Below are positions 1 through 64,000 of a DNA stretch of 64,000 bases, piece by piece. Position 1 is the first letter of the stretch; each line of letters opens with the position of its first letter. The translations under genes were made by a program, and so were the position numbers. Origin of the DNA: Streptomonospora nanhaiensis. Its GTDB lineage: Bacteria; Actinomycetota; Actinomycetes; Streptosporangiales; Streptosporangiaceae. The notes under the pieces are model-generated. The model searched no databases. It saw nothing but the letters and a program-made list of their open reading frames with translations, and was not told where the DNA came from. The stretch covers positions 6,076,001 to 6,140,000 of the forward strand of contig NZ_JACCFO010000001.1 in assembly GCF_013410565.1 (NCBI RefSeq), written 5' to 3'.

Positions 1-378
1 CGGCCCGAGCGCGTCTCGGTCATCGACACCGAGAGCGGCGAGCTGGAGCTGGTCGACCTGGGCACCAGCTACAGCTTCCGCTCGCTGGGGCGCGGCCCCG
101 AGGGAGAGGGGCTGGTGCTGGGCACCGACGGCGCGCTGCACGTGATCGACATGGCCGCCGGCGAGGTCACCGCCTCCCACCCCGTGGTGGGCGAGTGGAG
201 CGAGCCCCTGGAGTGGCAGGACCCCCGCCCCACGCTGTACGTGCGCGGGGGCACCGCCTATGTGACCGAGCCCGGCGAGAAGAAGGTCTACGCCGTGGAC
301 ATCGCCACCGGTGAGGTCACGACGGAGGCGGAGCTGCCGGAGGCGTCCAACGAGCTGACCGGCCTGCCCGCCGCCTGA
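1..378 (+). CDS. C-terminal part of a beta-propeller protein, possibly AztD-like zinc chaperone (5' end outside window)
   Basis: Frame 1 is open from the first base and gives 125 residues ending in TGA at 376-378. Seen: two repeats of the type VIDxxxGE and VYAVDIATGEV, typical of the last blades of a seven-bladed propeller (YVTN/PQQ style). The tail, with a T-E-P-G-E-K-K-V-Y-A-V-D strand followed by a N-E-L-T-G end, resembles my recollection of the C-termini of periplasmic zinc metallochaperones of the AztD family. That assignment is inference, because the signal peptide and His-rich loops that would decide it are upstream of the window. Alternative: any secreted YncE-like propeller. Confidence 0.55.
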   Translation, partial: RPERVSVIDTESGELELVDLGTSYSFRSLGRGPEGEGLVLGTDGALHVIDMAAGEVTASHPVVGEWSEPLEWQDPRPTLYVRGGTAYVTEPGEKKVYAVDIATGEVTTEAELPEASNELTGLPAA

Positions 379-434
379 GCGGCGGTCCCGCAACAGCGGC
401 CGTGACCACTGCCGGGCACGCGGGCGCCCCCCTC

Positions 435-770
435 TCAGGGCGCCTGCGTGCCCGCCGGGTCCGCGCCGGGCAGCGGTTCGGGCGCGCGCAGCCGGCCGCT
501 GACGAACACGCCCACGATCATCGCCACGCCCGGCAGCCCGACCCCGGCCGCCGCCCACTCCTGGCCGAGCAGGCCCAGGGTGATCGCCGTGCCGAGGATG
601 GCGAACAGCGACACCAGGCCGAAGACCTGGCCGCGCCCGGCGATCCGCGCGCGCAATTCCAGTTCGCGGTCGGCGCGGTCCTGCTCCCGGATGTCCATCG
701 CGACCTGGTGGTCGAACCGGAGGCGCTCCAGCTCCACCAGCCCGCCCGGGCCGTCCGTCTTCTCGGTCAC
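435..770 (-). CDS. DUF2335-like small membrane protein
   Basis: 111 residues from a GTG start whose GTGA overlaps the stop of the upstream kinase-like gene by 3 nt, so the two are translationally coupled. The N-terminal half (about residues 10-45) is a charged helix rich in Glu, Arg and Asp with a RFDHQVAMDIREQDRADRE-type pattern, as in DUF2335 proteins. Two hydrophobic segments follow at about 49-68 and 72-92, then a Pro-rich tail. No function is established. The coupling to a membrane-anchored pseudokinase suggests the two products act together at the membrane. Confidence 0.6.
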   Translation of the reverse strand: MTEKTDGPGGLVELERLRFDHQVAMDIREQDRADRELELRARIAGRGQVFGLVSLFAILGTAITLGLLGQEWAAAGVGLPGVAMIVGVFVSGRLRAPEPLPGADPAGTQAP

Positions 771-2428
771 TCCGAACTCTCCGACTCCGTGGAACCGCTG
801 GGGGGTGTGCCGCCGGCGCCGCCCCGGCGCCGGCGGCGGAGGGGGCGCATGCGTGTCAGGACGGCCGTCGGCACCGCGAGCCCGGCCGCCGCCACCGCGC
901 CCAGGACCGCGAGGACCAGGGGGGACGCCTGCTCGGAGGAGACGGTGCCCACCACCACGGCCAGGACCAGGGCGCCGGCCCCGGCGAGCAGGGCGGGGAG
1001 AAGACCGGTCCGCCGCCCCGCGCCCGCGTCCGTGTGCGCGGGCTCGGCGCTGGGCACGCCGGGCACGTCCGGGCCGACCGCCCAGGGCGGGGGCTCGGTC
1101 TCGCCGCCGGCGCGGGGGTCGGCCGTGTCGGACGGCCCTCGGCCCCCGTCGGCCGCGCCGTCGAGGTCGCGATCCAGGAGATAGAAGACCTCCTCGTCGC
1201 CCACAGGGTCGGCGGCGTCGGCGTACCCGGGGGACGGCGCGCCCGAGCGCGGCTCCGGGCGCCCCACCAGGCGGGGCGGCGGTGCGTGGCGGCGCGGCGG
1301 CGGGGCCAGGCGGGTGTCCAGGGCCGTCGCGCCGGACATGTCCCACGCGCTGAACGCGCCCCGGGCGGCGAGCCGCCGCCGCGCCGCTCGCGCGACCCGC
1401 GCGGGGCCGTCGCCGGCGGGCGGCGGGGGAGGGGGCGCGGGGCCGCGCCGCACGGGCGGGGCGGCCGGGACCACGGGCGGCCCCGGCAGCGGCACCAGGG
1501 TGGCGGGCCGGGCCTTGAGCCGGGCGTCCCGGGTCGCGCTGTCGGCGACGGAGCCCTGTGCCGGGTGCGCGTCGGCCACCTCACGGGCGACGGGATCGGG
1601 TAGCCAGCCTTCCCCGGGGAAGGGCGCCTCGACCGCTTCAAGCGCCTCGGCCAGTTCCGCCGCCGCAGGCCGCCGGTCGGGGTCCTTGTCCAGGGCCGCG
1701 CCGAGCGGGCCCACCAGCGCGGCGGGCACGCCCGCCAGGTCGGGGGCCGCGTAGATGACCCGGTAGGCCGCGGCCGTCTCCGGCTCGGCCGCGAACGGGG
1801 AGCGCCCCGTGGCGGCGTAGACCAGGACACAGGCCAGGGAGAACACGTCGGCGGCCGACCCGGCGGGCAGGCTCATCAGCGTCTCGGGGGGGAGGAAGTC
1901 CGGCGCGCCCAGTACCGCGCCGGTCATGGTCGCCCCGGCGGCCGCCGCGCGGACGACCGCGGGGGACACCAGGACCGGCCCGTCGGCGGCCACGGTGACA
2001 TCGGCGGGCAGCATCCGGCCGCGCAGCAGCCCTGCCGCGTGCTCGGCCGCCAGGCCCTCGGCCGCCCCGGCCCCGAGCACGGCCACCGTCGCGGCCGGCA
2101 GGGGGCCGTGCCGGCCGACCACCGCGTCCAGGGGCAGCCCGGCCACGAAGGCGGTGGCGACCCACGGGGGGTCGGCCATGGTGTCGGCGTCGAGCACGGC
2201 GGCGATGCGGGCGCCGGGGATCCGGCGCGCCGCGGCCACCTCCCGGGCCAGGCGGTGCCGCAGGTCGGGATCCTGCGCGATGGCCCCGTCCAGGAGTGTG
2301 ACGGCGACGCGTCCTCGCCCACGCCCGGCGGCCAGGTACGTCCGCCCGTACGGGCCCTCGCTCAGCCGCTCCAGCACGGTGTAGGGCCCCACCCGCAGGG
2401 GACCCTCGGGCCCCGGCGGCTCCGCCAT
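767..2428 (-). CDS. Membrane-anchored serine/threonine protein kinase-like protein, probable pseudokinase
   Basis: 553 residues from the ATG at 2428, chosen because GGAGGG lies 5 nt upstream. Residues about 15-275 follow the Hanks-kinase fold: a YTVLERLSEGPYGRTYLA glycine-loop region, a C-lobe ADVFSLACVLVYAATGRSPF helix and a DPDRRPAAAEL end motif. The catalytic residues are missing. The beta3 Lys of VAVK is Thr44, the HRD loop reads LRGRMLPADV (about 136-143) and the DFG position reads LVSPAVV. A Pro-rich linker follows, then two membrane helices near 475-530 and a basic/acidic tail. This looks like a scaffold or sensor rather than an active kinase. It forms a two-gene unit with the DUF2335-like gene. 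Confidence 0.75.
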   Translation of the reverse strand: MAEPPGPEGPLRVGPYTVLERLSEGPYGRTYLAAGRGRGRVAVTLLDGAIAQDPDLRHRLAREVAAARRIPGARIAAVLDADTMADPPWVATAFVAGLPLDAVVGRHGPLPAATVAVLGAGAAEGLAAEHAAGLLRGRMLPADVTVAADGPVLVSPAVVRAAAAGATMTGAVLGAPDFLPPETLMSLPAGSAADVFSLACVLVYAATGRSPFAAEPETAAAYRVIYAAPDLAGVPAALVGPLGAALDKDPDRRPAAAELAEALEAVEAPFPGEGWLPDPVAREVADAHPAQGSVADSATRDARLKARPATLVPLPGPPVVPAAPPVRRGPAPPPPPPAGDGPARVARAARRRLAARGAFSAWDMSGATALDTRLAPPPRRHAPPPRLVGRPEPRSGAPSPGYADAADPVGDEEVFYLLDRDLDGAADGGRGPSDTADPRAGGETEPPPWAVGPDVPGVPSAEPAHTDAGAGRRTGLLPALLAGAGALVLAVVVGTVSSEQASPLVLAVLGAVAAAGLAVPTAVLTRMRPLRRRRRGGAGGTPPSGSTESESSE

Positions 2429-2540
2429 GGCATCCCTCCGCTCCGGTGCGCGCTCCCTGCACCGCATCATCGCAAACCCGCGCCCGCGTTGACACCCGGA
2501 ACCGGACCGAGACCCCGGAGGCGCCCGCCGCCCCTCCCGA

Positions 2541-2583
2541 ACGCGTCCGGCCCCGCACCGGGGCGGTGCGGGGCCGGACGCGT
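2541..2583. terminator. Strong hairpin terminator
   Basis: A perfect 19-bp inverted repeat (2541-2559 with 2565-2583) around a 5-nt GGGGC loop, 35 nt beyond the stop of the DUF892 gene on the minus strand. Confidence 0.75.
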
Positions 2584-2617
2584 GTGCGGGGGTGAGGCGG
2601 GTGAAGGCCGGACCGCC

Positions 2618-3097
2618 TCAGCCCTTGGCGAGGGCGGCGCGCACCGTCATCGGCAGGCGCTCCTCCAGGAACCGCGCCATGTCCTCCTCCTGGCGCAGGA
2701 TCGGGGTGAGGCGCGCGGCGATCGCGTCCTCGCCCAGGCTGTGCGCGGCCTCGATCAGCGCGCGGTAGCAGGCGATCTCGAAGTGCTCGGCCGCGTAGTC
2801 GGCCAGCGCGTTCTTGACCAGGGTGTCCTTGAGCGGCTTGTTGAACACGGCCTGGCCGGTGCCGAACAGGTTGCCGACCACCGACTTGGCGCCCGAGACG
2901 CTGCCGCCCAGCGACTCCACGCACTCCCGCATGGTCTGCGCCTGCTCGCGGGTCTCGTCGATGTGGCGCAGGATGCGGGCGTGCACGTCGGGGTCGCCCT
3001 CGGCGTCCTTGGCGTGGGACTCCAGGGTCTCCTCCAGCGCCTTCTCCATGGCGTAGGCGTCGTTCAGCCAGACGACAAGATGCTCGCGGCTGTCCAT
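2618..3097 (-). CDS. Ferritin-like DUF892 (YciE/YciF-type) protein
   Basis: 159 residues from the ATG at 3097, which has an AGAGGGGG ribosome site; the longer upstream frame has no such site. The sequence is a four-helix bundle of the DUF892 family. It starts with HLVVWLNDAYAMEKALEETL, has the paired Glu/His pattern E-x6-Y and HIDETREQA, and ends with a final helix carrying LRQEEDMARFLEE. Relatives are stress-induced ferritin-like proteins of uncertain activity, often controlled by general-stress sigma factors. It is monocistronic and followed by a strong terminator at 2541-2583. Confidence 0.85.
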   Translation of the reverse strand: MDSREHLVVWLNDAYAMEKALEETLESHAKDAEGDPDVHARILRHIDETREQAQTMRECVESLGGSVSGAKSVVGNLFGTGQAVFNKPLKDTLVKNALADYAAEHFEIACYRALIEAAHSLGEDAIAARLTPILRQEEDMARFLEERLPMTVRAALAKG

Positions 3098-3334
3098 GCC
3101 GGTTACCCCCTCTGGTCGTTGCTCCGGCGTCGAATCCCGCACGGCCTTTGCCCGTGCGTGACGCTTCCTTGCGTGGGAGTTGCCCTAACCGGCGCCACCG
3201 GCCGCAAACACGCGCCCCGCCCAAGCCGCCGGTGGCGGACGGCCCCTTCGGGCGCGCGACCGGTGCTTCGGCGGGTGCGCCCGAAGGCCGCGCCTGCCGA
3301 GACCGGGAGCCCCCGCCCGAAGGAGGACCCGCCG

Positions 3335-3632
3335 ATGCGGGCCGTTCTCACCGCCCTGCCGTCCGCCGCGGCGCTGTCGGCCGCCGCCGCCGTGCCGGCG
3401 GACGCGCACGCCCAGGAGCGCGCCCTCGTCGTCTTCGCGCACGGCTAGGGCGGCAGCGCCGCCAACCACCCCGGACGCCGTGAGCCACACGACCTTCCGC
3501 TCGCCGTGCGACCTCATCGTCCGCCCCAGCGCCAACGTCGCCCTCACCGGCGCCGACAACCGCTACGCGGGCTGCGCGGGCCACACCGCCTTCCTCTCCG
3601 ACCCCGGGGTGTCGGCGCAGGTTCTGGCCTGA
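3335..3632 (+). pseudogene. Remnant of a secreted lipase (nonsense mutation plus internal deletion)
   Basis: An AAGGAGG ribosome site precedes ATG 3335. The frame gives an Ala-rich signal peptide and then ALVVFAHG, the oxyanion-loop HG of alpha/beta-hydrolase lipases. It then hits TAG at 3446-3448, where relatives have Tyr (TAC), and continues GGSAAN after it. About 35 nt later another frame (3480-3632) encodes a typical lipase C-terminus with conserved VRPSANVALTGADN and GHTAFLSDP, ending in TGA. Roughly the central 150-200 residues, including the catalytic Ser region, are gone. It looks like a recently inactivated exported lipase. Confidence 0.65.
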
Positions 3633-3645
3633 CCCCGGTCGGCGG

Positions 3646-3679
3646 GTGCGGAGCGCCCCCCGCGCGGGGCGCTCCGCAC
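3646..3679. terminator. Bidirectional hairpin terminator
   Basis: A perfect 14-bp stem (3646-3659 with 3666-3679) and a 6-nt loop, between the plus-strand lipase remnant and the minus-strand MFS gene, which ends 4 nt further on. Confidence 0.75.
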
Positions 3680-3682
3680 ACC

Positions 3683-5110
3683 TCAGCCCGCCTCCGGCCG
3701 CGCGCCCCCGCGCGCGGGCGCCCCGCGCAGCAGGAGCAGCAGGGCGGCCAGCGCGGCGGCGGCCGGCGCGCCCCACAGCAGCACGTCGGGCACGGCCGCC
3801 GCCGTCGCCTCCGGGCCGGCGGCACCCGCCAGTTCCCGGGTGAGCAGGCCGCTGAAGGCCGCCACACCCAGCGCGAGCCCCAGGCCGCGCACCACCACGG
3901 CCGCCGAGCTGACGGCGGCCAGGTCGGCCGGTGCGGCGGCGTTCTGCGCGGCCACCACCAGGTTCTGCATCAGCAGCCCGAACCCCGCGCCCAGCAGCGC
4001 GATCTCCGCGGCGAACACGGCGTAGGGCGTGCCGGGACCCAGCGCCCCCAGCAGGACGAAGCCCGCCGCCGCGACGACCGCCCCGGCCACCAGGACGGGG
4101 GTGAAGCGGCCGGTGGCGCCGACGCGCGACCCCGCCACCGTCGAGACCGCCATGAACACCAGCACGTAGGGGTTGAGGGCGAGCCCCGCCTGGGTGGCCC
4201 CCATGCCGTAGGCGGCCTGGAGGAAGGCGGGCAGGAAGAACACCGACCCGCCCAGCAGCACCCCCAGCAGCCCGCACGCCGGCAGCAGCACCCGCAGCGC
4301 GGGCACGGCGAACAGGCGCGGCGGCAGCAGCGGGTCGGGCGCACGGCGCTCCCGCCACACGAACAGCGCCGCCAGCACCGCCGCCGCCACCGCGAGGGCG
4401 GGTGCCGTGCCCGAGGTCCACGCCCAAGCGGTGCCGCCCCACTCGGCCACCAGCAGCACCGCCGTGGTCGCGCCCGCCAGCAGGGCGGCGCCGGCCAGGT
4501 CGGTGCGTCCGCCGCCGCCGGGCGGCCGGGGCAGGCGCAGCGCCCACGCCGTGAGCGCGAGGGCGAGCAGGCCCAGCGGCAGGTTGACGTGGAAGATCCA
4601 CCGCCAGCCCCAGGCGTCGGTGATGGCGCCGCCCGCCAGCGGCCCGCCCACGCTGGCCAGCGCGAACACCGCGCCGGTCAGCCCTTGTACCCGGCCGCGC
4701 AGCCGCTGGGGGTACAGCTCCGAGAGCGCGACGGTGGGCAGTACGAACAGCGCTCCGGCGCCGAGGCCCTGCACGGTGCGGGCCGCCACGAGCTGGGGCA
4801 GGGTCTGGGCCAGCCCGCACAGCGCCGAGCCCGCGAGGAAGACCGTGATGGCGGCGGTGAACACGGCGCGGCGGCCGAACCGGTCGCTGAGCCGGGCGTA
4901 GAGGGGCCCGGTGGCGGTGGAGGCCAGCAGGTAGGAGGTCACCACCCAGCCGATCCCGGCCATGCCGCCCAGGTCGGCGGCGATGGCGGGCAGGGCGATG
5001 GCCACCACCGTCTGGTCCAGCACCGACAGCAGCATGCCGATGAGCAGGCCGGCCGTCGCCGGGCCGGTGCGGGCGCGGACGGGCGCCCCGGCGGTCGCGG
5101 GCGCGGTCAC
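3683..5110 (-). CDS. MFS multidrug exporter, DHA2 (EmrB/QacA-like)
   Basis: 475 residues from GTG 5110, which overlaps the preceding reductase stop as GTGA. Seen: motif C-like LDQTVVAIALPAIAADL in helix 1, motif A RLSDRFGRRAVF in loop 2-3, and SVGGPLAGGAITDAWGWRWIFHVNLPLG in helices 5-6, all typical of 14-helix drug:proton antiporters. A hydrophilic DLAGA/ERRAPDPLLPPRLF segment lies mid-protein. It exports hydrophobic compounds across the inner membrane; the substrate is unknown. It is co-translated with a thioredoxin-reductase-like flavoprotein and sits behind a MerR regulator. This suggests a chemically induced detoxification unit for reactive or disulfide-bearing compounds. Confidence 0.85.
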   Translation of the reverse strand: MTAPATAGAPVRARTGPATAGLLIGMLLSVLDQTVVAIALPAIAADLGGMAGIGWVVTSYLLASTATGPLYARLSDRFGRRAVFTAAITVFLAGSALCGLAQTLPQLVAARTVQGLGAGALFVLPTVALSELYPQRLRGRVQGLTGAVFALASVGGPLAGGAITDAWGWRWIFHVNLPLGLLALALTAWALRLPRPPGGGGRTDLAGAALLAGATTAVLLVAEWGGTAWAWTSGTAPALAVAAAVLAALFVWRERRAPDPLLPPRLFAVPALRVLLPACGLLGVLLGGSVFFLPAFLQAAYGMGATQAGLALNPYVLVFMAVSTVAGSRVGATGRFTPVLVAGAVVAAAGFVLLGALGPGTPYAVFAAEIALLGAGFGLLMQNLVVAAQNAAAPADLAAVSSAAVVVRGLGLALGVAAFSGLLTRELAGAAGPEATAAAVPDVLLWGAPAAAALAALLLLLRGAPARGGARPEAG

Positions 5111-6099
5111 GACGGGCTCCCCGTGCGGGGGAAGGGGTGGGGCAGGCCGAAGTCGGCGCTGAGCAGGTCCTGGTCGATCGCGGCGCCGGCCACCGACCCG
5201 GACCCCGCCGCGACGGCGACCGCCGCCGCCGGCACGGGCAGGGTGGCGCGCCGCGCCATGTCGCCCGCCGCGTAGACCCCGGGGACGCTGGTCCGGTGGA
5301 ACTCGTCCACCTCCACGCAGCCGTCGGCGAAGACCGCGCAGCCCAGCCGGGCCGCCAGGCCGCTGCGCTGCCGGGGCGCGTTGACCACGAACACCGCGTC
5401 GGCGGCCAGGGGCGCCCCGCCCTCGAACGCCACCTGCTCCAGTTGCCCGCCGGTGCCCTCCAGGCGGACCACGGGTTCGCAGCGCACGGCCGCGCCCGCC
5501 GCCGCCAGCGCGGCGCGCGCGTCCGCGTCCAGGGGTTCGCCGCCGGTGCACAGCACGACCTCGGCCGCGAAGCGGCTCAGCTGGAGGGCCAGCCGCACGC
5601 GGGGCGGCGCCGCGCCGAGGACCGCCACGCGGCGGCCGGCGCACTCGTGGCCGTGGCAGTAGGGGCAGTGGAACGCGGAGCGCCCCCACAGCGCCTCCAC
5701 CCCGCGCGGGCCGGGCAGGTCGTCGGCCAGGCCGGTGGCCAGCAGCACCCGCCGCGCATCCGCCCTATCGCCGCCGGCCAGGACGACGGAGCAGCGGGGC
5801 TCGGCGGCGCCGTCCGCGCCCGCCGCGTCGACCGTGCCGTCCGCGCCCGCCCGCGCGAGGTCGGCCACCGCCCCCGAGCGCACCTCCACGCCGGGGTAGG
5901 CGGCGAGTTCGCGCCGCCCGATCGCGCGCAGCTCGCCCGGCGGCGTGCCGTCGCGGGTGAGGAAGTTGTGCACGTGCGCGGCTGGGGCGTTGCGCCCCTC
6001 GCCGCTGTCGATCAGGAGCACGGTCCGGTGGACCCGCCCCAGGGCCAGGGCCGCGGCCATACCGGCCGGGCCGCCGCCGACGATGACGGCGTCATACAT
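5107..6099 (-). CDS. Thioredoxin-reductase-like FAD/NAD(P) disulfide oxidoreductase
   Basis: 330 residues; ATG 6099 is preceded by a GGAGG site. FAD motif GGGPAGMAAALALGR is at 8-22, the redox pair CPYCHGHE at C145/C148, an NAD(P)-binding segment follows, and an AAGDMARRATLPVPAAAV FAD motif is near the end. The CPYCHG form, rather than CATCDG of true TrxB, is shared with thioredoxin-reductase-like proteins that also include dithiol oxidases such as GliT/HlmI. A role in thiol/disulfide chemistry of a small molecule is therefore as likely as reduction of thioredoxin. It overlaps the MFS gene by GTGA and is divergent from a MerR gene 63 nt away. Confidence 0.8.
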   Translation of the reverse strand: MYDAVIVGGGPAGMAAALALGRVHRTVLLIDSGEGRNAPAAHVHNFLTRDGTPPGELRAIGRRELAAYPGVEVRSGAVADLARAGADGTVDAAGADGAAEPRCSVVLAGGDRADARRVLLATGLADDLPGPRGVEALWGRSAFHCPYCHGHECAGRRVAVLGAAPPRVRLALQLSRFAAEVVLCTGGEPLDADARAALAAAGAAVRCEPVVRLEGTGGQLEQVAFEGGAPLAADAVFVVNAPRQRSGLAARLGCAVFADGCVEVDEFHRTSVPGVYAAGDMARRATLPVPAAAVAVAAGSGSVAGAAIDQDLLSADFGLPHPFPRTGSPS

Positions 6100-6162
6100 C
6101 GCTGCCTCCACATTCGCGGGGTTTCGCTTGACGTGGCGGCAATACTGCAAGTTAATGTCAAC
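6100..6162. promoter_or_regulatory. Divergent promoter region of merR and the reductase/MFS unit
   Basis: This AT-richer 63-nt gap contains TTGACG (6128-6133) and, about 18 nt later, TTAATG directly before the merR start at 6163. That spacing would make the merR transcript leaderless. An AATACTGCAAG/TTAATGTCAAC stretch is the likely MerR target. Assignment is by position and composition only. Confidence 0.4.
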
Positions 6163-6642
6163 ATGAAGTCAACTGAGACGCTGCGCATCGGCGAACTGGC
6201 CGAGCGCTTCGGCCTGGCCCCGCACGTCCTGCGGCACTGGGAGGCCATGGGCCTGCTGGAGCCCGCCGCCCGTGTCAGCGGCCGGCGCCGCTACACCGCC
6301 GACCACGCGGTGCGGGTCCTGACCATCCTGCGCGGCAAGGCGGCGGGCATGAGCCTGGAGCAGATCCGCGACGTCGTCACCGTGTCGGGGCGGGCCGAGC
6401 GGCGGGCGCTGCTGGCCCGCCACCACGCCGACCTCGACCGCCGCCTCCAGGAGTTGGCGGCGGCCAAGGCGCTGATCGAGCATCTGATGGAGTGCACCGC
6501 CGAGGACTTCACCCAGTGCCCGGCCTACCGCCGCCTCGCCGCCGACGCGGCCGGGCTCAGCGGCCTGAGCGGCGCCGACTGCGTGGTCGAGGAGTCCCGC
6601 GCGCACGGCGGCGCGGCCCCCGAGGCGACCGCGCCGCGCTGA
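6163..6642 (+). CDS. MerR-family transcriptional regulator
   Basis: 159 residues. The N-terminus LRIGELAERFGLAPHVLRHWE is the MerR winged helix with its RYY-like RRRYTADHAVRVL wing, followed by a dimerisation coiled coil about residues 80-125. A CTAEDFTQCPAYRRL segment near 110-125 has two Cys residues that could sense thiols or metals. It is divergent from the reductase/MFS pair and probably activates both by the usual MerR DNA-distortion mechanism. The start is probably leaderless because a -10-like element lies 6 nt upstream. Confidence 0.85.
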   Translation: MKSTETLRIGELAERFGLAPHVLRHWEAMGLLEPAARVSGRRRYTADHAVRVLTILRGKAAGMSLEQIRDVVTVSGRAERRALLARHHADLDRRLQELAAAKALIEHLMECTAEDFTQCPAYRRLAADAAGLSGLSGADCVVEESRAHGGAAPEATAPR

Positions 6643-6676
6643 CTCCGGGCACCGGGCGCCGGCGGGGGCGGGCGGC

Positions 6677-8317
6677 TCAGCCGCCCAGGCCCACCAGCGC
6701 CGCCATCAGCGGCAGCAGCAGGATGATCAGCACCGCGCCCACGACGTCGAACACGATCCCGGTGCGGATCATCCGGGGCAGGGCCACGCAGCCCGACCCG
6801 TAGACGATGGCGTTCTGCGGTGTGGAGACCGGCAGCATGAACCCGAAGGACGCCGCGAACGTGGCCGCCAGGGCCGGCACGAACGGGTCCACCCCGGCCG
6901 CGGCCGCCAGCGGGATGACGATCGGCACCACCACGGTGGCCGAGGACGTGTTGCTCGTCGTCTCCGACACCAGGATCGCCAGGAGCACCCCGAACGCGGT
7001 GATGGCGAAGACGCTGCCGATCCCCAGCCCGCTGGCCGCCCCCTCGCCGATGGTCTCGGCCAGGCCGGTGGAGGACAGCAGCGCGCCGAAGATGATGCCG
7101 GTGCCGAACAGCAGCACGGTGCCCCAGTCGATGCGGGCGGCGTCGCTCCAGTCCAGGGTCATGCGCCGCTGACCCCAGTCCACCGGCAGCACGAACAGCA
7201 GCGAGGCGCCGATGACCGCGACGATCCCCTCGTCCAGCCGCTCGTCCAGCAGCGTGTAGAGCGGCGCCTCGGTGCCCAGCACCAGGCCGGCCACGGCCGG
7301 GGCCAGCCACAGCACCACGGTGATGCCGAAGGCGATGACGGTGTTGCGCTCGGCGCGGCTCATCGGGCCCTGCTCGGCGCGCTGCTGGTGGATGTACTCG
7401 TTGACCCCCTCGATCCGGCGCACCTCGGGCCGGTTGAGCAGCAGCACCACCACGGCCAGGACCAGGAACATCGCCAGCACGATCGGCAGCGCCGCCGCCA
7501 TCCACTGGAGCATGGAGATGCGCTCGCCGGTGGCCTCCTCGATGAGGGCGCGGCCGATCAGGTTGGGCGGGGAGCCGATGGGGGTGAGCAGGCCGCCCAC
7601 GCTCGCGCCGTAGGCCAGCATCAGCATCAGCGCGGCGCCCACCCGCAGCCGGGTGGGGTCGAAGTCGGGGCGCACCTGGCCGCGCTCCTGCATCATTCCG
7701 GCGATGACCGTCAGGATGCCCAGTGCCGTGGGCATCAGCATCGCGACCGTGGCGGTGTTGGAGATGAAGCTGGAGACCAGGCAGGTGATCACGCCGAAGG
7801 CCAGCACGATCCGCAGGGTCGAGGACCCCACCCCGGGCAGGGCCAGGATGAAGAACGCCATGCGCCGGGCCACGCCGTGCTTGAGCATGGCCTGGGCGAT
7901 GATGAACACCCCGATGAAGGTGAACACCGTGGTGGAGCCGAACGGCGCCAGCACCTCGTCGGGCGGGGCGATGCCCAGCAGTACCACCGCCGCCACCCCG
8001 ATCAGGCCGCCGATGGGGATGGGCACGCTCTCGCAGATCCACAGCGCGATCACGCCCAGCAGCACGGCCGCCAGCGCCTGCTGGGTGGGGTCCATGTCCA
8101 GCGGCAGGAAGTAGAACACGAGCGCGGCCGCCGGCGCCAGGAACCAGCCCAGGGTGCGCCGGCCCGACTCGAAGCGCTCCTCGGCGGGGGAGAGGCGCTG
8201 CTCGGCCAGTTCCCGCTGCGACCGCCCGGCCAGCAGCGCCTGCTCCACGTCGGTCCGCGTGCCCGGACCGGGCGGCGGTGCGGGGGATCCGGGTTCGGGG
8301 GTGGACTCCGATGCCAT
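6677..8317 (-). CDS. DASS/SLC13 family dicarboxylate transporter
   Basis: 546 residues; AGGAGA precedes ATG 8317. Seen: two SNT motifs, SNTATVAML at about 186 and TSNTSSATVVVPI in the second half, which form the Na+/carboxylate sites of the NaDC/VcINDY fold. There are about 11-12 membrane helices and a hydrophilic first 55 residues. The family imports C4-dicarboxylates, tartrate or citrate with sodium. It is divergent from a LysR gene whose downstream neighbour is a tartrate/D-malate-type dehydrogenase, so tartrate or D-malate is the best substrate guess. Its promoter carries a CATAGG-N5-CCTATG site also found before the dehydrogenase. Confidence 0.85.
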   Translation of the reverse strand: MASESTPEPGSPAPPPGPGTRTDVEQALLAGRSQRELAEQRLSPAEERFESGRRTLGWFLAPAAALVFYFLPLDMDPTQQALAAVLLGVIALWICESVPIPIGGLIGVAAVVLLGIAPPDEVLAPFGSTTVFTFIGVFIIAQAMLKHGVARRMAFFILALPGVGSSTLRIVLAFGVITCLVSSFISNTATVAMLMPTALGILTVIAGMMQERGQVRPDFDPTRLRVGAALMLMLAYGASVGGLLTPIGSPPNLIGRALIEEATGERISMLQWMAAALPIVLAMFLVLAVVVLLLNRPEVRRIEGVNEYIHQQRAEQGPMSRAERNTVIAFGITVVLWLAPAVAGLVLGTEAPLYTLLDERLDEGIVAVIGASLLFVLPVDWGQRRMTLDWSDAARIDWGTVLLFGTGIIFGALLSSTGLAETIGEGAASGLGIGSVFAITAFGVLLAILVSETTSNTSSATVVVPIVIPLAAAAGVDPFVPALAATFAASFGFMLPVSTPQNAIVYGSGCVALPRMIRTGIVFDVVGAVLIILLLPLMAALVGLGG

Positions 8318-8399
8318 GGGGGGTCTCCTTTGGTCGGTTCGCCTGGATCACTCTCACGTGTGACCGCGGACACGTCAATGACGGAGACGCTCTGACACC

Positions 8400-8416
8400 C
8401 ATAGGCTGGCCCTATG
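8400..8416. promoter_or_regulatory. LysR-type operator, site 1
   Basis: CATAGG-CTGGC-CCTATG, a perfect 6-bp inverted repeat containing the T-N11-A LysR signature. It lies in the gap between the divergent DASS transporter and lysR, 20 nt before the lysR start. An identical pair of arms recurs at 9337-9353. Confidence 0.65.
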
Positions 8417-8435
8417 AATCAGGAGGAGGAGTGAC

Positions 8436-9341
8436 GTGGACGCTCGCCAGCTGGGCTACTTCCTGGCCATCGTGGACCACGGCGGGTTCGGGCGGGCGGC
8501 CGAGCACCTGCACATCGCCCAGCCGTCGCTGTCGCAGACCATCGCGGGGCTGGAGCGCGAGCTGGGCGTGGACCTGTTCCACCGGGTGGGGCGCGGCGCG
8601 GTGCTCACCGACACCGGCGCCCGGATCGTCGAGCCCGCCCGCCAGGTGCTGCGCGACCTGGAGACCGTGCGCGAGACCGCCCGCTCCGCCCGGGGCCTGC
8701 GGCGCGGCCGCGTGTCGCTGGTCACCATGCCCTCGCCCGGCATCGAGCCGCTGACCACTTTGATGACCCGCTTCGCCGCGGCCCACCCGCTGATGACCGT
8801 CAGCGCCGAGAGCGCCTTCACCCCCGAGGAGGTCGTGCAGGCGGTGCGCACCGGCGCGGCCGAGGTCGGCCTGCTCGGGGCGGCCGAACACCCCCGGATC
8901 GCCGACATGCGGGTGCTGCCCGTGGCCGACCAGCCGCTGGTCCTGCTCTCCCCGCCGGGCGACGGCCCGCCGCCGCCCGCCGTGGTGGGCCGCGCCGACC
9001 TGGACGGGCTGCGGCTCGTGGTCTCCCAGCCCGGCAGCCTCATGCGCCGGCTGGTCGACGACATCCTGGCCGGCGGGGTGGAGGCCCACATCGCCGCCGA
9101 GGTCGGCCACCGCACCTCGATCCTGCCGCTGGTGCTCTCGGGGCTGGGCCACGCGGTGGTGCCCGAGTCCTGGCGGCCCATCGCCGAGCGGCTGGGGGCG
9201 CGGGTGCGGCGCATCGAGCCGGTGTCGCTGCTGCGGGTGATCGTGGTCTGCCGCGCGGCCCGGCTCACCCCGGCGGCGCAGGCGTTCCTGGAGACGGTCG
9301 AGGACTACGTCGCCGAGGGCGCCCGCGGCCGCGATTCATAG
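8436..9341 (+). CDS. LysR-family regulator of the dicarboxylate genes
   Basis: 301 residues from GTG 8436 behind AGGAGGAG. The N-terminus LGYFLAIVDHGGFGRAAEHL with AQPSLSQTIAGLERELGVDLF is the LysR winged helix-turn-helix. The rest is the periplasmic-binding-like effector domain with LPLVLSGLGHAVVPES. It sits between a divergent DASS transporter and a co-directional dehydrogenase, the layout known for DmlR/DmlA. Two identical operator-like palindromes, one in the upstream gap and one overlapping its own stop codon, suggest that it controls both flanking genes. Confidence 0.85.
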   Translation: MDARQLGYFLAIVDHGGFGRAAEHLHIAQPSLSQTIAGLERELGVDLFHRVGRGAVLTDTGARIVEPARQVLRDLETVRETARSARGLRRGRVSLVTMPSPGIEPLTTLMTRFAAAHPLMTVSAESAFTPEEVVQAVRTGAAEVGLLGAAEHPRIADMRVLPVADQPLVLLSPPGDGPPPPAVVGRADLDGLRLVVSQPGSLMRRLVDDILAGGVEAHIAAEVGHRTSILPLVLSGLGHAVVPESWRPIAERLGARVRRIEPVSLLRVIVVCRAARLTPAAQAFLETVEDYVAEGARGRDS

Positions 9342-9353
9342 GACGAACCTATG
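9337..9353. promoter_or_regulatory. LysR-type operator, site 2
   Basis: CATAGG-ACGAA-CCTATG, with the same 6-bp arms and 5-nt spacing as 8400-8416. It covers the lysR stop codon (9339-9341) and lies 82 nt before the dehydrogenase start. Confidence 0.65.
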
Positions 9354-9434
9354 AGCGGTATCGGGGATCGGTCTTGGACGCCGCCGGCGGCCGGGCGGTT
9401 GACTCGCCGTGCGAGCCGAGCCGATGGAGGAGCC

Positions 9435-10517
9435 ATGACCCAGTCCCGCCGCTTCCGTATCGCCGCGATCCCCGGCGACGGGGTGGGCGCCGAGGTGGTC
9501 GCCGCCGGGCGCCAGGTCCTCGACGCCCTCGCCGCCGACTCCGGCGGCGCCCTGGAGTTCGCCTGGACGGAGTTCCCCTGGGGCTGCGACCACTACGCCC
9601 GTACCGGCGCCATGATGGACGACGACGGCCTGGAGCGGGTCCGCGGCTTCGACGCCCTCTACTTCGGCGCCGTGGGCTGGCCCACGGTCCCCGACCACGT
9701 CAGCCTGTGGGGCCTGCGGCTGCGGCTGTGCCAGAACCTCGACCAGTGGGCCAACGTCCGCCCCGTCCACTTCCTGCCCGGCGTCGCCGGCCCGCTGCGC
9801 GCCGCCGACACCGAAGACCTTGACTGGGTGGTGGTCCGCGAGAACTCCGAGGGCGAGTACGGCGGTTTCGGCGGCCGCAACTTCTCCGGCCGCGGGCCGG
9901 GCGCCGAGGTGGCGGTGCAGTCGGCGGTGTTCACCGAGGCCGGCTGCGAGCGGATCATGCGCTTCGCCTTCGACCTGGCGCGCACCCGCGCCCGCCGCAA
10001 GGTCTCCAGCGTCACCAAGAGCAACGCCCAGCAGTACGGCATGGTGCTGTGGGACGAGGTGTTCGCCCGGGTGGCCGCCGACTACCCCGACGTGGAGACC
10101 GAGAGCGTGCTGGTCGACGCCATGGCCGCCAAGTTCGTGCTGCGGCCCCAGGACCTGTCGGTGGTGGTGGCCTCCAACCTGCACGCCGACATCCTCTCCG
10201 ACCTGGGCAGCGCCCTGGCCGGCAGCCTCGGCCTGGCCGCCAGCGCCAACCTCAACCCCGAGCGGCGCTTCCCCGGCATGTTCGAGCCGGTCCACGGCTC
10301 GGCCCCCGACATCGCCGGGCAGGGCGTGTGCAACCCCGTGGGCGCCATCGGCAGCGCCGCCCTCATGCTGCGCCACCTGGGCCTGCCCGCCGAGGCCGAC
10401 CGGGTCGAGCGCGCCGTCCGGGCCGCCTGCGCCCAGGGGGTGCTCACCCGCGACGTCGGCGGCACGGCCACCACCAAGGACGTCACCGCCGCCGTGGTCG
10501 ACCACCTGGGCGACTGA
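9435..10517 (+). CDS. Tartrate/D-malate dehydrogenase (isopropylmalate-dehydrogenase superfamily)
   Basis: 360 residues from ATG 9435 behind GGAGGAG. Motifs of the beta-decarboxylating dehydrogenases: IPGDGVG near the N-terminus, NLDQWANVRP, VVVRENSEGEYGGFGGR, the catalytic Lys in VTKSNAQQYGMVLWDEVF, metal-binding Asp residues in LVDAMAAKFV and ASNLHADILSDLGS, and FEPVHGSAPDIAGQG for NAD binding. The SNAQ-YGM-LWDE form is that of tartrate dehydrogenase/D-malate dehydrogenase (TtuC/DmlA) rather than LeuB. It oxidises and decarboxylates D-malate or tartrate in the cytoplasm with NAD+ and Mn2+. It is probably the catabolic step after uptake by the DASS transporter. Confidence 0.85.
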   Translation: MTQSRRFRIAAIPGDGVGAEVVAAGRQVLDALAADSGGALEFAWTEFPWGCDHYARTGAMMDDDGLERVRGFDALYFGAVGWPTVPDHVSLWGLRLRLCQNLDQWANVRPVHFLPGVAGPLRAADTEDLDWVVVRENSEGEYGGFGGRNFSGRGPGAEVAVQSAVFTEAGCERIMRFAFDLARTRARRKVSSVTKSNAQQYGMVLWDEVFARVAADYPDVETESVLVDAMAAKFVLRPQDLSVVVASNLHADILSDLGSALAGSLGLAASANLNPERRFPGMFEPVHGSAPDIAGQGVCNPVGAIGSAALMLRHLGLPAEADRVERAVRAACAQGVLTRDVGGTATTKDVTAAVVDHLGD

Positions 10518-10545
10518 GCCCGCGCCGGCCGCCCCTCCGTGTGGG

Positions 10546-10574
10546 CCCCGCCCGCGCCCCCGGCGCGGGCGGGG
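10546..10574. terminator. Bidirectional terminator between convergent dehydrogenase and yhfW
   Basis: An 11-bp perfect stem (10546-10556 with 10564-10574) and a 7-nt loop, lying between stops at 10517 (+) and 10580 (-). Confidence 0.7.
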
Positions 10575-10579
10575 CGGTC

Positions 10580-11875
10580 TCAGCGCGCGGCGGGCGCGGC
10601 CGCGAGCAGGTCGGCGGCCGTCCCGCACGCGGTCGCGCCCTCGGCCAGCCCCAGCCACCGGCCGGCCGAGGCGCCCACGTCGGCGAGCGTGGCCAGGTCG
10701 GCGCCGCGCACCGCCCCGGGCACTCCGCCCGCGGCGGCCAGCACCGGCACCCACTCGCGGGTGTGGAAGGGGTGGCCCCGCGCGGGGTCGTTGCCGTGGT
10801 CGCCGGTGACCACCAGCAGGTCGCCGCCGCCCAGCCGCGCCGCTATTCCCGGCAGCGCGGCGTCGACCAGTTCGAGCTGGTCGGCGAACGCCTCGGGGTC
10901 GCGGGAGTGCCCGGCCAGGTCGGTGCGCTGCACGTTGGCCACCACCAGGCCCCGGCCCGCCAGTTCGCGCACCGAGCCCAGGATCCGCTCGGTCTCGACC
11001 TCGGGGCGGCGCTCGACCGGCTCGTCGGTGCGCAGCAGGTCGGCGGCCTTGCCCACGAGCGCCACCGGCCGGCCGCGGGCCGCGGCGGCGCCGTGCAGCT
11101 GGCGGCGGTGGTCGACCTCGGCGCCCAGGTGCAGCACCCGCAGCCCGCCGTTGCGGTAGAACCCACTGGCCGGGGTGTCCAGTCCGACCGTGCCGTCGGC
11201 GCCGGCGCGCACCGCGCCGGCGAGGGGGCCGTCGGAGTGCCCGCCCACGGCGATGACCCGCGCCACCGGGGCCACCGCGCGCACGGTGCGCGCGATCGCC
11301 ACGATCTCCTCGAACGCCGCGTCGGCCAGCCGGCCCGAGACGTTCCAGTTCAGCCCGGGGTCGGCCTCCAGGTTGTCGTGCACCAGCGCCGTGCCGTCCA
11401 CCACCAGCACCGGGCCGCCCTCCAGCGGCTCCACCCGGTGCCCGGCCGCCTTCAGCGCGGCGGTGACCTCCTCGGCGGACTCGGCCAGCCGGCGCAGCAC
11501 CACGTGCGACATGTCGGCGCCCATGAGGGTCTGGTGCCCGGCGAAGGAGTCCGCGCCGGGGTAGCCCAGCGCGGAGCGGGCGCCGGCCGCGCGCAGCAGC
11601 GGGACGGGCGGCGCCAGCGCGCCGGCCAGGTCGGGGCGCACGGCCGCCAGGCCCAGGCCGGCCAGGTGGGGGACGGCCAGCGGGCGGCCCCGCCGCGCCA
11701 GCGACCAGCGCGCCACCGCGCCGAGGGTGTCGGCGTCGGCGTCGGCGGGCCGCAGGTCGGCGGCGTCGGGCAGCGCGCCCACGCCCAGGCCGTCCAGGAC
11801 CAGCAGGGTGGCCGAGCGGCGCGCCGGGTCCGGGGGCAAGGCGGCGGGGCGCCGTGCGGCGGACGGCGCGCTCAC
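10580..11875 (-). CDS. yhfW: YhfW-like phosphopentomutase-family (alkaline phosphatase superfamily) protein
   Basis: 431 residues from GTG 11875, overlapping the yhfX stop (GTGA). Metal-site motifs of the DeoB/alkaline-phosphatase fold are visible: LLVLDGLGVGALPDA at the N-terminus, a Ser/Thr nucleophile segment DSFAGHQTLMGADMSH, a QRTDLAGHSRDPEAF metal loop and LLVVTGDHGNDPARGHPFHTREWVPV at the C-terminus. The family member in E. coli, YhfW, is annotated as a predicted mutase with no proven substrate. As the last gene of the yhf operon it may isomerise a sugar phosphate made by the upstream enzymes (inference). The residue set appears complete. Confidence 0.8.
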   Translation of the reverse strand: MSAPSAARRPAALPPDPARRSATLLVLDGLGVGALPDAADLRPADADADTLGAVARWSLARRGRPLAVPHLAGLGLAAVRPDLAGALAPPVPLLRAAGARSALGYPGADSFAGHQTLMGADMSHVVLRRLAESAEEVTAALKAAGHRVEPLEGGPVLVVDGTALVHDNLEADPGLNWNVSGRLADAAFEEIVAIARTVRAVAPVARVIAVGGHSDGPLAGAVRAGADGTVGLDTPASGFYRNGGLRVLHLGAEVDHRRQLHGAAAARGRPVALVGKAADLLRTDEPVERRPEVETERILGSVRELAGRGLVVANVQRTDLAGHSRDPEAFADQLELVDAALPGIAARLGGGDLLVVTGDHGNDPARGHPFHTREWVPVLAAAGGVPGAVRGADLATLADVGASAGRWLGLAEGATACGTAADLLAAAPAAR

Positions 11876-13038
11876 GCGACCCGCCCGCCCAGCGCGTCGA
11901 ACACGCCGTCGAGGACGGGCCGCCCGGAGCCGATGCCCGAGACCACGGCCACCCGGCTGCGCGTCACGAACACCTGGGTGCGGAACGCCATGACGGCGGT
12001 GTCGCCGACATGCGCGCCCGCGCCCTCCTCCAGCCAGTCGAACCGGCGGTAGTAGTCGATGCTGGCGGCCGGGGCCGAGCGCAGCGCGGCCCGCCGCGCG
12101 CCGCCCGAGGTCGCGATCAGCGCCTCGCGCTCGTGGCCCCGGCTGTAGAACCCGCCGCCGAACACGCTGGGCGCCGACCCCAGTTGGGCGACCTCCGAGA
12201 CGTAGACGATCGCGGGCCGCTCGGCCAGGCCGGGGTCCTCGGCGTGCTCGGGGGTGGTGCCGGTCAGGGCGTGCCCGGGCTCGCCGAACGCGCCGCCCAG
12301 GGCGGCGATGCAGGGGACGGTGCTCACACTGGTGTGGCTGGGCAGCGACAGCACGGGGTCGGCCACCCCCAGGTCGCGCAGCAGGGCCGCGGCCGCGCGC
12401 ACCCGCTCCAGGGTGCCGGTGGGCCGGGGGCGGCCCGCCTCGGGGTCGAAGCTGATGCAGGGGAACCCGGTGGCGCCGGCGACCTCCACCCCCGGCAGGC
12501 GCGCGGCGCGCTTCACCGCGTCGGCCAGGCCGTCGGCCTCGAACCCGCCGTCCTGGCCCGGGAACGTGGTCTCGGGCGCGCCGCGCACCCGCAGCAGCAC
12601 CCGCTGGCGGCGCCCCAGCGCGGCGGCGGCCTCGGCCACCGCCGCCAGGTTCTCCAGGTCGAAGACGGTGACATAGGCGGGCTCGTGCGCCAGGACCCGG
12701 GGCAGCAGCCGGCGCGGCGTCTGCACCAGGTGCCCGGTGTTGCCCAGCCGGGCTCCGGCGGCCACGGCCGCCTCGGCCTCGCGGTGGTCGATCGCGGCGG
12801 CGAAGGGCAGGTGGCGGGCGACCGTGGCGGTCACCAGGGGGTTGCGCCCGTACTGCTTGGCGACGAACCACAGGCCCACGCCGTGCTCGGCGCCGGCCGC
12901 GGCCAGGGCGGCGGCGTTGTGCTCGACCGTGTCGCGGTCGATGACGTAGGTGTCGGGCTCGATGGCGCCGGAGCGGTGCAGCGCCACGGCGGCGTCGATG
13001 AGGGCGGGGTTGCGGCGCTCGGTCATCCGCAGGAACAT
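11872..13038 (-). CDS. yhfX: YhfX-like PLP enzyme (fold-type III, amino-acid racemase-like)
   Basis: 388 residues from ATG 13038, overlapping the yhfS stop by one base. An alternative ATG lies 12 nt in. The N-terminal PEPTYVIDRDTVEHNAAALA-like strand and the candidate PLP Lys61 in WFVAKQYGRNP match the alanine-racemase barrel family to which YhfX belongs. Further conserved segments are GATGFPCISFD, SLPSHTSVSTVPCIAALGG, HALTGTTPEH and GGGFYSRGHEREALI. The E. coli homologue has no demonstrated reaction. It is encoded between an aminotransferase-like and a mutase-like gene, suggesting a pathway for an unusual amino compound (inference). Confidence 0.85.
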   Translation of the reverse strand: MFLRMTERRNPALIDAAVALHRSGAIEPDTYVIDRDTVEHNAAALAAAGAEHGVGLWFVAKQYGRNPLVTATVARHLPFAAAIDHREAEAAVAAGARLGNTGHLVQTPRRLLPRVLAHEPAYVTVFDLENLAAVAEAAAALGRRQRVLLRVRGAPETTFPGQDGGFEADGLADAVKRAARLPGVEVAGATGFPCISFDPEAGRPRPTGTLERVRAAAALLRDLGVADPVLSLPSHTSVSTVPCIAALGGAFGEPGHALTGTTPEHAEDPGLAERPAIVYVSEVAQLGSAPSVFGGGFYSRGHEREALIATSGGARRAALRSAPAASIDYYRRFDWLEEGAGAHVGDTAVMAFRTQVFVTRSRVAVVSGIGSGRPVLDGVFDALGGRVA

Positions 13039-14165
13039 CAGGCGGCCCCTTCGGCCAGCGCCGCGCGCAGGATCGCGGCGGTCAGCCCGGCACCGGCCCG
13101 CATGGGGTTGACGCGCACCGCCCACGGGCGCAGGTCGGGCCGGGCGGCCAGCGCCGCCGAGGACAGCCGGTAGACCAGGGGGGTGATCTCGAACCGGGAG
13201 TTGGAGCCCACCGGGTAGGGGATCGCGCCGTGGCGGGCCGCCCAGGCGGGCACGTGCTCGGCGACCGGGCGCTCCAGCAGCGCCACCACGCACAGGTCCT
13301 GGGCGTTGGCCAGGCGGGCGTCGACCACGCCGGGCACCTCGCCCGCCGCCAGCAGGTCGCGCAGCTCCACGGCCGCACGGGCCTGCGCGGCCCAGTTCAG
13401 CGGCACCATGACCAGCGCCTGGAGTGCCGCCAGCGCCTGGTGGCCCTGCACCTGGCCGCCGCCGGAGTAGTTGGCGGCGCGGGCGCGGGCCACCACCTCG
13501 GCGTCGCCCAGCACCACGCCCACGCCCTCGGGGCCGTGCAGCTTGAACAGCGAGAACGCCGACACGTCGGCGCCCAACTCCACCCCGGTGCGGGGCGTGC
13601 GGTACACCGCGTAGTTGTCGTCCACGACCACCCCGCGGCCGGCGGCGCGCGCCGCGGCGATGACCTCGGCCGGGCTGTGCCGGTCGGCCAGCCGCTGGCG
13701 GGTGTGCTGGACGTAGACCCAGCGGGCGGGGTCCTCGGCCAGCGCCCGCGCCAGGGCGGCGGGGTCCTCGTAGTCCACGCGCACCACCTCGGCCGCGCCG
13801 TCGCGCAGGGTGGTGGCGGTCGTGGAGTAGTCGGGGGCGTCGTGGGCGATGATCCGGCGGGTGCCCTCGGCCCAGGGCCCCGCCGACAGCGCGGCGCGGA
13901 TGGCGCCGGTGCCGGCGCCCTGCACCAGGCACGCGTCGGCGGCGCCGAAGGCCTCGGCCAGCGCCGCCTCGACCCGGCGGGTGGTGTCGGGGCGGCCGGT
14001 GCCGGGCACCACCCCGGCGTCGGCGCGGAACTGCTCGGCGCCGGGCAGGTGCGCCGCCACGGCCGCGACGAGGCGCTGCTGGGCGCGCTCGGCGTCGGCC
14101 GCGGTGGCGATGGGCAGGGGCGCGGTGGCGGGCAGTTCGGGCCGCCCGCCCTCCCTGGCGGTCAT
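13038..14165 (-). CDS. yhfS: YhfS-like PLP-dependent aminotransferase/lyase family protein
   Basis: 375 residues from ATG 14165 (ATGA overlap with php). Fold-type I PLP features: the cofactor-binding QGAGTGAIRAAL loop at about 82-93, the Asp pair in VVVDDNYAVYR at about 179-189 and the Schiff-base Lys208 in FSLFKLHGPEGVG. This matches the YhfS branch of the Cys/Met-metabolism enzymes, whose substrate is unknown. The neighbouring php product (a metal-dependent hydrolase) and yhfX product are likely partners in one pathway. Confidence 0.85.
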   Translation of the reverse strand: MTAREGGRPELPATAPLPIATAADAERAQQRLVAAVAAHLPGAEQFRADAGVVPGTGRPDTTRRVEAALAEAFGAADACLVQGAGTGAIRAALSAGPWAEGTRRIIAHDAPDYSTTATTLRDGAAEVVRVDYEDPAALARALAEDPARWVYVQHTRQRLADRHSPAEVIAAARAAGRGVVVDDNYAVYRTPRTGVELGADVSAFSLFKLHGPEGVGVVLGDAEVVARARAANYSGGGQVQGHQALAALQALVMVPLNWAAQARAAVELRDLLAAGEVPGVVDARLANAQDLCVVALLERPVAEHVPAWAARHGAIPYPVGSNSRFEITPLVYRLSSAALAARPDLRPWAVRVNPMRAGAGLTAAILRAALAEGAA

Positions 14166-15088
14166 GACTCCTCCGTTCCGGTCAGCCACCGCAGTGCGTT
14201 GGCCCGGTAGAGCAGGTCGAGTGTGGGCTCGTCGACGCCGCGCTCGGCCAGGGCGCGGCGGAAGGGGCCCAGCACGTGGCCGAACCCCTGGCCGCCGCGC
14301 GAGGCCAGGTAGGCGTCGCGGGAGATGTCGTTGCTGAGCAGGACGCGGCGCGCGTGCCCGGCCTCCAGCAGGTCCAGCAGCAGCGCCAGCCGGTGCTCGT
14401 CGGAGCGGTAGGACGCCTTGCCGACGGTGTCGAAGGCGACGTAGGCCCCGGCCTCGGCGATGGCGCGGTGCTGGCCGGGGTCCTCGGCGAGGTCCTGGTG
14501 GCCGATGGAGACCCGGTGCGGGGGCACGCCGGCGCCGGTGAGCAGGTCCAGTTGCTCCAGGGCGCCCTGCCCCAGGTGGGCGTGGGTGGCCACCGGCAGG
14601 CCGGTGGCCGCGGCGGCGCGCCCGGCGGCCAGCAGCCCGGTGCGCTCGGCCGGGGTGGCGGCGGGGCCGTGGCTGCCGACCTCGCCGATCACCCCCGGCC
14701 GGATCCCGGTGCCGGCCACGCCCTCCTCGATCTCGGCTACGAGCAGGTCGGCGGCGCGCTCCACCGAGCCGCCGGGCTCGCCGCCGGGGTGGAACCGCTC
14801 GTAGTACCACCCGGTCGCCACGACCACGGGCACCCCGGAGCGCTCGGAGATCGACCGGACGGCGCGCACGTCGCGGCCCATGCCCCGGCAGGTGAGGTCC
14901 ACGACCAGGCCCAGGCCGTGCTTGGCGCGGGCCGCGCGCAGTTCGGCGACCACGGCGGCGTCGTCGGTGACGGCCGCCGCCGGGTCGGCGGGCGTGGTCA
15001 GGTCGATCCGCAGGTGCTCGTGGGCCAGGACGGCGCCGGCGACCCCGGCCGGCGCCGTCCGCTGCCCGGTGACGGTGCGGATCATCAT
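14162..15088 (-). CDS. php: Phosphotriesterase homology protein (Php)
   Basis: 308 residues from ATG 15088, overlapping the yhfT stop. The binuclear metal centre of the PTE/PHP amidohydrolases is visible: HEH in VLAHEHLRIDL (about 23-25), bridging Glu in VIGEVGSHG, His in VATHAHLG, His in VSIGHQDL and Asp in LLSNDIS. Glu as the bridging ligand, rather than a carboxylated Lys, is what distinguishes Php from phosphotriesterase. The family hydrolyses lactones or phosphate esters in other lineages, but the substrate of Php itself is not known. It lies in the middle of the operon between the transporter and the PLP enzymes. Confidence 0.9.
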   Translation of the reverse strand: MMIRTVTGQRTAPAGVAGAVLAHEHLRIDLTTPADPAAAVTDDAAVVAELRAARAKHGLGLVVDLTCRGMGRDVRAVRSISERSGVPVVVATGWYYERFHPGGEPGGSVERAADLLVAEIEEGVAGTGIRPGVIGEVGSHGPAATPAERTGLLAAGRAAAATGLPVATHAHLGQGALEQLDLLTGAGVPPHRVSIGHQDLAEDPGQHRAIAEAGAYVAFDTVGKASYRSDEHRLALLLDLLEAGHARRVLLSNDISRDAYLASRGGQGFGHVLGPFRRALAERGVDEPTLDLLYRANALRWLTGTEES

Positions 15089-16479
15089 GAGGCGGGGGTG
15101 AACAGGCCGACGAGGTGGAGCAGGTTGAGCACGATCCCGGCGGCGATGACGGCCGTCGGGCCGGCGGCCATGCGCACGACCGGCCGCCCCAGCGACTCGT
15201 TGAACAGGTAGAGCCCGCCGACCAGGGCGATGCCCAGGCCCTCGCCCATCGCCAGGCCGGCCATGAGCGAGCCCACCAGGATCGCCAGCGACAGCGACTC
15301 GGTGATGGCGGCGCGGATGTGGTCGGCGGCGTCGCGGATGCTGGGGCGCCGCTGCAGCCACCGGCCCAGCGCGCTGAGCAGGTAGACCTCGGCCGCCATG
15401 ACGACCGCGCCCAGCACGAACGCCGCGCCCATGGCCAGCGGCCAGGAGTCGACGAACACGTGCACCAGGTAGCCCACCGGGTAGACGAACGTGAACCCGG
15501 CCATGGCGTAGGCGCCCGAGGCCAGCGCGGTGGTGGCGATCAGCGGCACGAACCCGAACGCCCGCAGGAAGTCGACCTGGGCGGCCTCGGTGTAGGAGCC
15601 GTCGGCCACCAGGAAGCTGGTGGCCTCGCCGCCGCCGAACACGCCGCTCGCGGCGAGCGCGGCGACCAGGCCGCCCAGCACCGCCAGCCAGGGCGCGTTG
15701 CGGCGCAGCCGGTCGGCGCTGGGCCCGAACAGCTGGTCGGAGGCCGCGGCGGTGGCGGCCTGCCGCTCCTCGTGGGCCCGGCGCTCCTCCTCGGTCTTGG
15801 CGGCGAGTTCGGCGGTCTCGGCCCGCTTGGCGGCCCGGTCGCGCAGCACCGCGAAGACCAGCAGCAGGATCACGCCCAGCGCCATGGCGGCCGACCCGGG
15901 GAAGAGGTCGGGCCACAGCCGCATCGACGCCACGATGACCGCGGCCTCGGCGACGAGCGCGACCAGGCCTTTGGTGCGGCCGAACTGCCGGGTGATCGCC
16001 AGCACCGGGAAGATCGCGAACAGCCACAGGATCGGCGTCGAGATCTCCTGCAGGGCGCTGATGAAGTCGACCGGCAGCCCGGTGGCCACCCGGTTGGCGG
16101 CGTTGAGCCCGAACACGCAGACCGCGCCCCACAGCGCGCCCGCGCCGGCGGCCAGCCACCGCCACGGCGCCAGCAGGCCCAGGATCTCCACGGGCAGGAA
16201 GACCAGCCACGGGTTGAGGACGCCGGTGGACAGCGCCATGGGCGCGCCCAGTCCGAAGATGAACCCGGCGGAGAGCCCGAAGACGATGGTGGCCGTGGCC
16301 GGGCGGGTGGAGCGGCCCTGGATGTAGTCGAGCATGAAGGGGCGCGCGCCGTCGTTGAAGACGGCCAGCGCCGCGTTGGCGATGAGCGCCGCGAAGGCGC
16401 ACAGCACGATGACGAGGCCGGCCTGCCAGGGCTCGAAGGAGACGCCGGCGGAGGCGGCGGTGGTGGTCGCGAGGTCCAT
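15085..16479 (-). CDS. yhfT: YhfT-like integral membrane transporter
   Basis: 464 residues with about 10-12 hydrophobic helices. A cytosolic charged helix at about 195-240 (Arg/Ala/Glu rich, RAAKRAETAELAAKTEEE) separates two halves. Matching segments include VFNDGARPFMLDYIQGR near residue 40 and LVGGLYLFNESLGRPVV near the C-terminus, as in YhfT. The E. coli relative is an uncharacterised inner-membrane protein and presumably imports the compound processed by the operon (inference). Stop and start codons overlap those of php; yhfU ends 3 nt upstream. Confidence 0.85.
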   Translation of the reverse strand: MDLATTTAASAGVSFEPWQAGLVIVLCAFAALIANAALAVFNDGARPFMLDYIQGRSTRPATATIVFGLSAGFIFGLGAPMALSTGVLNPWLVFLPVEILGLLAPWRWLAAGAGALWGAVCVFGLNAANRVATGLPVDFISALQEISTPILWLFAIFPVLAITRQFGRTKGLVALVAEAAVIVASMRLWPDLFPGSAAMALGVILLLVFAVLRDRAAKRAETAELAAKTEEERRAHEERQAATAAASDQLFGPSADRLRRNAPWLAVLGGLVAALAASGVFGGGEATSFLVADGSYTEAAQVDFLRAFGFVPLIATTALASGAYAMAGFTFVYPVGYLVHVFVDSWPLAMGAAFVLGAVVMAAEVYLLSALGRWLQRRPSIRDAADHIRAAITESLSLAILVGSLMAGLAMGEGLGIALVGGLYLFNESLGRPVVRMAAGPTAVIAAGIVLNLLHLVGLFTPAS

Positions 16480-16482
16480 GGG

Positions 16483-16842
16483 TCAGCCCTGGCGCTTCGC
16501 GTCGAGGGCGGCCCACAGCAGCGGCACCACGTCCTGTACCTGGTCCAGGGCGAACCCGAAGGCGACCTTGCCCGCGTCCACCGCCGCCTGGACGTCGGCG
16601 GCGGAGGGCACGCGGCGGCCGAAGGTGTGCGTCCGGTCCGAGCCCAGCAGGCCCACGAGCACGCCCAGGCTGGCGCCGGCGCCGGTGTGGCAGGTGCCCA
16701 GGTAGTAGTCCGCGGCGCCGGTGCGCAGCAGGGCGGCGGCGTCCATGTCGGTGCCCACCTGGACGGTGTCGCCCTCCCGCAGCAGCGGTCGCAGTGTGTC
16801 GGCGACCTCGGACTTGGCGACTCCGCCGGCGATGAACTTCAT
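16483..16842 (-). CDS. yhfU: YhfU-like DUF2620 protein
   Basis: 119 residues from ATG 16842, overlapping the yhfY stop. An alpha/beta protein starting MKFIAGGVAKSEVADTL, with a conserved YYLGTCHTGAGASLGVL segment holding the single Cys51 next to His52, and a KVAFGFALDQV helix. DUF2620 proteins occur almost only in yhf clusters. The size, the single Cys and the presence of a PRD protein next door raise the possibility of a phospho-carrier role like a PTS EIIB domain. That is speculation from context, not from homology. Confidence 0.85.
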   Translation of the reverse strand: MKFIAGGVAKSEVADTLRPLLREGDTVQVGTDMDAAALLRTGAADYYLGTCHTGAGASLGVLVGLLGSDRTHTFGRRVPSAADVQAAVDAGKVAFGFALDQVQDVVPLLWAALDAKRQG

Positions 16843-17219
16843 GGCTTCTCCTTTGGCGAGGTGAGGGCGAGCGTGCCCAGGTGGAGGCTGAGGTAGCGCC
16901 GTTCGGCCTCGGACAGCCGCACGCCGAGGGCCGCCTCGGCGCGGTCGGCCAGCCCGGCGGCCGCGGCGGGGGCGCCGGGCACGGCCTCGGTGACCTCCCG
17001 GTAGACCGCCTCGGACGGCGGGTCCACGTCAGGTTCGCCGCCGAGCGCCCGGGTGAGGGCGGCCACCAGGTGGGCGGTCAGGGTGCCCGCCGTCTCCTCG
17101 GTGACGTGGTGGGCGTCCTCCAGGCGGGACAGTTCGGCGGCGACGAAGTCCACCACGCCCGGCGGTGTGCCGGGCAGGCCGCGGACGAGGTCGAGCCGCT
17201 GGAGAAGGGCCGGGTCCAT
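16839..17219 (-). CDS. yhfY: YhfY-like PRD-domain protein
   Basis: 126 residues; ATG 17219. It is all-helical, with a conserved HLVAALTRAL helix (His near 50) and a terminal SEAERRYLSLHLGTL motif. The latter is the signature end of PTS-regulation domains (the His in YLSLH is normally phosphorylated by HPr or EIIB). It lacks any DNA-binding domain, so it cannot be an antiterminator by itself. It starts 15 nt after the yhfZ stop and may transmit carbon or phosphate status to YhfZ or YhfU (inference). Confidence 0.8.
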   Translation of the reverse strand: MDPALLQRLDLVRGLPGTPPGVVDFVAAELSRLEDAHHVTEETAGTLTAHLVAALTRALGGEPDVDPPSEAVYREVTEAVPGAPAAAAGLADRAEAALGVRLSEAERRYLSLHLGTLALTSPKEKP

Positions 17220-17234
17220 CGCGAGCGCTCCTCT

Positions 17235-18149
17235 CTAGTAGGTGGGGATCCGCGTGCCCGCCACGACCTCGGCGGCGGCGGCCATGACGACGTCGGCGGC
17301 CAGCGCCTCCCGCACGGCGACGGGCGCGGGGTCGGCGCCGCGGCGCGCCACGACGACGGCGGAGGTGGTGGCCGTGTCGTCCACGCCGTCCAGCGGGTGG
17401 ACGGTGATGGGCGCGGCGATGTGGGCGTCGACCTCGTCGACGTTCCACACGGTGGCGTCCACCAGGCCGTCGGCGAAGTGGCGGCCGAGCTGGTTGTAGG
17501 AGACCTCCACCCGGCGCTCGGGGGGCAGGCCGGGGAACCGCAGGGCGGTCAGCTCGCGCTGGTCGGCCGAGGAGGGGTCCACGGCCAGGCGCAGGTCGGG
17601 GTCGTCGGGGTCGCGGCCCTGGGCCACCACCAGGCCGTGGGCGCCCACGTAGGTCTGGGGGCCGAAGTCGCGCACGATCTCCAGTTCGGGGTCGGCGCGG
17701 GCGGCGAAGCCCGACATCACCGCGAAGTCGGCGCGTCCCTGGCGGACGGCCCGCGCCCGGTTGGCCGAGCCGCGCACGAACATCAGCGTGCAGGGCAGGC
17801 CCAGCTGCTCGAAGGCGGCGTGCAGGCCGGTGGCCAGGCCCTCGTAGCGGCGGGTGTAGGGCAGCGGCATGGCGATGGGGATGGACCCGCTGCCGGCCAG
17901 CTCCCAGACCAGCCGGTGGTCGATGGCCGCGATGAAGGTGCCCAGCTTGCCGCGCGAGCGGATCTCGACGGCGCCGGCCTCCTCCAGCAGCGCCAGAGCC
18001 GCCTGGACGGTGCCCTTGCCCACGCCGTGGCGCTCGCTCAGCTCCTGGGCCGTGGGCATGCGGTCGCCCACGGAGGCCGACGTCAGCTCGGCGGCCATGC
18101 TGTGGGCCACCGCGCCGGCCTTGGACATCAGCACCTGCATACGGGACAT
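17235..18149 (-). CDS. yhfZ: YhfZ-like GntR-type transcriptional regulator
   Basis: 304 residues from ATG 18149. That start is chosen because a TATATT -10-like element ends 7 nt upstream, predicting a leaderless mRNA; internal ATGs at 18140 and 18128 are alternatives. The N-terminus SASVGDRMPTAQELSERHGVGKGTVQAAL is a winged helix of the GntR type. Residues about 95-300 look like a periplasmic-binding-protein fold (RRYEGLATGLHAAFEQLG, QGRADFAVMSGFAA, PQTYVGAHGLVVAQ) rather than a UTRA domain, as in YhfZ. It is the first gene of the operon and probably binds the AT-rich palindrome at 18157-18181 and a small ligand. Confidence 0.85.
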   Translation of the reverse strand: MSRMQVLMSKAGAVAHSMAAELTSASVGDRMPTAQELSERHGVGKGTVQAALALLEEAGAVEIRSRGKLGTFIAAIDHRLVWELAGSGSIPIAMPLPYTRRYEGLATGLHAAFEQLGLPCTLMFVRGSANRARAVRQGRADFAVMSGFAARADPELEIVRDFGPQTYVGAHGLVVAQGRDPDDPDLRLAVDPSSADQRELTALRFPGLPPERRVEVSYNQLGRHFADGLVDATVWNVDEVDAHIAAPITVHPLDGVDDTATTSAVVVARRGADPAPVAVREALAADVVMAAAAEVVAGTRIPTY

Positions 18150-18156
18150 GCGGAGC

Positions 18157-18181
18157 AATATATTCAATATTCTGGATATTG
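18157..18181. promoter_or_regulatory. yhf operon promoter/operator
   Basis: This is an AT-rich island in otherwise GC-rich DNA. CAATAT-TCTGG-ATATTG (18165-18181) is a perfect 6-bp inverted repeat, and the adjoining minus-strand TATATT (18162-18157) could be the -10 of a leaderless transcript starting at yhfZ ATG 18149. Probable autoregulatory site for YhfZ. Confidence 0.5.
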
Positions 18182-18382
18182 GGTATAGGTTCACGCGGCC
18201 GACTTGGCAAAGTTCACCGGATCGTGTTCGCGGCGACCGGAGATCCGGCGCGCCGGGGCGGGAGCGGGTGAGTATTGTCGGGTTCATCCCGCCGCAGGGC
18301 GGGGCGTCCGGGGCACCGGCGCCGCCGCCACCGCGGCGCACCACCATGGCATCGCCGCCGAACACGGTCCCTGGAGTCGTTG

Positions 18383-19210
18383 ATGAGCACCCCCTTCCCC
18401 CCGGCCGACGAGTCCCGCGAGGCTCCTCCCTCCCTCGACCTGTCGGTGCCGCACTCCGCGCGGGTGTGGAACTACTGGCTGGGCGGCAAGGACAACTACG
18501 CCGCCGACCGCGCCGCGGGCGACGACGTGCTGCGCCGCCTGCCCGACATCGCCGACGGCGCCCGCGCCGAGCGCGCGTTCCTCATCCGGGTGATCCACCA
18601 CCTGGTGCGCGAGGCCGGCATCCGGCAGTTCCTCGACATCGGCACCGGCCTGCCCACCATGAACAACACCCACGAGGTCGCCCAGGAGCTGGCGCCGGAG
18701 TCGCGGGTGGTCTACGTCGACAACGACCCGCTGGTGATGGTGCACGCCCGCGCGCTGCTGACCAGCAGCCCCGAGGGCGCCACCAACTACATCGAGGCCG
18801 ACCTGCGCGAGCCCGAGGCCATCCTGGAGGCGGCCCGCGCCACGCTGGACTTCAGCCGGCCGGTGGGGCTCATGCTGCTGGGCGTGGTCAACCACCTCGT
18901 GGACACCGAGCGGTCCTACGCGGTCGTGGCGCGCCTGGTCGAGGAGTTGGCGCCGGGCAGCCACCTGGTGCTGACCCACTCCACCGCCGAGATCCACGGC
19001 GAGCCGATGCTGGAGGTCATGCGCGAGATGAACGAGCGCGGCGGCACCCCCATCATCGCCCGCAGCCGCAAGGAGATCGAGGGCTACTTCGCGGGCACCG
19101 AACTGCTGGAGCCGGGCGTGGTGTCCTGCTCCCGCTGGCGCCCCGAGCCCACCGCCGTGGGCGCCCCGCCGGAGGTCTACCTCTTCGGGGGAGTCGGGCG
19201 CGTCGTCTAG
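18383..19210 (+). CDS. SAM-dependent methyltransferase, DUF574 (SAV2177) family
   Basis: 275 residues; ATG 18383 has a GGAG site 7-8 nt upstream. The N-terminal HSARVWNYWLGGKDNYAADRAAGD signature defines the actinobacterial DUF574 family. SAM-binding LDIGTGLPTMNNTHE (about 80-95) and YVDNDPLVMVHARALL follow, then ending YLFGGVGRVV. Members are frequent orphan methyltransferases in actinomycetes with no agreed substrate. It is monocistronic, and its 3' end is overlapped antisense by the degenerate MFS frame. Confidence 0.9.
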   Translation: MSTPFPPADESREAPPSLDLSVPHSARVWNYWLGGKDNYAADRAAGDDVLRRLPDIADGARAERAFLIRVIHHLVREAGIRQFLDIGTGLPTMNNTHEVAQELAPESRVVYVDNDPLVMVHARALLTSSPEGATNYIEADLREPEAILEAARATLDFSRPVGLMLLGVVNHLVDTERSYAVVARLVEELAPGSHLVLTHSTAEIHGEPMLEVMREMNERGGTPIIARSRKEIEGYFAGTELLEPGVVSCSRWRPEPTAVGAPPEVYLFGGVGRVV

Positions 19211-20332
19211 CGGGGTGCGCTCGCGGGCGCAGGTGGGCAGGGGCGCGGGCCGCCGGGTGGGCGTGCACGGGCCGCCGGGCGGCCGCGGTCGGCGGCCGCC
19301 CGGCGCGGGCGGGCGACGCGGGCCCGGCGGTGCCGCGCCGATCAGGGCGCGCCGCGCCGCCGTCCCGGCGGCCGGTGGCCAGGGCCGCCAGGGCGCCCGC
19401 CGCCAGCAGCACGGCCAGGGCCGCGTAGCCGTAGGCCAGCGCGGCGGCCGCGGCCGTCGCCGCGACCAGCAGCGGGCCGCCCGCGTCGCCCAGTTCGCGG
19501 CCCAGTTCGGCCGATCCCATGGTCTGGCCCATGCGCTCCTCGGGCGTGGCCGCGGCGAGGGCGGCGAAGCCCAGCGGTGTGACCAGCCCCGTCCCGGCGC
19601 CGATGAGGACGGCCGCGGCGAGGAGCCCCGGCAGCCCCGGCAGGACCGCCGCGCCGAGTCCGGCGGCCGTCACCAGCAGCCCGGCGAGCAGGCCCGTGCG
19701 CGCCCGCAGGCGCCCCGCGTCCAGCGCGCGCCCCACCAGCGGCTGCACGACGGCGGCCGTGGCCGCCAGCGCGGAGACGGCCGCGCCGGTGGCCACGGTG
19801 CCCAGGCCCGCGGCCGCGCCCGACACCGGCAGGAACCCCACCCCGACCGACAGCGCCGCCGTGGCGGCGGCCAGAGCCGCCGTCGGCCCGAGGAACGACC
19901 GGTCACCCAGGCGGCGGGCGAGGTCGGCCACCGTCTGCCGGGCGCGCGGCAGGGGCGGCACGGCGGGCACGGCCAGCGCCGCCCACACCGCCACCACCGC
20001 GCCGCAGGCCGCCATCACCGCGAACAGCAGCCGCAGCCCGCCGGCCCAGACCAGCACGCCGCCCAGCAGCGGGCCCAGGGTGTAGCCGATCGACTTGTGG
20101 AAGCCGTAGCTCCCGAACGCCCGGCCGCGCCGGGCCGCCGGGTTCAGCCGCGCTACCAGCGCCGAGGCCGAGGGCGAGAACGCCGAGGCCGCCGCGCCCT
20201 GCCCCAGCCGGGCCGCCCACAGCCAGCCCGGGCTGTCGGCCAGCGCGTAGAGCGCGGAGGCCGCCGCGAAGGCGGCCAGGCCGCCGAGCAGGACCGGCTT
20301 GGCGCCGATCCGGTCGGCTGCTCGCCCAGGTC
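19053..20332 (-). pseudogene. Truncated MFS (DHA1-like) transporter missing helices 1-2
   Basis: From about 20325 the minus strand encodes a typical second half of loop 2-3 onward (AADRIGAKPVLLGGLAAFAAASALYAL, ARLGQGAAASAFSPSASALVARL, GYTLGPLLGGVLVWAGG, and further helices to TGRRDGG near 19350). There is no start codon or first two helices: they are replaced by the 3' end of the preceding QacA-like gene in another frame. No stop follows the last helix, and the frame drifts on as Arg/Pro-rich nonsense to 19053 inside the convergent methyltransferase gene. It is probably a deletion relic. Confidence 0.65.
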
Positions 20333-21850
20333 GAAACCCCGGGGCACCAGCGCGAACACCGCCGCCGCGGTGGCGAGCATGACCAGCCCGCCGATCGCCC
20401 CGGTCTGCACCAGGGAGTCGGAGAACGCCTCCTGCGCGCGCAGCGCCAGTTCGGCGGCGCCCGTGTGCTCGGCGATCTCCTGCGCCGCCGCCAGCGACTC
20501 CCGCGCGGCGTCGGCGTTCGCGGGCGACAACCCCAGCCCGGCGGTGTCGAGGTGGCCCCGGTAGACCGCCGCCGCCACGCTTCCCAGTACCGCCACGCCC
20601 AGCAGGTTGCTCAGGTCGTAGGCGGTCTCCTCGATGGCCGCGGCGTTGCCCGCCTTGGCCGGGGGCGTGCCCGTCATGATGATGGCCGAGGCGATGGCCA
20701 GCGACCCGGTGCCCGCGCCGATCAGCGCCAGGGCGACCAGGACGGCGGGGTAGGTCAGCGGGCCGGGGGACAGGTGGAGCGACAGGAAGCCGGCACCCGA
20801 CACCGCGAGCCCGCCCGCCAGCACCCCGCGCGCCCCGGCGCGGTGCGCCAGCGGCGAGGCCACCAGCGAGGCCGCGCCCGCGGTCACGGCCATCGGGACC
20901 ATGTACACCCCCGCCCACAGCGGCGACAGGCCCAGCACCAGTTGGAGCCACTGGGCGACCAGGAGCAGCAGCGCGGCCTCGGCGAACATCGCCGCCAGCG
21001 CGGCCAGCACGCCCGCGGTGAAGGGGCGCCGGGTGAACAGCCGCACGTCCAGCAGCGGGTCGGGGCGCCGCAGGCAGCGCAGCACGAACCAGGTCAGCAG
21101 GGCGAGGGCCGCCGCCAGCACACCCAGCGCCAGGAGGTCGCCCGGCCCCTCCTTGGCGATCCGCTTGACCGCCCAGACCAGGGCGGCCATGCCCGCGATG
21201 GACTGCGCGGTGCCCAGCGCGTCCCAGCGCCCCGGGGCGGCATCGCGGGTCTCGGGCAGCACCAGGCGGCCCGCGACCAGGCCCGCCAGCATCAGCGGCA
21301 CGTTGAGCAGGAAGGCGGCGTGCCAGCTGAAGTGCTCCAGCAGGAACCCGCCGACCACGGGGCCCACCACCATGCCCAGCGAGGAGGTCGCCGCCCACAC
21401 GCCCAGCGCGGTGGCGCGCTCGCGCGGGTCGGTGAAGACCGAGCGGATCATCGACAGCGTGGTGGGCATGATCATGGCCCCGCCGGCGCCCAGCAGCGCG
21501 CGCACGGCGATCACGGCGGGTGGGGTGTCGGCGGCCAGGACGAGCAGCGAGGCGCCGCCGAAGACGGCGAAGCCGGCGAGCAGCAGCAGGCGGCGGCCCC
21601 AGCGGTCGGCCAAAGCGCTCATGGCGACCAGCAGGCCGGCCAGGACCAGGGAGTAGACGTCGACGATCCACAGCTGCTGGTCGGCGGTGGGCCGCAGGTC
21701 GGCCGTGAGGTCGGGCAGCGCCACGTTGAGGACCGTGTAGTCCATCACGACCACCAGCAGGCCGGCCGAGAGCACCGCCAGGCACGCCCAGCGGCGGGCC
21801 CGGGACACGGCGGGGGCGGCCGCCGTGTCCGGTCGGCGCTGGATGCTCAT
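20153..21850 (-). CDS. MFS multidrug exporter, DHA2 (QacA/SmvA-like), with aberrant C-terminus
   Basis: 565 residues; ATG 21850 lies 1 nt after the tetR stop. The first ~505 residues are a normal 14-helix DHA2 exporter: MDYTVLNVALPDLTADL, motif A ALADRWGRRLLLL, LGMVVGPVVGGFLLEHFSWHAAFLLNVPL, and a large extracytosolic loop before the last helix. After VFALVPRGFDLGEQ (about 20317) the frame enters a second MFS gene out of register. It continues as a Ser/Arg/Pro-rich tail to a stop at 20153. The core could still function with a junk tail of about 55 residues. Probably repressed by the co-transcribed TetR. Confidence 0.8.
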   Translation of the reverse strand: MSIQRRPDTAAAPAVSRARRWACLAVLSAGLLVVVMDYTVLNVALPDLTADLRPTADQQLWIVDVYSLVLAGLLVAMSALADRWGRRLLLLAGFAVFGGASLLVLAADTPPAVIAVRALLGAGGAMIMPTTLSMIRSVFTDPRERATALGVWAATSSLGMVVGPVVGGFLLEHFSWHAAFLLNVPLMLAGLVAGRLVLPETRDAAPGRWDALGTAQSIAGMAALVWAVKRIAKEGPGDLLALGVLAAALALLTWFVLRCLRRPDPLLDVRLFTRRPFTAGVLAALAAMFAEAALLLLVAQWLQLVLGLSPLWAGVYMVPMAVTAGAASLVASPLAHRAGARGVLAGGLAVSGAGFLSLHLSPGPLTYPAVLVALALIGAGTGSLAIASAIIMTGTPPAKAGNAAAIEETAYDLSNLLGVAVLGSVAAAVYRGHLDTAGLGLSPANADAARESLAAAQEIAEHTGAAELALRAQEAFSDSLVQTGAIGGLVMLATAAAVFALVPRGFDLGEQPTGSAPSRSCSAAWPPSRRPPRSTRWPTARAGCGRPGWGRARRPRRSRPRPRRW

Positions 21851-21851
21851 C

Positions 21852-22571
21852 TCATTCTCGCTTCTCGTGGGGTGCGCCGGGCGTTCCGGCGGTTGTGGGT
21901 GGCGTGGGGGAGTCGGCGGCCCCGGCGGGTCGGGCGGGTCCGGCGGAGGCTTCGGAGGAGGCCGCGGTACGGGCCAGGAAGGGCGCTATGGCGTGGCTCA
22001 GGGCCGCGCGGTCCAGCGGCTCGTCGTGGAGCACGGCGTGCACGGTGGCCCCGTCGAGATAGACCGCGATGGCGCGGGCGGAGTCGGGGTCGGTGTGCGC
22101 CGAGAGGATGCCCACGAGGTCGTCGAACCAGCTCAGCGCCAGCGGTCTGAGCGCGGGGTCGCGGGCCCCGGCGACGTAGAGCGCCATGTCGGCGTAGACC
22201 TGGGCGGTGCCGCACAGGTAGTCGTGCAGCGCGGCGGCCAGGGTGTCGGGGTCGGCGCCGCCCTCCAGGGTGCGCCGGATGCCGGCGAGCTGGTCGTCCT
22301 GCCGGCGGGCGAGGAGGCGCAGCGCCTCGGTGCTCAGCTCCTCCAGGGAGGAGAAGTAGTAGGTGGTCGCCCCGAGCGGCACCCCGGCCCGCGCGGCCAC
22401 CCGCCGGTGCGTCAGGTCGACGGCCCCCTGCTCGGCGATCAGGTCCGCCGCCGCCTCGATGATGGCCCGCCGCCGCCCCGAGGGATCCCGCCGGGCCCGC
22501 CGGGCGCCGGCCCCGGCGGCCCGGGCGGGTTCGGCGCGCGTGGCGGGATCCGTTCCTCCAGTGGAGTCCAT
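21852..22571 (-). CDS. TetR-family repressor of the adjacent MFS exporter
   Basis: 239 residues; ATG 22571 with a strong AGGAGGTGAGG site. The N-terminal helix-turn-helix DLIAEQGAVDLTHRRVAARAGVPLGATTYYFSSLEEL is TetR; the C-terminus holds a ligand pocket of the TetR_C type ending in a Pro/Ala-rich tail. It is first in a two-gene unit with the exporter (stop and start 1 nt apart). An array of GTAC half-sites lies 16-56 nt upstream of the start and is its likely operator. Confidence 0.85.
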   Translation of the reverse strand: MDSTGGTDPATRAEPARAAGAGARRARRDPSGRRRAIIEAAADLIAEQGAVDLTHRRVAARAGVPLGATTYYFSSLEELSTEALRLLARRQDDQLAGIRRTLEGGADPDTLAAALHDYLCGTAQVYADMALYVAGARDPALRPLALSWFDDLVGILSAHTDPDSARAIAVYLDGATVHAVLHDEPLDRAALSHAIAPFLARTAASSEASAGPARPAGAADSPTPPTTAGTPGAPHEKRE

Positions 22572-22586
22572 GTGCCTCACCTCCTG

Positions 22587-22628
22587 TGTACAAATGTACA
22601 AGTACAAAAGTAAAAGTACGAATGTACA
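22587..22628. promoter_or_regulatory. GTAC half-site array (TetR operator candidate)
   Basis: Five GTAC cores begin at 22588, 22596, 22602, 22616 and 22624 in a 42-nt AT-rich stretch. Two are full TGTACA palindromes 2 nt apart (22587-22592 and 22595-22600). Four of the cores are arranged symmetrically (8-20-8). The array sits directly upstream of the tetR ribosome site. Confidence 0.5.
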
Positions 22629-23199
22629 CAACATGACCCTGCTCACGGGGGTGCGGGGACGGGTGGGATGGCGCCGTTCCGCCGTGCCCATCGGCGATCG
22701 GCGGACCGCCGGTCAACGGCCATGCCGGCGAAGGTCGAGGCGGCGACGGCGCGGCGACGGTGGGACGGGGCGGGGGCGGGCGGTTGGCGGTCAGGTCGGC
22801 GCGGGCCGGGGGTGTCGACGGGGCGGCGAGGACGCCTGCGGCGGGGCTGCCGCGCGCCCTTCCGCCTTCGGCGCACCGTCGCCGCCTCAACACCTACGGG
22901 TCCGGTGGCCGCGCGCCCCGACCACCGGCAGGCGCTGGTGCCCGTCGCGCGCCTCGCCCCTTGCCGTCCCTGCCGTTGTCCGTCGGCCGGGCGCCCCGTG
23001 GCCTTCGGGGCGGCGGGCTTGGTCTTGCGGGAGGTAGAGTCCCGGGCGGGAACGGTGCCGCGAAACGCCGCATTTCGGACTCGGTGCGGGGCCTGCTCGG
23101 GGTAGAGGGGACCGCGGCCGCCGCGTTGCCCGCTTCGAGGCGTGACCGCGGCGACCCGCCGGTGGTCGCCGGACGACACCTGGGAGACGAGACGCCCTG
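22629..23199. other. 571-nt gap without a convincing gene
   Basis: Very GC-rich; long overlapping frames on both strands give only Arg/Pro/Gly-rich nonsense. It must hold the promoter of the SMR gene pair. I looked for guanidine-I, -II and -III riboswitch cores, which often precede SMR genes, and did not find a convincing match. An inverted repeat GGCGACC/GGTCGCC (about 23149-23169) lies near the SMR start. Confidence 0.3.
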
Positions 23200-23559
23200 A
23201 TGAGGAAATGGCTGCTGCTGGCGGCGGCGATCCTGATGGAGGTCACCGCCACGCTCTCCCTGCGCGCGGCCCTGGACGCCCCGGCCCTCTACGCCGTGGT
23301 CGCCGCCGGCTACGTCGGCTCGTTCGCCGCTCTGGGGCTCGTGCTGCGCGCCGGGATGGGGATCGGTGTGGCCTACGGCGTCTGGGGCGCCAGCGGGGTC
23401 GCGCTGACCGCCGTCATGGCCACGCTGCTCTTCGGCGACCCGCTGACCGTGGTGATGGGCGTCGGCATCGCCCTGGTCATCGGCGGGGTGCTGTGCGTCG
23501 AACTCGGCGCCCAGGCCGCCGCCAGAAGGGCGCGGGAAGCGGAGCGGGCCGGGGCATGA
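23200..23559 (+). CDS. SMR-family transporter, first subunit
   Basis: 119 residues in four membrane helices. The essential Glu14 is in LMEVTATLSLR, and helix 3 has GIGVAYGVWGASGVALTA, the SMR signature. The C-terminal tail is Ala/Arg rich. Its stop overlaps the start of a second SMR gene, so a heterodimeric exporter like EbrAB/YkkCD is likely. Substrates of such pairs are quaternary or guanidinium cations. AGACGAGACG, a weak ribosome site, precedes ATG 23200. Confidence 0.85.
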   Translation: MRKWLLLAAAILMEVTATLSLRAALDAPALYAVVAAGYVGSFAALGLVLRAGMGIGVAYGVWGASGVALTAVMATLLFGDPLTVVMGVGIALVIGGVLCVELGAQAAARRAREAERAGA

Positions 23560-23882
23560 GCTGGATCTTCCTCGCGTGCGCGATCCTCACCGAGGTGGCC
23601 GCCACGCTCTCGCTGCGGATGGCCTCCCAGCCCGGCGGCGCCAAGGCGTGGTGGGCGGGTGTGGGCGCCGGCTACGTCGCCGCCTTCGGGTTCCTCACCC
23701 TCACGCTGAGCAGCGGGCTGGCCCTGGGCGTCGCCTACGGCATCTGGGCGGCGGTGGGCGTGGCCCTGACCGCGCTGGCCTCGCGCGTGCTCTTCAAGGA
23801 GCCCCTGACCACGGTCATGGTCCTGGGCATCGTGCTCATCGCCGCAGGGGTGCTGTGCATCGAACTCGGTGCCGCGCACTGA
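23556..23882 (+). CDS. SMR-family transporter, second subunit
   Basis: 108 residues, ATGA overlap with the first SMR gene. Glu13 in AILTEVAATLSLR and helix 3 GLALGVAYGIWAAVGVALTALASRVLF match the family. The two subunits differ in loop charge: the first has a long basic tail, while the second is short and ends GVLCIELGAAH. This is the usual sign of fixed, opposite membrane orientation in a heterodimer. A 12-bp-stem terminator follows. Confidence 0.85.
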   Translation: MSWIFLACAILTEVAATLSLRMASQPGGAKAWWAGVGAGYVAAFGFLTLTLSSGLALGVAYGIWAAVGVALTALASRVLFKEPLTTVMVLGIVLIAAGVLCIELGAAH

Positions 23883-23890
23883 CGCCGGGG

Positions 23891-23930
23891 GCGCGGTGCC
23901 GGTTGGCGGGCCGCGCCCCCGGCACCGCGC
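23891..23930. terminator. Bidirectional terminator
   Basis: Perfect 12-bp arms (23891-23902 with 23919-23930) and a 16-nt loop, between the convergent SMR pair and the SnoaL-like gene. Confidence 0.65.
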
Positions 23931-23963
23931 GGACCCGCGCGGGCGCGGCCCCGTCCCTCCCGC

Positions 23964-24374
23964 TCAGTGCTCCCGCGTCCAGGCGGGCGTGATCCGCATC
24001 TCGGTGAACCGCCAGCCCTCCGGGGTCCGCGCGGCGCCGCAGGCCACGCGCAGGCCGCCGGTCCGGTGCGGCGGCTCGCCGCCCCGGTAGAAGTACACGA
24101 GCTGGTTCGCCGCCGCGGTGGCCCGGTCGCCGTCCAGGTGCACCAGCACGTCGCCGTGCACGTGCTGGGTCAGCTCCTCCCCGGTCAGGGCGCTCTTGAG
24201 GAAGCCGGTCACCTCCGCCAGGCCGCGCAGCTCGCCGCCGCGCGGCGAGTGGACCACGATGTCGTCGTGGTAGACGGTGCGGGCGTCGTCGGGGCGGCGG
24301 GCGTCCAGCAGGTCGGCCAGCCGGGCGAACAGCTCGGCGACCTCGGCGCGGTCGGCGGTCAGGGTGGTGGACAC
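23964..24374 (-). CDS. SnoaL/NTF2-like protein
   Basis: 136 residues from GTG 24374 with AAGGAG upstream. It has the cone-shaped NTF2-like fold pattern: an N-terminal helix AELFARLADLLDARRPDDARTVYHDDIVVHSPRGG, a LRGLAEVTGFLKSAL segment and paired strands ending GWRFTEMRITPAW. The family covers ketosteroid isomerases, polyketide cyclases and many small-ligand enzymes, and no catalytic set is clear here. Two 17-bp inverted-repeat operators (24400-24416 and 24428-24444) sit upstream of the gene, so it is tightly regulated, but no regulator is adjacent. Confidence 0.75.
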   Translation of the reverse strand: MSTTLTADRAEVAELFARLADLLDARRPDDARTVYHDDIVVHSPRGGELRGLAEVTGFLKSALTGEELTQHVHGDVLVHLDGDRATAAANQLVYFYRGGEPPHRTGGLRVACGAARTPEGWRFTEMRITPAWTREH

Positions 24375-24399
24375 GGAGACTCCTTGATGGTGTGGCCAA

Positions 24400-24444
24400 T
24401 GTTGGCTGTGCCAACGATAAACCATATTGTTGGTCTTGCCAACG
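24400..24444. promoter_or_regulatory. Tandem operator pair TGTTGG-N5-CCAACG
   Basis: Two identical-armed sites, 24400-24416 (spacer CTGTG) and 24428-24444 (spacer TCTTG), with centres 28 bp apart. They flank an AT-rich GATAAACCATAT stretch that probably includes the -10 of the SnoaL-like gene. Confidence 0.55.
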
Positions 24445-24976
24445 GCTCTGCCGCCAAGCCCCTCCTTCGCCCCCGCCCGGCTCGCTCCCGCTCCGCGCGC
24501 CGCTGAACCCGGTGGCCCGGCCGCGCGGGCGGGCTCCAGCCGCCGTCCAAGTCCGGTCACGCGGCGGGCCAACCGCCGTCCCCCGCCCGTCCCGGGCGGC
24601 CTTCCCGCGGTGCCGCGCCGGGATCCAAGCCCCGTCAAGGCGGTCTGGAGGCGCGGGCGGCCGTCACCGAGCGTGCTCCCCGCCCCGGCGGCCCGCCCCC
24701 GCCTCCGGCGCCTCCGACCGGCCGGTTCCCGCCCCCGCGCGGCCCTCGGGCCCCCGCCCTCCGGCCCCCGCCGCCTCCTGGCCCGCCGTCACACGGAGTG
24801 ACCACCGGGCGGGCCGCCGCCCCCTCCCGGCGGGTCCGCGCCGCAGCGCGCGCCGCAACCCCACCGTCCGCCATTCGCTACACTCGGCCCGGTTAACCGC
24901 CCGCCGCTGAAGCGGATCGCCCAGGTCGGGAGTCGGCCGACCGGGCTTCGGGGTTTTAAGGAGGGGGCTCGGTCGG
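24445..24976. other. 532-nt gap before the carboxylase gene
   Basis: No gene is supported; the frames present are compositionally random. TACACT (24879-24884) is a plausible -10 for the carboxylase, about 90 nt before its start. GTTTTAAGGAGGGGG (about 24953-24967) supplies a strong ribosome site. Confidence 0.4.
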
Positions 24977-27900
24977 GTGTTCAGTCGTATCGCCATCGTC
25001 AACCGTGGTGAGGCCGCGATGCGGCTCATCAACGCTGTCCGCGAACTGTCCGCGGAGGCGGGCCGACCGATCGAAACCGTCGCCCTGCACACCGACGTCG
25101 ACCGCACCGCCACGTTCGTGCGCGAGGCCGACATCGCCTACGACCTCGGCCCCGCCTCGGCGCGCCCCTACCTCGACCTCGCCGTGCTGGAGCGCGCCCT
25201 GGTCGAGACCAAGGCCGACGCCGCGTGGGTGGGCTGGGGCTTCGTCGCCGAGGACCCCGCGTTCGCCGAGTTGTGCGAACGCGTCGGCGTGACCTTCGTC
25301 GGCCCCAGCGCCGACGCCATGCGCCGCCTGGGCGACAAGATCGGCGCCAAGCTGCTGGCCGAGGAGGTCGGCGTGCCCGTCGCGCCGTGGAGCCGCGGCG
25401 CCGTGGAGACCCTGGACGCCGCCCTCGCCGCCGCGACCGAGATCGGCTACCCGCTGATGCTCAAGGCCACCGCCGGCGGCGGCGGACGCGGCATCCGCGT
25501 CATCACCGGCGAGGCCGAACTGGTCGACGCCTTCGAGCGCACCAGCCAGGAGGCCGCCCGCGCCTTCGGCAGCGGCGTCATGTTCCTGGAGCGCCTGGTC
25601 ACCGGCGCCCGCCACGTCGAGGTCCAGGTCATCGCCGACGGCCAGGGCACCGCCTGGGCGCTGGGCGTGCGCGACTGCTCGGTGCAGCGGCGCAACCAGA
25701 AGATCATCGAGGAGTCGGCGTCGCCGGTGCTCAGCCCCGAGCAGGCCGCCGACCTCAAGGCGTCGGCCGAGCGCCTGGCCGTGGCCGTGGGCTACCGCGG
25801 CGCCGCCACCGTGGAGTTCCTCTACCACCCCGGCGACCGCATGTTCGCGTTCCTGGAGGTCAACACCCGCCTCCAGGTCGAGCACCCCATCACCGAGTCC
25901 ACCACCGGCTTCGACCTGGTCAAGGCGCAGCTGCACGTGGCCTCCGGCGGGCGCCTGGAGGGCACGCCGCCCGTGGAGCGCGGCCACGCCGTCGAGGCCC
26001 GCCTCAACGCCGAGGACCCCGACCGCGACTTCGCGCCCTCGCCCGGGCGCATCGCCCGCCTGGACCTGCCCGTGGGCCCGGGCATCCGCGTCGACACCGG
26101 TGTCAGCGAGGGCGACACCATCCCCACCGAGTTCGACTCCATGATCGCCAAGATCATCGCCTACGGCCGCGACCGCGACGAGGCGCTGGGCCGGCTGCGC
26201 CGGGCCATGGCCCAGACCACGGTGATCATCGAGGGCGGCGCCACCAACAAGAACTTCGTGCTCGACCTGCTCGACCAGCCCGAGGTCGTCGACGCCAGCG
26301 CCGACACCGGCTGGATCGACCGCGTCCGCGGCGAGGGCCGCCTGGTCTCCCACCGCCACTCCGCCGTCGCGCTGGCCGCCGCCGCCATCGAGGCCTACGA
26401 GGAGGAGGAGCGCGTCGAGCGGCAGCGGCTGCTGTCCACCGCCTTCGGCGGGCGCCCGCAGGTGCAGCACAAGAGCGGCCGGCCGCTCGACCTCAAGCTG
26501 CACGGCGTCGGCTACCGCGTGCGGGTGGCCCGCGTGGGGGCGCACCGCTTCCGCGTCGGCGTCGAGGCGGGCGAGGACGTCCGCACGGCCGACGTCGAAC
26601 TGGAGCGCTTCGACCGCCACACCGGCCGCATCACGGTCAACGGCGCCCGCTACCGCCTGGTCACCGGCACGCACGGCCCCATCCACCGCATCGAGGTCGA
26701 CGGGGTCGTCCACCGCGTCAGCCGCGACGAGGGCGGCGTGCTGCGCGCCCCCGCCCCCGCGCTGGTCGTGGCCGCGCCGCTGGAGGCCGGTGCCGAGGTC
26801 GAGGCGGGCGCCCCGGTCCTCGTGCTGGAGAGCATGAAGATGGAGACCGTGCTGCGGGCACCGGTCAAGGCCCGGCTCAAGGAGTACTCCGTCTCCGTGG
26901 GCAGCCAGGTCGAGACCGGCGCGCCGCTGCTGCGCCTGGAGCCCCTCACCGACACCGAGGACACCGCCACCGGCCCCGCCGTCGAACTCGACCTGCCCGC
27001 CGAGCCCGAGGCCGTTCCGGTGGCCGAGCGGCTGGCGCGCGGCCGCGAGGACCTGCGCGGCCTGCTCCTGGGCTTCGACGTCGACCCCCACGACGAGCGC
27101 CGGGTGGTCGACGGCTACCTCGCCGTGCGCCGGGCCGCCGCCGCCGAGGGCCACCGCCCGCTGGCCGAGGAGCTGGACCTGGTCGGCGTCTTCGCCGACC
27201 TCGCCGAGCTGAGCCGCAACCGGCCGGCCGGCGAGGACGACGGCGACAACCACGTCCACAGCGCGCGCGAGTACTTCCACACCTACCTGCAGAGCCTCGA
27301 CGTCGAGCGGGCCGGGCTGCCCCCGGCGTTCCAGGCCAAGCTCGCCAAGGCGCTGGGCCACTACGGCGTCACCGACCTGGAGCGCGGCCCCGACCTTGAG
27401 GCGGCGGTGTTTAGGATCTTCCTCGCCCAGCAGCGCGCCTCGGCCGACGCCGCCGTCGTCACCGCGCTGCTGCGCGCCTGGCTGCGCGACCCCCCGCCCG
27501 AGGAGGCGCTGCGCGAGCCCGTCGGCCTGGCCCTGGAGCGGCTGGTGGCGGCCACCCAGGTCCGCTTCCCGGTGGTCGCCGACCTCGCCCGCGGCCTGGT
27601 GTTCTCCTGGTTCGCCCAGCCGCTGCTGCGCCGCAACCGCGCCCGGGTCTACGCCGACGTCCGCCGCCACCTGCGCTACCTCGACGCCAACCCCGAGGCG
27701 CCCGACCGCGACGAGCGCATCGCCGCCATGGTGCGCAGCACCGAGCCGCTGGTGCGGGTGCTGGGCCAGCGGCTGGTCCGCCACGGCCTGCACGACCCGG
27801 TGATGCTGGAGGTCCTGACCCGCCGCTACTACGGCAACAAGGGCCTCACCGACGTCCACACCCGCCAGGCCGCCGGCTGCACGTTCGTCGTCGCCCGGCG

Positions 27901-30427
27901 CGGCGGCTCCTGCCTGGCCTCCTCGGCGGCCTCCTTCGACTCCGTGGGCAGCGCGCTGCGCGGCCTGGCCGAGGTGGCCGGCGGCGAGGACGCCGTGGAC
28001 GCCGACATCTACCTGGTCTGGGAGAACCAGCCCGAGGACTCCGACGCCATGGCCGCCGCCCTGCACGAGGCCATCAGCGCCCACCCGCTGCCCGAGCAGG
28101 TCCGCCGGGTCACCGCCACCGTCGCCGGCCGGGCCGGCGCGGTGATGCACCACCACTTCACCTTCCGCCCCTCCACCACCGGCATGACCGAGGAGCGGCT
28201 GATCCGCGGCCTGCACCCCTACATCGCGCAGCGGATGCAGATCGAGCGGCTGAGCAAGTTCGACCTCACCCGCCTGCCGTCCTCCGACGAGGAGGTCTAC
28301 CTGTTCCAGGCGGTGGCGCGGGAGAACCCCTCCGACGACCGCCTCGTGGCGTTCGCCCAGGTCCGCGACCTCACCGAGCTGCGCGAGCAGGACGGCCGGC
28401 TGGTCGCGCTGCCCACCGCCGAGGACACCATCGCCGCCTGCCTGGACTCCATCCGCCGGGCGCAGGCGCGGCGGCCGTCGAAGAAGCGGTTCACCACCAA
28501 CCGGATCGTGGTCTACGTCTGGCCGCCCATCGACATCACCCGCGCGGAGCTGGACCGGATCGCTCGCCGCGTGCTGCCCACCACGGCCGGCGCGGGGCTG
28601 GAGGAGATCCTGTTCATCGCGCGCCAGCGCGACCGCCGCACCGGTGAGCTGGTCAAGGTGGCCGTGCGCGCCACCTTCGACGCCACCGGCGGCACCGAAC
28701 TGACCATCGGCGAGCCCTCCACCGAGCCGGTCGAGCCGGTCGACGACTACCGGCAGAAGGTGCTGCGCGCCGCCGCCCGCAACACCGTCTACCCCTACGA
28801 GCTGACCGGTCTGCTCGGCGACTTCACCGAGTACGACCTCGACGCCGACCACCGGCTGGTCCCGGTGGACCGCCCCAAGGGCGGCAACACCGCCGCGATG
28901 GTGGCCGGCGTGGTCACCACCCCCACCCGGCGCCACCCCGAGGGCGTCACCCGGGTGGTGCTGCTGGGCGACCCCACCAAGGCGCTGGGCGCGCTGTCGG
29001 AACCCGAGTGCCGCCGCGTCATCGCGGCGCTGGACCTCGCCGAGAGCATGGGCGTGCCCCTGGAGTGGTACGCGCTGTCGGCCGGGGCCCGCATCTCCAT
29101 GGAGTCGGGCACCGAGAACATGGACTGGGTGGCCGCCGCGCTCAAGCGGATCGTGGAGTTCACCCAGGACGGCGGCGAGATCAACATCGTGGTCGCGGGC
29201 ATCAACGTCGGGGCGCAGCCGTACTGGAACGCCGAGGCCACGATGCTCATGCACACCAAGGGCGTCCTGGTCATGACCCCCGACTCCGCGATGGTGCTCA
29301 CCGGCAAGCAGTCGCTGGACTTCTCCGGCGGCGTGTCGGCCGAGGACAACTTCGGCATCGGCGGCTACGACCGCGTCATGGGCCCCAACGGCCAGGCCCA
29401 GTACTGGGCGCCGAACCTCGCCGCCGCGCGCGACATCCTGATGGCGCACTACGACCACACCTACGTGGTGCCGGGGGAGTCGGCGCCGCGCCGGGCCGCC
29501 ACCACCGACCCCCTCGACCGCGACGTCTCCGACTTCCCGCACACGCTGGAGGGCAGCGACTTCACCACGGTCGGCGAGATCTTCTCCGCCGATACCAACC
29601 CCGACCGCAAGAAGCCGTTCGACATCCGCACGGTCATGCGCGCGCTGTCCGACCAGGACCACCCGGTGCTGGAGCGCTGGGCGGGCATGGCCGACGCCGA
29701 GACCGCGGCGGTGCAGGACGTCCACCTGGGCGGGATCCCGGTGTGCCTGGTGGGCATCGAGTCGCGGTCGGTGCCCCGGCGCGGCTTCCCGCCCACCGAC
29801 GGCCCCGACACCTACACCGCGGGCACGCTGTTCCCGCGCTCCTCCAAGAAGGTCGCCCGCGCGATCAACGCGGCCAGCGGCAACCGGCCGCTGGTGGTGC
29901 TGGCCAACCTGTCGGGCTTCGACGGCTCCCCGGAGTCCATGCGCAAGCTCCAGTTGGAGTACGGCGCCGAGATCGGCCGGGCCATCGTGAACTTCCGCGG
30001 CCCGATCGTGTTCTGCGTGATCTCGCGCTACCACGGCGGCGCCTTCGTGGTGTTCTCCAAGGCGCTGAACCCGAACATGACCGTGCTGGCGCTGGAGGGC
30101 TCGTTCGCCTCGGTGCTGGGCGGCGCGCCCGCCGCGGCGGTGGTGTTCTCCGGCGACGTCAACGCCCGCACCGCGGCCGACCCGCGCGTGCGCGAACTGG
30201 AGGGCCGGGTCGCGGCGGCGGTGGGCACCGACAAGGCGGCGCTGGCGGCGGAGCTGGACGAGCTGCGCTCGGCGGTGCGCGCCGAGAAGCTGGGCGAGGT
30301 CGCGGCGGAGTTCGACCGGGTGCACAGCATCCGGCGGGCTGTGGAGGTCGGCTCGGTGGACGCGGTCATCAGCGCCGCCGAGATGCGCCCGCGGATCATC
30401 GAGGCGATCCAGTCCGGGCTGCGCTGA
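24977..30427 (+). CDS. Single-chain acyl-CoA (acetyl-CoA) carboxylase of eukaryotic-like architecture
   Basis: 1816 residues from GTG 24977. Order of domains: biotin carboxylase about 1-450 (MLKATAGGGGRGIR ATP-grasp loop near 160, then EVNTRLQVEHPITE), biotin carboxyl carrier about 580-650 with the biotin Lys621 in ESMKMET, a helical central region about 670-1140, and a fused carboxyltransferase about 1190-1800. The last holds SAGARISMESG, NIVVAGINVGAQPYWNAEA, MTPDSAMVLTGKQ and EDNFGIGGYDRVMGPNGQAQ. The BC-BCCP-central-CT order and the CT sequence resemble eukaryotic ACC rather than the usual split AccA3/AccD actinobacterial enzymes. It makes malonyl-CoA or a related extender unit. It is monocistronic, with a strong terminator. 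Confidence 0.9.
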   Translation: MFSRIAIVNRGEAAMRLINAVRELSAEAGRPIETVALHTDVDRTATFVREADIAYDLGPASARPYLDLAVLERALVETKADAAWVGWGFVAEDPAFAELCERVGVTFVGPSADAMRRLGDKIGAKLLAEEVGVPVAPWSRGAVETLDAALAAATEIGYPLMLKATAGGGGRGIRVITGEAELVDAFERTSQEAARAFGSGVMFLERLVTGARHVEVQVIADGQGTAWALGVRDCSVQRRNQKIIEESASPVLSPEQAADLKASAERLAVAVGYRGAATVEFLYHPGDRMFAFLEVNTRLQVEHPITESTTGFDLVKAQLHVASGGRLEGTPPVERGHAVEARLNAEDPDRDFAPSPGRIARLDLPVGPGIRVDTGVSEGDTIPTEFDSMIAKIIAYGRDRDEALGRLRRAMAQTTVIIEGGATNKNFVLDLLDQPEVVDASADTGWIDRVRGEGRLVSHRHSAVALAAAAIEAYEEEERVERQRLLSTAFGGRPQVQHKSGRPLDLKLHGVGYRVRVARVGAHRFRVGVEAGEDVRTADVELERFDRHTGRITVNGARYRLVTGTHGPIHRIEVDGVVHRVSRDEGGVLRAPAPALVVAAPLEAGAEVEAGAPVLVLESMKMETVLRAPVKARLKEYSVSVGSQVETGAPLLRLEPLTDTEDTATGPAVELDLPAEPEAVPVAERLARGREDLRGLLLGFDVDPHDERRVVDGYLAVRRAAAAEGHRPLAEELDLVGVFADLAELSRNRPAGEDDGDNHVHSAREYFHTYLQSLDVERAGLPPAFQAKLAKALGHYGVTDLERGPDLEAAVFRIFLAQQRASADAAVVTALLRAWLRDPPPEEALREPVGLALERLVAATQVRFPVVADLARGLVFSWFAQPLLRRNRARVYADVRRHLRYLDANPEAPDRDERIAAMVRSTEPLVRVLGQRLVRHGLHDPVMLEVLTRRYYGNKGLTDVHTRQAAGCTFVVARRGGSCLASSAASFDSVGSALRGLAEVAGGEDAVDADIYLVWENQPEDSDAMAAALHEAISAHPLPEQVRRVTATVAGRAGAVMHHHFTFRPSTTGMTEERLIRGLHPYIAQRMQIERLSKFDLTRLPSSDEEVYLFQAVARENPSDDRLVAFAQVRDLTELREQDGRLVALPTAEDTIAACLDSIRRAQARRPSKKRFTTNRIVVYVWPPIDITRAELDRIARRVLPTTAGAGLEEILFIARQRDRRTGELVKVAVRATFDATGGTELTIGEPSTEPVEPVDDYRQKVLRAAARNTVYPYELTGLLGDFTEYDLDADHRLVPVDRPKGGNTAAMVAGVVTTPTRRHPEGVTRVVLLGDPTKALGALSEPECRRVIAALDLAESMGVPLEWYALSAGARISMESGTENMDWVAAALKRIVEFTQDGGEINIVVAGINVGAQPYWNAEATMLMHTKGVLVMTPDSAMVLTGKQSLDFSGGVSAEDNFGIGGYDRVMGPNGQAQYWAPNLAAARDILMAHYDHTYVVPGESAPRRAATTDPLDRDVSDFPHTLEGSDFTTVGEIFSADTNPDRKKPFDIRTVMRALSDQDHPVLERWAGMADAETAAVQDVHLGGIPVCLVGIESRSVPRRGFPPTDGPDTYTAGTLFPRSSKKVARAINAASGNRPLVVLANLSGFDGSPESMRKLQLEYGAEIGRAIVNFRGPIVFCVISRYHGGAFVVFSKALNPNMTVLALEGSFASVLGGAPAAAVVFSGDVNARTAADPRVRELEGRVAAAVGTDKAALAAELDELRSAVRAEKLGEVAAEFDRVHSIRRAVEVGSVDAVISAAEMRPRIIEAIQSGLR

Positions 30428-30444
30428 GGCACCGGTAACGCGGG

Positions 30445-30485
30445 GCGAGGGCCCGTTCGACCCGGCCGGGTCGAACGGGCCTCGC
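30445..30485 (+). terminator. Terminator of the carboxylase gene
   Basis: A contiguous 15-bp perfect palindrome (30451-30465 with 30466-30480) extended by GCGAG/CTCGC flanks, 18 nt after the stop. Confidence 0.75.
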
Positions 30486-30547
30486 GCGTGCCGCGAACGG
30501 CCAGGGGCGGGCGGGGCGCGGCCGGGCGGCGCGCCGCCCCGCGCGGG

Positions 30548-30579
30548 TTGACCTTCACACGGGTGTGAAGGCGTAGCGT
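30548..30579 (+). promoter_or_regulatory. MerR-type promoter with operator dyad
   Basis: TTGACC (30548-30553) and TAGCGT (30574-30579) are separated by an over-long 20-nt spacer. The spacer is filled by the perfect palindrome CTTCACAC-GG-GTGTGAAG (30553-30570). This is the architecture of MerR-family (CueR/ZntR-type) promoters. The next gene is the class IV aminotransferase at 30685; no merR gene is adjacent. Confidence 0.5.
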
Positions 30580-30684
30580 CGCGGTTGCAAGGGACGTCCG
30601 CGCACGTCAGACCGGTGACGGCGGGACCGTTCGCCGGGGAGGCGTCCGGGCGTCCACGCGACCTCGCGACCCCTGGAGGACGGT

Positions 30685-31488
30685 ATGACCTTCTTCGCTG
30701 TGCACCGCGACGAGCGCCCGGCGACCGCCGCCGAGCTGGCCCCGCTCGCCTTCGCGGGCTACGCCCACTTCACCGCCATGCAGGTGCGCGGCGGCCGCGT
30801 GCGCGGCCTGGACCTGCACCTGGACCGGCTGCGCGGCGCCTCCCAGGAGCTGTTCGGCCAGGCGCCGAGCGACGATCGGGTGCGCGCGGCCCTGCGGGCG
30901 GCGCTGGCGCAGAGCCCGGCCGACGTCTCGCTGACGGCCACGGTGTACTCCCCGGCGGGCGAGTTCACCGTGGCCGGGCCCGATGCGGTGCCCGAGCTGC
31001 TGGTGCGCACCGGCCCGCCCTCCTCCGGCCCCGCCGGGCCGCTGGCGCTGGCCGTCGTGGAGCACGAGCGGGTGCTGCCCCGGATCAAGCACGTCGGCGA
31101 GGTCGCCAAGACCTACCACCTGCGCGAGGCGGTCGCCCAGGGCTTCGACGACGCGGCGTTCGTCGACCGCCGGGGGCGCCTCAGCGAGGGGACGATCTGG
31201 AACCTCGCCTTCTGGGACGGCGCGGCGGTGGTGTGGCCGGCGGCCGGGATGCTGGCGGGCACGACGATGAACATCGTCCGGCGCCGGCTGGACCGCCTGG
31301 GGGTGCCCCAGGTCAGCAAGGAGGTCACCCCGGCCGACGTGCCGGCGCTGGCCGGCGCCGTGGTCATGAACTCCTGGACGCCCGGGATCGCGGTCCGCCG
31401 GATCGGCGCCGCCGACCTCCCCGAGGCGCCGGAGTTCGTGGAGCTGCTGCACCGGGCCTACGCGGCCGAGCCCCTCACGGCGCCGTGA
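30685..31488 (+). CDS. Class IV aminotransferase-family protein
   Basis: 267 residues; ATG 30685 behind GGAGG. The fold-type IV PLP pattern is seen: GLDLHLDRLRGASQELFG (Arg for substrate), the PLP Lys in HVGEVAKTYHLREA (about 146), the Glu strand in GRLSEGTIWNLAFWDG and GMLAGTTMNIVRRRL before the C-terminal helices. Relatives include branched-chain aminotransferase and aminodeoxychorismate lyase. This divergent subgroup is often annotated only as aminotransferase class IV. It is preceded by a MerR-type promoter, and its stop overlaps the convergent DUF6640-like gene by 14 nt. Confidence 0.8.
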   Translation: MTFFAVHRDERPATAAELAPLAFAGYAHFTAMQVRGGRVRGLDLHLDRLRGASQELFGQAPSDDRVRAALRAALAQSPADVSLTATVYSPAGEFTVAGPDAVPELLVRTGPPSSGPAGPLALAVVEHERVLPRIKHVGEVAKTYHLREAVAQGFDDAAFVDRRGRLSEGTIWNLAFWDGAAVVWPAAGMLAGTTMNIVRRRLDRLGVPQVSKEVTPADVPALAGAVVMNSWTPGIAVRRIGAADLPEAPEFVELLHRAYAAEPLTAP

Positions 31489-31942
31489 GGTCCGTTCCGG
31501 CCCGGCCCCGGCGCGGCGGGAGCGCGCCGAGGGCCAATGCCACCGCCGCGAGCAGGGTCGTGATCAGCACCAGGGCCAGGAACAGCTGCCCGTGCAGGCC
31601 CAGGACGAAGACGGTGCGGTCGGCGAACTCCGGGTCGTAGGCGGCGGTCCCCGGGAACAGCGGGGCGGCGAGCATGCCGACCCAGGGAACCGCCAGGACG
31701 GCCGCGGCGCCCAGCAGCCGCCCCAGGGAGCCCGGCCCCCGGCGCAGGGCCAGGACCAGGCCGATCAGGCCCAGAAGCACGGTCATCACCATGTACTGGG
31801 CGTCGTGGAACTTGGCGTGCGGGGGCCAGCGGGGGTTGAACGCGTGCTGGGCCGCGAGGCCGGGGATGACGAGGTCGGCGAGCACCGCGCCGGAGGTGGT
31901 GACCACGGCGACGGCGACGATCAGGGTCCGGGCGAAGAGCAT
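31475..31942 (-). CDS. Four-helix membrane protein, DUF6640-like
   Basis: 155 residues, four hydrophobic helices. The conserved loop between helices 1 and 2, HAFNPRWPPHAKFHDAQYMVM, is characteristic of a small uncharacterised family. His and Asp in this loop could bind a ligand or metal. It is downstream of a 42-residue membrane peptide gene on the same strand. Both are divergent from a TetR gene with a clear palindromic operator, so the pair is probably the target of that repressor. Confidence 0.7.
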   Translation of the reverse strand: MLFARTLIVAVAVVTTSGAVLADLVIPGLAAQHAFNPRWPPHAKFHDAQYMVMTVLLGLIGLVLALRRGPGSLGRLLGAAAVLAVPWVGMLAAPLFPGTAAYDPEFADRTVFVLGLHGQLFLALVLITTLLAAVALALGALPPRRGRAGTDLTAP

Positions 31943-32065
31943 GAGGGCTGGTCCCTTTCCGGGGGCGGCGCGGAGGGGCGCGGGCGGGGGAGAGCGGGGA
32001 GTGGGGGATGCGCGCCGGCGCCGCCGCGCGGGGCGGCGGCGCCGGCGCGGGGACGGGGGCCGTGC

Positions 32066-32194
32066 TCAGTTGGCCCGCCCCCGGCCGTCGGCGCCGACGA
32101 GCCCCCGCCGCACGTGGGCGTAGCGGGAGAGCCCCCACCACGCGGCGGTCGCCAGCCACAGGCTTCCGAGCAGGATCCACCAGGTCTGTGTCAT
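32066..32194 (-). CDS. 42-residue single-helix membrane peptide
   Basis: Starts MTQTWWILLGSLWLATAAWW and ends with a basic tail. It is preceded by GAGGG and lies in the same unit as the DUF6640-like gene. One membrane helix at about 4-22. I cannot name a family. Support for reality is the ribosome site, the positive-inside tail and its position between an operator and a membrane-protein gene. Confidence 0.55.
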   Translation of the reverse strand: MTQTWWILLGSLWLATAAWWGLSRYAHVRRGLVGADGRGRAN

Positions 32195-32205
32195 CGTCCC
32201 TCACT

Positions 32206-32247
32206 TGTTTAGAGGTTCTAGATTTCCTTAGAACCATTAAGTAAACA
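32206..32247. promoter_or_regulatory. TetR operator in divergent promoter
   Basis: GGTTCTA (32214-32220) and TAGAACC (32229-32235) form a perfect 7-bp dyad with an 8-nt spacer. TGTTTA/TAAACA (32206-32211/32242-32247) forms an outer repeat. The site lies in an AT-rich gap between the 42-residue ORF and tetR. Confidence 0.6.
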
Positions 32248-32296
32248 TAGAGGGCCTAGGATGTCAACGGCACCGAGGACGAGAGAGGGACGCCGC

Positions 32297-33070
32297 ATGC
32301 CCGCACGCACCACCGACCGGCGGCGCCGGATGCGCGAGGCCGCCCTGGAGGAGATCCACGCGGCCGCGCGCCGCCTGCTCGTGGAGCAGGGGCCGGCCGC
32401 CGTGACCATCAACGCCGTGGCCCGCGAGGTCGGCATGAGCGGCCCGGCCCTGTACCACTACTACGCCGGCCACGACGAACTGGTGGGCGCCGTCACGGCC
32501 GGCTTCTTTTGCGAACTGGCCGCCGAGATGGAGCGGGCCCGCGACGCCCGCCCCGGCGCGCCCGCGGGCGAGCGGCTGCTGGAGGCCTGCCGGGCCATGC
32601 GCGCCTGGGCCGTCGCCCACCCGGCCGAGTTCGGCTGGATCTTCGCCAGTCCGGTCGCTCCCGCCGCCCGGCGGCCCGATGCGGAGCGCCGCCAGGCCGG
32701 GCAGCGCTTCGAGGAGGTGCTGCTGGACCTGGTGGCCGACGTGTGGCGGACCCGGCCCTTCCCCGTGCCCGACCCGGCCGACCTGCCCGCGTCCCTGCGC
32801 GCCCAGCTCACCGCCTACGCCGACTCCATCGGCGGCCGGCTGCCGCCCGAGGCCGCCCACGTCTTCCTGTCGTGCTGGATCCGGCTGTACGGCCTGCTGT
32901 GCATGGAGGTCCTCCACCAGGTGGACTTCGCCTACACCGACATGGAGCCGGTGTTCGAGGAGTGCCTGAGCGAGATCGCCGCCCGCCTGGGCCTGGACGC
33001 CGCCGAGCGGCCGGAGCGGGAGCGCGACCTGGGCCGGCCGGACGCGCCGTCCGGGAAGCGCGGCGCGTGA
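32297..33070 (+). CDS. TetR-family regulator (WHG-type C-terminal domain)
   Basis: 257 residues from ATG 32297, which has GAGGGA 7 nt upstream; an ATG 36 nt earlier is possible. The helix-turn-helix is ARRLLVEQGPAAVTINAVAREVGMSGPALYHYYAGHDEL. The C-terminal domain (EFGWIFASPV, AAHVFLSCWIRLYGLLCMEV) is the type common in actinobacterial TetR_C_13 proteins. Divergent from a small membrane peptide gene and the DUF6640-like gene, which it likely represses through the dyad at 32214-32235. Confidence 0.85.
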   Translation: MPARTTDRRRRMREAALEEIHAAARRLLVEQGPAAVTINAVAREVGMSGPALYHYYAGHDELVGAVTAGFFCELAAEMERARDARPGAPAGERLLEACRAMRAWAVAHPAEFGWIFASPVAPAARRPDAERRQAGQRFEEVLLDLVADVWRTRPFPVPDPADLPASLRAQLTAYADSIGGRLPPEAAHVFLSCWIRLYGLLCMEVLHQVDFAYTDMEPVFEECLSEIAARLGLDAAERPERERDLGRPDAPSGKRGA

Positions 33071-33110
33071 CCGGTGCCGGGGGCGCGGACGGCCCGGCCG
33101 ACCGCTCCGC

Positions 33111-34034
33111 TCAGCGGTACCCGCGCAGGCCGTCGGCCAGTTCCGCGGCGTCGCCGTCGCGCAGGGCGCCGAGCGCCTGCTGCAGGGCGAACGTGCCGCG
33201 CAGGGCGGCGACGCGTTCGGCCGTGTCCGGCGGCGCGCCGACCCGGGCGAGCACGGCGGCCAGGAGCGCGTCGCCGTGGCCCGCCGCCACGGCCGCCAGG
33301 TCCCCGGCCGGATCGCCCACGGCGGCGCCGTCCCAGTCGACCACCCCGCTGAGGCGGGGCAGCCCGCCGCTCCACTCCCACAGCACGTTCTCCGGCCCGA
33401 GGTCGCCGTGGACCAGGGCGGACTCCCGGTGGGGAAGGCCGCGGGCCGCCGCCAGCTCCCGCTCGGCCCGCGCCCGTCCGGCGGCCGACATCAGCGGGAG
33501 CAGGCCGTCGCGGACGTCCGCGGCGAACCGGTGCCACCGGTCGCGCGGGGTGCCCGGCAGGCCGCCGCGCGCCGCAGCCGCGCCCGCGTCGGCGAGGCGC
33601 CGAAGCAGTGCGGCGTACTGGTCGGCCACCGCGTCGGCGACCGCGCGCTCGCGCAGCCGCGCGGGGTCCAGCGGCGCGCCGGGGACACGGGTCAGCACGA
33701 GGTGGGGCGGCTCGGGGCCGGCGGCTCCGCCGCCCTGGGCGAGCGGCTCGGGCACCCGCACGCCGAGGCCGAGTCCGGCCACGGCCCGGAGCACGGCGGC
33801 CCGGCCCGCCAGCCGCGCGCCGGCCGCCTGGGTGCGGGCGAAGCACACGACCCGCCGCGAGCCGACCACCACGTCGTGGAACTGGCCGCGGTGGCGGCGC
33901 AGGTCGGCCGGACGGTCCCCGGCGAGCACCCGGGCCAGCACGGCCCCGTGCCCGCGGTCGGGGGCGCTGTCGGGGATGCTGTCGGGGGCGCCCTCGCCGG
34001 GGCCCTCTCCGCGCGAATGGTCTGCGACGTCCAT
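33111..34034 (-). CDS. Aminoglycoside phosphotransferase (APH)-family kinase
   Basis: 307 residues from ATG 34034, with TACACT 10 nt upstream suggesting a leaderless transcript. Brenner-type motif LVHGDLGPENVLWE at about 215-228 and VVDWDGAAVGDPAGDLA about 20 residues later hold the catalytic Asp and metal Asp. The N-lobe is divergent. The family phosphorylates antibiotics, homoserine, choline or other hydroxyl substrates. Nothing here fixes which one. Confidence 0.75.
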   Translation of the reverse strand: MDVADHSRGEGPGEGAPDSIPDSAPDRGHGAVLARVLAGDRPADLRRHRGQFHDVVVGSRRVVCFARTQAAGARLAGRAAVLRAVAGLGLGVRVPEPLAQGGGAAGPEPPHLVLTRVPGAPLDPARLRERAVADAVADQYAALLRRLADAGAAAARGGLPGTPRDRWHRFAADVRDGLLPLMSAAGRARAERELAAARGLPHRESALVHGDLGPENVLWEWSGGLPRLSGVVDWDGAAVGDPAGDLAAVAAGHGDALLAAVLARVGAPPDTAERVAALRGTFALQQALGALRDGDAAELADGLRGYR

Positions 34035-34128
34035 GGCGGGCGCGAGTGTAGCGGGCGGCGGCGCGCCGGGGCACCGGTTTTCCCGCAGCACCCCGGGCGC
34101 CCTGCGCCGAGTGATGTGCGCCACACGG

Positions 34129-34155
34129 TGTCACGGGGGCCGTGGCGGCGGTGTC
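34129..34155 (+). promoter_or_regulatory. ECF41-type promoter
   Basis: TGTCACG (34129-34135), 16 nt, TGTC (34152-34155); 35 nt before the FAD oxidoreductase start. It matches the TGTCACA-N16-CGTC consensus known for ECF41 sigma factors and the sites at 54830 and 60636 in this window. Confidence 0.6.
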
Positions 34156-34190
34156 TTGTGTGCGGACCTCCGCAGCGAAGGAGTAACGCG

Positions 34191-35375
34191 ATGGCAGACA
34201 ACACCGATGTGGTCGTTATCGGCGGCGGGTACGCCGGCGTCCTGGCGGCCAACCGCCTCACCCAGCGCGGCGACGTGGCGGTGACCCTGGTCAACCCGCG
34301 CCCGGTCTTCGTCGAGCGGATCCGGCTGCACCAGCTGGCGGCCGGGACGCACCGCGCGGTCACCGACTACCGCGACGTCCTGGCCCCGGGTGTCCGGCTG
34401 GTCGTGGACGCGGTGACGCGCGTGGACGCCGCCGAGCGCAGCGTCGCGCTCGCCGAGGGCGGCTCCCTCGGCTACGACCACCTCGTCTACGCCGTGGGCA
34501 GCGGCGGCGCCGAGCCCCCGGTGCCCGGCGCCGCCGAGTTCTCCCACCCCGTCTCCACCCTGGAGGAGGCGCAGCGGCTGGCGGACGCCCTCACCGCCGC
34601 GCCCGCCGGCGCGGCGGTGACGGTCGTCGGGGCCGGGCCGACCGGTATCGAGGCCGCCGCCGAACTCGCCGAGCAGGGCCGCAAGGTCACCCTCGTCTGC
34701 GGCGGAATCCTCGGCCCCTACCTGCACCCGCGCGGGCGGCGCTCGGTCGCCGGGCGCCTGGCCAAGCTCGGCGTGCGGGTCCTCGACGGCCCGGACTCCA
34801 CGGTGGCGGAGGTGACGCGCGAGACCGTGCGGTTCGCCGACGGCCGCGATCTGCGCAGCGACGTCACCGTCTGGACGGCCGGGTTCGGCGTGCCCGACCT
34901 CGCCGCGCGCAGCGGGCTGAGCACCGACGCCCTGGGGCGCCTTCTCACCGACGAGACCCTGACCAGCGTGGACGACCCGCGCATCGTCGCGGCCGGCGAC
35001 GCGGCCGCGCCCTCGGACCTGCCCTTCCGCATGAGCTGCCAGTCCGCGACCCGGCTGGGCGCGCACGCCGCCGACACGGTGCTCCGCAGGATCGCGGGCG
35101 AGGAGCCCGAGCCCGTCAACCTGGGGTTCTTCGGCCAGTGCATCAGCCTCGGCCGGGGCGCGGGCATCTTCCAGTTCGCCAACAGGGACGACACCGCGAA
35201 GGGGCTCCACATCGCCGGCCGCCTGGGCGCCCGGGTCAAGGAGTTCGTCTGCCTGTCCACCCTCAAGCACCTGGCCCACGAGGCCGAGAAGCCCGGCTCG
35301 CTGACCTGGGTCGCCGACGACACGCGCCGCGAACTCCTCAAGGCCGGCCGTCCCGCCGCGCCGACCGCCCGCTGA
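34191..35375 (+). CDS. NDH-2/AIF-like FAD-dependent pyridine nucleotide oxidoreductase
   Basis: 394 residues; AAGGAG before ATG 34191. FAD dinucleotide motif VVVIGGGYAGVLAANRL at 7-23, NAD(P) motif VTVVGAGPTGIEAAAELAEQG mid-protein, then IVAAGDAAAPSDLPFRMSCQSATRLGAHAA closing the FAD site. The architecture matches type II NADH dehydrogenase-like proteins. It lies behind an ECF41-type promoter and 44 nt upstream of an FAD monooxygenase. Carboxymuconolactone decarboxylase, oxidoreductase and epimerase genes are the classic targets of ECF41 factors, so this pair fits that regulon. Confidence 0.8.
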   Translation: MADNTDVVVIGGGYAGVLAANRLTQRGDVAVTLVNPRPVFVERIRLHQLAAGTHRAVTDYRDVLAPGVRLVVDAVTRVDAAERSVALAEGGSLGYDHLVYAVGSGGAEPPVPGAAEFSHPVSTLEEAQRLADALTAAPAGAAVTVVGAGPTGIEAAAELAEQGRKVTLVCGGILGPYLHPRGRRSVAGRLAKLGVRVLDGPDSTVAEVTRETVRFADGRDLRSDVTVWTAGFGVPDLAARSGLSTDALGRLLTDETLTSVDDPRIVAAGDAAAPSDLPFRMSCQSATRLGAHAADTVLRRIAGEEPEPVNLGFFGQCISLGRGAGIFQFANRDDTAKGLHIAGRLGARVKEFVCLSTLKHLAHEAEKPGSLTWVADDTRRELLKAGRPAAPTAR

Positions 35376-35419
35376 GCGGCCGCCGGCACCGACCCCACCC
35401 CCGCGAGGAGAGGCATCCC

Positions 35420-36685
35420 ATGGACGAGAGGAACGGCGGCGGCCGCCGCGCACTGGTCGTCGGGCTGGGCGTCAGCGGGATCTCCGCCGCGCTGCGCCTG
35501 CGGCAGATCGGCTGGACGCCGGTCGTGGTCGAGCGCGCCGCGGCCCGTCGGACCGGCGGGTACTTCGTCGCGCTGTTCGGCGCGGGCCGCGCCGCCGCCG
35601 GGCGCCTGGGCGCCCTGGAGCACATGACCGACCGGGGTCCCGACGGTGCGAGCCACGACATCGACCGCGACGGCGGAGTCCGGCCCGGCCTGGGGTTCAA
35701 GGACTTCCCCGGGCGGCCGTGGCTGATGACGCGCGGCGACGTGGAGGCGGCCGCGTTCGCGGCGCTGCCCGCCGACGTGGAGGTCCGCTACTCCACCGAG
35801 CCGGTCCGCATCGAGCAGGACGCCGAGGGGGTGGAGGTCACCTTGGCCGACACCGCCGCCCAGACCTCGGCGACCGAGCGCTTCGACCTGGTCGTGGGCG
35901 CGGACGGACTGCGCTCGACGGTGCGGCGGCTGGTGTTCGGGCCGCACGAGGACCACCTGCACCGCATGGGCCACATGGCGGTCGCCTTCCAGTTGCCCGG
36001 CGCGCTGCCGGGCTGCTCCCCGCGGGACTCGGTCATCATGGCCGAGTCCGCGCGGTCCATGTGGGTCTTCCCGTTCAAGGACGGACCGCCGACCGTGCTC
36101 CTCAGCTACCGCACCGACGACGTCGAGGCGGAGTTCACCCGCCCCATGGCCGAGCGGGTGCGCGAGGCGTTCGGGCCCGAGCCGCCCGGCCCGGTCCTGG
36201 GGGCGGCGCTGGACGCGCTGGAGTCGGCCCCCGACGTCCTGTTCGACTCCGTCGAGCAGGTGCGCATGGACCGCTGGCACCGGGGCCGGGTGGTGCTGGT
36301 GGGCGACGCCGCCTGGTGCGTGACGCTGTACGCGGGGATGGGGGTCTCCAGCGGGATGGCGGGGGCCGACCTGCTGGGCACCATGCTGCAGCGCCACGGC
36401 GCCGACGTGCCCGAGGCGCTGGCGCGGTGGGAGCGGCGGCTGCGGCCGCACATCGCCTACCTGCAGGGCAACGGCACCCAGATGCGCGCGTTCTTCGTGC
36501 CGGCCGGCCGGTTCGAGCTGGGGCGGCGCAGGCTGCTGCTGCGCCTCAGCCTGCTGCCCCTGACCGCGCCGCTGTTCCGGATGTGGCGGACCAAGGCGAA
36601 GGCGGCCCGGATGAAGGACATGGACTTCGCCCATCCCGACCTCGCCACCGCCGCAACAGCGCGGGCCGCGCGCGTGCCCGGGTAA
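35420..36685 (+). CDS. FAD-dependent aromatic-hydroxylase-type monooxygenase
   Basis: 421 residues; GAGGAGAGG before ATG 35420. GxGxxG in ALVVGLGVSGISAALRL (15-20), the DG motif in FDLVVGADGLRSTVRRLVFG, and GRVVLVGDAAWCVTLYAGMGVSSGMAGADLL, the third FAD motif. This places it in group A flavin monooxygenases (PHBH/TetX-like). A basic C-terminal extension with a hydrophobic stretch LLLRLSLLPLTAPLFRMW might touch the membrane. It is probably co-transcribed with the upstream reductase. Confidence 0.8.
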   Translation: MDERNGGGRRALVVGLGVSGISAALRLRQIGWTPVVVERAAARRTGGYFVALFGAGRAAAGRLGALEHMTDRGPDGASHDIDRDGGVRPGLGFKDFPGRPWLMTRGDVEAAAFAALPADVEVRYSTEPVRIEQDAEGVEVTLADTAAQTSATERFDLVVGADGLRSTVRRLVFGPHEDHLHRMGHMAVAFQLPGALPGCSPRDSVIMAESARSMWVFPFKDGPPTVLLSYRTDDVEAEFTRPMAERVREAFGPEPPGPVLGAALDALESAPDVLFDSVEQVRMDRWHRGRVVLVGDAAWCVTLYAGMGVSSGMAGADLLGTMLQRHGADVPEALARWERRLRPHIAYLQGNGTQMRAFFVPAGRFELGRRRLLLRLSLLPLTAPLFRMWRTKAKAARMKDMDFAHPDLATAATARAARVPG

Positions 36686-37336
36686 GAGCCCGCGGCGCGG
36701 CCGCGGGAAGCACCGGCACGGCCGCGGGGAAGCGCCGATGCCGCCGCGTCGGGTGGGGTGGGGGCGGTGGCGGCGGCCTTGGCAGGCGGCCACCGCTTCC
36801 CCCGAAGACGGTCGGGCCCGCGTCGGGGCGCCGAGGTCGGCGGGTGGTGGGGGCGGCGGTCACCGGTGTGGCGGGCGGTCGGGCGGGCCGACAGGACGCC
36901 AGCAGCCAGTCCCCGGCGCCGGGCCCCGTGACCCTCGTGGGGCGACGGCATACGGATTCTCGCCACCGGGCCAGGCGGGACCGGGGATGGAGGCGCGGCC
37001 GGAGGCGGTACGGGGATCCTCCGGTTCCCCCGCCCAGCAGGCGCCACCGCCGGGGCTGTTCCCGGCGACCGCTGGGTGTGGCGCTCGGTCCCGGTCGCGG
37101 GCTTGGCAGCGGGCGACCAGGGCGGTGGCCGCGGCCCTCGCCGCTCGCTGCCTCGGCGCGGGCTCAGTCACGTTGAGGGGAGCCGCTGACCGCCGGCCGT
37201 ACCCACCGTGACCGGCCTCCGCCTTGCCGGCTGCCTCGCTCTCCGGAGTCGCCGGGTGTGGGGACGGCGTCGTCGGAGTGAGTACGTGAGTAAGTAAGTA
37301 CGCGTACTCTGCCGTGCCGCCGCGCGGGCGACCACG
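36686..37336. other. 651-nt gap; operator-like repeat near its end
   Basis: No gene is supported in this stretch. Near its right end is a low-GC island with GAGTA/AAGTA repeats and a 12-bp palindrome AGTACGCGTACT (37297-37308), presumably controlling the following membrane-protein gene. Confidence 0.4.
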
Positions 37337-37846
37337 ATGGCGGGTATGCAACCACATCCCTCGCAACCGGGGCACCGCACCGCACCAGCCGTACGGCGCC
37401 GACTGTGGCCGGCGGCCGCGCTCGGGCTGCCGCTGGCGAGCCCGGTGGCGGTCCGGTGGATCCTCGAACTCCTTCTGGGCGACGGCGGCACCCCCGGCGG
37501 CGACGCCCACCTGCCCGCCGCGTCGTTGCCCGCGTGGGCGCTGCACGGTATCGGGCTCGCCGCCTCGGCCGTCGCCGCCGCCTGCCTGTACACCCTGGTG
37601 AAGGCCGTCCGCGCCGGACACGTGCGTGCGGGCTGGTGGGCGGTCGTCGCGCCGCTCACCGTGCTGGGCGCCTTCGGCGGTGCGCTGCTGTGGGTCGGAC
37701 AGGCGCCGGTCATCGGGGCCAACATCGGCTACGGGATGATGCTGCTCGCCGCCGGTCCGCTGGCCGCGATCTGCCTGCTGACAGCCGTGGCGGGCGCCGT
37801 GGGCCTGGCGGTCTCCGCGCGCTCGCGCGCGGCCCGGCGGGCCTGA
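37337..37846 (+). CDS. DUF6069-like four-helix membrane protein
   Basis: 169 residues with four hydrophobic segments at about 22-46, 70-92, 101-125 and 132-160 and a basic C-terminus (SARSRAARRA). The pattern resembles the DUF6069 family of actinobacterial membrane proteins; no function is known. A second ATG lies 9 nt in and no clear ribosome site precedes either. A strong terminator follows. Confidence 0.65.
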   Translation: MAGMQPHPSQPGHRTAPAVRRRLWPAAALGLPLASPVAVRWILELLLGDGGTPGGDAHLPAASLPAWALHGIGLAASAVAAACLYTLVKAVRAGHVRAGWWAVVAPLTVLGAFGGALLWVGQAPVIGANIGYGMMLLAAGPLAAICLLTAVAGAVGLAVSARSRAARRA

Positions 37847-37870
37847 GCGCGGGTCCCCGCGCCCCCGAGA

Positions 37871-37913
37871 CGCGAAACGGCCCCGGCGGTGGTTGCCGCC
37901 GGGGCCGTGACGC
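37871..37913. terminator. Terminator after the DUF6069-like gene
   Basis: Perfect 13-bp stem (37877-37889 with 37896-37908), 6-nt loop, 30 nt after the stop, with CGCG flanks extending it. The rest of the gap to 38254 shows no gene. Confidence 0.7.
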
Positions 37914-38254
37914 GTGCAAGGTGCGATGCGGCGGTCGCCTCTCGGCGAGAAGCACAACGCGGCTCCGAGGCCGCCCGGTGCCCGCCGTGGCGGGTCTGGA
38001 CGCGGTATTCCGCGAAGGCGATGGGTGAGGCCCGGGGGACACTGACCGCATCGACCTGCACCCTGCACAACCACCCGGTGGGGCCGGGTATTCCGCTCCC
38101 TCCCGCCGATTTCGCGGACGGGCCCGGGACCGCTCCGGCACACGGCCCTCCCGGTCCGGCACCGTTCGCGCAGGCCCGGCTCGGAAGGGCTGCGGACCCT
38201 CCGCCGCCTCGGCCGTTGCCGCCCGAGGCCGCCCGTCCGCGCGCCGCCCGGGGC

Positions 38255-39145
38255 TCAGTCGGCCAGGGGCGCCCAGACGCGGGCGCCGCCGCCGTCGCGG
38301 CGGACGCGGCCGAACTGGGCGTCGGCGAAGTGGATGCCGAACCCGATCGTGCCGGGCTCCTCCAGTTCGGCGGCGAGGGCACGGCGGTGGCCGGCCGACC
38401 GGGCGGGGTCGTGGTCGACCGCCGCCGACCACTCGGGGTGCCCGACCTGGATGGGCGAGTGGAGGGAGTCGCCGAAGGCGATCAGCCGCTGTCCGCCGCC
38501 GGTGATGACGTACTCGGCGTGCCCGGCCGTGTGGCCGGCGGTGATCCGGACCCGCACTCCCGGGAACACCTCCTCGCCGTCGGCGACCGTGCGGACGCGC
38601 GGCGCCAGGGCGGCGACGGTGCCGGCCATGCCCCCGGCGGTGAGGCCGGCGTGCCCGGCCCACTCCGGCTCGGAGACGAGGTGGGCGGCGTGGGCGAACG
38701 GGGGGCGGTCCGTTCCGGGGGAGGGGTCCTCGACCCAGCCGAGGTGATCGGGGTGCAGGTGGGTGAAGGCGACCGCCTCGACGTCCTCGGGGCGGCGGCC
38801 CGCCCGGGCCAGGCTGTCCAGCAGCGCGCCGCCGTGGATCGGGCCGCGCGGGGTCTGCGGGTCGGCCGGCAGCGACCGCGGGCCGAATCCGGAGTCGATG
38901 AGCAGCGCCCGTCCGCCGTACTCCACCAGCAGGCCCCCGATGCTCGCCACCAGGTGGCCGGTGGCGTCGAGGTACTCCGGGTGGGCCGCCCACACCTCCT
39001 CGGTGGTGTCGGGCAGCCAGCCGCGCGGCGGGAGGAGCACCGCCCCGTCCGGCAGGTAGGTCACCCGCGTGTCGCCCAGGCGCAGCGAGCGGATGCCCGC
39101 CGGCCGCCGCAGCCGCTCCGCGTGGTCCGCCGCGATGGTGCTCAT
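38255..39145 (-). CDS. MBL-fold metallo-hydrolase
   Basis: 296 residues; GGGAG before ATG 39145. The metal-binding HLHPDH (H129, H131, D133, H134), followed by His in ITAGHTAGHAEYVI, Asp in LIAFGDSLHSPIQ and a final His in GFGIHFADAQF, is the complete dizinc set. The quorum-quenching-like arrangement is typical of AHL-lactonase/PqsE-like MBL proteins. It is divergent from a MarR gene 123 nt away, whose AT-rich operator region lies between them. Confidence 0.85.
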   Translation of the reverse strand: MSTIAADHAERLRRPAGIRSLRLGDTRVTYLPDGAVLLPPRGWLPDTTEEVWAAHPEYLDATGHLVASIGGLLVEYGGRALLIDSGFGPRSLPADPQTPRGPIHGGALLDSLARAGRRPEDVEAVAFTHLHPDHLGWVEDPSPGTDRPPFAHAAHLVSEPEWAGHAGLTAGGMAGTVAALAPRVRTVADGEEVFPGVRVRITAGHTAGHAEYVITGGGQRLIAFGDSLHSPIQVGHPEWSAAVDHDPARSAGHRRALAAELEEPGTIGFGIHFADAQFGRVRRDGGGARVWAPLAD

Positions 39146-39199
39146 GTGGTCTCCCGTCTCCGTGGGTGGTCCTCGCCGCGTCGCGGCGACATGGGAGAC

Positions 39200-39262
39200 C
39201 TTAAGGATCAAGTTTGAAATATGCAAGCTTGAAATGTTTTGACTTGATGTACTTGCTAGGCT
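39200..39262. promoter_or_regulatory. MarR-controlled divergent promoter region
   Basis: AT-rich stretch with repeated CAAG/CTTG half-sites (TCAAG at 39208, GCAAGCTTG near 39223, CTTGA near 39243, CTTGC near 39252) and TTTGAAAT/CTTGAAAT repeats between the MBL and marR genes. Exact protein sites cannot be set by eye. Confidence 0.4.
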
Positions 39263-39268
39263 GGTCCT

Positions 39269-39697
39269 ATGACGACGTCCCCGGATGCGCGGGCCACGGC
39301 CGAACGGCAGCTCTGCGGCCTGGTGAACGGCCTGGCCCAGCAGATCGCCCAGCACGTGCAGGCACGCGCCGCCACCCTCGGCCTCACCGCGCCCCAGGCC
39401 ACGGCGCTGCGGGAGATGAGCGGTCCCCTCACCATGCGCGAACTCGCCGAGCGCATGAGCTGCGAGCCCTCCAACGCCACCTTCGTCGTCGACAAGTTGG
39501 AGAAGCAGGGCCTGGTCGAGCGCCACGCGCACCCCACCGACCGCCGCGCCAAGCGGATCTCCCTCACCCCCGAGGGCGCGGCCCTGCGGGAGCGGCTCCT
39601 CGACCTCCTCAGCGAGCACTCCCCGCTGGGCGCTCTCAGCGCGGAGCAGCAGAGCGTGCTGCACGACCTGCTGCGGCAGGCGCTGGTCCGGAACTAG
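39269..39697 (+). CDS. MarR-family regulator
   Basis: 142 residues. Winged helix core LTMRELAERMSCEPSNATFVVDKLEKQGLVERHAHPTDRRAKRISLT is a textbook MarR sequence, including the DRR-AK wing; flanking helices form the dimer. Divergent from the MBL-fold hydrolase it probably represses. A single Cys in the recognition region (SCEPSN) could make it redox-sensitive (inference). Confidence 0.9.
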   Translation: MTTSPDARATAERQLCGLVNGLAQQIAQHVQARAATLGLTAPQATALREMSGPLTMRELAERMSCEPSNATFVVDKLEKQGLVERHAHPTDRRAKRISLTPEGAALRERLLDLLSEHSPLGALSAEQQSVLHDLLRQALVRN

Positions 39698-39852
39698 CCG
39701 GTCCAATCCACCCGGTCCGATCCCGGCCCATCCGGCCGGGCCCCGCCCGGCGCGGGCGGAGGCGGCTCCGGCGTGCGCGGCACCCGCGGCATTGGCGGAC
39801 AGTGGATGGCCGCCACCGCAGCTAGGTTCGGCGCCCGACGAAAGGAGCCACC

Positions 39853-40674
39853 ATGACCGTCCTTGTGACCGGAGCCACCGGCAACGTCGGCCGCCCCCTG
39901 GTCCACCACCTGCTCGCCGAGGGCCGCCGCGTCCGCGCGCTCACCCGCGACCCCGCCCGGGCCGGCCTCCCGCCGGGCGCGGAGGTCGCCGTCGGCAGCC
40001 TCACCGACCCCGCCGGGCTGGAGGAGGTGTTCGACGGCGCCACCGCCCTCCACCTCATCAGCTTCGGCGACGACTACGCCCCGCTGGAGACCGGCCCCCG
40101 GCTCATGGACCTCGCGGTGGCGGCCGGGGTCCGCAGGGTCACCGTGCTCAAGGGCGACGTGGAGCGGACCGGTCTCGACCGCGCCGTCGAGGAGAGCGGC
40201 CTGGACTGGACCCTGCTGATGCCGGTGGAGTTCATGTCCAACGCCCTCGAACTGGCCGACGCCGTGCGCGAGGAGGGCGTGCTGCGCGAGGCGTTTCCCT
40301 CGGCCAAGAGCGCGATGGTGCACGACGCCGACATCGCGGCGGTGGCCGCCGCCGCGCTCACCGGCGAGGGCCACGGCGGCAGGGAGTACTGGCTGACCGG
40401 CCCCGAGGTGCTGACACCGCCGGACAAGGCCCGGATCATCGGCGAGGTCCTCGGCCGGGAGGTGCGCTACGTCGAGGTCAGCCGGGACGAGACCGTCGCC
40501 CAGTGGCGCGCGCAGGGCTTCGGCGACGACGACATCGCGTTCTTCCTGGCCATGCGGACGGACCCGCCGCCGGCCGGCTACACGGTGCTGCCCACGGTCG
40601 AGCAGGTCACGGGCCGCCCCGCCCGCACCTTCGCCCAGTGGGTGGCCGAGAACGCCGCCCGGTTCGGCGGCTGA
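39853..40674 (+). CDS. NmrA-like NAD(P)-binding oxidoreductase
   Basis: 273 residues; AAAGGAG before ATG 39853. Atypical SDR with the N-terminal VTGATGNVGRPLVHHLLAEG Rossmann motif. No YxxxK catalytic pair is seen, as usual for the NmrA/NAD(P)H-binding group (redox sensors, quinone oxidoreductase 2-like). DWTLLMPVEFMSNALELAD and GREYWLTGPEVLTP segments match that group. Confidence 0.85.
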   Translation: MTVLVTGATGNVGRPLVHHLLAEGRRVRALTRDPARAGLPPGAEVAVGSLTDPAGLEEVFDGATALHLISFGDDYAPLETGPRLMDLAVAAGVRRVTVLKGDVERTGLDRAVEESGLDWTLLMPVEFMSNALELADAVREEGVLREAFPSAKSAMVHDADIAAVAAAALTGEGHGGREYWLTGPEVLTPPDKARIIGEVLGREVRYVEVSRDETVAQWRAQGFGDDDIAFFLAMRTDPPPAGYTVLPTVEQVTGRPARTFAQWVAENAARFGG

Positions 40675-40739
40675 CCTCCCCGCCCCCGCGCGGCACTCCG
40701 AGCGGGGGCGGACCCCATGCGGACGCGCGCCCCAGGGCC

Positions 40740-41494
40740 GCCCGTTCGACGGGCTGGAGGGGATCGACGCTGGTCTGGAGGCCGTTTCGGCCACCCCCCG
40801 CGCGCGGCTCAAAGCGGACCTCTCCTACGCGGCGCGCAGACGCGCGCTGCCGCCGTGGACGGCCGACCTCGCCGCCGGGGACCGCGACCGGATCGACCTG
40901 CTGACCTCCGCGCTGCGCGCGGTGCACGACACGATCATCGCGCCGGACTGGCCCCGGGCCCGGGCGTGCGTGGGGTCCGAGGCCACCCGGCCGGCCGGGG
41001 AGTTCACGCGCGGCGGAGTCGAGCAGACGCTCGCGGCGCTGCGGCCGCCGCTGAGCTGGCAGCTCCCCGTCCTGACGGCGGACTACCCGGCCCACTACGG
41101 CGATCTGGACATCCATCTGAACGGGCGCGGGCTGGTCCTCATCCCGGCGTACTTCTGCCGCGTCACGCCTGTCGCCCTGGTGGACCGCGACCTCCCGCGG
41201 GTGCTGGTCTACCCCGTCACCGCCACGGGCGGAGAGCCCGACGCGGGCTCCCACGCCGCCGCTCTGGAGGCCCTCCTCGGGCCCACCCGGGCCCGGGTGC
41301 TGCTGGCCCTGGGCCGCTCCAGGTGCACGGGCGGGCTCGCCCGCCTGCTCGGTGTCGCGGAGTCGACCGTGAGCGAGCACGTGCGCGTGCTGCGCGCCTC
41401 CGGGCTCGTCCACAGCGTCTACACGGGGAGATGGCGGATGCACACGCTCACCCCGCTGGGCGCCGGACTGGCGTTCCCGCGGTCCCCGCGGTGA
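40740..41494 (+). pseudogene. 5'-truncated ArsR-type regulator with DUF5937-like N-terminal domain
   Basis: Protein-like sequence in one frame begins around 40740 (GLEGIDAGLEAVSATPRARLKADL) and runs to a proper winged helix (ARLLGVAESTVSEHVRVLRASGLVHSVYTGRW) and a stop at 41494. Full-length relatives have about 100 more N-terminal residues, and no ATG or GTG exists in frame before GTG 40922. Translation from 40922 would give 190 residues missing half of the effector domain. The sequence upstream of 40740 belongs to the end of the NmrA-like gene region, so a 5' deletion is likely. Confidence 0.55.
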
Positions 41495-41566
41495 CGCCTC
41501 CGGCGGGGTGCGCCACCGGGCGGCCGGACGCGGAATAGGCGGGCGCCGCCGGGGCTTGGGACGGAC

Positions 41567-41998
41567 ATGACAGGTACCGCATTCGACCCGCGCGCGCTGC
41601 TCGCCGAGAGCCGGCTCGGCGTCCTCGCCACGCTCAAGGCCGACGGCCGGCCCCAGCTCTCCCCGGTCCAGCCCTACTACGACCGCGAGGCCGAACGCCT
41701 CTACGTGTCGATGACCGAGGGCCGGGCCAAGACCGTCAACCTGCGCCGCGACCCGCGGGCGGCGCTGGAGGTCACCGCGTCCGACGGATGGCGGTGGGCC
41801 ACCGCCGAGGGGACGGTGACCCTGATCGGGCCGGGCACCGACCCCCACGGACCCGAGGTCGAGGCGCTGGTGGACTACTACCGGCGCGCCGCCGGGGAGC
41901 ACCCCGACTGGGACGAGTACCGGTCGGTGATGGTGTCCGACCGCCGGGTGCTCATGGTGATGGCGGTCGACCACGTGTACGGCCAGAGCCTGCGCTGA
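41567..41998 (+). CDS. PPOX-class F420-dependent oxidoreductase
   Basis: 143 residues. Split-barrel flavin/F420 fold: LAESRLGVLATLKADGRPQLSPVQPYYD, GRAKTVNLRRDPRAALEVT and the C-terminal YYRRAAGEHPDWDEYRSVMVSDRRVLMVM. These are the signatures of TIGR03618-type Rv1155-like proteins that bind F420 and reduce biliverdin-like or other substrates. Supports an actinobacterial host. Confidence 0.85.
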   Translation: MTGTAFDPRALLAESRLGVLATLKADGRPQLSPVQPYYDREAERLYVSMTEGRAKTVNLRRDPRAALEVTASDGWRWATAEGTVTLIGPGTDPHGPEVEALVDYYRRAAGEHPDWDEYRSVMVSDRRVLMVMAVDHVYGQSLR

Positions 41999-42013
41999 GG
42001 AGGCGGCCGGGGC

Positions 42014-42046
42014 GGTGGTGCGGGGCGGCGCGCCCGCCGCACCACC
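42014..42046. terminator. Bidirectional terminator
   Basis: 10-bp stem (42014-42023 with 42037-42046) and a GC-rich 13-nt loop between the convergent F420 gene and OmpA-type lipoprotein gene. Confidence 0.5.
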
Positions 42047-42112
42047 ACCGCCCCCGCACCACCGCGGCCCGCGGACCACCGCCGTCCCCGCGCCGCCCGG
42101 CCGCGGCCCGCG

Positions 42113-43798
42113 TCAGTCGGCGACCGCGACGTCCTCGAACGGCGGGAACTCGCCCGCCTCGACCGTCGCGGCGGGCGCGCTCTCCGGCAGCGGGACCACG
42201 GTGAACAGCACCGCGCTCTCGCCGGCCTCCCGGTTGTGCAGCGGGTTGACGATCCGCGTGCTGAGCAGGTCCGGGCGGTCGGCGCCCTCCTGCTCCAGGC
42301 GCAGCGGCCGGTGGCGCAGGCCGGTGGCGGGGTCGGTGAGCGCGACCCCCGAGGTCCATGTCCCGCCGTCCTCGTTGAGCGGCGCGGTGTCCAGGAAGTC
42401 GATCGTGGACGCGGAGTCGACCCCGGTGAACTCGTAGAGGAGCAGGGCCGCCCCGCCGTCCAGGCGGCGCAGGTCCAGCAGCCGCAGCCGGGCCGTGCCC
42501 ATGTCGCCGCCGGTCGAGCCGAGGAGGTTGTACTCCTGCTCGAACTCCCGCGCGGGGCGCGCCTCACCCGAGGCCTCCGACGCCCCCGGGGACGGCGCGG
42601 CGGTGGGCGAAGGGCCGGCCGAGCCGCCGGGAGGCGCCTGCGCCTGGCCGGTGAAGCTGATGGTGACGCGGCGGTTGAGCCGCCGCCCCTCCTCGGTGTC
42701 GTTGTCGTAGAGGGGTTCGTCGGAGCCGAACCCCTCGGCGGTGAAGGTCACATCCCCGGCGACCAGGTCCTCCAGGGCGGAGGTGACGTTCTCCGCGCGT
42801 TCCCGTGAGAGCGGGTCGTTGATCGCGTCGTTGCCGGTGTCGTCGGTGTGGCCCGCCACGGTGACCTCGGCGGCGCCGGAGGCGTCGATCTGCTCGGCGG
42901 TGCGCGCCAGCACCTCCTCGGCCTCGGCGGACGGCTCCGACTCGTTGGTCGCGAACAGGACGTCGGCGGAGAGGTCGATGCTGGTGGACTCGGCGTCGGT
43001 GCGGACGGCCTGGCTGGCGTCGGCGGCCTCCACGGCGGTGCCCCAGGCCAGCGTGTCCGGCTCGGCCGCGGGTACGTCCTCGGGCATCCGCAGGGTCTGC
43101 CCCTCCGGTGCGCTCGGCGCGCGGTCGGTGACGGGCACGTCCACAAACGGCGGCGCGGCGTCGGTGAAGACGGTGGCGGTATCGGTGCCCGCCGGCGCCG
43201 GGTGCACGGTGTAGAACGTCATCTCCTCGCCCGGGTCGAGGAAGGAGTCCAGTTCGTCGTTGTTGCTGCACAGGCAGTCGACGTCGTGCGCCTGCTCGGA
43301 GGGGATGCGGTAGGGCAGCTGCAGCGCGCGGTTCTGCACGTCGAGCACCGCGACACCCGAGGCCCGGCCTCGGGGGTACCTCCGGCTGCTGCCGACGCCG
43401 AACTCGTTCTGCAGCATGCCGAACGGGTGCACCGCGTGGTCGCCGTCCGCGGGGTCGCGGGACAGCCGCACCTGCACCACCAGGTGCCCCTCGTGGCGGT
43501 CGGCGGCCAGCAGGTCCACGCGGACCGAGGGCTCCTCGGGGGAGTAGTGGTAGCCGAGGACGGCGTCCTGCGGCCTGGGCCGGTCGTCGTCGGCGTACAG
43601 GGTGTCGTAGTACTCGACGGAACCGGCGGCCTGATGAGGCGCGCCGGACTCCCCTCCGGCGCTCTCGGAACCGCTTTCGGGGCCGGAGCCGGGCGGCGCC
43701 TCCGAGCAGGCGGTGGCCGCCAGGACGGCGGCGAGGGCGGCGGCCGAGGGCCGAACGAGCGCGCTCAGCGGGCGGCGGCGGTTGCTGCGGTGGGTCAC
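42113..43798 (-). CDS. Lipoprotein with OmpA-type peptidoglycan-binding domain
   Basis: 561 residues. Signal peptide with lipobox LAATAC (Cys31), an acidic Ser/Gly linker, an unknown N-terminal domain about 55-235, then an OmpA/MotB domain about 270-390. The latter shows SADVLFATNESEPSAEAEEVL, VTVAGHTDDTGNDAINDPLSRERAENV and LYDNDTEEGRRLNRRVTISF. The domain binds peptidoglycan diaminopimelate through Asp and Arg in these motifs. The C-terminal 160 residues repeat features of the N-terminal domain (VEAGEFPPFEDV versus TDAAPPFVDVPV), so a duplicated DUF4352-like beta domain flanks the OmpA domain. Cell-envelope role. Confidence 0.8.
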   Translation of the reverse strand: MTHRSNRRRPLSALVRPSAAALAAVLAATACSEAPPGSGPESGSESAGGESGAPHQAAGSVEYYDTLYADDDRPRPQDAVLGYHYSPEEPSVRVDLLAADRHEGHLVVQVRLSRDPADGDHAVHPFGMLQNEFGVGSSRRYPRGRASGVAVLDVQNRALQLPYRIPSEQAHDVDCLCSNNDELDSFLDPGEEMTFYTVHPAPAGTDTATVFTDAAPPFVDVPVTDRAPSAPEGQTLRMPEDVPAAEPDTLAWGTAVEAADASQAVRTDAESTSIDLSADVLFATNESEPSAEAEEVLARTAEQIDASGAAEVTVAGHTDDTGNDAINDPLSRERAENVTSALEDLVAGDVTFTAEGFGSDEPLYDNDTEEGRRLNRRVTISFTGQAQAPPGGSAGPSPTAAPSPGASEASGEARPAREFEQEYNLLGSTGGDMGTARLRLLDLRRLDGGAALLLYEFTGVDSASTIDFLDTAPLNEDGGTWTSGVALTDPATGLRHRPLRLEQEGADRPDLLSTRIVNPLHNREAGESAVLFTVVPLPESAPAATVEAGEFPPFEDVAVAD

Positions 43799-43820
43799 CG
43801 GGGCCTCTCCTGGGGGTGCG

Positions 43821-43855
43821 GTCAGCGGTCAGCGGTCAGTGGTGAGCGGTCAGCG
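43821..43855. repeat. Five tandem 7-bp repeats
   Basis: GTCAGCG, GTCAGCG, GTCAGTG, GTGAGCG, GTCAGCG directly upstream of the lipoprotein gene (its start is at 43798). Could alter promoter spacing by slippage, or be a multi-site operator. Confidence 0.7.
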
Positions 43856-44005
43856 GACGGGCGGGGGCGGGGCGGGGCCGCCGACGTGTGCGGCCCCGCG
43901 GTCGTTCGGACGGCCGCGCCTCCGGAAAAGGCCGGGAGAACAGCGGCCGGAAAAGGCCGGTGGCGGACAATCCGATGGGCGGGAGAGATCGGCGAGAATA
44001 CGGGC

Positions 44006-44836
44006 ATGGACCCCTGTACGGAACTCCGCGACTTCCTGCGTTCGCGCCGCGCGGCCATACAGCCCTGCGGCACCGTAGGTGTCCGCCACTCCGGTCGCCG
44101 GCGTGTTCCGGGCCTGCGCCGCGAGGAGGTCGCCGAACTCGCCGGGGTCAGCCCCGATTACTACCTGCGCCTGGAGCAGGGGAGGAACACGACCGTCTCG
44201 GTCCCCGTCCTCAACGCCGTGGCCCGCGTGCTGCGGCTCACCGATGTGGAGCGCGCGCACCTCATCCGCCTGGCGCGGCCCGCCGACGACCGGGTCCCCC
44301 TTGAGTTGCCCGAACGGGTCATGCCGGGCCTTCACGACATGCTGTCGAGGATCGGCGGCACCCCGGCCTACGTGGTCGGCCGCGCGACCGGCGTCCTGGC
44401 GTGGAACACGCGCGCGGCGGAGGTGTTCACGGACTTCGCGCGCATTCCCGAATCCGAGCGGAACATGGCGCGCATCATGTTCCTCACCCCGCTGGGCGCG
44501 GAGATGTTTCCGGACTGGACGGCCAAGGCGATATCCGTGGTCTCCTATCTGCGGATGAGCCGCGCCTATTATCCCGACGACCGGGAACTGCGGGCGCTGG
44601 TCGCCGAACTGGAGGAGAAAAGCCCGGAGTTTCGCCGGCTGCGCGACCTTCAACGCGTGGACGAGAAGACCCACGGGCGGTACCGGATCAGCGGCCGCGG
44701 GGGACCGGACTTCACCCTGGCGTACCGCGGCCTGCGCCTCCCGGAGGCGCCGCGGCAGACCCTCATCGTGTACTTCCCGGAGACCGAGGCGCCCGACCGC
44801 CTCCACCCGCCGGGCGCGCGCCCGCGCGGCGGGTGA
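44006..44836 (+). CDS. XRE-family regulator with MmyB-like ligand domain
   Basis: 276 residues; AGAATA ends 6 nt before ATG 44006, suggesting a leaderless mRNA. HTH_31 domain VPGLRREEVAELAGVSPDYYLRLEQGRNTTVSVPVLNAVARVL and the MmyB-like C-terminal half (MPGLHDMLSRIGGTPAYVVGRATGVLAWNTRAAEVF) are both clear. Such regulators usually control a neighbouring oxidoreductase; none is adjacent here. Confidence 0.85.
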   Translation: MDPCTELRDFLRSRRAAIQPCGTVGVRHSGRRRVPGLRREEVAELAGVSPDYYLRLEQGRNTTVSVPVLNAVARVLRLTDVERAHLIRLARPADDRVPLELPERVMPGLHDMLSRIGGTPAYVVGRATGVLAWNTRAAEVFTDFARIPESERNMARIMFLTPLGAEMFPDWTAKAISVVSYLRMSRAYYPDDRELRALVAELEEKSPEFRRLRDLQRVDEKTHGRYRISGRGGPDFTLAYRGLRLPEAPRQTLIVYFPETEAPDRLHPPGARPRGG

Positions 44837-45358
44837 GGCGCGCCCCCGCCTCGGCTCCCGCCTCCCCGGCCGCCCCCTGCACCGCACGGCACGTCCCGCT
44901 CCTCCTCCGTCGACACGTATGGGGCTCCATGCTCTCCACCCACGCCAATCCAGGAAGGGCACAGGCTCCCCTCTTGTGCGTCCCGTGCGCGCGTGCTAGG
45001 CGGCGAGCGGTCGGCGCAGCGGTTCAGCCCGCCGGGGTGCCGCCGAGCATCGAGCGGTAGACCTCCGTGAGGCGGGCGGGCCAGGGGGTGAAGGCACGCG
45101 GTGTGGGGCACGCCGACGAGGGGTTCGACGACGTCGGCGTAGAAGGAGCGGGCGAGGTCGAGGCCGGGGCGGACGTCCGTCATCTCCGTAACGCTACGGA
45201 GCGTGGCCAGGGGTCAACCGGTTGCCGCACCGTCCGGCAAGTCGGACATATGTTAGGAATCTACGTCGTAAAGGTCGTTCTGTCGGTGGCGCCGCCACCT
45301 ACTGGTGGAGCGGCGCAGCCGGGCGAGCCCCGGCGAAGGCCGGAGCCTCCCCCGCGCG
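44837..45358. other. 522-nt gap with a possible gene fragment and palindrome
   Basis: On the minus strand from 45183, MTDVRPGLDLARSFYADVV reads like the N-terminus of DUF4037-type nucleotidyltransferase-like proteins. It breaks after about 30 residues, and a second frame near 45025-45090 gives a short FTPWPARLTEVYRS end. This may be a gene remnant. CTCCGTA-ACGC-TACGGAG (45184-45201) in front of it is an operator-like palindrome. Confidence 0.3.
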
Positions 45359-46072
45359 TCAGTCGGCGGGGGCCGCGGCGGGCGCCAGGGCGAGGTCGAG
45401 GGCCGCCTCGACGTGCAGGCGCGTGGAGTCGAACACCGGCACCGGGCTGTCGCGCTCGCCGATGAGCAGGGTGATCTCGGTGCAGCCCAGGATCACGCCC
45501 TGTGCGCCGCGCTCGGCCAGCCGGGCGATGATCCGGCGGTACTCCGCGCGCGAGGACTCCTCGATCCGGCCCCGGGTCAACTCGTCGTAGATGACGGCGT
45601 CCACGACGGCGCGGTCGGCCGCCTCCGGGACCACCACCTCCACCCCGCGGGCGCGCATGCGGTCCCGGTAGAACGGCAGCTCCATGGTGTGGCGGGTGCC
45701 CAGCAGGCCCGCCCGGCGCAGGCCCGCCCCGGCCAGCCGCTCGGCCGTGCAGTCCACCAGGTGCAGGAACGGCACCCCCACCGCGGCCTCCACGGTGTCG
45801 GCCACCCGGTGCATGGTGTTGGTGCACAGCAGCACCAGGTCGACGCCCGCGCGCTCCAGGCCCCGGCCCGCCTCGGCCAGCGCCGCGCCGGCGGCGGCCC
45901 AGTCCCCGGCCCGCTGCATCGCCGCGACCTCGGCGAAGTCGAGGCTGTGCAGGACCACGCGGGCGCTGTGGTGGCCGCCGAGGCGCTGCCGCACCCCCTC
46001 GTTGAGCAGGCGGTAGTACTCCGCCGAGGACTCCCAGCTCATGCCTCCGATGAGGCCGATCGTTCGTGTCAT
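45359..46072 (-). CDS. Aspartate/glutamate racemase family protein
   Basis: 237 residues starting MTRTIGLIGGMSWESSAEYY, a signature of YgeA/aspartate racemases. The two catalytic cysteines are present: Cys83 in LLCTNTMH and Cys197 in ILGCTEITLL. Probably a PLP-independent broad-specificity amino-acid racemase. Divergent from a LysR gene 77 nt away that is likely its regulator. Confidence 0.9.
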   Translation of the reverse strand: MTRTIGLIGGMSWESSAEYYRLLNEGVRQRLGGHHSARVVLHSLDFAEVAAMQRAGDWAAAGAALAEAGRGLERAGVDLVLLCTNTMHRVADTVEAAVGVPFLHLVDCTAERLAGAGLRRAGLLGTRHTMELPFYRDRMRARGVEVVVPEAADRAVVDAVIYDELTRGRIEESSRAEYRRIIARLAERGAQGVILGCTEITLLIGERDSPVPVFDSTRLHVEAALDLALAPAAAPAD

Positions 46073-46148
46073 GCCCCCATCGTGGCCCGCTCCGCCGCCC
46101 CTAGGTAGCCCTGACCTTCTTGGCCAGGACCCAAGGGATACTTATGGC

Positions 46149-47081
46149 ATGACCGGCCCCGACCCCCACCGCCTGCTCGTCTTCCGCGAGATCGCCCGCG
46201 CGGGCTCCATCGGCGGCGCGGCCCGCGCGCTGGGCTGGACCCAGCCCGCGGTCAGCCAGCACCTGCGCGCGCTCGAACGCCAGGCCGGCCTGCCGCTGGT
46301 GGTCCGCGTGCCGCGCGGGGTGCGGCTGACCGAGGCGGGCGCGGTGCTGCTGCGCCACGCCGAGGCCGTCGCGTCGCGGCTGCGGGCCGCCTCCGACGAC
46401 CTGGCCGCGCTGAGCGACCTGCGGTCGGGCACCGTGCGGCTGGCGGCGTTCCCCTCGGCCGGGGCGACCCTGGTGCCCGCCGCGATCGGGCTGCTGGCCG
46501 AGCGCCATCCCGGCCTCGACGTCGGGCTGCGGGAGGCCGAGCCGCCCGAGGCGCTCGACCTGCTGCGGACCGGCGCGGTGGACGTCGCGGTCGCGTTCGC
46601 CCACGCCGGGGCGCCGCCGCCGGAGGAGGCGGGCCTGGTCGGCTTGCCCCTGGGGGCGGACCCGGTCCGGCTCGTGGTGCCGGCCGCGCGCACCGGGCCG
46701 GCGGCCGGCCTGGCGGACCTGGCCGGGGAGCGCTGGATCGCCGGCTGCGAGCGGTGCACGGCCTCCCTGGTGCGGGCCTGTGCCGACGCGGGGTTCGCGC
46801 CCGACATCCGGCACGCCACCGACGACTACGTGGTGACCCAGGCGCTGGTGGCGCGGGGGCTGGGGGTGGCGCTGCTGCCCGGACTGGCCCTGGCCGCCTT
46901 CCGCCACCCCGAGGTGGCGGTGCACGACGTGCCGGGGGTGCGCCCGCGCGCGCTGCACGCCTTCCACCATCGCGAGGCCGACCAGATCCCGGCCGTCCGC
47001 GCCGCCGTGCTCGCGCTGCGCGACGCCCGCCGCGCCGACCAGGCGTCCGCATCCGGCCAGGCGCCGCGCGCGGGCTCCTGA
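46149..47081 (+). CDS. LysR-family regulator
   Basis: 310 residues from ATG 46149. N-terminal winged helix LLVFREIARAGSIGGAARALGWTQPAVSQHLRALERQAGLPLVVR and a LysR substrate domain with GLGVALLPGLAL. The upstream gap includes CTTGG...CCAAG arms near 46118-46134, a candidate LysR site shared with the divergent racemase gene. A short hairpin (47126-47147) follows. Confidence 0.85.
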   Translation: MTGPDPHRLLVFREIARAGSIGGAARALGWTQPAVSQHLRALERQAGLPLVVRVPRGVRLTEAGAVLLRHAEAVASRLRAASDDLAALSDLRSGTVRLAAFPSAGATLVPAAIGLLAERHPGLDVGLREAEPPEALDLLRTGAVDVAVAFAHAGAPPPEEAGLVGLPLGADPVRLVVPAARTGPAAGLADLAGERWIAGCERCTASLVRACADAGFAPDIRHATDDYVVTQALVARGLGVALLPGLALAAFRHPEVAVHDVPGVRPRALHAFHHREADQIPAVRAAVLALRDARRADQASASGQAPRAGS

Positions 47082-47125
47082 CCCGGCCGGCGAAGGGCCC
47101 CGCGAGCGGCGGCGACGGCGCCGGA

Positions 47126-47147
47126 ACCGGCCCGGAGGAGGGCCGGT
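47126..47147 (+). terminator. Hairpin after lysR
   Basis: 8-bp perfect stem ACCGGCCC/GGGCCGGT with a 6-nt loop, 45 nt after the lysR stop. Confidence 0.45.
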
Positions 47148-47297
47148 GCGCCGCTTGCGGCCCCCTCGACGGTTCCGGGGCGGCCCGGCATACTCGTCCC
47201 CGTCGGCGTTTTCCGGCACCGAGACCGGCACCGAAAACCGGCGCGCGGGTTCGCGGCGCGCCGCATCCCCCGCCCGCCGAGTGACAGGGGCCCTCCC

Positions 47298-47573
47298 ATG
47301 GCCGAGCGACCACGACGGCGCAACCCGGTGGCGGTGGCGGTCCGCGCGATGACCGGCCGCCGCGAGGTCGAGTGGTACGGCACCGCCCTGCTCGCGACGG
47401 GGATCCCGGTGCTGATGGCCGGCGTGATGGGCCTGCTCCTGGTGGTGCAGGGCGACGACGCCCTGCCCTTCGCCCTGCGCTGCCTGGTGGTCGGCGCCGT
47501 CCTCACCGCCGCCAGCCTCGGGCTGCGTTCGTACTACCGGCGCGCGTACGAGGGCGGCGGCGCCGGGAAATGA
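47298..47573 (+). CDS. Small two-helix membrane protein
   Basis: 91 residues: a basic N-terminus, helices at about 26-50 and 56-76, and an Arg/Tyr-rich end. I do not recognise a family. It is 25 nt upstream of the VOC gene on the same strand. No clear ribosome site precedes the ATG. Confidence 0.5.
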   Translation: MAERPRRRNPVAVAVRAMTGRREVEWYGTALLATGIPVLMAGVMGLLLVVQGDDALPFALRCLVVGAVLTAASLGLRSYYRRAYEGGGAGK

Positions 47574-47598
47574 CGCCGCGGGCGCCTATCCTCGGGAC

Positions 47599-48039
47599 AT
47601 GGCCGTTCAACGCATGGACCACGTCGGTGTCGTCGTCGACGACCTCGCGGCGGCGACCGCGTTCTTCGTCGAACTCGGTCTGGAGGTGGAGGGCGAGGTC
47701 TCGGTCGAGGGGCCCTCGGTGGACCGCCTCGTGGGGCTCCACGACGTCAAGAGCGACATCGTGATGCTGCGGACCCCCGACGGCCACGGCGGGATCGAGT
47801 TGACGCGGTTCCGCGCGCCGGCGGCGGTCAGCGCCGAGCCCGAGGACCTGCCGCCCAACACGCTGGGCCTGCGGCGCGTCATGTTCGCCGTCGACGACCT
47901 CGACGACACCCTCGCCCGCCTGCGCACCCGCGGCGCCGAACCCGTCGGCGAGGTCGCGCGCTACGAGGACAGCTACCGGCTGTGCTACGTCCGCGGCCCC
48001 GAGGGCATCATCGTCGCGCTGGCCGAGCAGCTGGGCTGA
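47599..48039 (+). CDS. VOC (glyoxalase/bleomycin-resistance) family protein
   Basis: 146 residues starting MAVQRMDHVGVVVDDLAAATAFF, the canonical VOC strand-helix, with a second repeat from VMFAVDDLDDTLARL. Metal-binding positions His8 and Glu in GGIELTRF, and Glu in the final GPEGIIVALAEQ, are present, so a metal enzyme is possible. TATCCT lies 6 nt before ATG, suggesting its own leaderless promoter. Confidence 0.8.
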   Translation: MAVQRMDHVGVVVDDLAAATAFFVELGLEVEGEVSVEGPSVDRLVGLHDVKSDIVMLRTPDGHGGIELTRFRAPAAVSAEPEDLPPNTLGLRRVMFAVDDLDDTLARLRTRGAEPVGEVARYEDSYRLCYVRGPEGIIVALAEQLG

Positions 48040-48108
48040 GCCCCGCGCGGGAGGGCGGCCGGGCGGGCCGCCGCCCCGGGGCCGACCGCGCCGCCGCCGG
48101 GGCGCGCT

Positions 48109-50883
48109 TCAGGCCGTGGCCTCCTCCAGCAGCTCCAGCAGGTGGCGGTAGGGCCGGCCGGTGGCGCGCGCCAGGCCGATCTCGCAGGTGCGGTTGACCG
48201 ACGCGTGGGCGGCGCACCCGGCCGCGGCCACCGACGCGGCCTCGGCGCGGGTGGCCGAGGCGGTCAGCTCGGGGTGCAGCAGGCCGCGGTCGCCCGCGAA
48301 CGCGCAGCACTGCCAGTCGTCGGGCACCACCACCCGCTCGGCCACGGCCTCGGCGACCACGGCGATGGCGGGGTCCAGGCCCAGCCGGGTGGCCGAGCAG
48401 GTGGGGTGCAGGGCCAGCGAGGGCAGGCGGCGCCGCACGGTGAGGCGCGGCAGGAGGCGCTCGGCGGTGAAGGCCACCGCGTCGACCACCTCGACCTCGG
48501 CGGCCTGGGCGAGGCGGTCGAACCCCTCGGTGCAGGAGGCGGCGTCGCTGACGACGGGGATGCGGCCCTTGTCGGTGGCCTCGGCCAGGGCCGCCGCCAC
48601 CCGGCGGCGCATGGCCGCGTAGCCGTCGGTGTAGCCCTTGGACGACCACGGGGTGCCGCAGCACAGGCCCGCCACGCCCTCGGGCACCCGCAGCCGGACG
48701 CCCGCGCGCTCGGCCAGGCGCCCGAAGGCGGCCATCACGCCCGGCCCGCCCTCGGCCGGGGCGAACAGCGTGTTCAGGCACGAGGGGACGTAGACGGCGT
48801 CGGCCTCGGCCGCGCGCACCGGGCGGCGCCGCCGGCCGCCGCGCGGCAGGTCGGGGGTCCACTGGGGCACGGCCTCGGCGCCGGCCACCGCGCGCGCCGC
48901 ACGGCTGGCGGCCTCGGGCACCCGGCCCGGCGCGGCGGCGGCGGTGTCCAGGGCGAGGTTCATGGCCCGGGTGACGCCGTCCCAGTGCCGTGCCGCGGTC
49001 TTCCAGCCCTGCTGGGCGAGGCGGCCGTGGCGCTCGGCGCGCAGCCGCTTGGTCAGCTCGCCGGTGTTGATCTGGACGGGGCAGGCGGTGGCGCACATGC
49101 CGTCCACGGCGCAGGTGTCCACGGCGTCGTAGCCGTACTCCTCCTCCAGCCGGCGGGCCAGCGCGTGGTCGCCGGCGGCCTGGGCGGCGGCCAGTTCCCG
49201 GCGCAGCACGATGCGCTGGCGCGGGGTGGTGGTCAGGTCGCGGCTGGGGCACACCGGCTCGCAGTAGCCGCACTCCACGCACCGGTCCACCTCGGGCTCC
49301 ACGGCGGGGGAGACCTTGAGGTCGCGCAGGTGGGCGCGGGGGTCGTCGGTGAGGACGACACCGGGGTTGAGCGTGCCGCCGGGGTCGCACAGCCGCTTGA
49401 CCTCGCGCATGACCTCGTACAGTTCGTCGCCGTACTGGCGGCGGACGAACGGGGCCATGACGCGGCCGGTGCCGTGCTCGGCCTTGAGCGTGCCGCCCCG
49501 GTCGAGGACGGCGGCGACCATGTCCTCGGTGAAGTCGGCGTAGCGCCGCACGTCGGTGGCGAAGTGCTCGTTGAGCATGAAGTGCAGGTTGCCGTCTTTG
49601 GCGTGGCCGAAGATGACGCTGTCCTCGTAGCGGTAGCGGGCGAACAGCGCGGTGAGGTCGCCGCACAGGCCGGCAAGTTCGGGCACGGGGACGGCGACGT
49701 CCTCCAGCAGCGCGGTGGTGCCGCTGGGGCGCGCCCCGGCGACCGCGGCGTAGAGGCCCTTGCGGATGTGCCACAGCGCGGCCCGGGCGGCGGAGTCGCG
49801 GCTGAGCCGCGCGGGGGCGGCCAGGCGCAGGTCGGCGAAGACCCGTTCGGCGGCGCGCTCGCGCTCGGCCAGCGCCTCGGTGTCGGCCTCCTGCCACTCC
49901 ACCAGCAGGGCGGCGTGCTCCTCGACGGTGAGGGCGCGCAGCACGTCGCCGGCCTTGGGGTCGGCCTGTGCCACACGCAGGGACTCCGCGTCCAGCAGTT
50001 CGACGGCGGCGGGCTCGGCCTCCACCAGGCGCGGCATGGCGTCCATGGCCGCGCGCAGGGTGGGGAAGACGAGCAGGACGGTGGCGGCCAGGGGGTGGGC
50101 CGGGACCGTGCGCAGCACCGCCTCGGCGACGAACCCGAGCGTGCCCTCGCTGCCCACGGCCAGGTGGGCGAGGATCTGGGCGGGGGAGTCGTGGTCCAGG
50201 AGGCTGTTGAGGCCGTAGCCCATGGTGTTCTTCAGCGAGAACTGGGCGGTGATGCGGCGGACGGAGTCGGGGTCGGCGCGCACCCGGTCGCGCAGCCGCT
50301 CCAGGCCGGCGGCGAGGTCGGGCTCCAGCGCGCGCAGGCGGGCGTCGGCGTCGGGGGCGCCGGTGTCCAGGACGGTGCCGCCGGCCAGGACCAGGGTGAG
50401 CGACTCCAGGGTCCGGTAGGTGTTGGCGTGGGTGCCGCAGGTCATGCCGCTGGAGTTGTTGGCGACGACGCCGCCGATGGTGCACGCCGACTCGCTGGCG
50501 GGGTCGGGGCCGAGCTTGCGGCCGTAGGGGGCGAGCCGGGCGTTGACCTGGCGCAGCACGGCGCCCGGCTGGACGCGCACGCGTGCGCCGTCGTCGAGCA
50601 CCTCCACGGAGCGGAAGTGGCGGCGCGTGTCGACCAGCAGGTTGCCGCTGACGGCCTGCCCGCTCAGGCTGGTGCCGCCGGAGCGGAAGGTCAGGGGCAG
50701 GCCCGCCCGCAGGAGCGCCGCCACCTGGCCGGTGTCGCGTGGCACGAGCACGGCCTGGGGGGTGAGCAGGTAGTGCGAGGCGTCGTGGGCCATGCCGAGC
50801 CGGTCGCTGACCCGCGTCCGGGCGATGCCGGGGACGGCCGTCTCGACGGCGGACAGGACGGCGCGGTCCGGCGTTTCGATCAC
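48109..50883 (-). CDS. FAD-linked oxidase fused to Fe-S domain (D-lactate/D-2-hydroxyacid dehydrogenase type)
   Basis: 924 residues from GTG 50883 behind a GGGGGAG site. Residues about 40-460 form a VAO-type FAD domain: RSGGTSLSGQAVSGN, GRKLGPDPASESACTIGGVVANNSSG and HGTGRVMAPFVRRQYG. This continues into a C-terminal region with 4Fe-4S ligands CVECGYCEPVCPSRDL and CAVDGMCATACPVQIN. Two CCG-type domains follow (AGLCCGTPWSSKGY, WQCCAFAGDRG). This GlcD-GlcF fusion oxidises D-lactate, glycolate or D-2-hydroxyglutarate and passes electrons to the quinone pool. It is monocistronic. Confidence 0.9.
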   Translation of the reverse strand: MIETPDRAVLSAVETAVPGIARTRVSDRLGMAHDASHYLLTPQAVLVPRDTGQVAALLRAGLPLTFRSGGTSLSGQAVSGNLLVDTRRHFRSVEVLDDGARVRVQPGAVLRQVNARLAPYGRKLGPDPASESACTIGGVVANNSSGMTCGTHANTYRTLESLTLVLAGGTVLDTGAPDADARLRALEPDLAAGLERLRDRVRADPDSVRRITAQFSLKNTMGYGLNSLLDHDSPAQILAHLAVGSEGTLGFVAEAVLRTVPAHPLAATVLLVFPTLRAAMDAMPRLVEAEPAAVELLDAESLRVAQADPKAGDVLRALTVEEHAALLVEWQEADTEALAERERAAERVFADLRLAAPARLSRDSAARAALWHIRKGLYAAVAGARPSGTTALLEDVAVPVPELAGLCGDLTALFARYRYEDSVIFGHAKDGNLHFMLNEHFATDVRRYADFTEDMVAAVLDRGGTLKAEHGTGRVMAPFVRRQYGDELYEVMREVKRLCDPGGTLNPGVVLTDDPRAHLRDLKVSPAVEPEVDRCVECGYCEPVCPSRDLTTTPRQRIVLRRELAAAQAAGDHALARRLEEEYGYDAVDTCAVDGMCATACPVQINTGELTKRLRAERHGRLAQQGWKTAARHWDGVTRAMNLALDTAAAAPGRVPEAASRAARAVAGAEAVPQWTPDLPRGGRRRRPVRAAEADAVYVPSCLNTLFAPAEGGPGVMAAFGRLAERAGVRLRVPEGVAGLCCGTPWSSKGYTDGYAAMRRRVAAALAEATDKGRIPVVSDAASCTEGFDRLAQAAEVEVVDAVAFTAERLLPRLTVRRRLPSLALHPTCSATRLGLDPAIAVVAEAVAERVVVPDDWQCCAFAGDRGLLHPELTASATRAEAASVAAAGCAAHASVNRTCEIGLARATGRPYRHLLELLEEATA

Positions 50884-51032
50884 GGTGGTGCTCCCCCTCG
50901 CTGGTGTGGGCGCGGGCCGGGCCGGACCACCGGCGGCACCCGGGCGGGCCGGGCGGCCTTGGGCGGTGGTGCCCGGAGCGCCAGGTCACGCGGGTCGAGG
51001 ATACTCGCGCGCGCACCGCCCGCCGCGGACGA

Positions 51033-51068
51033 CCCGCCCTGCGGCGCCGCCCGGGGGCGCAGGGCGGG
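51033..51068. terminator. Terminator after the zinc-ribbon membrane gene
   Basis: 11-bp perfect stem (51033-51043 with 51058-51068), 14-nt loop, downstream of the minus-strand gene that ends at 51112. Confidence 0.55.
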
Positions 51069-51111
51069 GCCGGGCGGTTAGGCGGCGGTGGACGCGGCGG
51101 CGGGCCGGGGG

Positions 51112-51573
51112 TCAGCCCAGCGGGCCGCCGGGCTTCCAGCCCTCCTCGGCCAGGGCGGCCACGGCGGGGTGCTCGCGGGCGTGGCGCTCGGGGCGGGGGG
51201 CGAGGAACCGCCAGGGGAGCCGGTGCTGCCGCACGCCCAGCCACAGGCCCAGCCAGGCCAGGGTCCAGATCCAGGGGAAGACGATCTGCCAGGAGTCGGC
51301 CCAGGGGTCGCCGCCGAGGTAGGAGCCCGCCATCAGCACGGTGGGCAGGCCGGTGACCAGGGCCGAGCCGAGGAAGACCCATCGCGTGACGCGTTCGACG
51401 CCGTGCCCGAACCAGCACCGCGCGCACCGGGGGATGTTCACCCACGCCCGCTCCGAGCGCACGTGGACCGCCACGAGCAGGGGCGTGTACTGGGCGTTCC
51501 GGTACATGTCAAAACGCAGGTAGTCGCCACCGCGAATCGGACCGGAGCAGAACCAGCACTCGACGGGGTTCAT
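51112..51573 (-). CDS. Zinc-ribbon membrane protein of unknown function
   Basis: 153 residues, ATG 51573; TATTCT lies about 8 nt upstream, so a leaderless mRNA is likely. The N-terminus has CWFCSG and about 40 residues later CARCWFGH, which could build a four-Cys zinc site. Two hydrophobic helices follow at about 60-78 and 90-108, then a basic C-terminus. I do not know the family. A palindrome ATTTTC-GGGC-GAAAAT (51619-51634) lies upstream of the start. Confidence 0.6.
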   Translation of the reverse strand: MNPVECWFCSGPIRGGDYLRFDMYRNAQYTPLLVAVHVRSERAWVNIPRCARCWFGHGVERVTRWVFLGSALVTGLPTVLMAGSYLGGDPWADSWQIVFPWIWTLAWLGLWLGVRQHRLPWRFLAPRPERHAREHPAVAALAEEGWKPGGPLG

Positions 51574-51704
51574 GGGGGAAAGAATAGCGACGGCGGCGCC
51601 GCTAAACGGATGATCAGGATTTTCGGGCGAAAATGCTCGGCCTTTTCCGGAATTGCGGGGGTGCCGCGGGAACGGCGGAGCCCCGCCCCGTCGGGGCCGG
51701 CGGG

Positions 51705-52115
51705 TCACCGGCCGCACCACACCGTGCTCCCCCCGTAGGAGATCAAGTCGTTGTCCACCCAGCCCGCGACGTTGGTGCGGACGTTGCGCACATAGGTCCA
51801 CCGGTCGCCGTGGCGGTTGATGGTGAAGCAGTGGTAGTCGAGGCGGTCGCCGCGCTGGGCCTGGCCGAGGGAGGGGCAGGTGACCCCCGAGCCGGAGCGC
51901 ATGTTGAGGCCGTCGGTCAGGGGATAGCCGACCACGGTGCTGTTGTCGGCGGGCGCGGACGTGCCGCAGGGGTAGTGCAGGAGGCTGACGTCGGCGGGCG
52001 GCTCGGCGGGAGCGGCCGAGCCGGACGCGGCGGAGGCGGGCGGCGCCGGGACCGCGAGCAGGGCTGCGGCCATGGCCAGGGCCGCGGCCGGACGGGCGAG
52101 GCGAGAGGCGGGCAC
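51705..52115 (-). CDS. Secreted SH3-like small protein
   Basis: 136 residues from GTG 52115 behind GGAGG. Sec signal peptide with cleavage near APPASA. The mature part has VVGYPLTDGLNMRSGSGVTCPSLG and GDRLDYHCFTINRHGDRWTYVRNVRTNVAGWVDNDLI, a bacterial SH3 (SH3b) pattern. Four cysteines probably form two disulfides. Likely exported to the cell wall; no enzymatic domain. Confidence 0.75.
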   Translation of the reverse strand: MPASRLARPAAALAMAAALLAVPAPPASAASGSAAPAEPPADVSLLHYPCGTSAPADNSTVVGYPLTDGLNMRSGSGVTCPSLGQAQRGDRLDYHCFTINRHGDRWTYVRNVRTNVAGWVDNDLISYGGSTVWCGR

Positions 52116-52317
52116 GGTTCCTCCAGGAGAGCGGGAGCGGCTGCCCTCGCATCACAGCACGCGCCTGGGCACCTCGCGCGGGGTGGAACCCGCCCCTGGC
52201 TCCGCGCGCTCGGCCGTGGTAGGGGCCCCGCCGGACGGTCGGCCTGCCGCGCCGCCTCCGTCGGTGAGGCGGCGCGGCGGGCTCTCAGCCCGTCAACTCG
52301 TCAGCCCTTCGGGCCGG

Positions 52318-52695
52318 TCAGACCCACTGGACGAGCTGCCAGATGAGCCCGTTGGGGTCGGCGAACTGGCAGAAGCGCTCGCCCCACGGCTCGGTCTCGG
52401 GCTCGGTGACCACCTGCGCGCCGGCGGCGGCGATGCGGGCGAACTCGGCGTCGAGGTCCTCGACGACGAACACGATCAGCATCCCCTGTCCGGCGGGACC
52501 GGCGATGGAGGCGGGCTTGAAGGTGCCCAGGCCGGTGCGCAGGAAGATCAGGTTGAGGGCGGCGTGGGGGTGCGCCAGGGAGACGAAGCCGTCGTCCGAC
52601 ATCGCCTCGGTGAACCCGAAGTGCTCCTTGGCGAAGGAGGCGGACGCCGCTACGTCGGGGACATTCAGGGACAGGGCGGTGGCGGTGGTCTTCAG
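52318..52695 (-). CDS. VOC-family protein with apparent CTG start
   Basis: 125 residues. Homologues begin M-K-T-T-T-ALSLNV, and here the corresponding codon at 52695 is CTG, 5 nt after GGGAGG; no ATG or GTG fits. The protein has one VOC module pair: SLNVPDVAASASFAKEHFGF, LNLIFLR, LIVFVVEDLDAEFARI and RFCQFADPNGLIWQLVQWV. Divergent from a TetR gene; the gap contains a TGTAC repeat. It probably binds or modifies the TetR ligand. Confidence 0.75.
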   Translation of the reverse strand: MKTTATALSLNVPDVAASASFAKEHFGFTEAMSDDGFVSLAHPHAALNLIFLRTGLGTFKPASIAGPAGQGMLIVFVVEDLDAEFARIAAAGAQVVTEPETEPWGERFCQFADPNGLIWQLVQWV

Positions 52696-52719
52696 GGGAG
52701 CCTCCCGTGGTCGCAAAAC

Positions 52720-52734
52720 TATGTACGATGTACA
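52720..52734. promoter_or_regulatory. Candidate TetR operator
   Basis: TATGTACGATGTACA between the divergent VOC and tetR genes contains two TGTAC cores 7 nt apart. Assignment is by position. Confidence 0.4.
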
Positions 52735-52780
52735 AGGTAACAGACGGCTCGGGTATTCCCGACATCGGAGGAGGATTTCC

Positions 52781-53503
52781 GTGGCCCGTGACCTGATCGA
52801 CCTGCTGTGGCGCGACCACCCCTCGGCACCGCGCGGCGGGGCTCGCGGTCCCCGGGCGCGGGTGTCGACCTCGCGGGTGGTGGACGCCGCCGTCGCCCTG
52901 GCCGACGCCGAGGGGCTGGCGGCGGTCACCGCGCGGCGGCTGGCCGGCGACCTCGGGCTCTCCACGATGTCGCTGTACACCCACGTGGGCTCGCGCGACG
53001 ACCTGCCGGTGCTCATGGCCGACGCCGTCCACGCGGCCGCGCCGCGCCCGCCCCACACCGAGGCCGACTGGCGCGCCCGGGTGCGCCGGGTCGCCGAGGC
53101 CAACCTGGCCCTGCACACCGACCACCCGTGGCTGCTGGAGGTGGCCGACCAGCGCACGGCCCTGGGGCCGGGCACCATCGCCAAGTACGACCACGAACTG
53201 CACGCCCTGGACCCGATGGGGCTCTCCGACGTGGAGCGCGACGCCGCGCTGACCTTCGTCCTGGACTTCGCCCGCGCCGCCGCCCGCGCCCGGCGCCCCG
53301 ACCCGCACGCCGCGGAGATGGCGGAGTCCTGGCCGGAGACCGGCCGCCGCCTGGCCGCCTACCTGGGCGCGGACCACCCGCTGGCCCAGCGGGTGGGCGC
53401 CGCGGCGGGCGCGGCCAACAACGCCGCCTACAACCCCGAGGCCGCCTGGCGCTTCGGCCTGGACCGCGTCGTGGCCGCCCTGGAGCCGCTGGCGGCGGAG
53501 TGA
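52781..53503 (+). CDS. TetR-family regulator (tetracycline-repressor-like C-terminus)
   Basis: 240 residues from GTG 52781 with GGAGGAGG upstream. The N-terminal arm VARDLIDLLWRDHP precedes the helix-turn-helix VDAAVALADAEGLAAVTARRLAGDLGLSTMSLYTHVGSRDDL. This extended arm and the helix MSLYTHV are typical of the TetR_C_1 group. Divergent from the VOC gene. Confidence 0.85.
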   Translation: MARDLIDLLWRDHPSAPRGGARGPRARVSTSRVVDAAVALADAEGLAAVTARRLAGDLGLSTMSLYTHVGSRDDLPVLMADAVHAAAPRPPHTEADWRARVRRVAEANLALHTDHPWLLEVADQRTALGPGTIAKYDHELHALDPMGLSDVERDAALTFVLDFARAAARARRPDPHAAEMAESWPETGRRLAAYLGADHPLAQRVGAAAGAANNAAYNPEAAWRFGLDRVVAALEPLAAE

Positions 53504-53708
53504 CGGCCGCGCCGGAGGCGCGTGCCGGGCGGGGCGGTGCACCGGGGGAGCCGGCGGAAGCGGCGCGGGCCGCGCGCGGCGGGAGCCGCGACCGCGACCG
53601 CGGCCCCGGATCCGGACGCTCCGGGGGGCGCCTTAGCCTGTGAGCGGCAAACGGCGCGATACGCGCATAACGCCCCGGCCGAGCCATTCCAAGGAACCGA
53701 GGAACACC

Positions 53709-54059
53709 GTGAGCATCAGTCCCCGCGTCGCAGCGGTCGCCTTCCGCGTGGTGGCGATCATCGAGGCCCTGACCTGGATCGGGCTGCTGGCCGGCATGTA
53801 CGTCAAGTACCTGGGCAGCCGCAGCGAGGCGGGTGTGGAGTTCTTCGGCCCCGTGCACGGCGGCGCGTTCATCGTCTACGTGGCCGTCACCCTCGCCGCG
53901 GCCGTCCACCTGCGCTGGAACGTCTGGTCGACCCTGCTGGCCCTGGCCGCCTCCGTCCCGCCCCTGGCCACCCTCGCCGCCGACTGGTGGCTGCACCGCA
54001 CCGGCCGCCTCACCCCCGCCCCCGGGCGGTCGGAGCGCACCCCCGACCCCGTGTCCTGA
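53709..54059 (+). CDS. DUF3817 family membrane protein
   Basis: 116 residues from GTG 53709; AAGGAACCGAGG upstream. Three hydrophobic helices, with FRVVAIIEALTWIGLLAGMYVKYL and FFGPVHGGAFIVYVAVTL matching DUF3817 (YdzA-like) integral membrane proteins. No function is known. A strong terminator follows. Confidence 0.85.
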   Translation: MSISPRVAAVAFRVVAIIEALTWIGLLAGMYVKYLGSRSEAGVEFFGPVHGGAFIVYVAVTLAAAVHLRWNVWSTLLALAASVPPLATLAADWWLHRTGRLTPAPGRSERTPDPVS

Positions 54060-54099
54060 CCCGGCGGGGCGATCGCCCGGCGCCCTGAGAGGCGCCCCT

Positions 54100-54140
54100 G
54101 CGGGCGGGCCGGACCAAATCGCCCGGTCCGGCCCGCCCGC
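54100..54140. terminator. Strong bidirectional terminator
   Basis: Perfect 16-bp stem (54100-54115 with 54125-54140), 9-nt loop containing AAATC, between the convergent DUF3817 and carboxymuconolactone-decarboxylase genes. Confidence 0.8.
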
Positions 54141-54153
54141 CCGCGTCCGGCGG

Positions 54154-54639
54154 TCAGTCCAGGGTGCCGGCCATCATGCCGGGCTCGTAGGAGCCCCCGG
54201 CGTTGCGGACGATCACGTTCATGCGGTTGGCGGCGTTGATCATGGCGATCACGGCGATCAGGGCGCCGATCTGGTCGTCGTCGAAGTGCCTGCGGACTTC
54301 GGCCCAGGTCGCGTCGGAGACGCCGTGGTGGGCGTCGGCGAGGCGGGTGCCCTCCTCGGCGAGGGCCAGGGCGGCGCGCTCGGCCTCGGTGAACACCGTG
54401 GCCTCGCGCCAGACCGCGACCAGGCTGAGGCGGAGCGGCGTCTCACCGGCGGCCGCGGCCTCCTTGGTGTGGATGTCGACGCACAGGCCGCAGCCGTTGA
54501 TCTGGCTGATGCGCAGCCGGACCAGCTCCTGCGTCGTCTTCGGCAGCGACGCCCCCTCGGTGACCATCCCGGCGGCGTGCATCCGCTTGGCGAACTTCGC
54601 GGCGGTGGGGCTGTCGAACAGGTTGAAACGGGGCTCCAT
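54154..54639 (-). CDS. Carboxymuconolactone decarboxylase/AhpD-family protein (ECF41 target)
   Basis: 161 residues from ATG 54639 (GAGGA upstream). The AhpD active motif is Cys50-x-x-Cys53-x-x-x-His57 in NGCGLCVDIHTKEA. It probably acts as a peroxidase or thiol oxidoreductase. It is divergent from the ECF41 sigma gene and carries an ECF41-type promoter (54706 to 54680), the classic genomic pairing for this sigma group. Confidence 0.9.
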   Translation of the reverse strand: MEPRFNLFDSPTAAKFAKRMHAAGMVTEGASLPKTTQELVRLRISQINGCGLCVDIHTKEAAAAGETPLRLSLVAVWREATVFTEAERAALALAEEGTRLADAHHGVSDATWAEVRRHFDDDQIGALIAVIAMINAANRMNVIVRNAGGSYEPGMMAGTLD

Positions 54640-54679
54640 GGCGTCGTCCTCGCGGTTTGTCGGATACGGACGCCCACAA

Positions 54680-54706
54680 GATGCCGACGGCCGCGCCCCC
54701 GTGACA
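54680..54706 (-). promoter_or_regulatory. ECF41-type promoter of the CMD gene
   Basis: On the minus strand TGTCACG (54706-54700), 16 nt, CATC (54683-54680), 41 nt upstream of the start codon. Confidence 0.65.
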
Positions 54707-54829
54707 GGGTCGCGGTGTGACGCGGCGCACAGGCGCGGGCCGGGTCCGGACGCGGCCCGGCGCACACGGGAGCCCGCGCGCCGGGCGCGCGCCCGCGTGC
54801 GGCAGAGTGGGCGGCGATCGCCGCCGATG

Positions 54830-54856
54830 TGTCACAGACCGGCGGCGGCCGGTGTC
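54830..54856 (+). promoter_or_regulatory. ECF41-type promoter of the sigma gene (autoregulation)
   Basis: TGTCACA (54830-54836), 16 nt, TGTC (54853-54856), 37 nt before the sigma start at 54893. Confidence 0.65.
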
Positions 54857-54892
54857 CTGTGAGCGACACCGCCGAGAGGAAGAGGAGCCGAC

Positions 54893-55834
54893 ATGGCCGC
54901 CACGTCGTCAACCACGCCCGCCGACCACGTGCGGCCAGGGAGCCGGGACGGGGAAGGCGACCCCGCCACCGAGGCGTTCGTGGCCCACCGCAACCTGCTG
55001 TTCACGGTCGCCTACGAGATGCTCGGCTCGGCCGCCGACGCCGAGGACGTGCTCCAGGAGACCTGGCTGAAGTGGGTGGGCGTGGACCTCGGCCAGGTGC
55101 GCGACCGGCGGGCCTACCTGGTCCGGATCGCCACGCGCCAGGCTTTGATCCGGCTGCGCACGCTCGGCCGCCGCCGGGAGACCTACGTCGGGCCCTGGCT
55201 GCCCGAGCCGCTGCTCACCTCGCCCGACGTCGCCGAGGACGTCGAGTTGGCCGACAGCGTCTCGACGGCGATGCTGCTGGTGCTGGAGACGCTGGCGCCC
55301 AACGAGCGCGCGGTGTTCGTGCTGCGCGACGTGTTCGAGTTGGACTACGGCGAGATCGCGCGGGCCGTCGACAAGACCCCCGCCGCCGTCCGCCAGATCG
55401 CCCACCGGGCGCGGGCGCACGTCGCGGCGCGCCGCCCGCGCGGGCCCGTGTCGCCGGCCCAGACCCGGGGCGCGCTCGCGGCGTTCCAGCGCGCCGTGGA
55501 GACCGGCGACCTGCAGGGCCTGCTCGACCTGCTCGCGCCCGACGTCGTCCTGGTGGGCGACGGCGGGGGGATCAAGCAGGCGCTCCCGAGGATCATCACC
55601 GGCGCCGACAAGGTCATCCGGCTCCTGGAGATGAGCAGGCTGCGGCTGCCCGGCGAGACGGCGGTCGAGTGGGCGCAGATCAACGGCCGCGCCGCGCTGG
55701 TCATGCGCGTCGACGGCGAGGTCGACAACGTCGTGACCGCCCAGGTCGAGGACGGCCTCATCACCGGCCTCTACGTGGTGCGCAACCCCCAGAAGCTGTC
55801 CCGTGTCGAGCGGGAGACCGCCATGAGCCGCTGA
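54893..55834 (+). CDS. ECF41-family RNA polymerase sigma factor (SigJ-like)
   Basis: 313 residues; GAGAGGAAGAGGAG before ATG 54893. Sigma region 2 ([28 protein letters not shown]), region 4 ([41 protein letters not shown]) and a fused SnoaL-like C-terminal domain (about 200-310) with [11 protein letters not shown] and VRNPQKL. These correspond to the DGGGK and NPDKL motifs that define ECF41. The C-terminal domain controls activity in place of an anti-sigma factor. It is next to its carboxymuconolactone-decarboxylase partner. Confidence 0.95.
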
Positions 55835-55876
55835 TACCGGTGGCCGCCCGACGGCGGCGCCACCGGGCGAGCGGAC

Positions 55877-55924
55877 GAACGGGGTCCACCGGCCGGCCAC
55901 CCTCCGGGGTGGCCGGCCGTTCGC
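55877..55924 (+). terminator. Terminator after the sigma gene
   Basis: 12-bp stem (55890-55901 with 55908-55919), extended outward by GAACGG/CCGTTC; separates the sigma gene from the ribosomal cassette. Confidence 0.65.
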
Positions 55925-56007
55925 GTTGGCGGGGAAGGCGGCGGCCGGGCGGGCGCGGTGTCCGCCGCCCGGGAGGCGTGTGCGTTGGGGTGCCGCACGC
56001 AGGTAGT

Positions 56008-56030
56008 ATGAAAACGGTTATCGTTTTCAT
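56008..56030. promoter_or_regulatory. Zur-type operator of the ribosomal cassette
   Basis: Arms ATGAAAACG (56008-56016) and CGTTTTCAT (56022-56030) form a perfect 9-bp dyad around GTTAT. It matches the actinobacterial Zur box pattern TGAAAA-N-TTTTCA. It is 70 nt upstream of rpsR and is the only such site seen in this window. Confidence 0.8.
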
Positions 56031-56100
56031 CATGGGTCGCGGGCGCCGCCCTGCGCGCACCCGACCCGCACGACAGGCACCACACACTCGGGAGGCAGCC

Positions 56101-56361
56101 ATGACCTCGGCATCGGGGCGGTCCCGCGGGCGGCGCACGCCGGCGCGGTTCGCCAACCCCCTGGGCGACGCGGACTACGTCGACTACAAGGACACCGACC
56201 TGCTGCGCCGGTTCATCTCCGACCGGGGCAAGATCCGCAGCCGCCGGGTCACCCGCGTCACGGCGCGCCAGCAGCGGCTCCTGGCGCGGGCGATCAAGAA
56301 CGCCCGCGAGATGGCGCTGCTGCCCTACCCGTCCGCGCCGCTGCCGCGCGGCAGGTCCTGA
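56101..56361 (+). CDS. rpsR: 30S ribosomal protein bS18, zinc-independent paralogue
   Basis: 86 residues. [51 protein letters not shown] is the complete bS18 core. It has no cysteine, whereas zinc-binding C+ forms of this protein carry N-terminal Cys residues. First gene behind the Zur-type operator; makes a zinc-sparing replacement for the housekeeping bS18 in the 30S platform. CGGGAGG ribosome site. Confidence 0.95.
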
Positions 56362-56421
56362 CCCGCCCCGTCCGGCCCCGTCCCGGCCCGCACCGGCGAC
56401 GCACCAGCGAAAGGAACCCGC

Positions 56422-56658
56422 ATGTCCCGCATCTGCCAGGTGACCGGCAAGGCCCCCGCCTTCGGCAACGCGGTCTCCCACTCCCACCGCCGCACCCGGC
56501 GCCGGTTCGACCCCAACATCCAGCGCAAGCGCTACTGGCTGCCCAGCGAGAACCGCTACGTCCGGCTGACCGTCAGCACCAAAGGCATGAAGGTGATCGA
56601 CGCGCGCGGCATCGAGCGCGTGGTCGCCGACATCCGTGCCCGAGGGGAGCGGGTCTGA
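56422..56658 (+). CDS. rpmB: 50S ribosomal protein bL28, zinc-independent paralogue
   Basis: 78 residues starting [42 protein letters not shown]. Only one Cys (Cys5) remains, so the CxxC...CxxC zinc ribbon of the C+ form is absent. Located 60 nt after rpsR; AAGGA ribosome site; the next gene starts 1 nt after its stop. Confidence 0.95.
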
Positions 56659-56659
56659 C

Positions 56660-56965
56660 ATGGCCAAGACCAGCAAGATCGCCCGCAACGAGCACCGCAG
56701 GCGCGTCGTCGCCCGCTACGCCGAGCGGCGGGCCGAGCTGAAGCGGATCGTCAAGAGCCCCCGCAGCACCCCCGAGGAGCGCGCCGCCGCAGTGTCGGAA
56801 CTCCAGCGCCAGCCCCGCGACGCCAGCGCCACCCGGGTGCGCAACCGCGACGCCGTCGACGGCCGCCCCCGCGGCCATCTGCGCCGGTTCGGGCTCTCGC
56901 GCATCCGCTTCCGCGAGATGGCCCACCGGGGCGAGCTTCCCGGAGTGACCAAGTCCAGTTGGTGA
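56660..56965 (+). CDS. rpsN: 30S ribosomal protein uS14, zinc-independent long form
   Basis: 101 residues, the longer form (about 100 versus 61 for the zinc form). [31 protein letters not shown] and the end [26 protein letters not shown] are diagnostic. No cysteine. Coupled to rpmB (1-nt gap). Confidence 0.95.
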
Positions 56966-57026
56966 CCGGCGCCCGCCCCGCCCCGGCGGGCGCGCCCCGC
57001 ACCGACCCCATCAGCCGAGGAGACCC

Positions 57027-57191
57027 ATGGCACGCGACCGCGCACGCCCCATCGTCAAGCTCGCCTCCACGGCGGGCACGGGCTACGTGTACGTGACCCG
57101 CAAGAACCGCCGCAACACCCCCGACCGCCTGGTGCTGCGCAAGTACGACCCCCTCGTGCGCCGCCACGTGGAGTTCCGCGAGCAGCGCTGA
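57027..57191 (+). CDS. rpmG: 50S ribosomal protein bL33, zinc-independent paralogue
   Basis: 54 residues: [19 protein letters not shown]-type start, [21 protein letters not shown] and [10 protein letters not shown] end. No cysteine, so no zinc site. Preceded by GGAGA; 61 nt after rpsN. Confidence 0.95.
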
Positions 57192-57267
57192 GCCGCCCGG
57201 CCCGCCCAGCGCTCCGCCCGCCGCCGCGCCGGGCCCGCACCCGCCCACCCGGAGAAAGGACACCGCC

Positions 57268-57516
57268 ATGCGCCCCGACATCCACCCGCCCTACCACCCG
57301 GTCGTGTTCCGCGACCGCGCCGCCGACTTCGCGTTCCTCACCCGCTCCACCGCCACCGGCGACACCACGATCGAATGGGAGGACGGCAACACCTACCCGG
57401 TCATCGACGTCGAGATCTCCTCTGCGAGCCACCCCTTCTACACCGGGCAGAGCCGCGTGGTCGACACCGCCGGCCGCGTCGAGCGCTTCAACCGGCGCTA
57501 CGCCCGGACCAGGTAG
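57268..57516 (+). CDS. rpmE2: 50S ribosomal protein bL31 type B (zinc-independent)
   Basis: 82 residues beginning [28 protein letters not shown], ending [24 protein letters not shown]. Type B bL31 lacks the CxxC of type A and is the best known Zur-controlled ribosomal paralogue. AGAAAGGA ribosome site. Confidence 0.95.
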
Positions 57517-57626
57517 CGCCGCCCACGCCTCCGGCACGCGAAGACGCGAGGCCGGGAAGCCGTGGAAGCCGACAAGCCCAGGCGCCCCGGGAAGAGGGGC
57601 AGCCCAGCAGACAAGGAGACACCGCC

Positions 57627-57803
57627 ATGGCCGTACCCAAGCAGCGCACGCCCCGGTCGAGCACCCGCAAGCGCCGGTCCGCCTGGAAGGCCCAACGCCC
57701 CGAACTCGCCACGGTCCAGCTCGACGGCCGCACGTACCGGGTGCCCTACCAGCTCGTCCCGGCCTACCGCCGCGGCCTCCTGCCGCCCCCGGACCAGCCC
57801 TGA
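57627..57803 (+). CDS. rpmF: 50S ribosomal protein bL32, zinc-independent paralogue
   Basis: 58 residues, MAVPKQRTPRSSTRKRRSAWK start. The zinc cysteines of ordinary actinobacterial bL32 are missing. Last gene of the cassette, AAGGAG ribosome site; a terminator follows at 57877-57916. Confidence 0.9.
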   Translation: MAVPKQRTPRSSTRKRRSAWKAQRPELATVQLDGRTYRVPYQLVPAYRRGLLPPPDQP

Positions 57804-57876
57804 GACCGGCACCTGGCACACGGCCGCGCGCCGACGGGAGAGCGGACGCACGAGCGGACGGTGAGAACAGACGGCG

Positions 57877-57916
57877 CGCCGAAGGGCGGGGGCGGCGGCA
57901 CCCGCGCCCTTCGGCG
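57877..57916. terminator. Terminator of the ribosomal cassette
   Basis: 12-bp perfect stem (57877-57888 with 57905-57916) and a 16-nt loop, 74 nt after rpmF. Confidence 0.65.
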
Positions 57917-58867
57917 TGTCCGGCGGCCCGGCGCGGCGTCCGGGGCGGCGGCCCGGCCCTCGGCGTCGCCCTCGGCGCTGGATCCTCCGCCAGTCACTGG
58001 TCCACGGCCACCCGCCCGGTGCGCACCCCCGGCCCCCGCTCCGCACCACACCGAGCGGGGGCCGGTGGCGGCGTCGCTCCGGGTGAAGAGCGCGGCGGCG
58101 CGCACGCCCCGTGCGGGGTCCTCGGGCAGGGGGCCCGTGGCGCTGACCGCGATCCCGCCGTCGGCGACGAGGCCGGTCAGCGCCGCGCTCTCCTCGGGTG
58201 TGGTGGCCACCAGGTTGAGCACCGCGTCGAACGGCCCGCCGACGGCATCGGCGAGGGGCGCGGTGTGGTCGAGGTACCCGGCGACCCGCTCGGCCCCGTA
58301 GCCGCGGACGCGGTCGGCGCTGCGCGCGCCCGCCGTGGCGGTGACGCGGGCCCCGGCCGCCGCGGCGAGCTGGACCGCGTAGCCGCCCACCGCCCCGCCG
58401 GCCCCGTTGACCAGCACCGACTGCCCCGCCCGCAGGCCGGCGTGCTCGAACAGCGCCTGCCACGCGGTCAGGCCGACGGCGGGCAGCGCGGCCGCGTCGG
58501 CCAGGTCGAGCGTGCGGGGCGCCGCCGCCAGGGACGCGGCCGGGGCCAGCGCGTACTCCGCCGCCGCGCCGTCGGCGTCTAGCGGCAGGAACGCCACCAC
58601 CGCCTCGCCCACCCGCGGCCCCTCGACCCCCGGGCCGAACGCGGCGACGGTCCCGGCGACGTCGAGGCCGGGCACGTGCGGCAGCTCCACCGGGAAGACC
58701 TCGGTCAGGCGGCCGGCGCGGATGGTCGCGTCGACCGGGTTGAACGACGTGGCGGCCACCCGCACCAGCACCTGCCCGGGGCCCGGAACGGGCCGCTCGG
58801 CCTCCTCGTGGACCAGCACGCCGCTGTCGCCGTAGCAGTGGAAGCGCACTGCCTTCATGGTGCTCAT
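57917..58867 (-). CDS. Zinc-type alcohol dehydrogenase/quinone oxidoreductase-like protein with damaged 3' end
   Basis: ATG 58867. About 265 residues are a normal MDR enzyme of the QOR group: VRVAATSFNPVDATIRAG, HVPGLDVAGTVAAFG and VLVNGAGGAVGGYAVQLAAAAGARV (NADPH site). After ALFTRSDAAT (about 58070) homology stops: a perfect hairpin sits in the frame and the reading continues through the ribosomal terminator to 57764 without a natural stop. The last ~60 residues of the fold are missing. It lacks zinc ligands, as QOR-type proteins do. Divergent from MarR with three operators; probably not fully functional. Confidence 0.7.
58029..58065. terminator. Hairpin inside the degenerate 3' end of the oxidoreductase gene
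   Basis: 13-bp perfect stem (58029-58041 with 58053-58065), 11-nt loop. It begins just after the last homologous residue of the oxidoreductase, so it probably marks the present end of transcription. Confidence 0.55.
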
Positions 58868-58883
58868 GGCACTCTCTCCCCAA

Positions 58884-58903
58884 AGTGTTTCGATTTCGAA
58901 GTG
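58884..58903. promoter_or_regulatory. MarR operator, site 1 (imperfect)
   Basis: TTTCGATTTCGAA with partial dyad symmetry, next to the oxidoreductase start. Confidence 0.55.
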
Positions 58904-58917
58904 ATTGCGAGCCTAGT

Positions 58918-58937
58918 GTGCTTCGAATTCGAAGCAC
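58918..58937. promoter_or_regulatory. MarR operator, site 2 (perfect)
   Basis: GTGCTTCGAATTCGAAGCAC, a perfect 20-bp palindrome midway between the divergent genes. Confidence 0.7.
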
Positions 58938-58965
58938 AGGGGGAGGGTGGTGAGGACGGTCACAC

Positions 58966-58983
58966 TGCTTCGTTTTCGAAGCA
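58966..58983. promoter_or_regulatory. MarR operator, site 3
   Basis: TGCTTCG-TTTT-CGAAGCA, 7-bp perfect arms, 15 nt before the marR start and overlapping its probable promoter. Confidence 0.65.
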
Positions 58984-58997
58984 TCTACGATGGGGTG

Positions 58998-59513
58998 ATG
59001 GCCGACGCCCTGGAACCCGAGCAGCTCACCACGTACTTCGCCCTCATGGAGTCCGCCAGCCTGCTCCAGCACGCCGTGGAGCAGCAGCTGCGGTCGCAGA
59101 GCGACCTCAGCCACGTGCAGTTCCAGCTGCTGGCCAAGCTCGCCGGAACCGAGGGCCGGATGACCATGACCGAACTCGCCGACGGCGTCGTCTACAGCCG
59201 CAGCGGCCTCACCCACCAGGCCGGACTGCTGGAGAAGGAGGGGCTGGTCACCCGCGCGCCCAGCCCCGACGACCAGCGCGCCACGCTCGTCACCATCACC
59301 GACGCCGGGCGCGCGCTGGTCGGCAGGGTCCTGCCCGGGCACATCGAGGTCGCCCGCCGGCTGCTGTTCGAGCCGCTGTCCGACGACGACCTGCGCCACC
59401 TCGGCGACATCATGGGCCGCGTCCGCGACCACATGCGGGCCCAGCCGCCCCGCTCCACGGCCGCCCGCAGGCGCCGCCCGCCGCGCGCGAAGGAGCGCCC
59501 CGCCAAGGGGTGA
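58998..59513 (+). CDS. MarR-family regulator
   Basis: 171 residues from ATG 58998; TACGAT ends 7 nt upstream, so leaderless translation is likely. Core MTMTELADGVVYSRSGLTHQAGLLEKEGLVTRAPSPDDQRATLVTIT is a typical MarR winged helix with the DxR wing; the C-terminus is basic (RRRRPPRAKERPAKG). Three TTCGAA-type operators upstream indicate autoregulation and control of the divergent oxidoreductase. Confidence 0.9.
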   Translation: MADALEPEQLTTYFALMESASLLQHAVEQQLRSQSDLSHVQFQLLAKLAGTEGRMTMTELADGVVYSRSGLTHQAGLLEKEGLVTRAPSPDDQRATLVTITDAGRALVGRVLPGHIEVARRLLFEPLSDDDLRHLGDIMGRVRDHMRAQPPRSTAARRRRPPRAKERPAKG

Positions 59514-59570
59514 GGCGCGCGCAGGGGCGCGCGCCGCGCTCGCCCGGCCCCGGGTGCCTCCGGCCGCGTC

Positions 59571-60570
59571 TTAGGCCCGCGCCTCGGCCAGCGCCGCCCA
59601 GGCGTCGGCCACGGGCCCCACTCGGCGCGGCTTGTCGGGGTTGTTGAGCGTGCGGATCGCCTGGATCCGCCCGTTCGCGGCGTCGAACGTCCACGTGCTG
59701 AGAACGCGTCCGCCGCGGTCGCTGAAGACCGCGCCCGGCCGGCCGTTCAGCGTGCGGGCCTGCGCCCGCGCGCTGATCCGGGCGAACAGCGGGACCACCC
59801 CGGCCGGCACCCGGGCCACGGCCGCGGCACCGGCGAGGCGCTCGCCCCACTGCGGCGCCTTGCCGCCGCCGTCGCCGACCATCTCCGCGTCGGCGGCCGG
59901 CAGCGCGGTCAGCCCGTCGACGTCGCCGTCGCGGAAGGCGTCGAGGAACCGCCCCGCCAGCCTCTCGCGCTCGGCCCGGTCGGCCGCGAACCGGGGCCGG
60001 CCCCCGTCCATGTGGCGGCGGGCGCGGACCGCGAGCTGGCGGCACGCGGCCTCCGAGCGCCCCACGGCCGAGGCGATGTCGGGGAAGCCGAACCCGCACA
60101 CGTCGCGCAGCACGAAGACCGCGCTTTCGAGCGGGGTGAGCCGCTCCAGCAGGAGCAGCGCCGCCACCGACACCGAGTCGGCCAGCTCCGCCGCGCTCGG
60201 GGTCCTGGTAGGGATCGGTCAGCAGCGGCTCGGGCAGCCACGGGCCGGTGTACTCCTCCCGCCGGACGCGGGCCGAGCGCAGCACGTCGATCGCGATGCG
60301 GGTGACCACCGCCGACAGGAACGACTTGGGGGAGTCGGGCCGGACGGGGGAGGACGCGTAGCGCGGCCACGCCTCCTGCACGGCGTCCTCGGCCTCGGCC
60401 ACGCTGCCAAGGATCCGGTAGGCGATGGAGAACAGCAGCGGCCGCAGCTCCTCGAACTCCTCGGCGCGGCTCGCGCCGCCTCCGCCGCGCCCCGCCGGGC
60501 GGGACGGCGCGGCGCCCGCCGCCTCTCCGGTCCCGGCCCCGGTTCCGCTCGCCGCGATGAACCCCATCAT
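59571..60570 (-). pseudogene. Second ECF41-family sigma factor, frameshifted
   Basis: From ATG 60570 the frame encodes sigma region 2 (LRPLLFSIAYRILGSVAEAEDAVQEAW) through [20 protein letters not shown]. At about 60190-60197, in a GC-repeat tract, the frame is lost. The rest ([54 protein letters not shown], then GDGGGKAPQWGERLAG and NNPDKP of the ECF41 domain) is in another frame to the stop at 59571. A 2-nt deletion or 1-nt insertion explains it; the intact protein would have about 333 residues. Either a pseudogene or a sequencing error. Confidence 0.8.
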
Positions 60571-60609
60571 CGCCACCTTCCTCTTGTGCGGCCGCTTCCC
60601 GCAACACGA

Positions 60610-60636
60610 GACGAGGCGGCGCCCGCGCCTGTGACA
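60610..60636 (-). promoter_or_regulatory. ECF41-type promoter, consensus match
   Basis: On the minus strand TGTCACA (60636-60630), 16 nt, CGTC (60613-60610): an exact match to the published ECF41 promoter form, 40 nt before the second sigma gene. A second TGTCACA (60747-60741), with a poor -10, shares a 14-bp direct repeat with it. Confidence 0.7.
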
Positions 60637-60850
60637 CGCGGCGGCGCGGCCGGCTCCGCGAAGCGGGGGAAAGCGGCCGCCGGCAGGCCGCGCGCCGCGT
60701 GACCCGCAGCCCCAGCGGCAGAGGCGGCGGCCGCGCGCCCTGTGACACGCGGCCGCGCGGCGGTCTGGACCGGACTCCCGCCGGGACATGCCGGACCGCC
60801 CCGGCGGGGCGAGCCGGACGCGTGCGAGGCGGCCCGGGCCCGGACGCGCG

Positions 60851-60887
60851 GCGGGGGCGCCGGGACGCGCGGTCCCGACGCCCCCGC
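60851..60887. terminator. Terminator after the DUF305 gene
   Basis: GCGGGGGCG (60851-60859) pairs with CGCCCCCGC (60879-60887), with an inner GGGAC/GTCCC stem; 17 nt beyond the minus-strand stop. Confidence 0.6.
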
Positions 60888-60903
60888 CCGGGGATGGAGC
60901 GGA

Positions 60904-61632
60904 TCAGTGGCCGCTGTGGTCGTGCGCGGCCTCGCCCTCGCCGTCGCCCCCGGCCTCGTCGCCCTCGGTCTCGTCGGGGCCGGTGCTCGCCTCGGGCGCG
61001 GAGCCGGCGTCGGCGTCGGAGTCGGATCCGGCGCCGCCGAGCATGCCGTTCATCTGCTCGATCTCGGCCTCCTGGGCCTCCACGACCGACTCGGCCAGCT
61101 CAACGGCCTCGGGGTTGACGCCGTTCTCGATCTCCTCCGCCGCCATCTGCACGGCGCCCTCGTGGTGGGCGATCATCATCTCCAGGAACAGCGTGTCGAA
61201 CTCCCCGCCCTCGGCCCGCTCCAGCTCGGCCAACCGGTCGTCGGTCAGCATGCCCGCCATGCCGTGGTCCCTGGCCTCGGCCTCGGGCAGGGGCTCCTCG
61301 CCCCAGGACTCCAGCATCGCGGTGAGCTGCTCGATCTCCGGCCCCTGGGCCGCCTCGATCCCGGCGGCCAGGTCGCGGACCTCCGCGCCGGCCCGGTCCT
61401 CGGCCAGGTGCGCCATCTCCACCGCCTGCTCGTGGTGGGGGATCATCATCTGCGCGAACATCACGTCGGAGTCGTTGAACTCGGCGGCCTCGGCGGAGGA
61501 CTCGGGGGCGGCCTCGGCGGACGGCTCGGTGCCGCCGCAGGCGGTGGCGGTGAGCGCGGCCGCCACGGCGGCCGCGAGCAGCGGCAGGACGCGCTTGAGG
61601 GTGTGCTCGGTGTGCCCGGTGTGCTCGGTCAT
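60904..61632 (-). CDS. DUF305 lipoprotein (copper-associated four-helix protein)
   Basis: 242 residues from ATG 61632. Lipobox LTATAC (Cys about 34), acidic linker, then two DUF305 repeats, each with M-I-x-H-H-E-x-A-V: FAQMMIPHHEQAVEMA and FLEMMIAHHEGAVQMA. The His/Met-rich helices bind metal, and such proteins are often encoded in copper-stress loci. The C-terminus is acidic with HDHSGH. It is probably in one unit with the DUF6153 gene 123 nt upstream. Confidence 0.9.
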   Translation of the reverse strand: MTEHTGHTEHTLKRVLPLLAAAVAAALTATACGGTEPSAEAAPESSAEAAEFNDSDVMFAQMMIPHHEQAVEMAHLAEDRAGAEVRDLAAGIEAAQGPEIEQLTAMLESWGEEPLPEAEARDHGMAGMLTDDRLAELERAEGGEFDTLFLEMMIAHHEGAVQMAAEEIENGVNPEAVELAESVVEAQEAEIEQMNGMLGGAGSDSDADAGSAPEASTGPDETEGDEAGGDGEGEAAHDHSGH

Positions 61633-61755
61633 GTGTGTCGGTCCTTCTCGTATGCGGGCGCGCGGGCATGGCGAACGGGCGCCATGGCGCGGTGCAGGTG
61701 GTCGTGGGTCCGTGTCCGGGGCGGCGGGCGTCGGGCGCGCGGCCCCGCGGGGCAT

Positions 61756-62148
61756 CTAGATCCGTAACACCTGGAGCTTCGCCAGAGAGGGCGGCGCGGG
61801 CAGCGCGACGGCGGTGAGCCGCCACCGCATGGCCGGCGGCGGACCCACCGGCACCCGCGGCCACGGGGTGAACAGCGCGGCGGCCACCCCGATCAGCGCG
61901 AGCGCGATCCCGCCGATGGCCAGGCACACCGAGGTGGGGTCAAGGGCGGGCGGATCGGTGCCGTCGTGGGCGGTCGCCGGGTCGGCGTGCGCCGCGGCCG
62001 CCGGGGGCGGGGGCGTGCCGTGGGCGTGCTCGGGATGGTGCCCGAGCGTGTGCATCGCGCCGACCCCGAACAGCAGCCCCAGCATCAGCAGCCCCCGCGC
62101 CCACACGAGCGCGGTACGCCGCAGTCGTCGCCGGGGCACCAAGATCAT
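61756..62148 (-). CDS. DUF6153-like membrane protein
   Basis: 130 residues: a basic N-terminus, helix 1 at about 15-34 followed by a His-rich extracytosolic segment (HTLGHHPEHAHG and AHADPATAHDG), helix 2 at about 74-95 after DPTSVCLAIGG, and a C-terminal cytosolic tail. The His-rich loop resembles DUF6153 proteins found beside DUF305 proteins in actinobacteria. A metal-handling role is inferred from the neighbour. Confidence 0.7.
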   Translation of the reverse strand: MILVPRRRLRRTALVWARGLLMLGLLFGVGAMHTLGHHPEHAHGTPPPPAAAAHADPATAHDGTDPPALDPTSVCLAIGGIALALIGVAAALFTPWPRVPVGPPPAMRWRLTAVALPAPPSLAKLQVLRI

Positions 62149-62238
62149 GAACCGATTGTAGGCACGTCCGGAGCGCGCGGCGCGGCGGGGCGCCGCCGGG
62201 GACCGCCCCGCGGTCCAGCCGAGGCGGGCCGCGCCGCC

Positions 62239-62937
62239 CTAGTCGTCCAGCGGCGCGACGTCGGAGACCATCTCCAGGTGGTCGCGCATGGCCTCGCCCG
62301 CCGCCTTGGCGTCGCCGGCGCGGATGGCGTCGGCGATGCGCTCGTGGCCGGCCAGGGACGCCGGGGGGCGGCCGGGCTGGGACAGCGACTCCATCCGGGT
62401 CTGCAGGATCATCGGCGCGATCTCGTCCATCATCCGGGCCAGCAGCCCCGAGCGCGCCGCGCGGATCACGGCGCTGTGGAAGCGCTCGTCGCCGGTGGTG
62501 CCGCGCTCGCCGGAGGCGATCTCCCGGCGCATCAGGTCGAGGGCGGCGTCGATCTCGGCGATGTCGGCCCTGCTCCGGCGCCGGGCGGCGAGTTCGGCCA
62601 GCTTGACCTCCAGCGCCTGGCGGGCCTCGATGATCTCGGCGCGGCGGTTGTCGCGGTCGCGCAGGACCCGCAGCACCTCCTCGTCGGAGGGGCTGTACCG
62701 TACTACGGCGCCGTCGCCGTGCCGGACGTCGATGATGCCCTGGACCTCCAGCGCCACCAGGGCCTGGCCGAGGGAGACCCGGCTGACGCCGAGGGCGGCG
62801 GCGAACTCGCGTTCGGGAGGCAGCTTGTCGCCCGGGCCGAGCTCCGCTTCGCGGATGTACTCGCACAGGCGCTCGACGAGCTGCTCGTAGAGTCGTGGGC
62901 GCGCAAGAGGGCGCGGGCGCGGCGGTTTGGGCCTCAT
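62239..62937 (-). CDS. GntR-family (FadR subgroup) regulator
   Basis: 232 residues from ATG 62937 with GGAGGAACC. The N-terminal winged helix is LYEQLVERLCEYIREAELGPGDKLPPEREFAAALGVSRVSLGQALVALEVQGIIDVRHGDGA. The FCD effector domain has EARQALEVKLAELAARR, GDERFHSAVIRAARSGLLARMMDEI and the metal-binding His in HERIADAIRAGD...MRDHLEMV. Divergent from a MatC-like permease, whose uptake substrate is the likely effector. Confidence 0.85.
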   Translation of the reverse strand: MRPKPPRPRPLARPRLYEQLVERLCEYIREAELGPGDKLPPEREFAAALGVSRVSLGQALVALEVQGIIDVRHGDGAVVRYSPSDEEVLRVLRDRDNRRAEIIEARQALEVKLAELAARRRSRADIAEIDAALDLMRREIASGERGTTGDERFHSAVIRAARSGLLARMMDEIAPMILQTRMESLSQPGRPPASLAGHERIADAIRAGDAKAAGEAMRDHLEMVSDVAPLDD

Positions 62938-62989
62938 GGTTCCTCCGGGAGGTCCCGGCGACAGGGGGTGGATCATGCAAGGGCCTTGA

Positions 62990-63060
62990 CAGGAGGATAG
63001 CTGACATATTGGCTAGGCCACTGTTCCTCATGAGCTGAATCACAGCTCGTCCCCGCCCCT
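62990..63060. promoter_or_regulatory. Divergent gntR / permease promoter region
   Basis: Gap with an AT-richer core GACATATTGG and the dyad TGGC-TAG-GCCA (63010-63020), a reasonable FadR-subgroup operator candidate. Confidence 0.35.
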
Positions 63061-63072
63061 GATCGGTCCACC

Positions 63073-64000
63073 ATGTCACCCCAACTTCTCACCATCCTCG
63101 TACTCGTGGCGATGTTCGTGATCGCCACCGTCCTCCCCATCAACATCGGCGCCCTGGCGTTCGTGGCCGCGTTCCTGGTGGGCACCCTCGCCCTGGCGAT
63201 GGACACCGACACCATCCTCGCCGGGTTCCCCGCGGACCTGTTCCTCACCCTGGTCGGGGTCACCTACCTGTTCGCCATCGCCAAGAACAACGGCACCGTG
63301 GACCTGCTGGTCCGCGGCGCGGTGCGCCTGGTCGGCGGGTACGTGATCGCCATCCCGTGGATCATGTTCGCCATCACCGCCCTGCTCACGGCGGTGGGCG
63401 CGCTCAGCCCCGCCGCCGTCGCCATCATCGCCCCCATCGCGCTGGGGTTCGCGGCCAAGTACCGGATCAGCCCGCTGCTCATGGGCATGATGGTGGTGCA
63501 CGGCGCCCAGGGCGGCGGGTTCTCGCCCGCGAGCGTGTACGGGGTCACGGTGAACGGCATCGTGGCCGAAAGCGACCTCCCCCTGGCCCCGCTCACCCTG
63601 TTCTTCGGCAGCCTGCTGTTCAACCTCGCCATCTCGGCGGTGCTGTTCCTGGCCCTGGGCGGGCACCGGCTGATCGGCGTGCACGCCCGCGACTTCGAGC
63701 CCGCGGCCGTCGGCGCCGGGGCGGGCGGCGCGGGCGGCACCCCGGCCGCGCCGCCGTCGGGCTCAGGCTCCTCGGGCGGGCAGGGCGCCGCGGACGCCGC
63801 CCCCGCCGCCACCAAGGACGGCGCGGCCGCCGAGGCCGGTGCGGAGAAGGGGGCCGGCGGCTTCCGGTTCGACCAGGCGGCGACCATCGCCGGACTCGTC
63901 ATCCTGGGCGTCCTCGCGCTGGGCTTCGGGCTGGACGTCGGCTTCGTCGCCATCACCGTGACGGTGGTCCTGGCGCTGCTCTCCCCGGCCGCGCAGAAGG
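63073..64000 (+). CDS. MatC-like SLC13-type dicarboxylate/malonate permease (3' end outside window)
   Basis: Open from ATG 63073 to the window end (309 residues so far). Hydrophobic helices start at once (LLTILVLVAMFVIATVLPINIGALAFVAAFLVGTLA), with GVTYLFAIAKNNGTVD and SPAAVAIIAPIALGFAAKYRISPLLMGMMVVHGAQGGGFSPASVYG. These match the MatC N-terminal domain of malonate/dicarboxylate carriers. A Gly/Ala-rich cytosolic loop about 205-265 divides two halves. With the divergent GntR gene this suggests a malonate or dicarboxylate uptake unit whose catabolic genes lie beyond the window. Confidence 0.85.
   Translation, partial: MSPQLLTILVLVAMFVIATVLPINIGALAFVAAFLVGTLALAMDTDTILAGFPADLFLTLVGVTYLFAIAKNNGTVDLLVRGAVRLVGGYVIAIPWIMFAITALLTAVGALSPAAVAIIAPIALGFAAKYRISPLLMGMMVVHGAQGGGFSPASVYGVTVNGIVAESDLPLAPLTLFFGSLLFNLAISAVLFLALGGHRLIGVHARDFEPAAVGAGAGGAGGTPAAPPSGSGSSGGQGAADAAPAATKDGAAAEAGAEKGAGGFRFDQAATIAGLVILGVLALGFGLDVGFVAITVTVVLALLSPAAQK

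Follow-up and report, generated by a model that had tools for sequence, protein, structure and literature searches.

An intact actinobacterial copy of the Escherichia coli yhf operon and its possible link to PTS-governed uptake

What does the yhf operon do? Most E. coli genomes carry it (5014 of 5426, counting copies that span 80% or more of its length) and solved structures exist for E. coli YhfX, YhfS and Php and for a YhfZ domain, yet we found no paper that assigns the operon a substrate. The same question is raised by eight genes in a 64,000-nucleotide stretch of the Streptomonospora nanhaiensis genome (hereafter the window), in which the following features were located by family models, sequence comparison and conservation.

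10580..18149, minus strand: yhf-type operon in the order Z-Y-U-T-php-S-X-W (family models and sequence comparison)
18161..18178, minus strand: putative YhfZ operator TATCCAGAATATTGAATA, 11 nt 5′ of the yhfZ start codon (conservation)
17235..18149, minus strand: yhfZ, GntR-type regulator with a YhfZ C-terminal ligand domain (YhfZ_C 8e-52)
16839..17219, minus strand: yhfY, probable PRD protein (family alignment)
16483..16842, minus strand: yhfU, DUF2620 protein with invariant Cys51, distant RpiB-like (DUF2620 3.1e-33; RpiB similarity weak)
15085..16479, minus strand: yhfT, hydrophobic membrane protein, probable transporter (YhfT 1.5e-138; hydropathy)
14162..15088, minus strand: php (yhfV), phosphotriesterase-family metal hydrolase (PTE 3.6e-60)
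13038..14165, minus strand: yhfS, fold-I type PLP enzyme (YhfS-like_C 3.6e-33, Aminotran_5 1e-8)
11872..13038, minus strand: yhfX, alanine-racemase-like PLP enzyme (YhfX-like_C 2.8e-23, Ala_racemase_N 2.9e-11)
10580..11875, minus strand: yhfW, phosphopentomutase-like metalloenzyme (PRK12383 346.6 of 254 bits)

The original prediction had matched these genes one-to-one with the E. coli yhf families, and profile searches together with identity to the E. coli proteins confirmed the match; all eight families are present in the window, YhfY being recognized through its family alignment only. Judged by sequence, the window operon is an intact actinobacterial copy of the E. coli yhf operon. Its genes lie on a single strand with short junctions and overlaps, making co-transcription, and hence the predicted joint production of the proteins, likely.

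The gene set is conserved across phyla, as had been claimed, with copies in E. coli, on a Vibrio plasmid, in a fusobacterium and in actinobacteria (beyond the window's own phylum, the survey covered plasmid records and E. coli). Co-occurrence of the eight families, which the prediction had singled out for a survey, held in part: the complete set was found together in 13 of 17 yhf loci and not in the remainder. The notions that gene order is rearranged and that all parts are needed were not supported. The window's order is found in 12 of the 13 complete loci, among them that of the fusobacterium, where one amidase gene is inserted, and incomplete sets occur. Two Streptomyces loci contain six yhf genes each, and neither whole genome gave a match to the YhfW model; within the loci themselves, YhfS was absent from the Vibrio plasmid and YhfZ from three others; and YhfX without other yhf genes resides in ABC-transporter operons of rhizobia and their relatives.

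YhfZ scores above the cut-off of the YhfZ_full model and matches PDB 2ozz (E = 8e-26). Among 14 loci inspected, the palindrome just 5′ of yhfZ is clear in 9 of the 11 actinobacterial loci with yhfZ and weaker in 2, and was not seen in E. coli, Vibrio and Cetobacterium; the number of operator-pattern matches expected in the window from shuffles is 0. The palindrome is likely the YhfZ operator. From this conserved site just 5′ of its own start codon YhfZ would control the operon, presumably by repression, in response to a ligand. A second operator-like site, in genome G000, contains two mismatches and was discarded, as no gene start was found nearby (gene calls here, around the yhf loci and at the Aeromicrobium loci come from a simple codon-usage script and are approximate).

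The enzymes indicate what kind of chemistry may follow uptake. Metal ligands of the phosphotriesterase family are H-x-H, E/K, H, H and D. The corresponding Php residues (H-E-H, E, H, H, D) are invariant in 17 of 17 loci, with Glu at the bridging place, and Php matches PDB 4lef and 1bf6 (E about 1e-50). One lysine is invariant in 16 YhfS sequences (fragment number 205) and one in 17 YhfX sequences (fragment number 72). Php would open an amide or lactone bond, and YhfX and YhfS would act on the amino-bearing carbon through epimerization and then elimination or amino transfer. YhfW would move or remove a phosphate, leaving the carbon as a sugar phosphate.

Against the canonical DeoB model TIGR01696, YhfW reaches 81.9 of 341.2 bits, below the equivalog cut-off; it exceeds the cut-off of a different, phosphopentomutase-named model (PRK12383), and E. 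coli YhfW is similar in sequence to solved phosphopentomutases (best E 2e-30). Such matches are consistent with pentose or nucleoside salvage, in which YhfW would be a true phosphopentomutase and YhfU would isomerize a pentose phosphate, with the PLP enzymes acting on an amino-acid–ribose conjugate. Further points in its favor are the leaning of YhfU towards RpiB, described below, and an excerpt of a strain-set gene list (PMC7513527), where nearby accession numbers suggest, but do not show, that DUF2620, YhfX, PRD, transaldolase and transketolase genes are neighbors. We consider salvage unlikely for an operon with no nucleosidase, phosphorylase or kinase, and one of which the two Streptomyces retain six genes without YhfW.

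YhfU was predicted to bear a single Cys-His pair; what is invariant is in fact one cysteine, Cys51. Around the catalytic Cys loop YhfU shows weak profile similarity to RpiB: hhalign gave 25% for RpiB and 0.1–0.5% for three EIIB groups, RpiB vs. EIIB itself scoring 15.8%, and Pfam LacAB_rpiB matched 2 of 11 YhfU members, below the Pfam cut-off (best E 0.065). In the YhfU–RpiB alignment the initial Asp-His of RpiB has no counterpart in YhfU, and the same genome encodes a normal RpiB elsewhere, both of which count against salvage. YhfU (DUF2620) is a probable distant RpiB-type protein, and the weak similarity suggests that it would bind or isomerize a sugar or sugar phosphate via its invariant Cys. 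Two weak matches in other genomes were judged to be chance: one to DUF2620 in G022 (L037), a short partial match below cut-off that misses both the RpiB profile and the motif Cys, and one to EF_0830 in G247 (L080), below cut-off and not recovered by our own profiles. The YhfU alignment, run against viral contigs, gave 52 pattern matches and 0 relatives.

In EIIB loops, the Cys is followed by Gly and Ser. YhfU has the same succession, and because of this Cys-Gly loop it was considered as a PTS EIIB; with a PRD partner and with EI and HPr in one cluster (see below), YhfT–YhfU would then be a true but diverged Enzyme II carrying a phospho-Cys on YhfU. This is improbable. The hhalign values prefer RpiB, and the EIIB assignment was rejected on them; YhfT showed no similarity to four PTS EIIC proteins or pairs (0.1–3.2%, hhalign); and no EIIA was found among the operon's eight genes. 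Profile comparisons found no other relatives of YhfT, and neither a model nor a profile supports its membership of EIIC or a DUF4310/4311-type family. A crude hydropathy scan of YhfT gave overlapping segments. YhfT would import the compound.

By its family alignment, YhfY is probably a PRD (PTS-sensing) protein. A PRD was detected in 11 of the 12 aligned members (for the window's YhfY 19.7 bits against a Pfam PRD cut-off of 23, others up to 7.7e-12). His50, Ala54, Arg57 and Glu106 are invariant in all 12; one histidine is thus fixed, and a second position holds His or Asn. As a PRD protein, YhfY would couple the transport step to PTS phosphorylation, working together with YhfU.

EI and HPr lie within a yhf cluster at only 1 of 17 loci, a divergent one (G530), where the minus strand carries the run U-Y-W-X-HPr-EI-aldolase (approximate gene calls) with frames overlapping at U/Y, W/X, X/HPr and HPr/EI. 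YhfT (28% identical to the window's) and Php are located apart from this run, and the contig also carries YhfS. Each of the 9 yhf genomes tested had both EI and HPr, a count uncorrected for kinship; the base rate is 144/396 for EI in a phylum sample and unavailable for HPr. The naive odds of finding EI in all nine (1.1e-4, or 8.5e-4 on six genera) assume independence and our own genus count and are not relied on. Next to the operon in the window itself, approximate gene calls show no SIS, EI, HPr or EII gene.

Accessory genes in relatives bear on the substrate. A SIS gene directly follows yhfW in all four Aeromicrobium loci (approximate gene calls), and others lie next to yhfX in a Rhizobium and on the yhf contig of G530; NagB-II-like SIS genes thereby accompany yhf genes in three lineages. 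For the three SIS genes tested NagB-II was the best NCBIfam model, yet scores were below cut-off (136–275 of 430 bits). The Cetobacterium yhf locus has an amidase gene, rhizobial YhfX is accompanied by an ArgE/DapE-like deacylase, and a KDPG-type aldolase gene was found in relatives. Import and catabolism of an amino-bearing compound, as originally predicted, is plausible and gains some support from the SIS, KDPG-type aldolase and EI/HPr genes of relatives. We tentatively read the operon, with a little under even confidence, as one transcription unit whose products import a small amino-sugar-type compound (an amino sugar, an amino-sugar acid or a sugar–amino acid conjugate) in a PTS-linked manner and catabolize it. 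A further proposal, possible but doubtful, is that YhfT–YhfU–YhfY form a new kind of transport module, governed by the PTS and distinct from the known Enzyme II families. HPr~P would act, via a PRD protein that stands alone, on a permease paired with a sugar(-phosphate) binding protein derived from RpiB, and the yhf enzymes would degrade an amino-sugar conjugate along a route not yet described.

The racemase-like YhfX would also suit repair or detoxification of damaged metabolites or D-amino acid conjugates, with YhfT exporting or exchanging and Php and the PLP enzymes repairing, and an excerpt of PMC10652928 describes the E. coli yhf operon as deletable with its neighbor frl in a reduced strain. 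We give repair little credence, the patchy spread of the genes resembling that of a nutrient option. Substrate-type regulators, PRD proteins and PTS genes are usual in nutrient operons, and their association with yhf likewise speaks against repair.

Compared with E. coli K-12 yhfZYXW-php-yhfUTS, the window has the same eight families (21–45% identity), on one strand and tightly spaced; the gene order differs, and E. coli lacks the actinobacterial yhfZ palindrome. YhfU resembles the RpiB/LacAB isomerases weakly over the Cys loop, whereas it falls below every cut-off, is shorter and does not conserve the start motif. The EF_0829/EF_0830-type cassette, which combines a PRD protein with a glycine-rich SFCGS protein, is approached by some family members: EF_0829 is matched by 3 of 12 YhfY (best 8.3e-7) and EF_0830 by 2 of 11 YhfU (best 8.6e-5), the window's YhfY and YhfU not being among the matches listed, and YhfT matches no DUF4310/4311-type model. 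The dga and gfr operons of Salmonella bring in an amino-sugar acid or a sugar–amino acid compound through a PTS under PRD control, according to an excerpt of PMC4987338 that makes no mention of the yhf families, and the proposed yhf function is alike in being PRD-governed, PTS-linked uptake of an amino-sugar-type compound; in contrast to yhf, dga and gfr have true EII permeases and LevR-like activators. What the comparison contributes is a gene order found in most complete loci, a likely operator, a link to the PTS, a probable DUF2620 relationship and a substrate class to test; with these, a persistent gap in what is known of E. coli metabolism can be tested directly.

The yhf operon of the window is real, intact and catabolic in type, belonging to a known but uncharacterised kind, and the original prediction was correct in outline.

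10580-18149, minus strand: yhf operon, eight genes, overlapping or at most 15 nt apart

The tight junctions claimed for it are found between all eight genes. Profile searches placed seven of the products: YhfZ, DUF2620 (YhfU), YhfT, phosphotriesterase (Php), YhfS-like, YhfX-like and a phosphopentomutase-type metalloenzyme (YhfW). The eighth, YhfY, is a divergent PRD protein that is clear only through family comparison. Each gene can be paired with one of E. coli K-12 yhfZ to yhfS at 21-45% identity, bearing out the one-to-one correspondence proposed. The GC content is 0.77 for the operon and 0.76 for the window. The nearest locus is that of S. mangrovi, with YhfT 95% identical. A LysR-type regulator and an isopropylmalate/tartrate-dehydrogenase-like gene (8436-10517, plus strand, by eye) converge on yhfW, and this pair also adjoins the S. 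mangrovi operon (L010). Divergent from yhfZ is a gene resembling a SAM-dependent methyltransferase (18383-19210, plus strand, by eye), a yhfZ neighbour in L010 too.

Seventeen loci were mapped (the window and the fetched loci L009-L020, L025, L026, L029 and L030), all except the window and E. coli found via YhfT, so that co-occurrence counts are conditional on YhfT. On that condition, the expectation that the eight families travel together held in 13/17 loci; it did not hold for YhfX, which also occurs separately, with YhfT present in 5 of 19 plasmid records carrying YhfX. Five loci fetched from the other 14 records (L038-L042) contained none of the other seven families. In the four that are annotated (L038-L041, alphaproteobacterial plasmids), a ROK regulator, a ribose-type ABC transporter and an M20 hydrolase surround YhfX, which places this PLP enzyme in a further context besides yhf. 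Two Streptomyces loci (L019 and L020) hold Y, U, T, Php, S and X, and a YhfW-type model had no match in either whole genome. YhfS was not found within the stretch fetched from a Vibrio halioticoli plasmid (L029). The contig of genome G530, which has a divergent locus, carries seven families, with YhfS further along and a GntR-UTRA regulator; no profile match to YhfZ was found on it. The idea that all parts are needed is contradicted by the six-gene Streptomyces loci, the Vibrio locus and the solitary YhfX genes. Nor is the order rearranged across phyla, as had been suggested: Z-Y-U-T-Php-S-X-W is shared by 12 of the 13 loci with a full set, including that of Cetobacterium (Fusobacteriota), whose sole change is an inserted amidase gene, and the deviants are E. 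coli and the incomplete Vibrio locus. On the simplest reading, the window would show the older order.

YhfT was found in 2/396 genomes of the phylum sample, the window's own among them, and in 3/150 of the family sample; within the window's genus, the latter has it in two genomes and not in four others among those listed. DUF2620 gave three matches in the phylum sample, two above cut-off in the two YhfT-carrying genomes and one below cut-off, taken as chance. Aeromicrobium and Jiangella belong to orders other than the window's, and since their YhfT proteins are 77-82% identical to that of the window, horizontal spread of yhf genes is likely. At least 80% of the operon is held by 5014 of 5426 E. 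coli genomes. Three records filed as E. coli plasmids that carry yhf genes (NZ_CP134663.1, NZ_CP141089.1 and NZ_OL790696.1) measure 4.8-4.9 Mb and are probably mislabelled chromosomes.

A near-palindrome, TATCCAGAATWYTGRATA, lies 11 nt ahead of yhfZ and is a putative operator. In a comparison of 14 loci, nine of the 11 actinobacterial ones show it clearly and two in weaker form, and it was not seen in E. coli, Vibrio and Cetobacterium. A pattern search of five genomes (up to two mismatches) found it at yhf in all five, and the reversed pattern gave no matches. The window's genome has one extra weak site with two mismatches (G000:C1:1545687-1545704).

Php has putative metal-ligand residues invariant in 17 loci, which we take to be the metal ligands of the phosphotriesterase family. 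A single invariant Lys is positioned as the PLP lysine in YhfX (17 sequences) and YhfS (16), and metal-ligand-type Asp/His residues are invariant in YhfW (15 sequences). Because of this invariance of putative catalytic or ligand residues, Php, YhfX, YhfS and YhfW are expected to be active enzymes; the order of chemical steps is one that we infer. Structures have been solved for E. coli YhfX (4kbx), YhfS (4j8l) and Php (4lef, 1bf6), and for a YhfZ domain (2ozz).

With the threshold at E 10, an 11-member YhfU profile matched six PDB chains. Of these, 3c5y, 3qd5 and 3sdw (E 0.21-0.53) carry ribose or galactose isomerase names; the top two, 2ppw (0.048) and 4u8e (0.14), are listed without a name, align over the same loop and are presumably RpiB-like; the remaining chain belongs to a thiazole kinase. 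Family scans of the 11 members matched EF_0830 (2 members, 8.6e-5), Gly_rich_SFCGS (2, 0.0018), PRK09273 (5, 0.0019), which we assume to be RpiB-like, and LacAB_rpiB (2, 0.065). Single weak matches count for little, because DUF7907 (4, 0.024) and PBP_like (2, 0.02) match too. Using hhalign, YhfU scored 25% (P 0.00077) against a 31-sequence RpiB alignment, and 0.1-0.5% against three EIIB groups and likewise against YhfY, YhfT and UlaA. The invariant Cys falls on the RpiB Cys, and the single Cys-His pair attributed to DUF2620 was judged wrong. By sequence comparison, YhfU is likely distant kin of RpiB and no more than a candidate member of its family. A normal RpiB is encoded elsewhere in the window's genome.

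Of 12 YhfY proteins, 11 matched PRD at E values up to 10 (best 7.7e-12), and their alignment shows one invariant His of PRD type. G530 has a minus-strand run U-Y-W-X-HPr-EI-KDPG-type aldolase, with frames overlapping at U/Y, W/X, X/HPr and HPr/EI; its YhfT, merely 28% identical to the window's, and Php lie apart from this run. On the draft contig L020, YhfY and YhfU form a single continuous frame with a possible internal start. EI and HPr occur in 9/9 yhf genomes tested of the 14 actinobacterial ones, a count that ignores kinship; the base rate, taken for EI, is 144/396 genomes of the phylum sample. A plain Enzyme II is disfavoured, since profile comparison revealed no resemblance of YhfT to EIIC or of YhfU to EIIB, and EIIA is absent among the operon's eight genes. 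The EI and HPr genes of the window's genome (L032 5541-12604; G000:C1 about 2.678 Mb) are distant from yhf, together with a sugar isomerase-type (SIS) gene (Pfam) and PTS genes that look by eye to be of GlcNAc/glucose type. In V. halioticoli (L029 5067-9142), the same-strand region upstream of yhfZ contains a PTS EIIB gene (Pfam), EIIC- and EIIA-looking genes and a DUF7916 gene.

A SIS-domain gene directly follows yhfW in 4/4 Aeromicrobium loci (Pfam on L012 and L013, the other two judged by their start) and adjoins YhfX in one Rhizobium, one of the four annotated ROK/M20/ABC loci. The G530 contig has a SIS gene together with a cupin glucose-6-phosphate isomerase, a 2-hydroxyacid dehydrogenase and a class III aminotransferase. 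For the three SIS genes tested (L012, L031 and L041), the top NCBIfam model was NagB-II (glucosamine-6-phosphate deaminase), whose cut-off of 430 bits lies above their scores of 136-275. These genes, the Cetobacterium amidase (Pfam score below cut-off) and an ArgE/DapE-like deacylase in the Rhizobium YhfX locus point to an amino sugar or sugar-amino acid compound as the candidate substrate. No SIS gene was found adjoining the window's own operon in approximate gene calls of its flanks. The E. coli fructoselysine operon frlABCDR lies tail to tail with yhf (L009 1911-6784).

No function for the operon was found in titles and abstract openings of the open full-text literature, a corpus that takes in few subscription papers and preprints. 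The excerpts available mention a reduced E. coli strain without yhfY to yhfS plus frl (PMC10652928), Lactobacillus rhamnosus strain-set genes including DUF2620, YhfX and PRD (PMC7513527), and YhfZ among the hits of a resistance screen, the excerpt giving no function (PMC12147183). The dga and gfr operons, as described in an excerpt of PMC4987338, provide our working comparison for the yhf operon.
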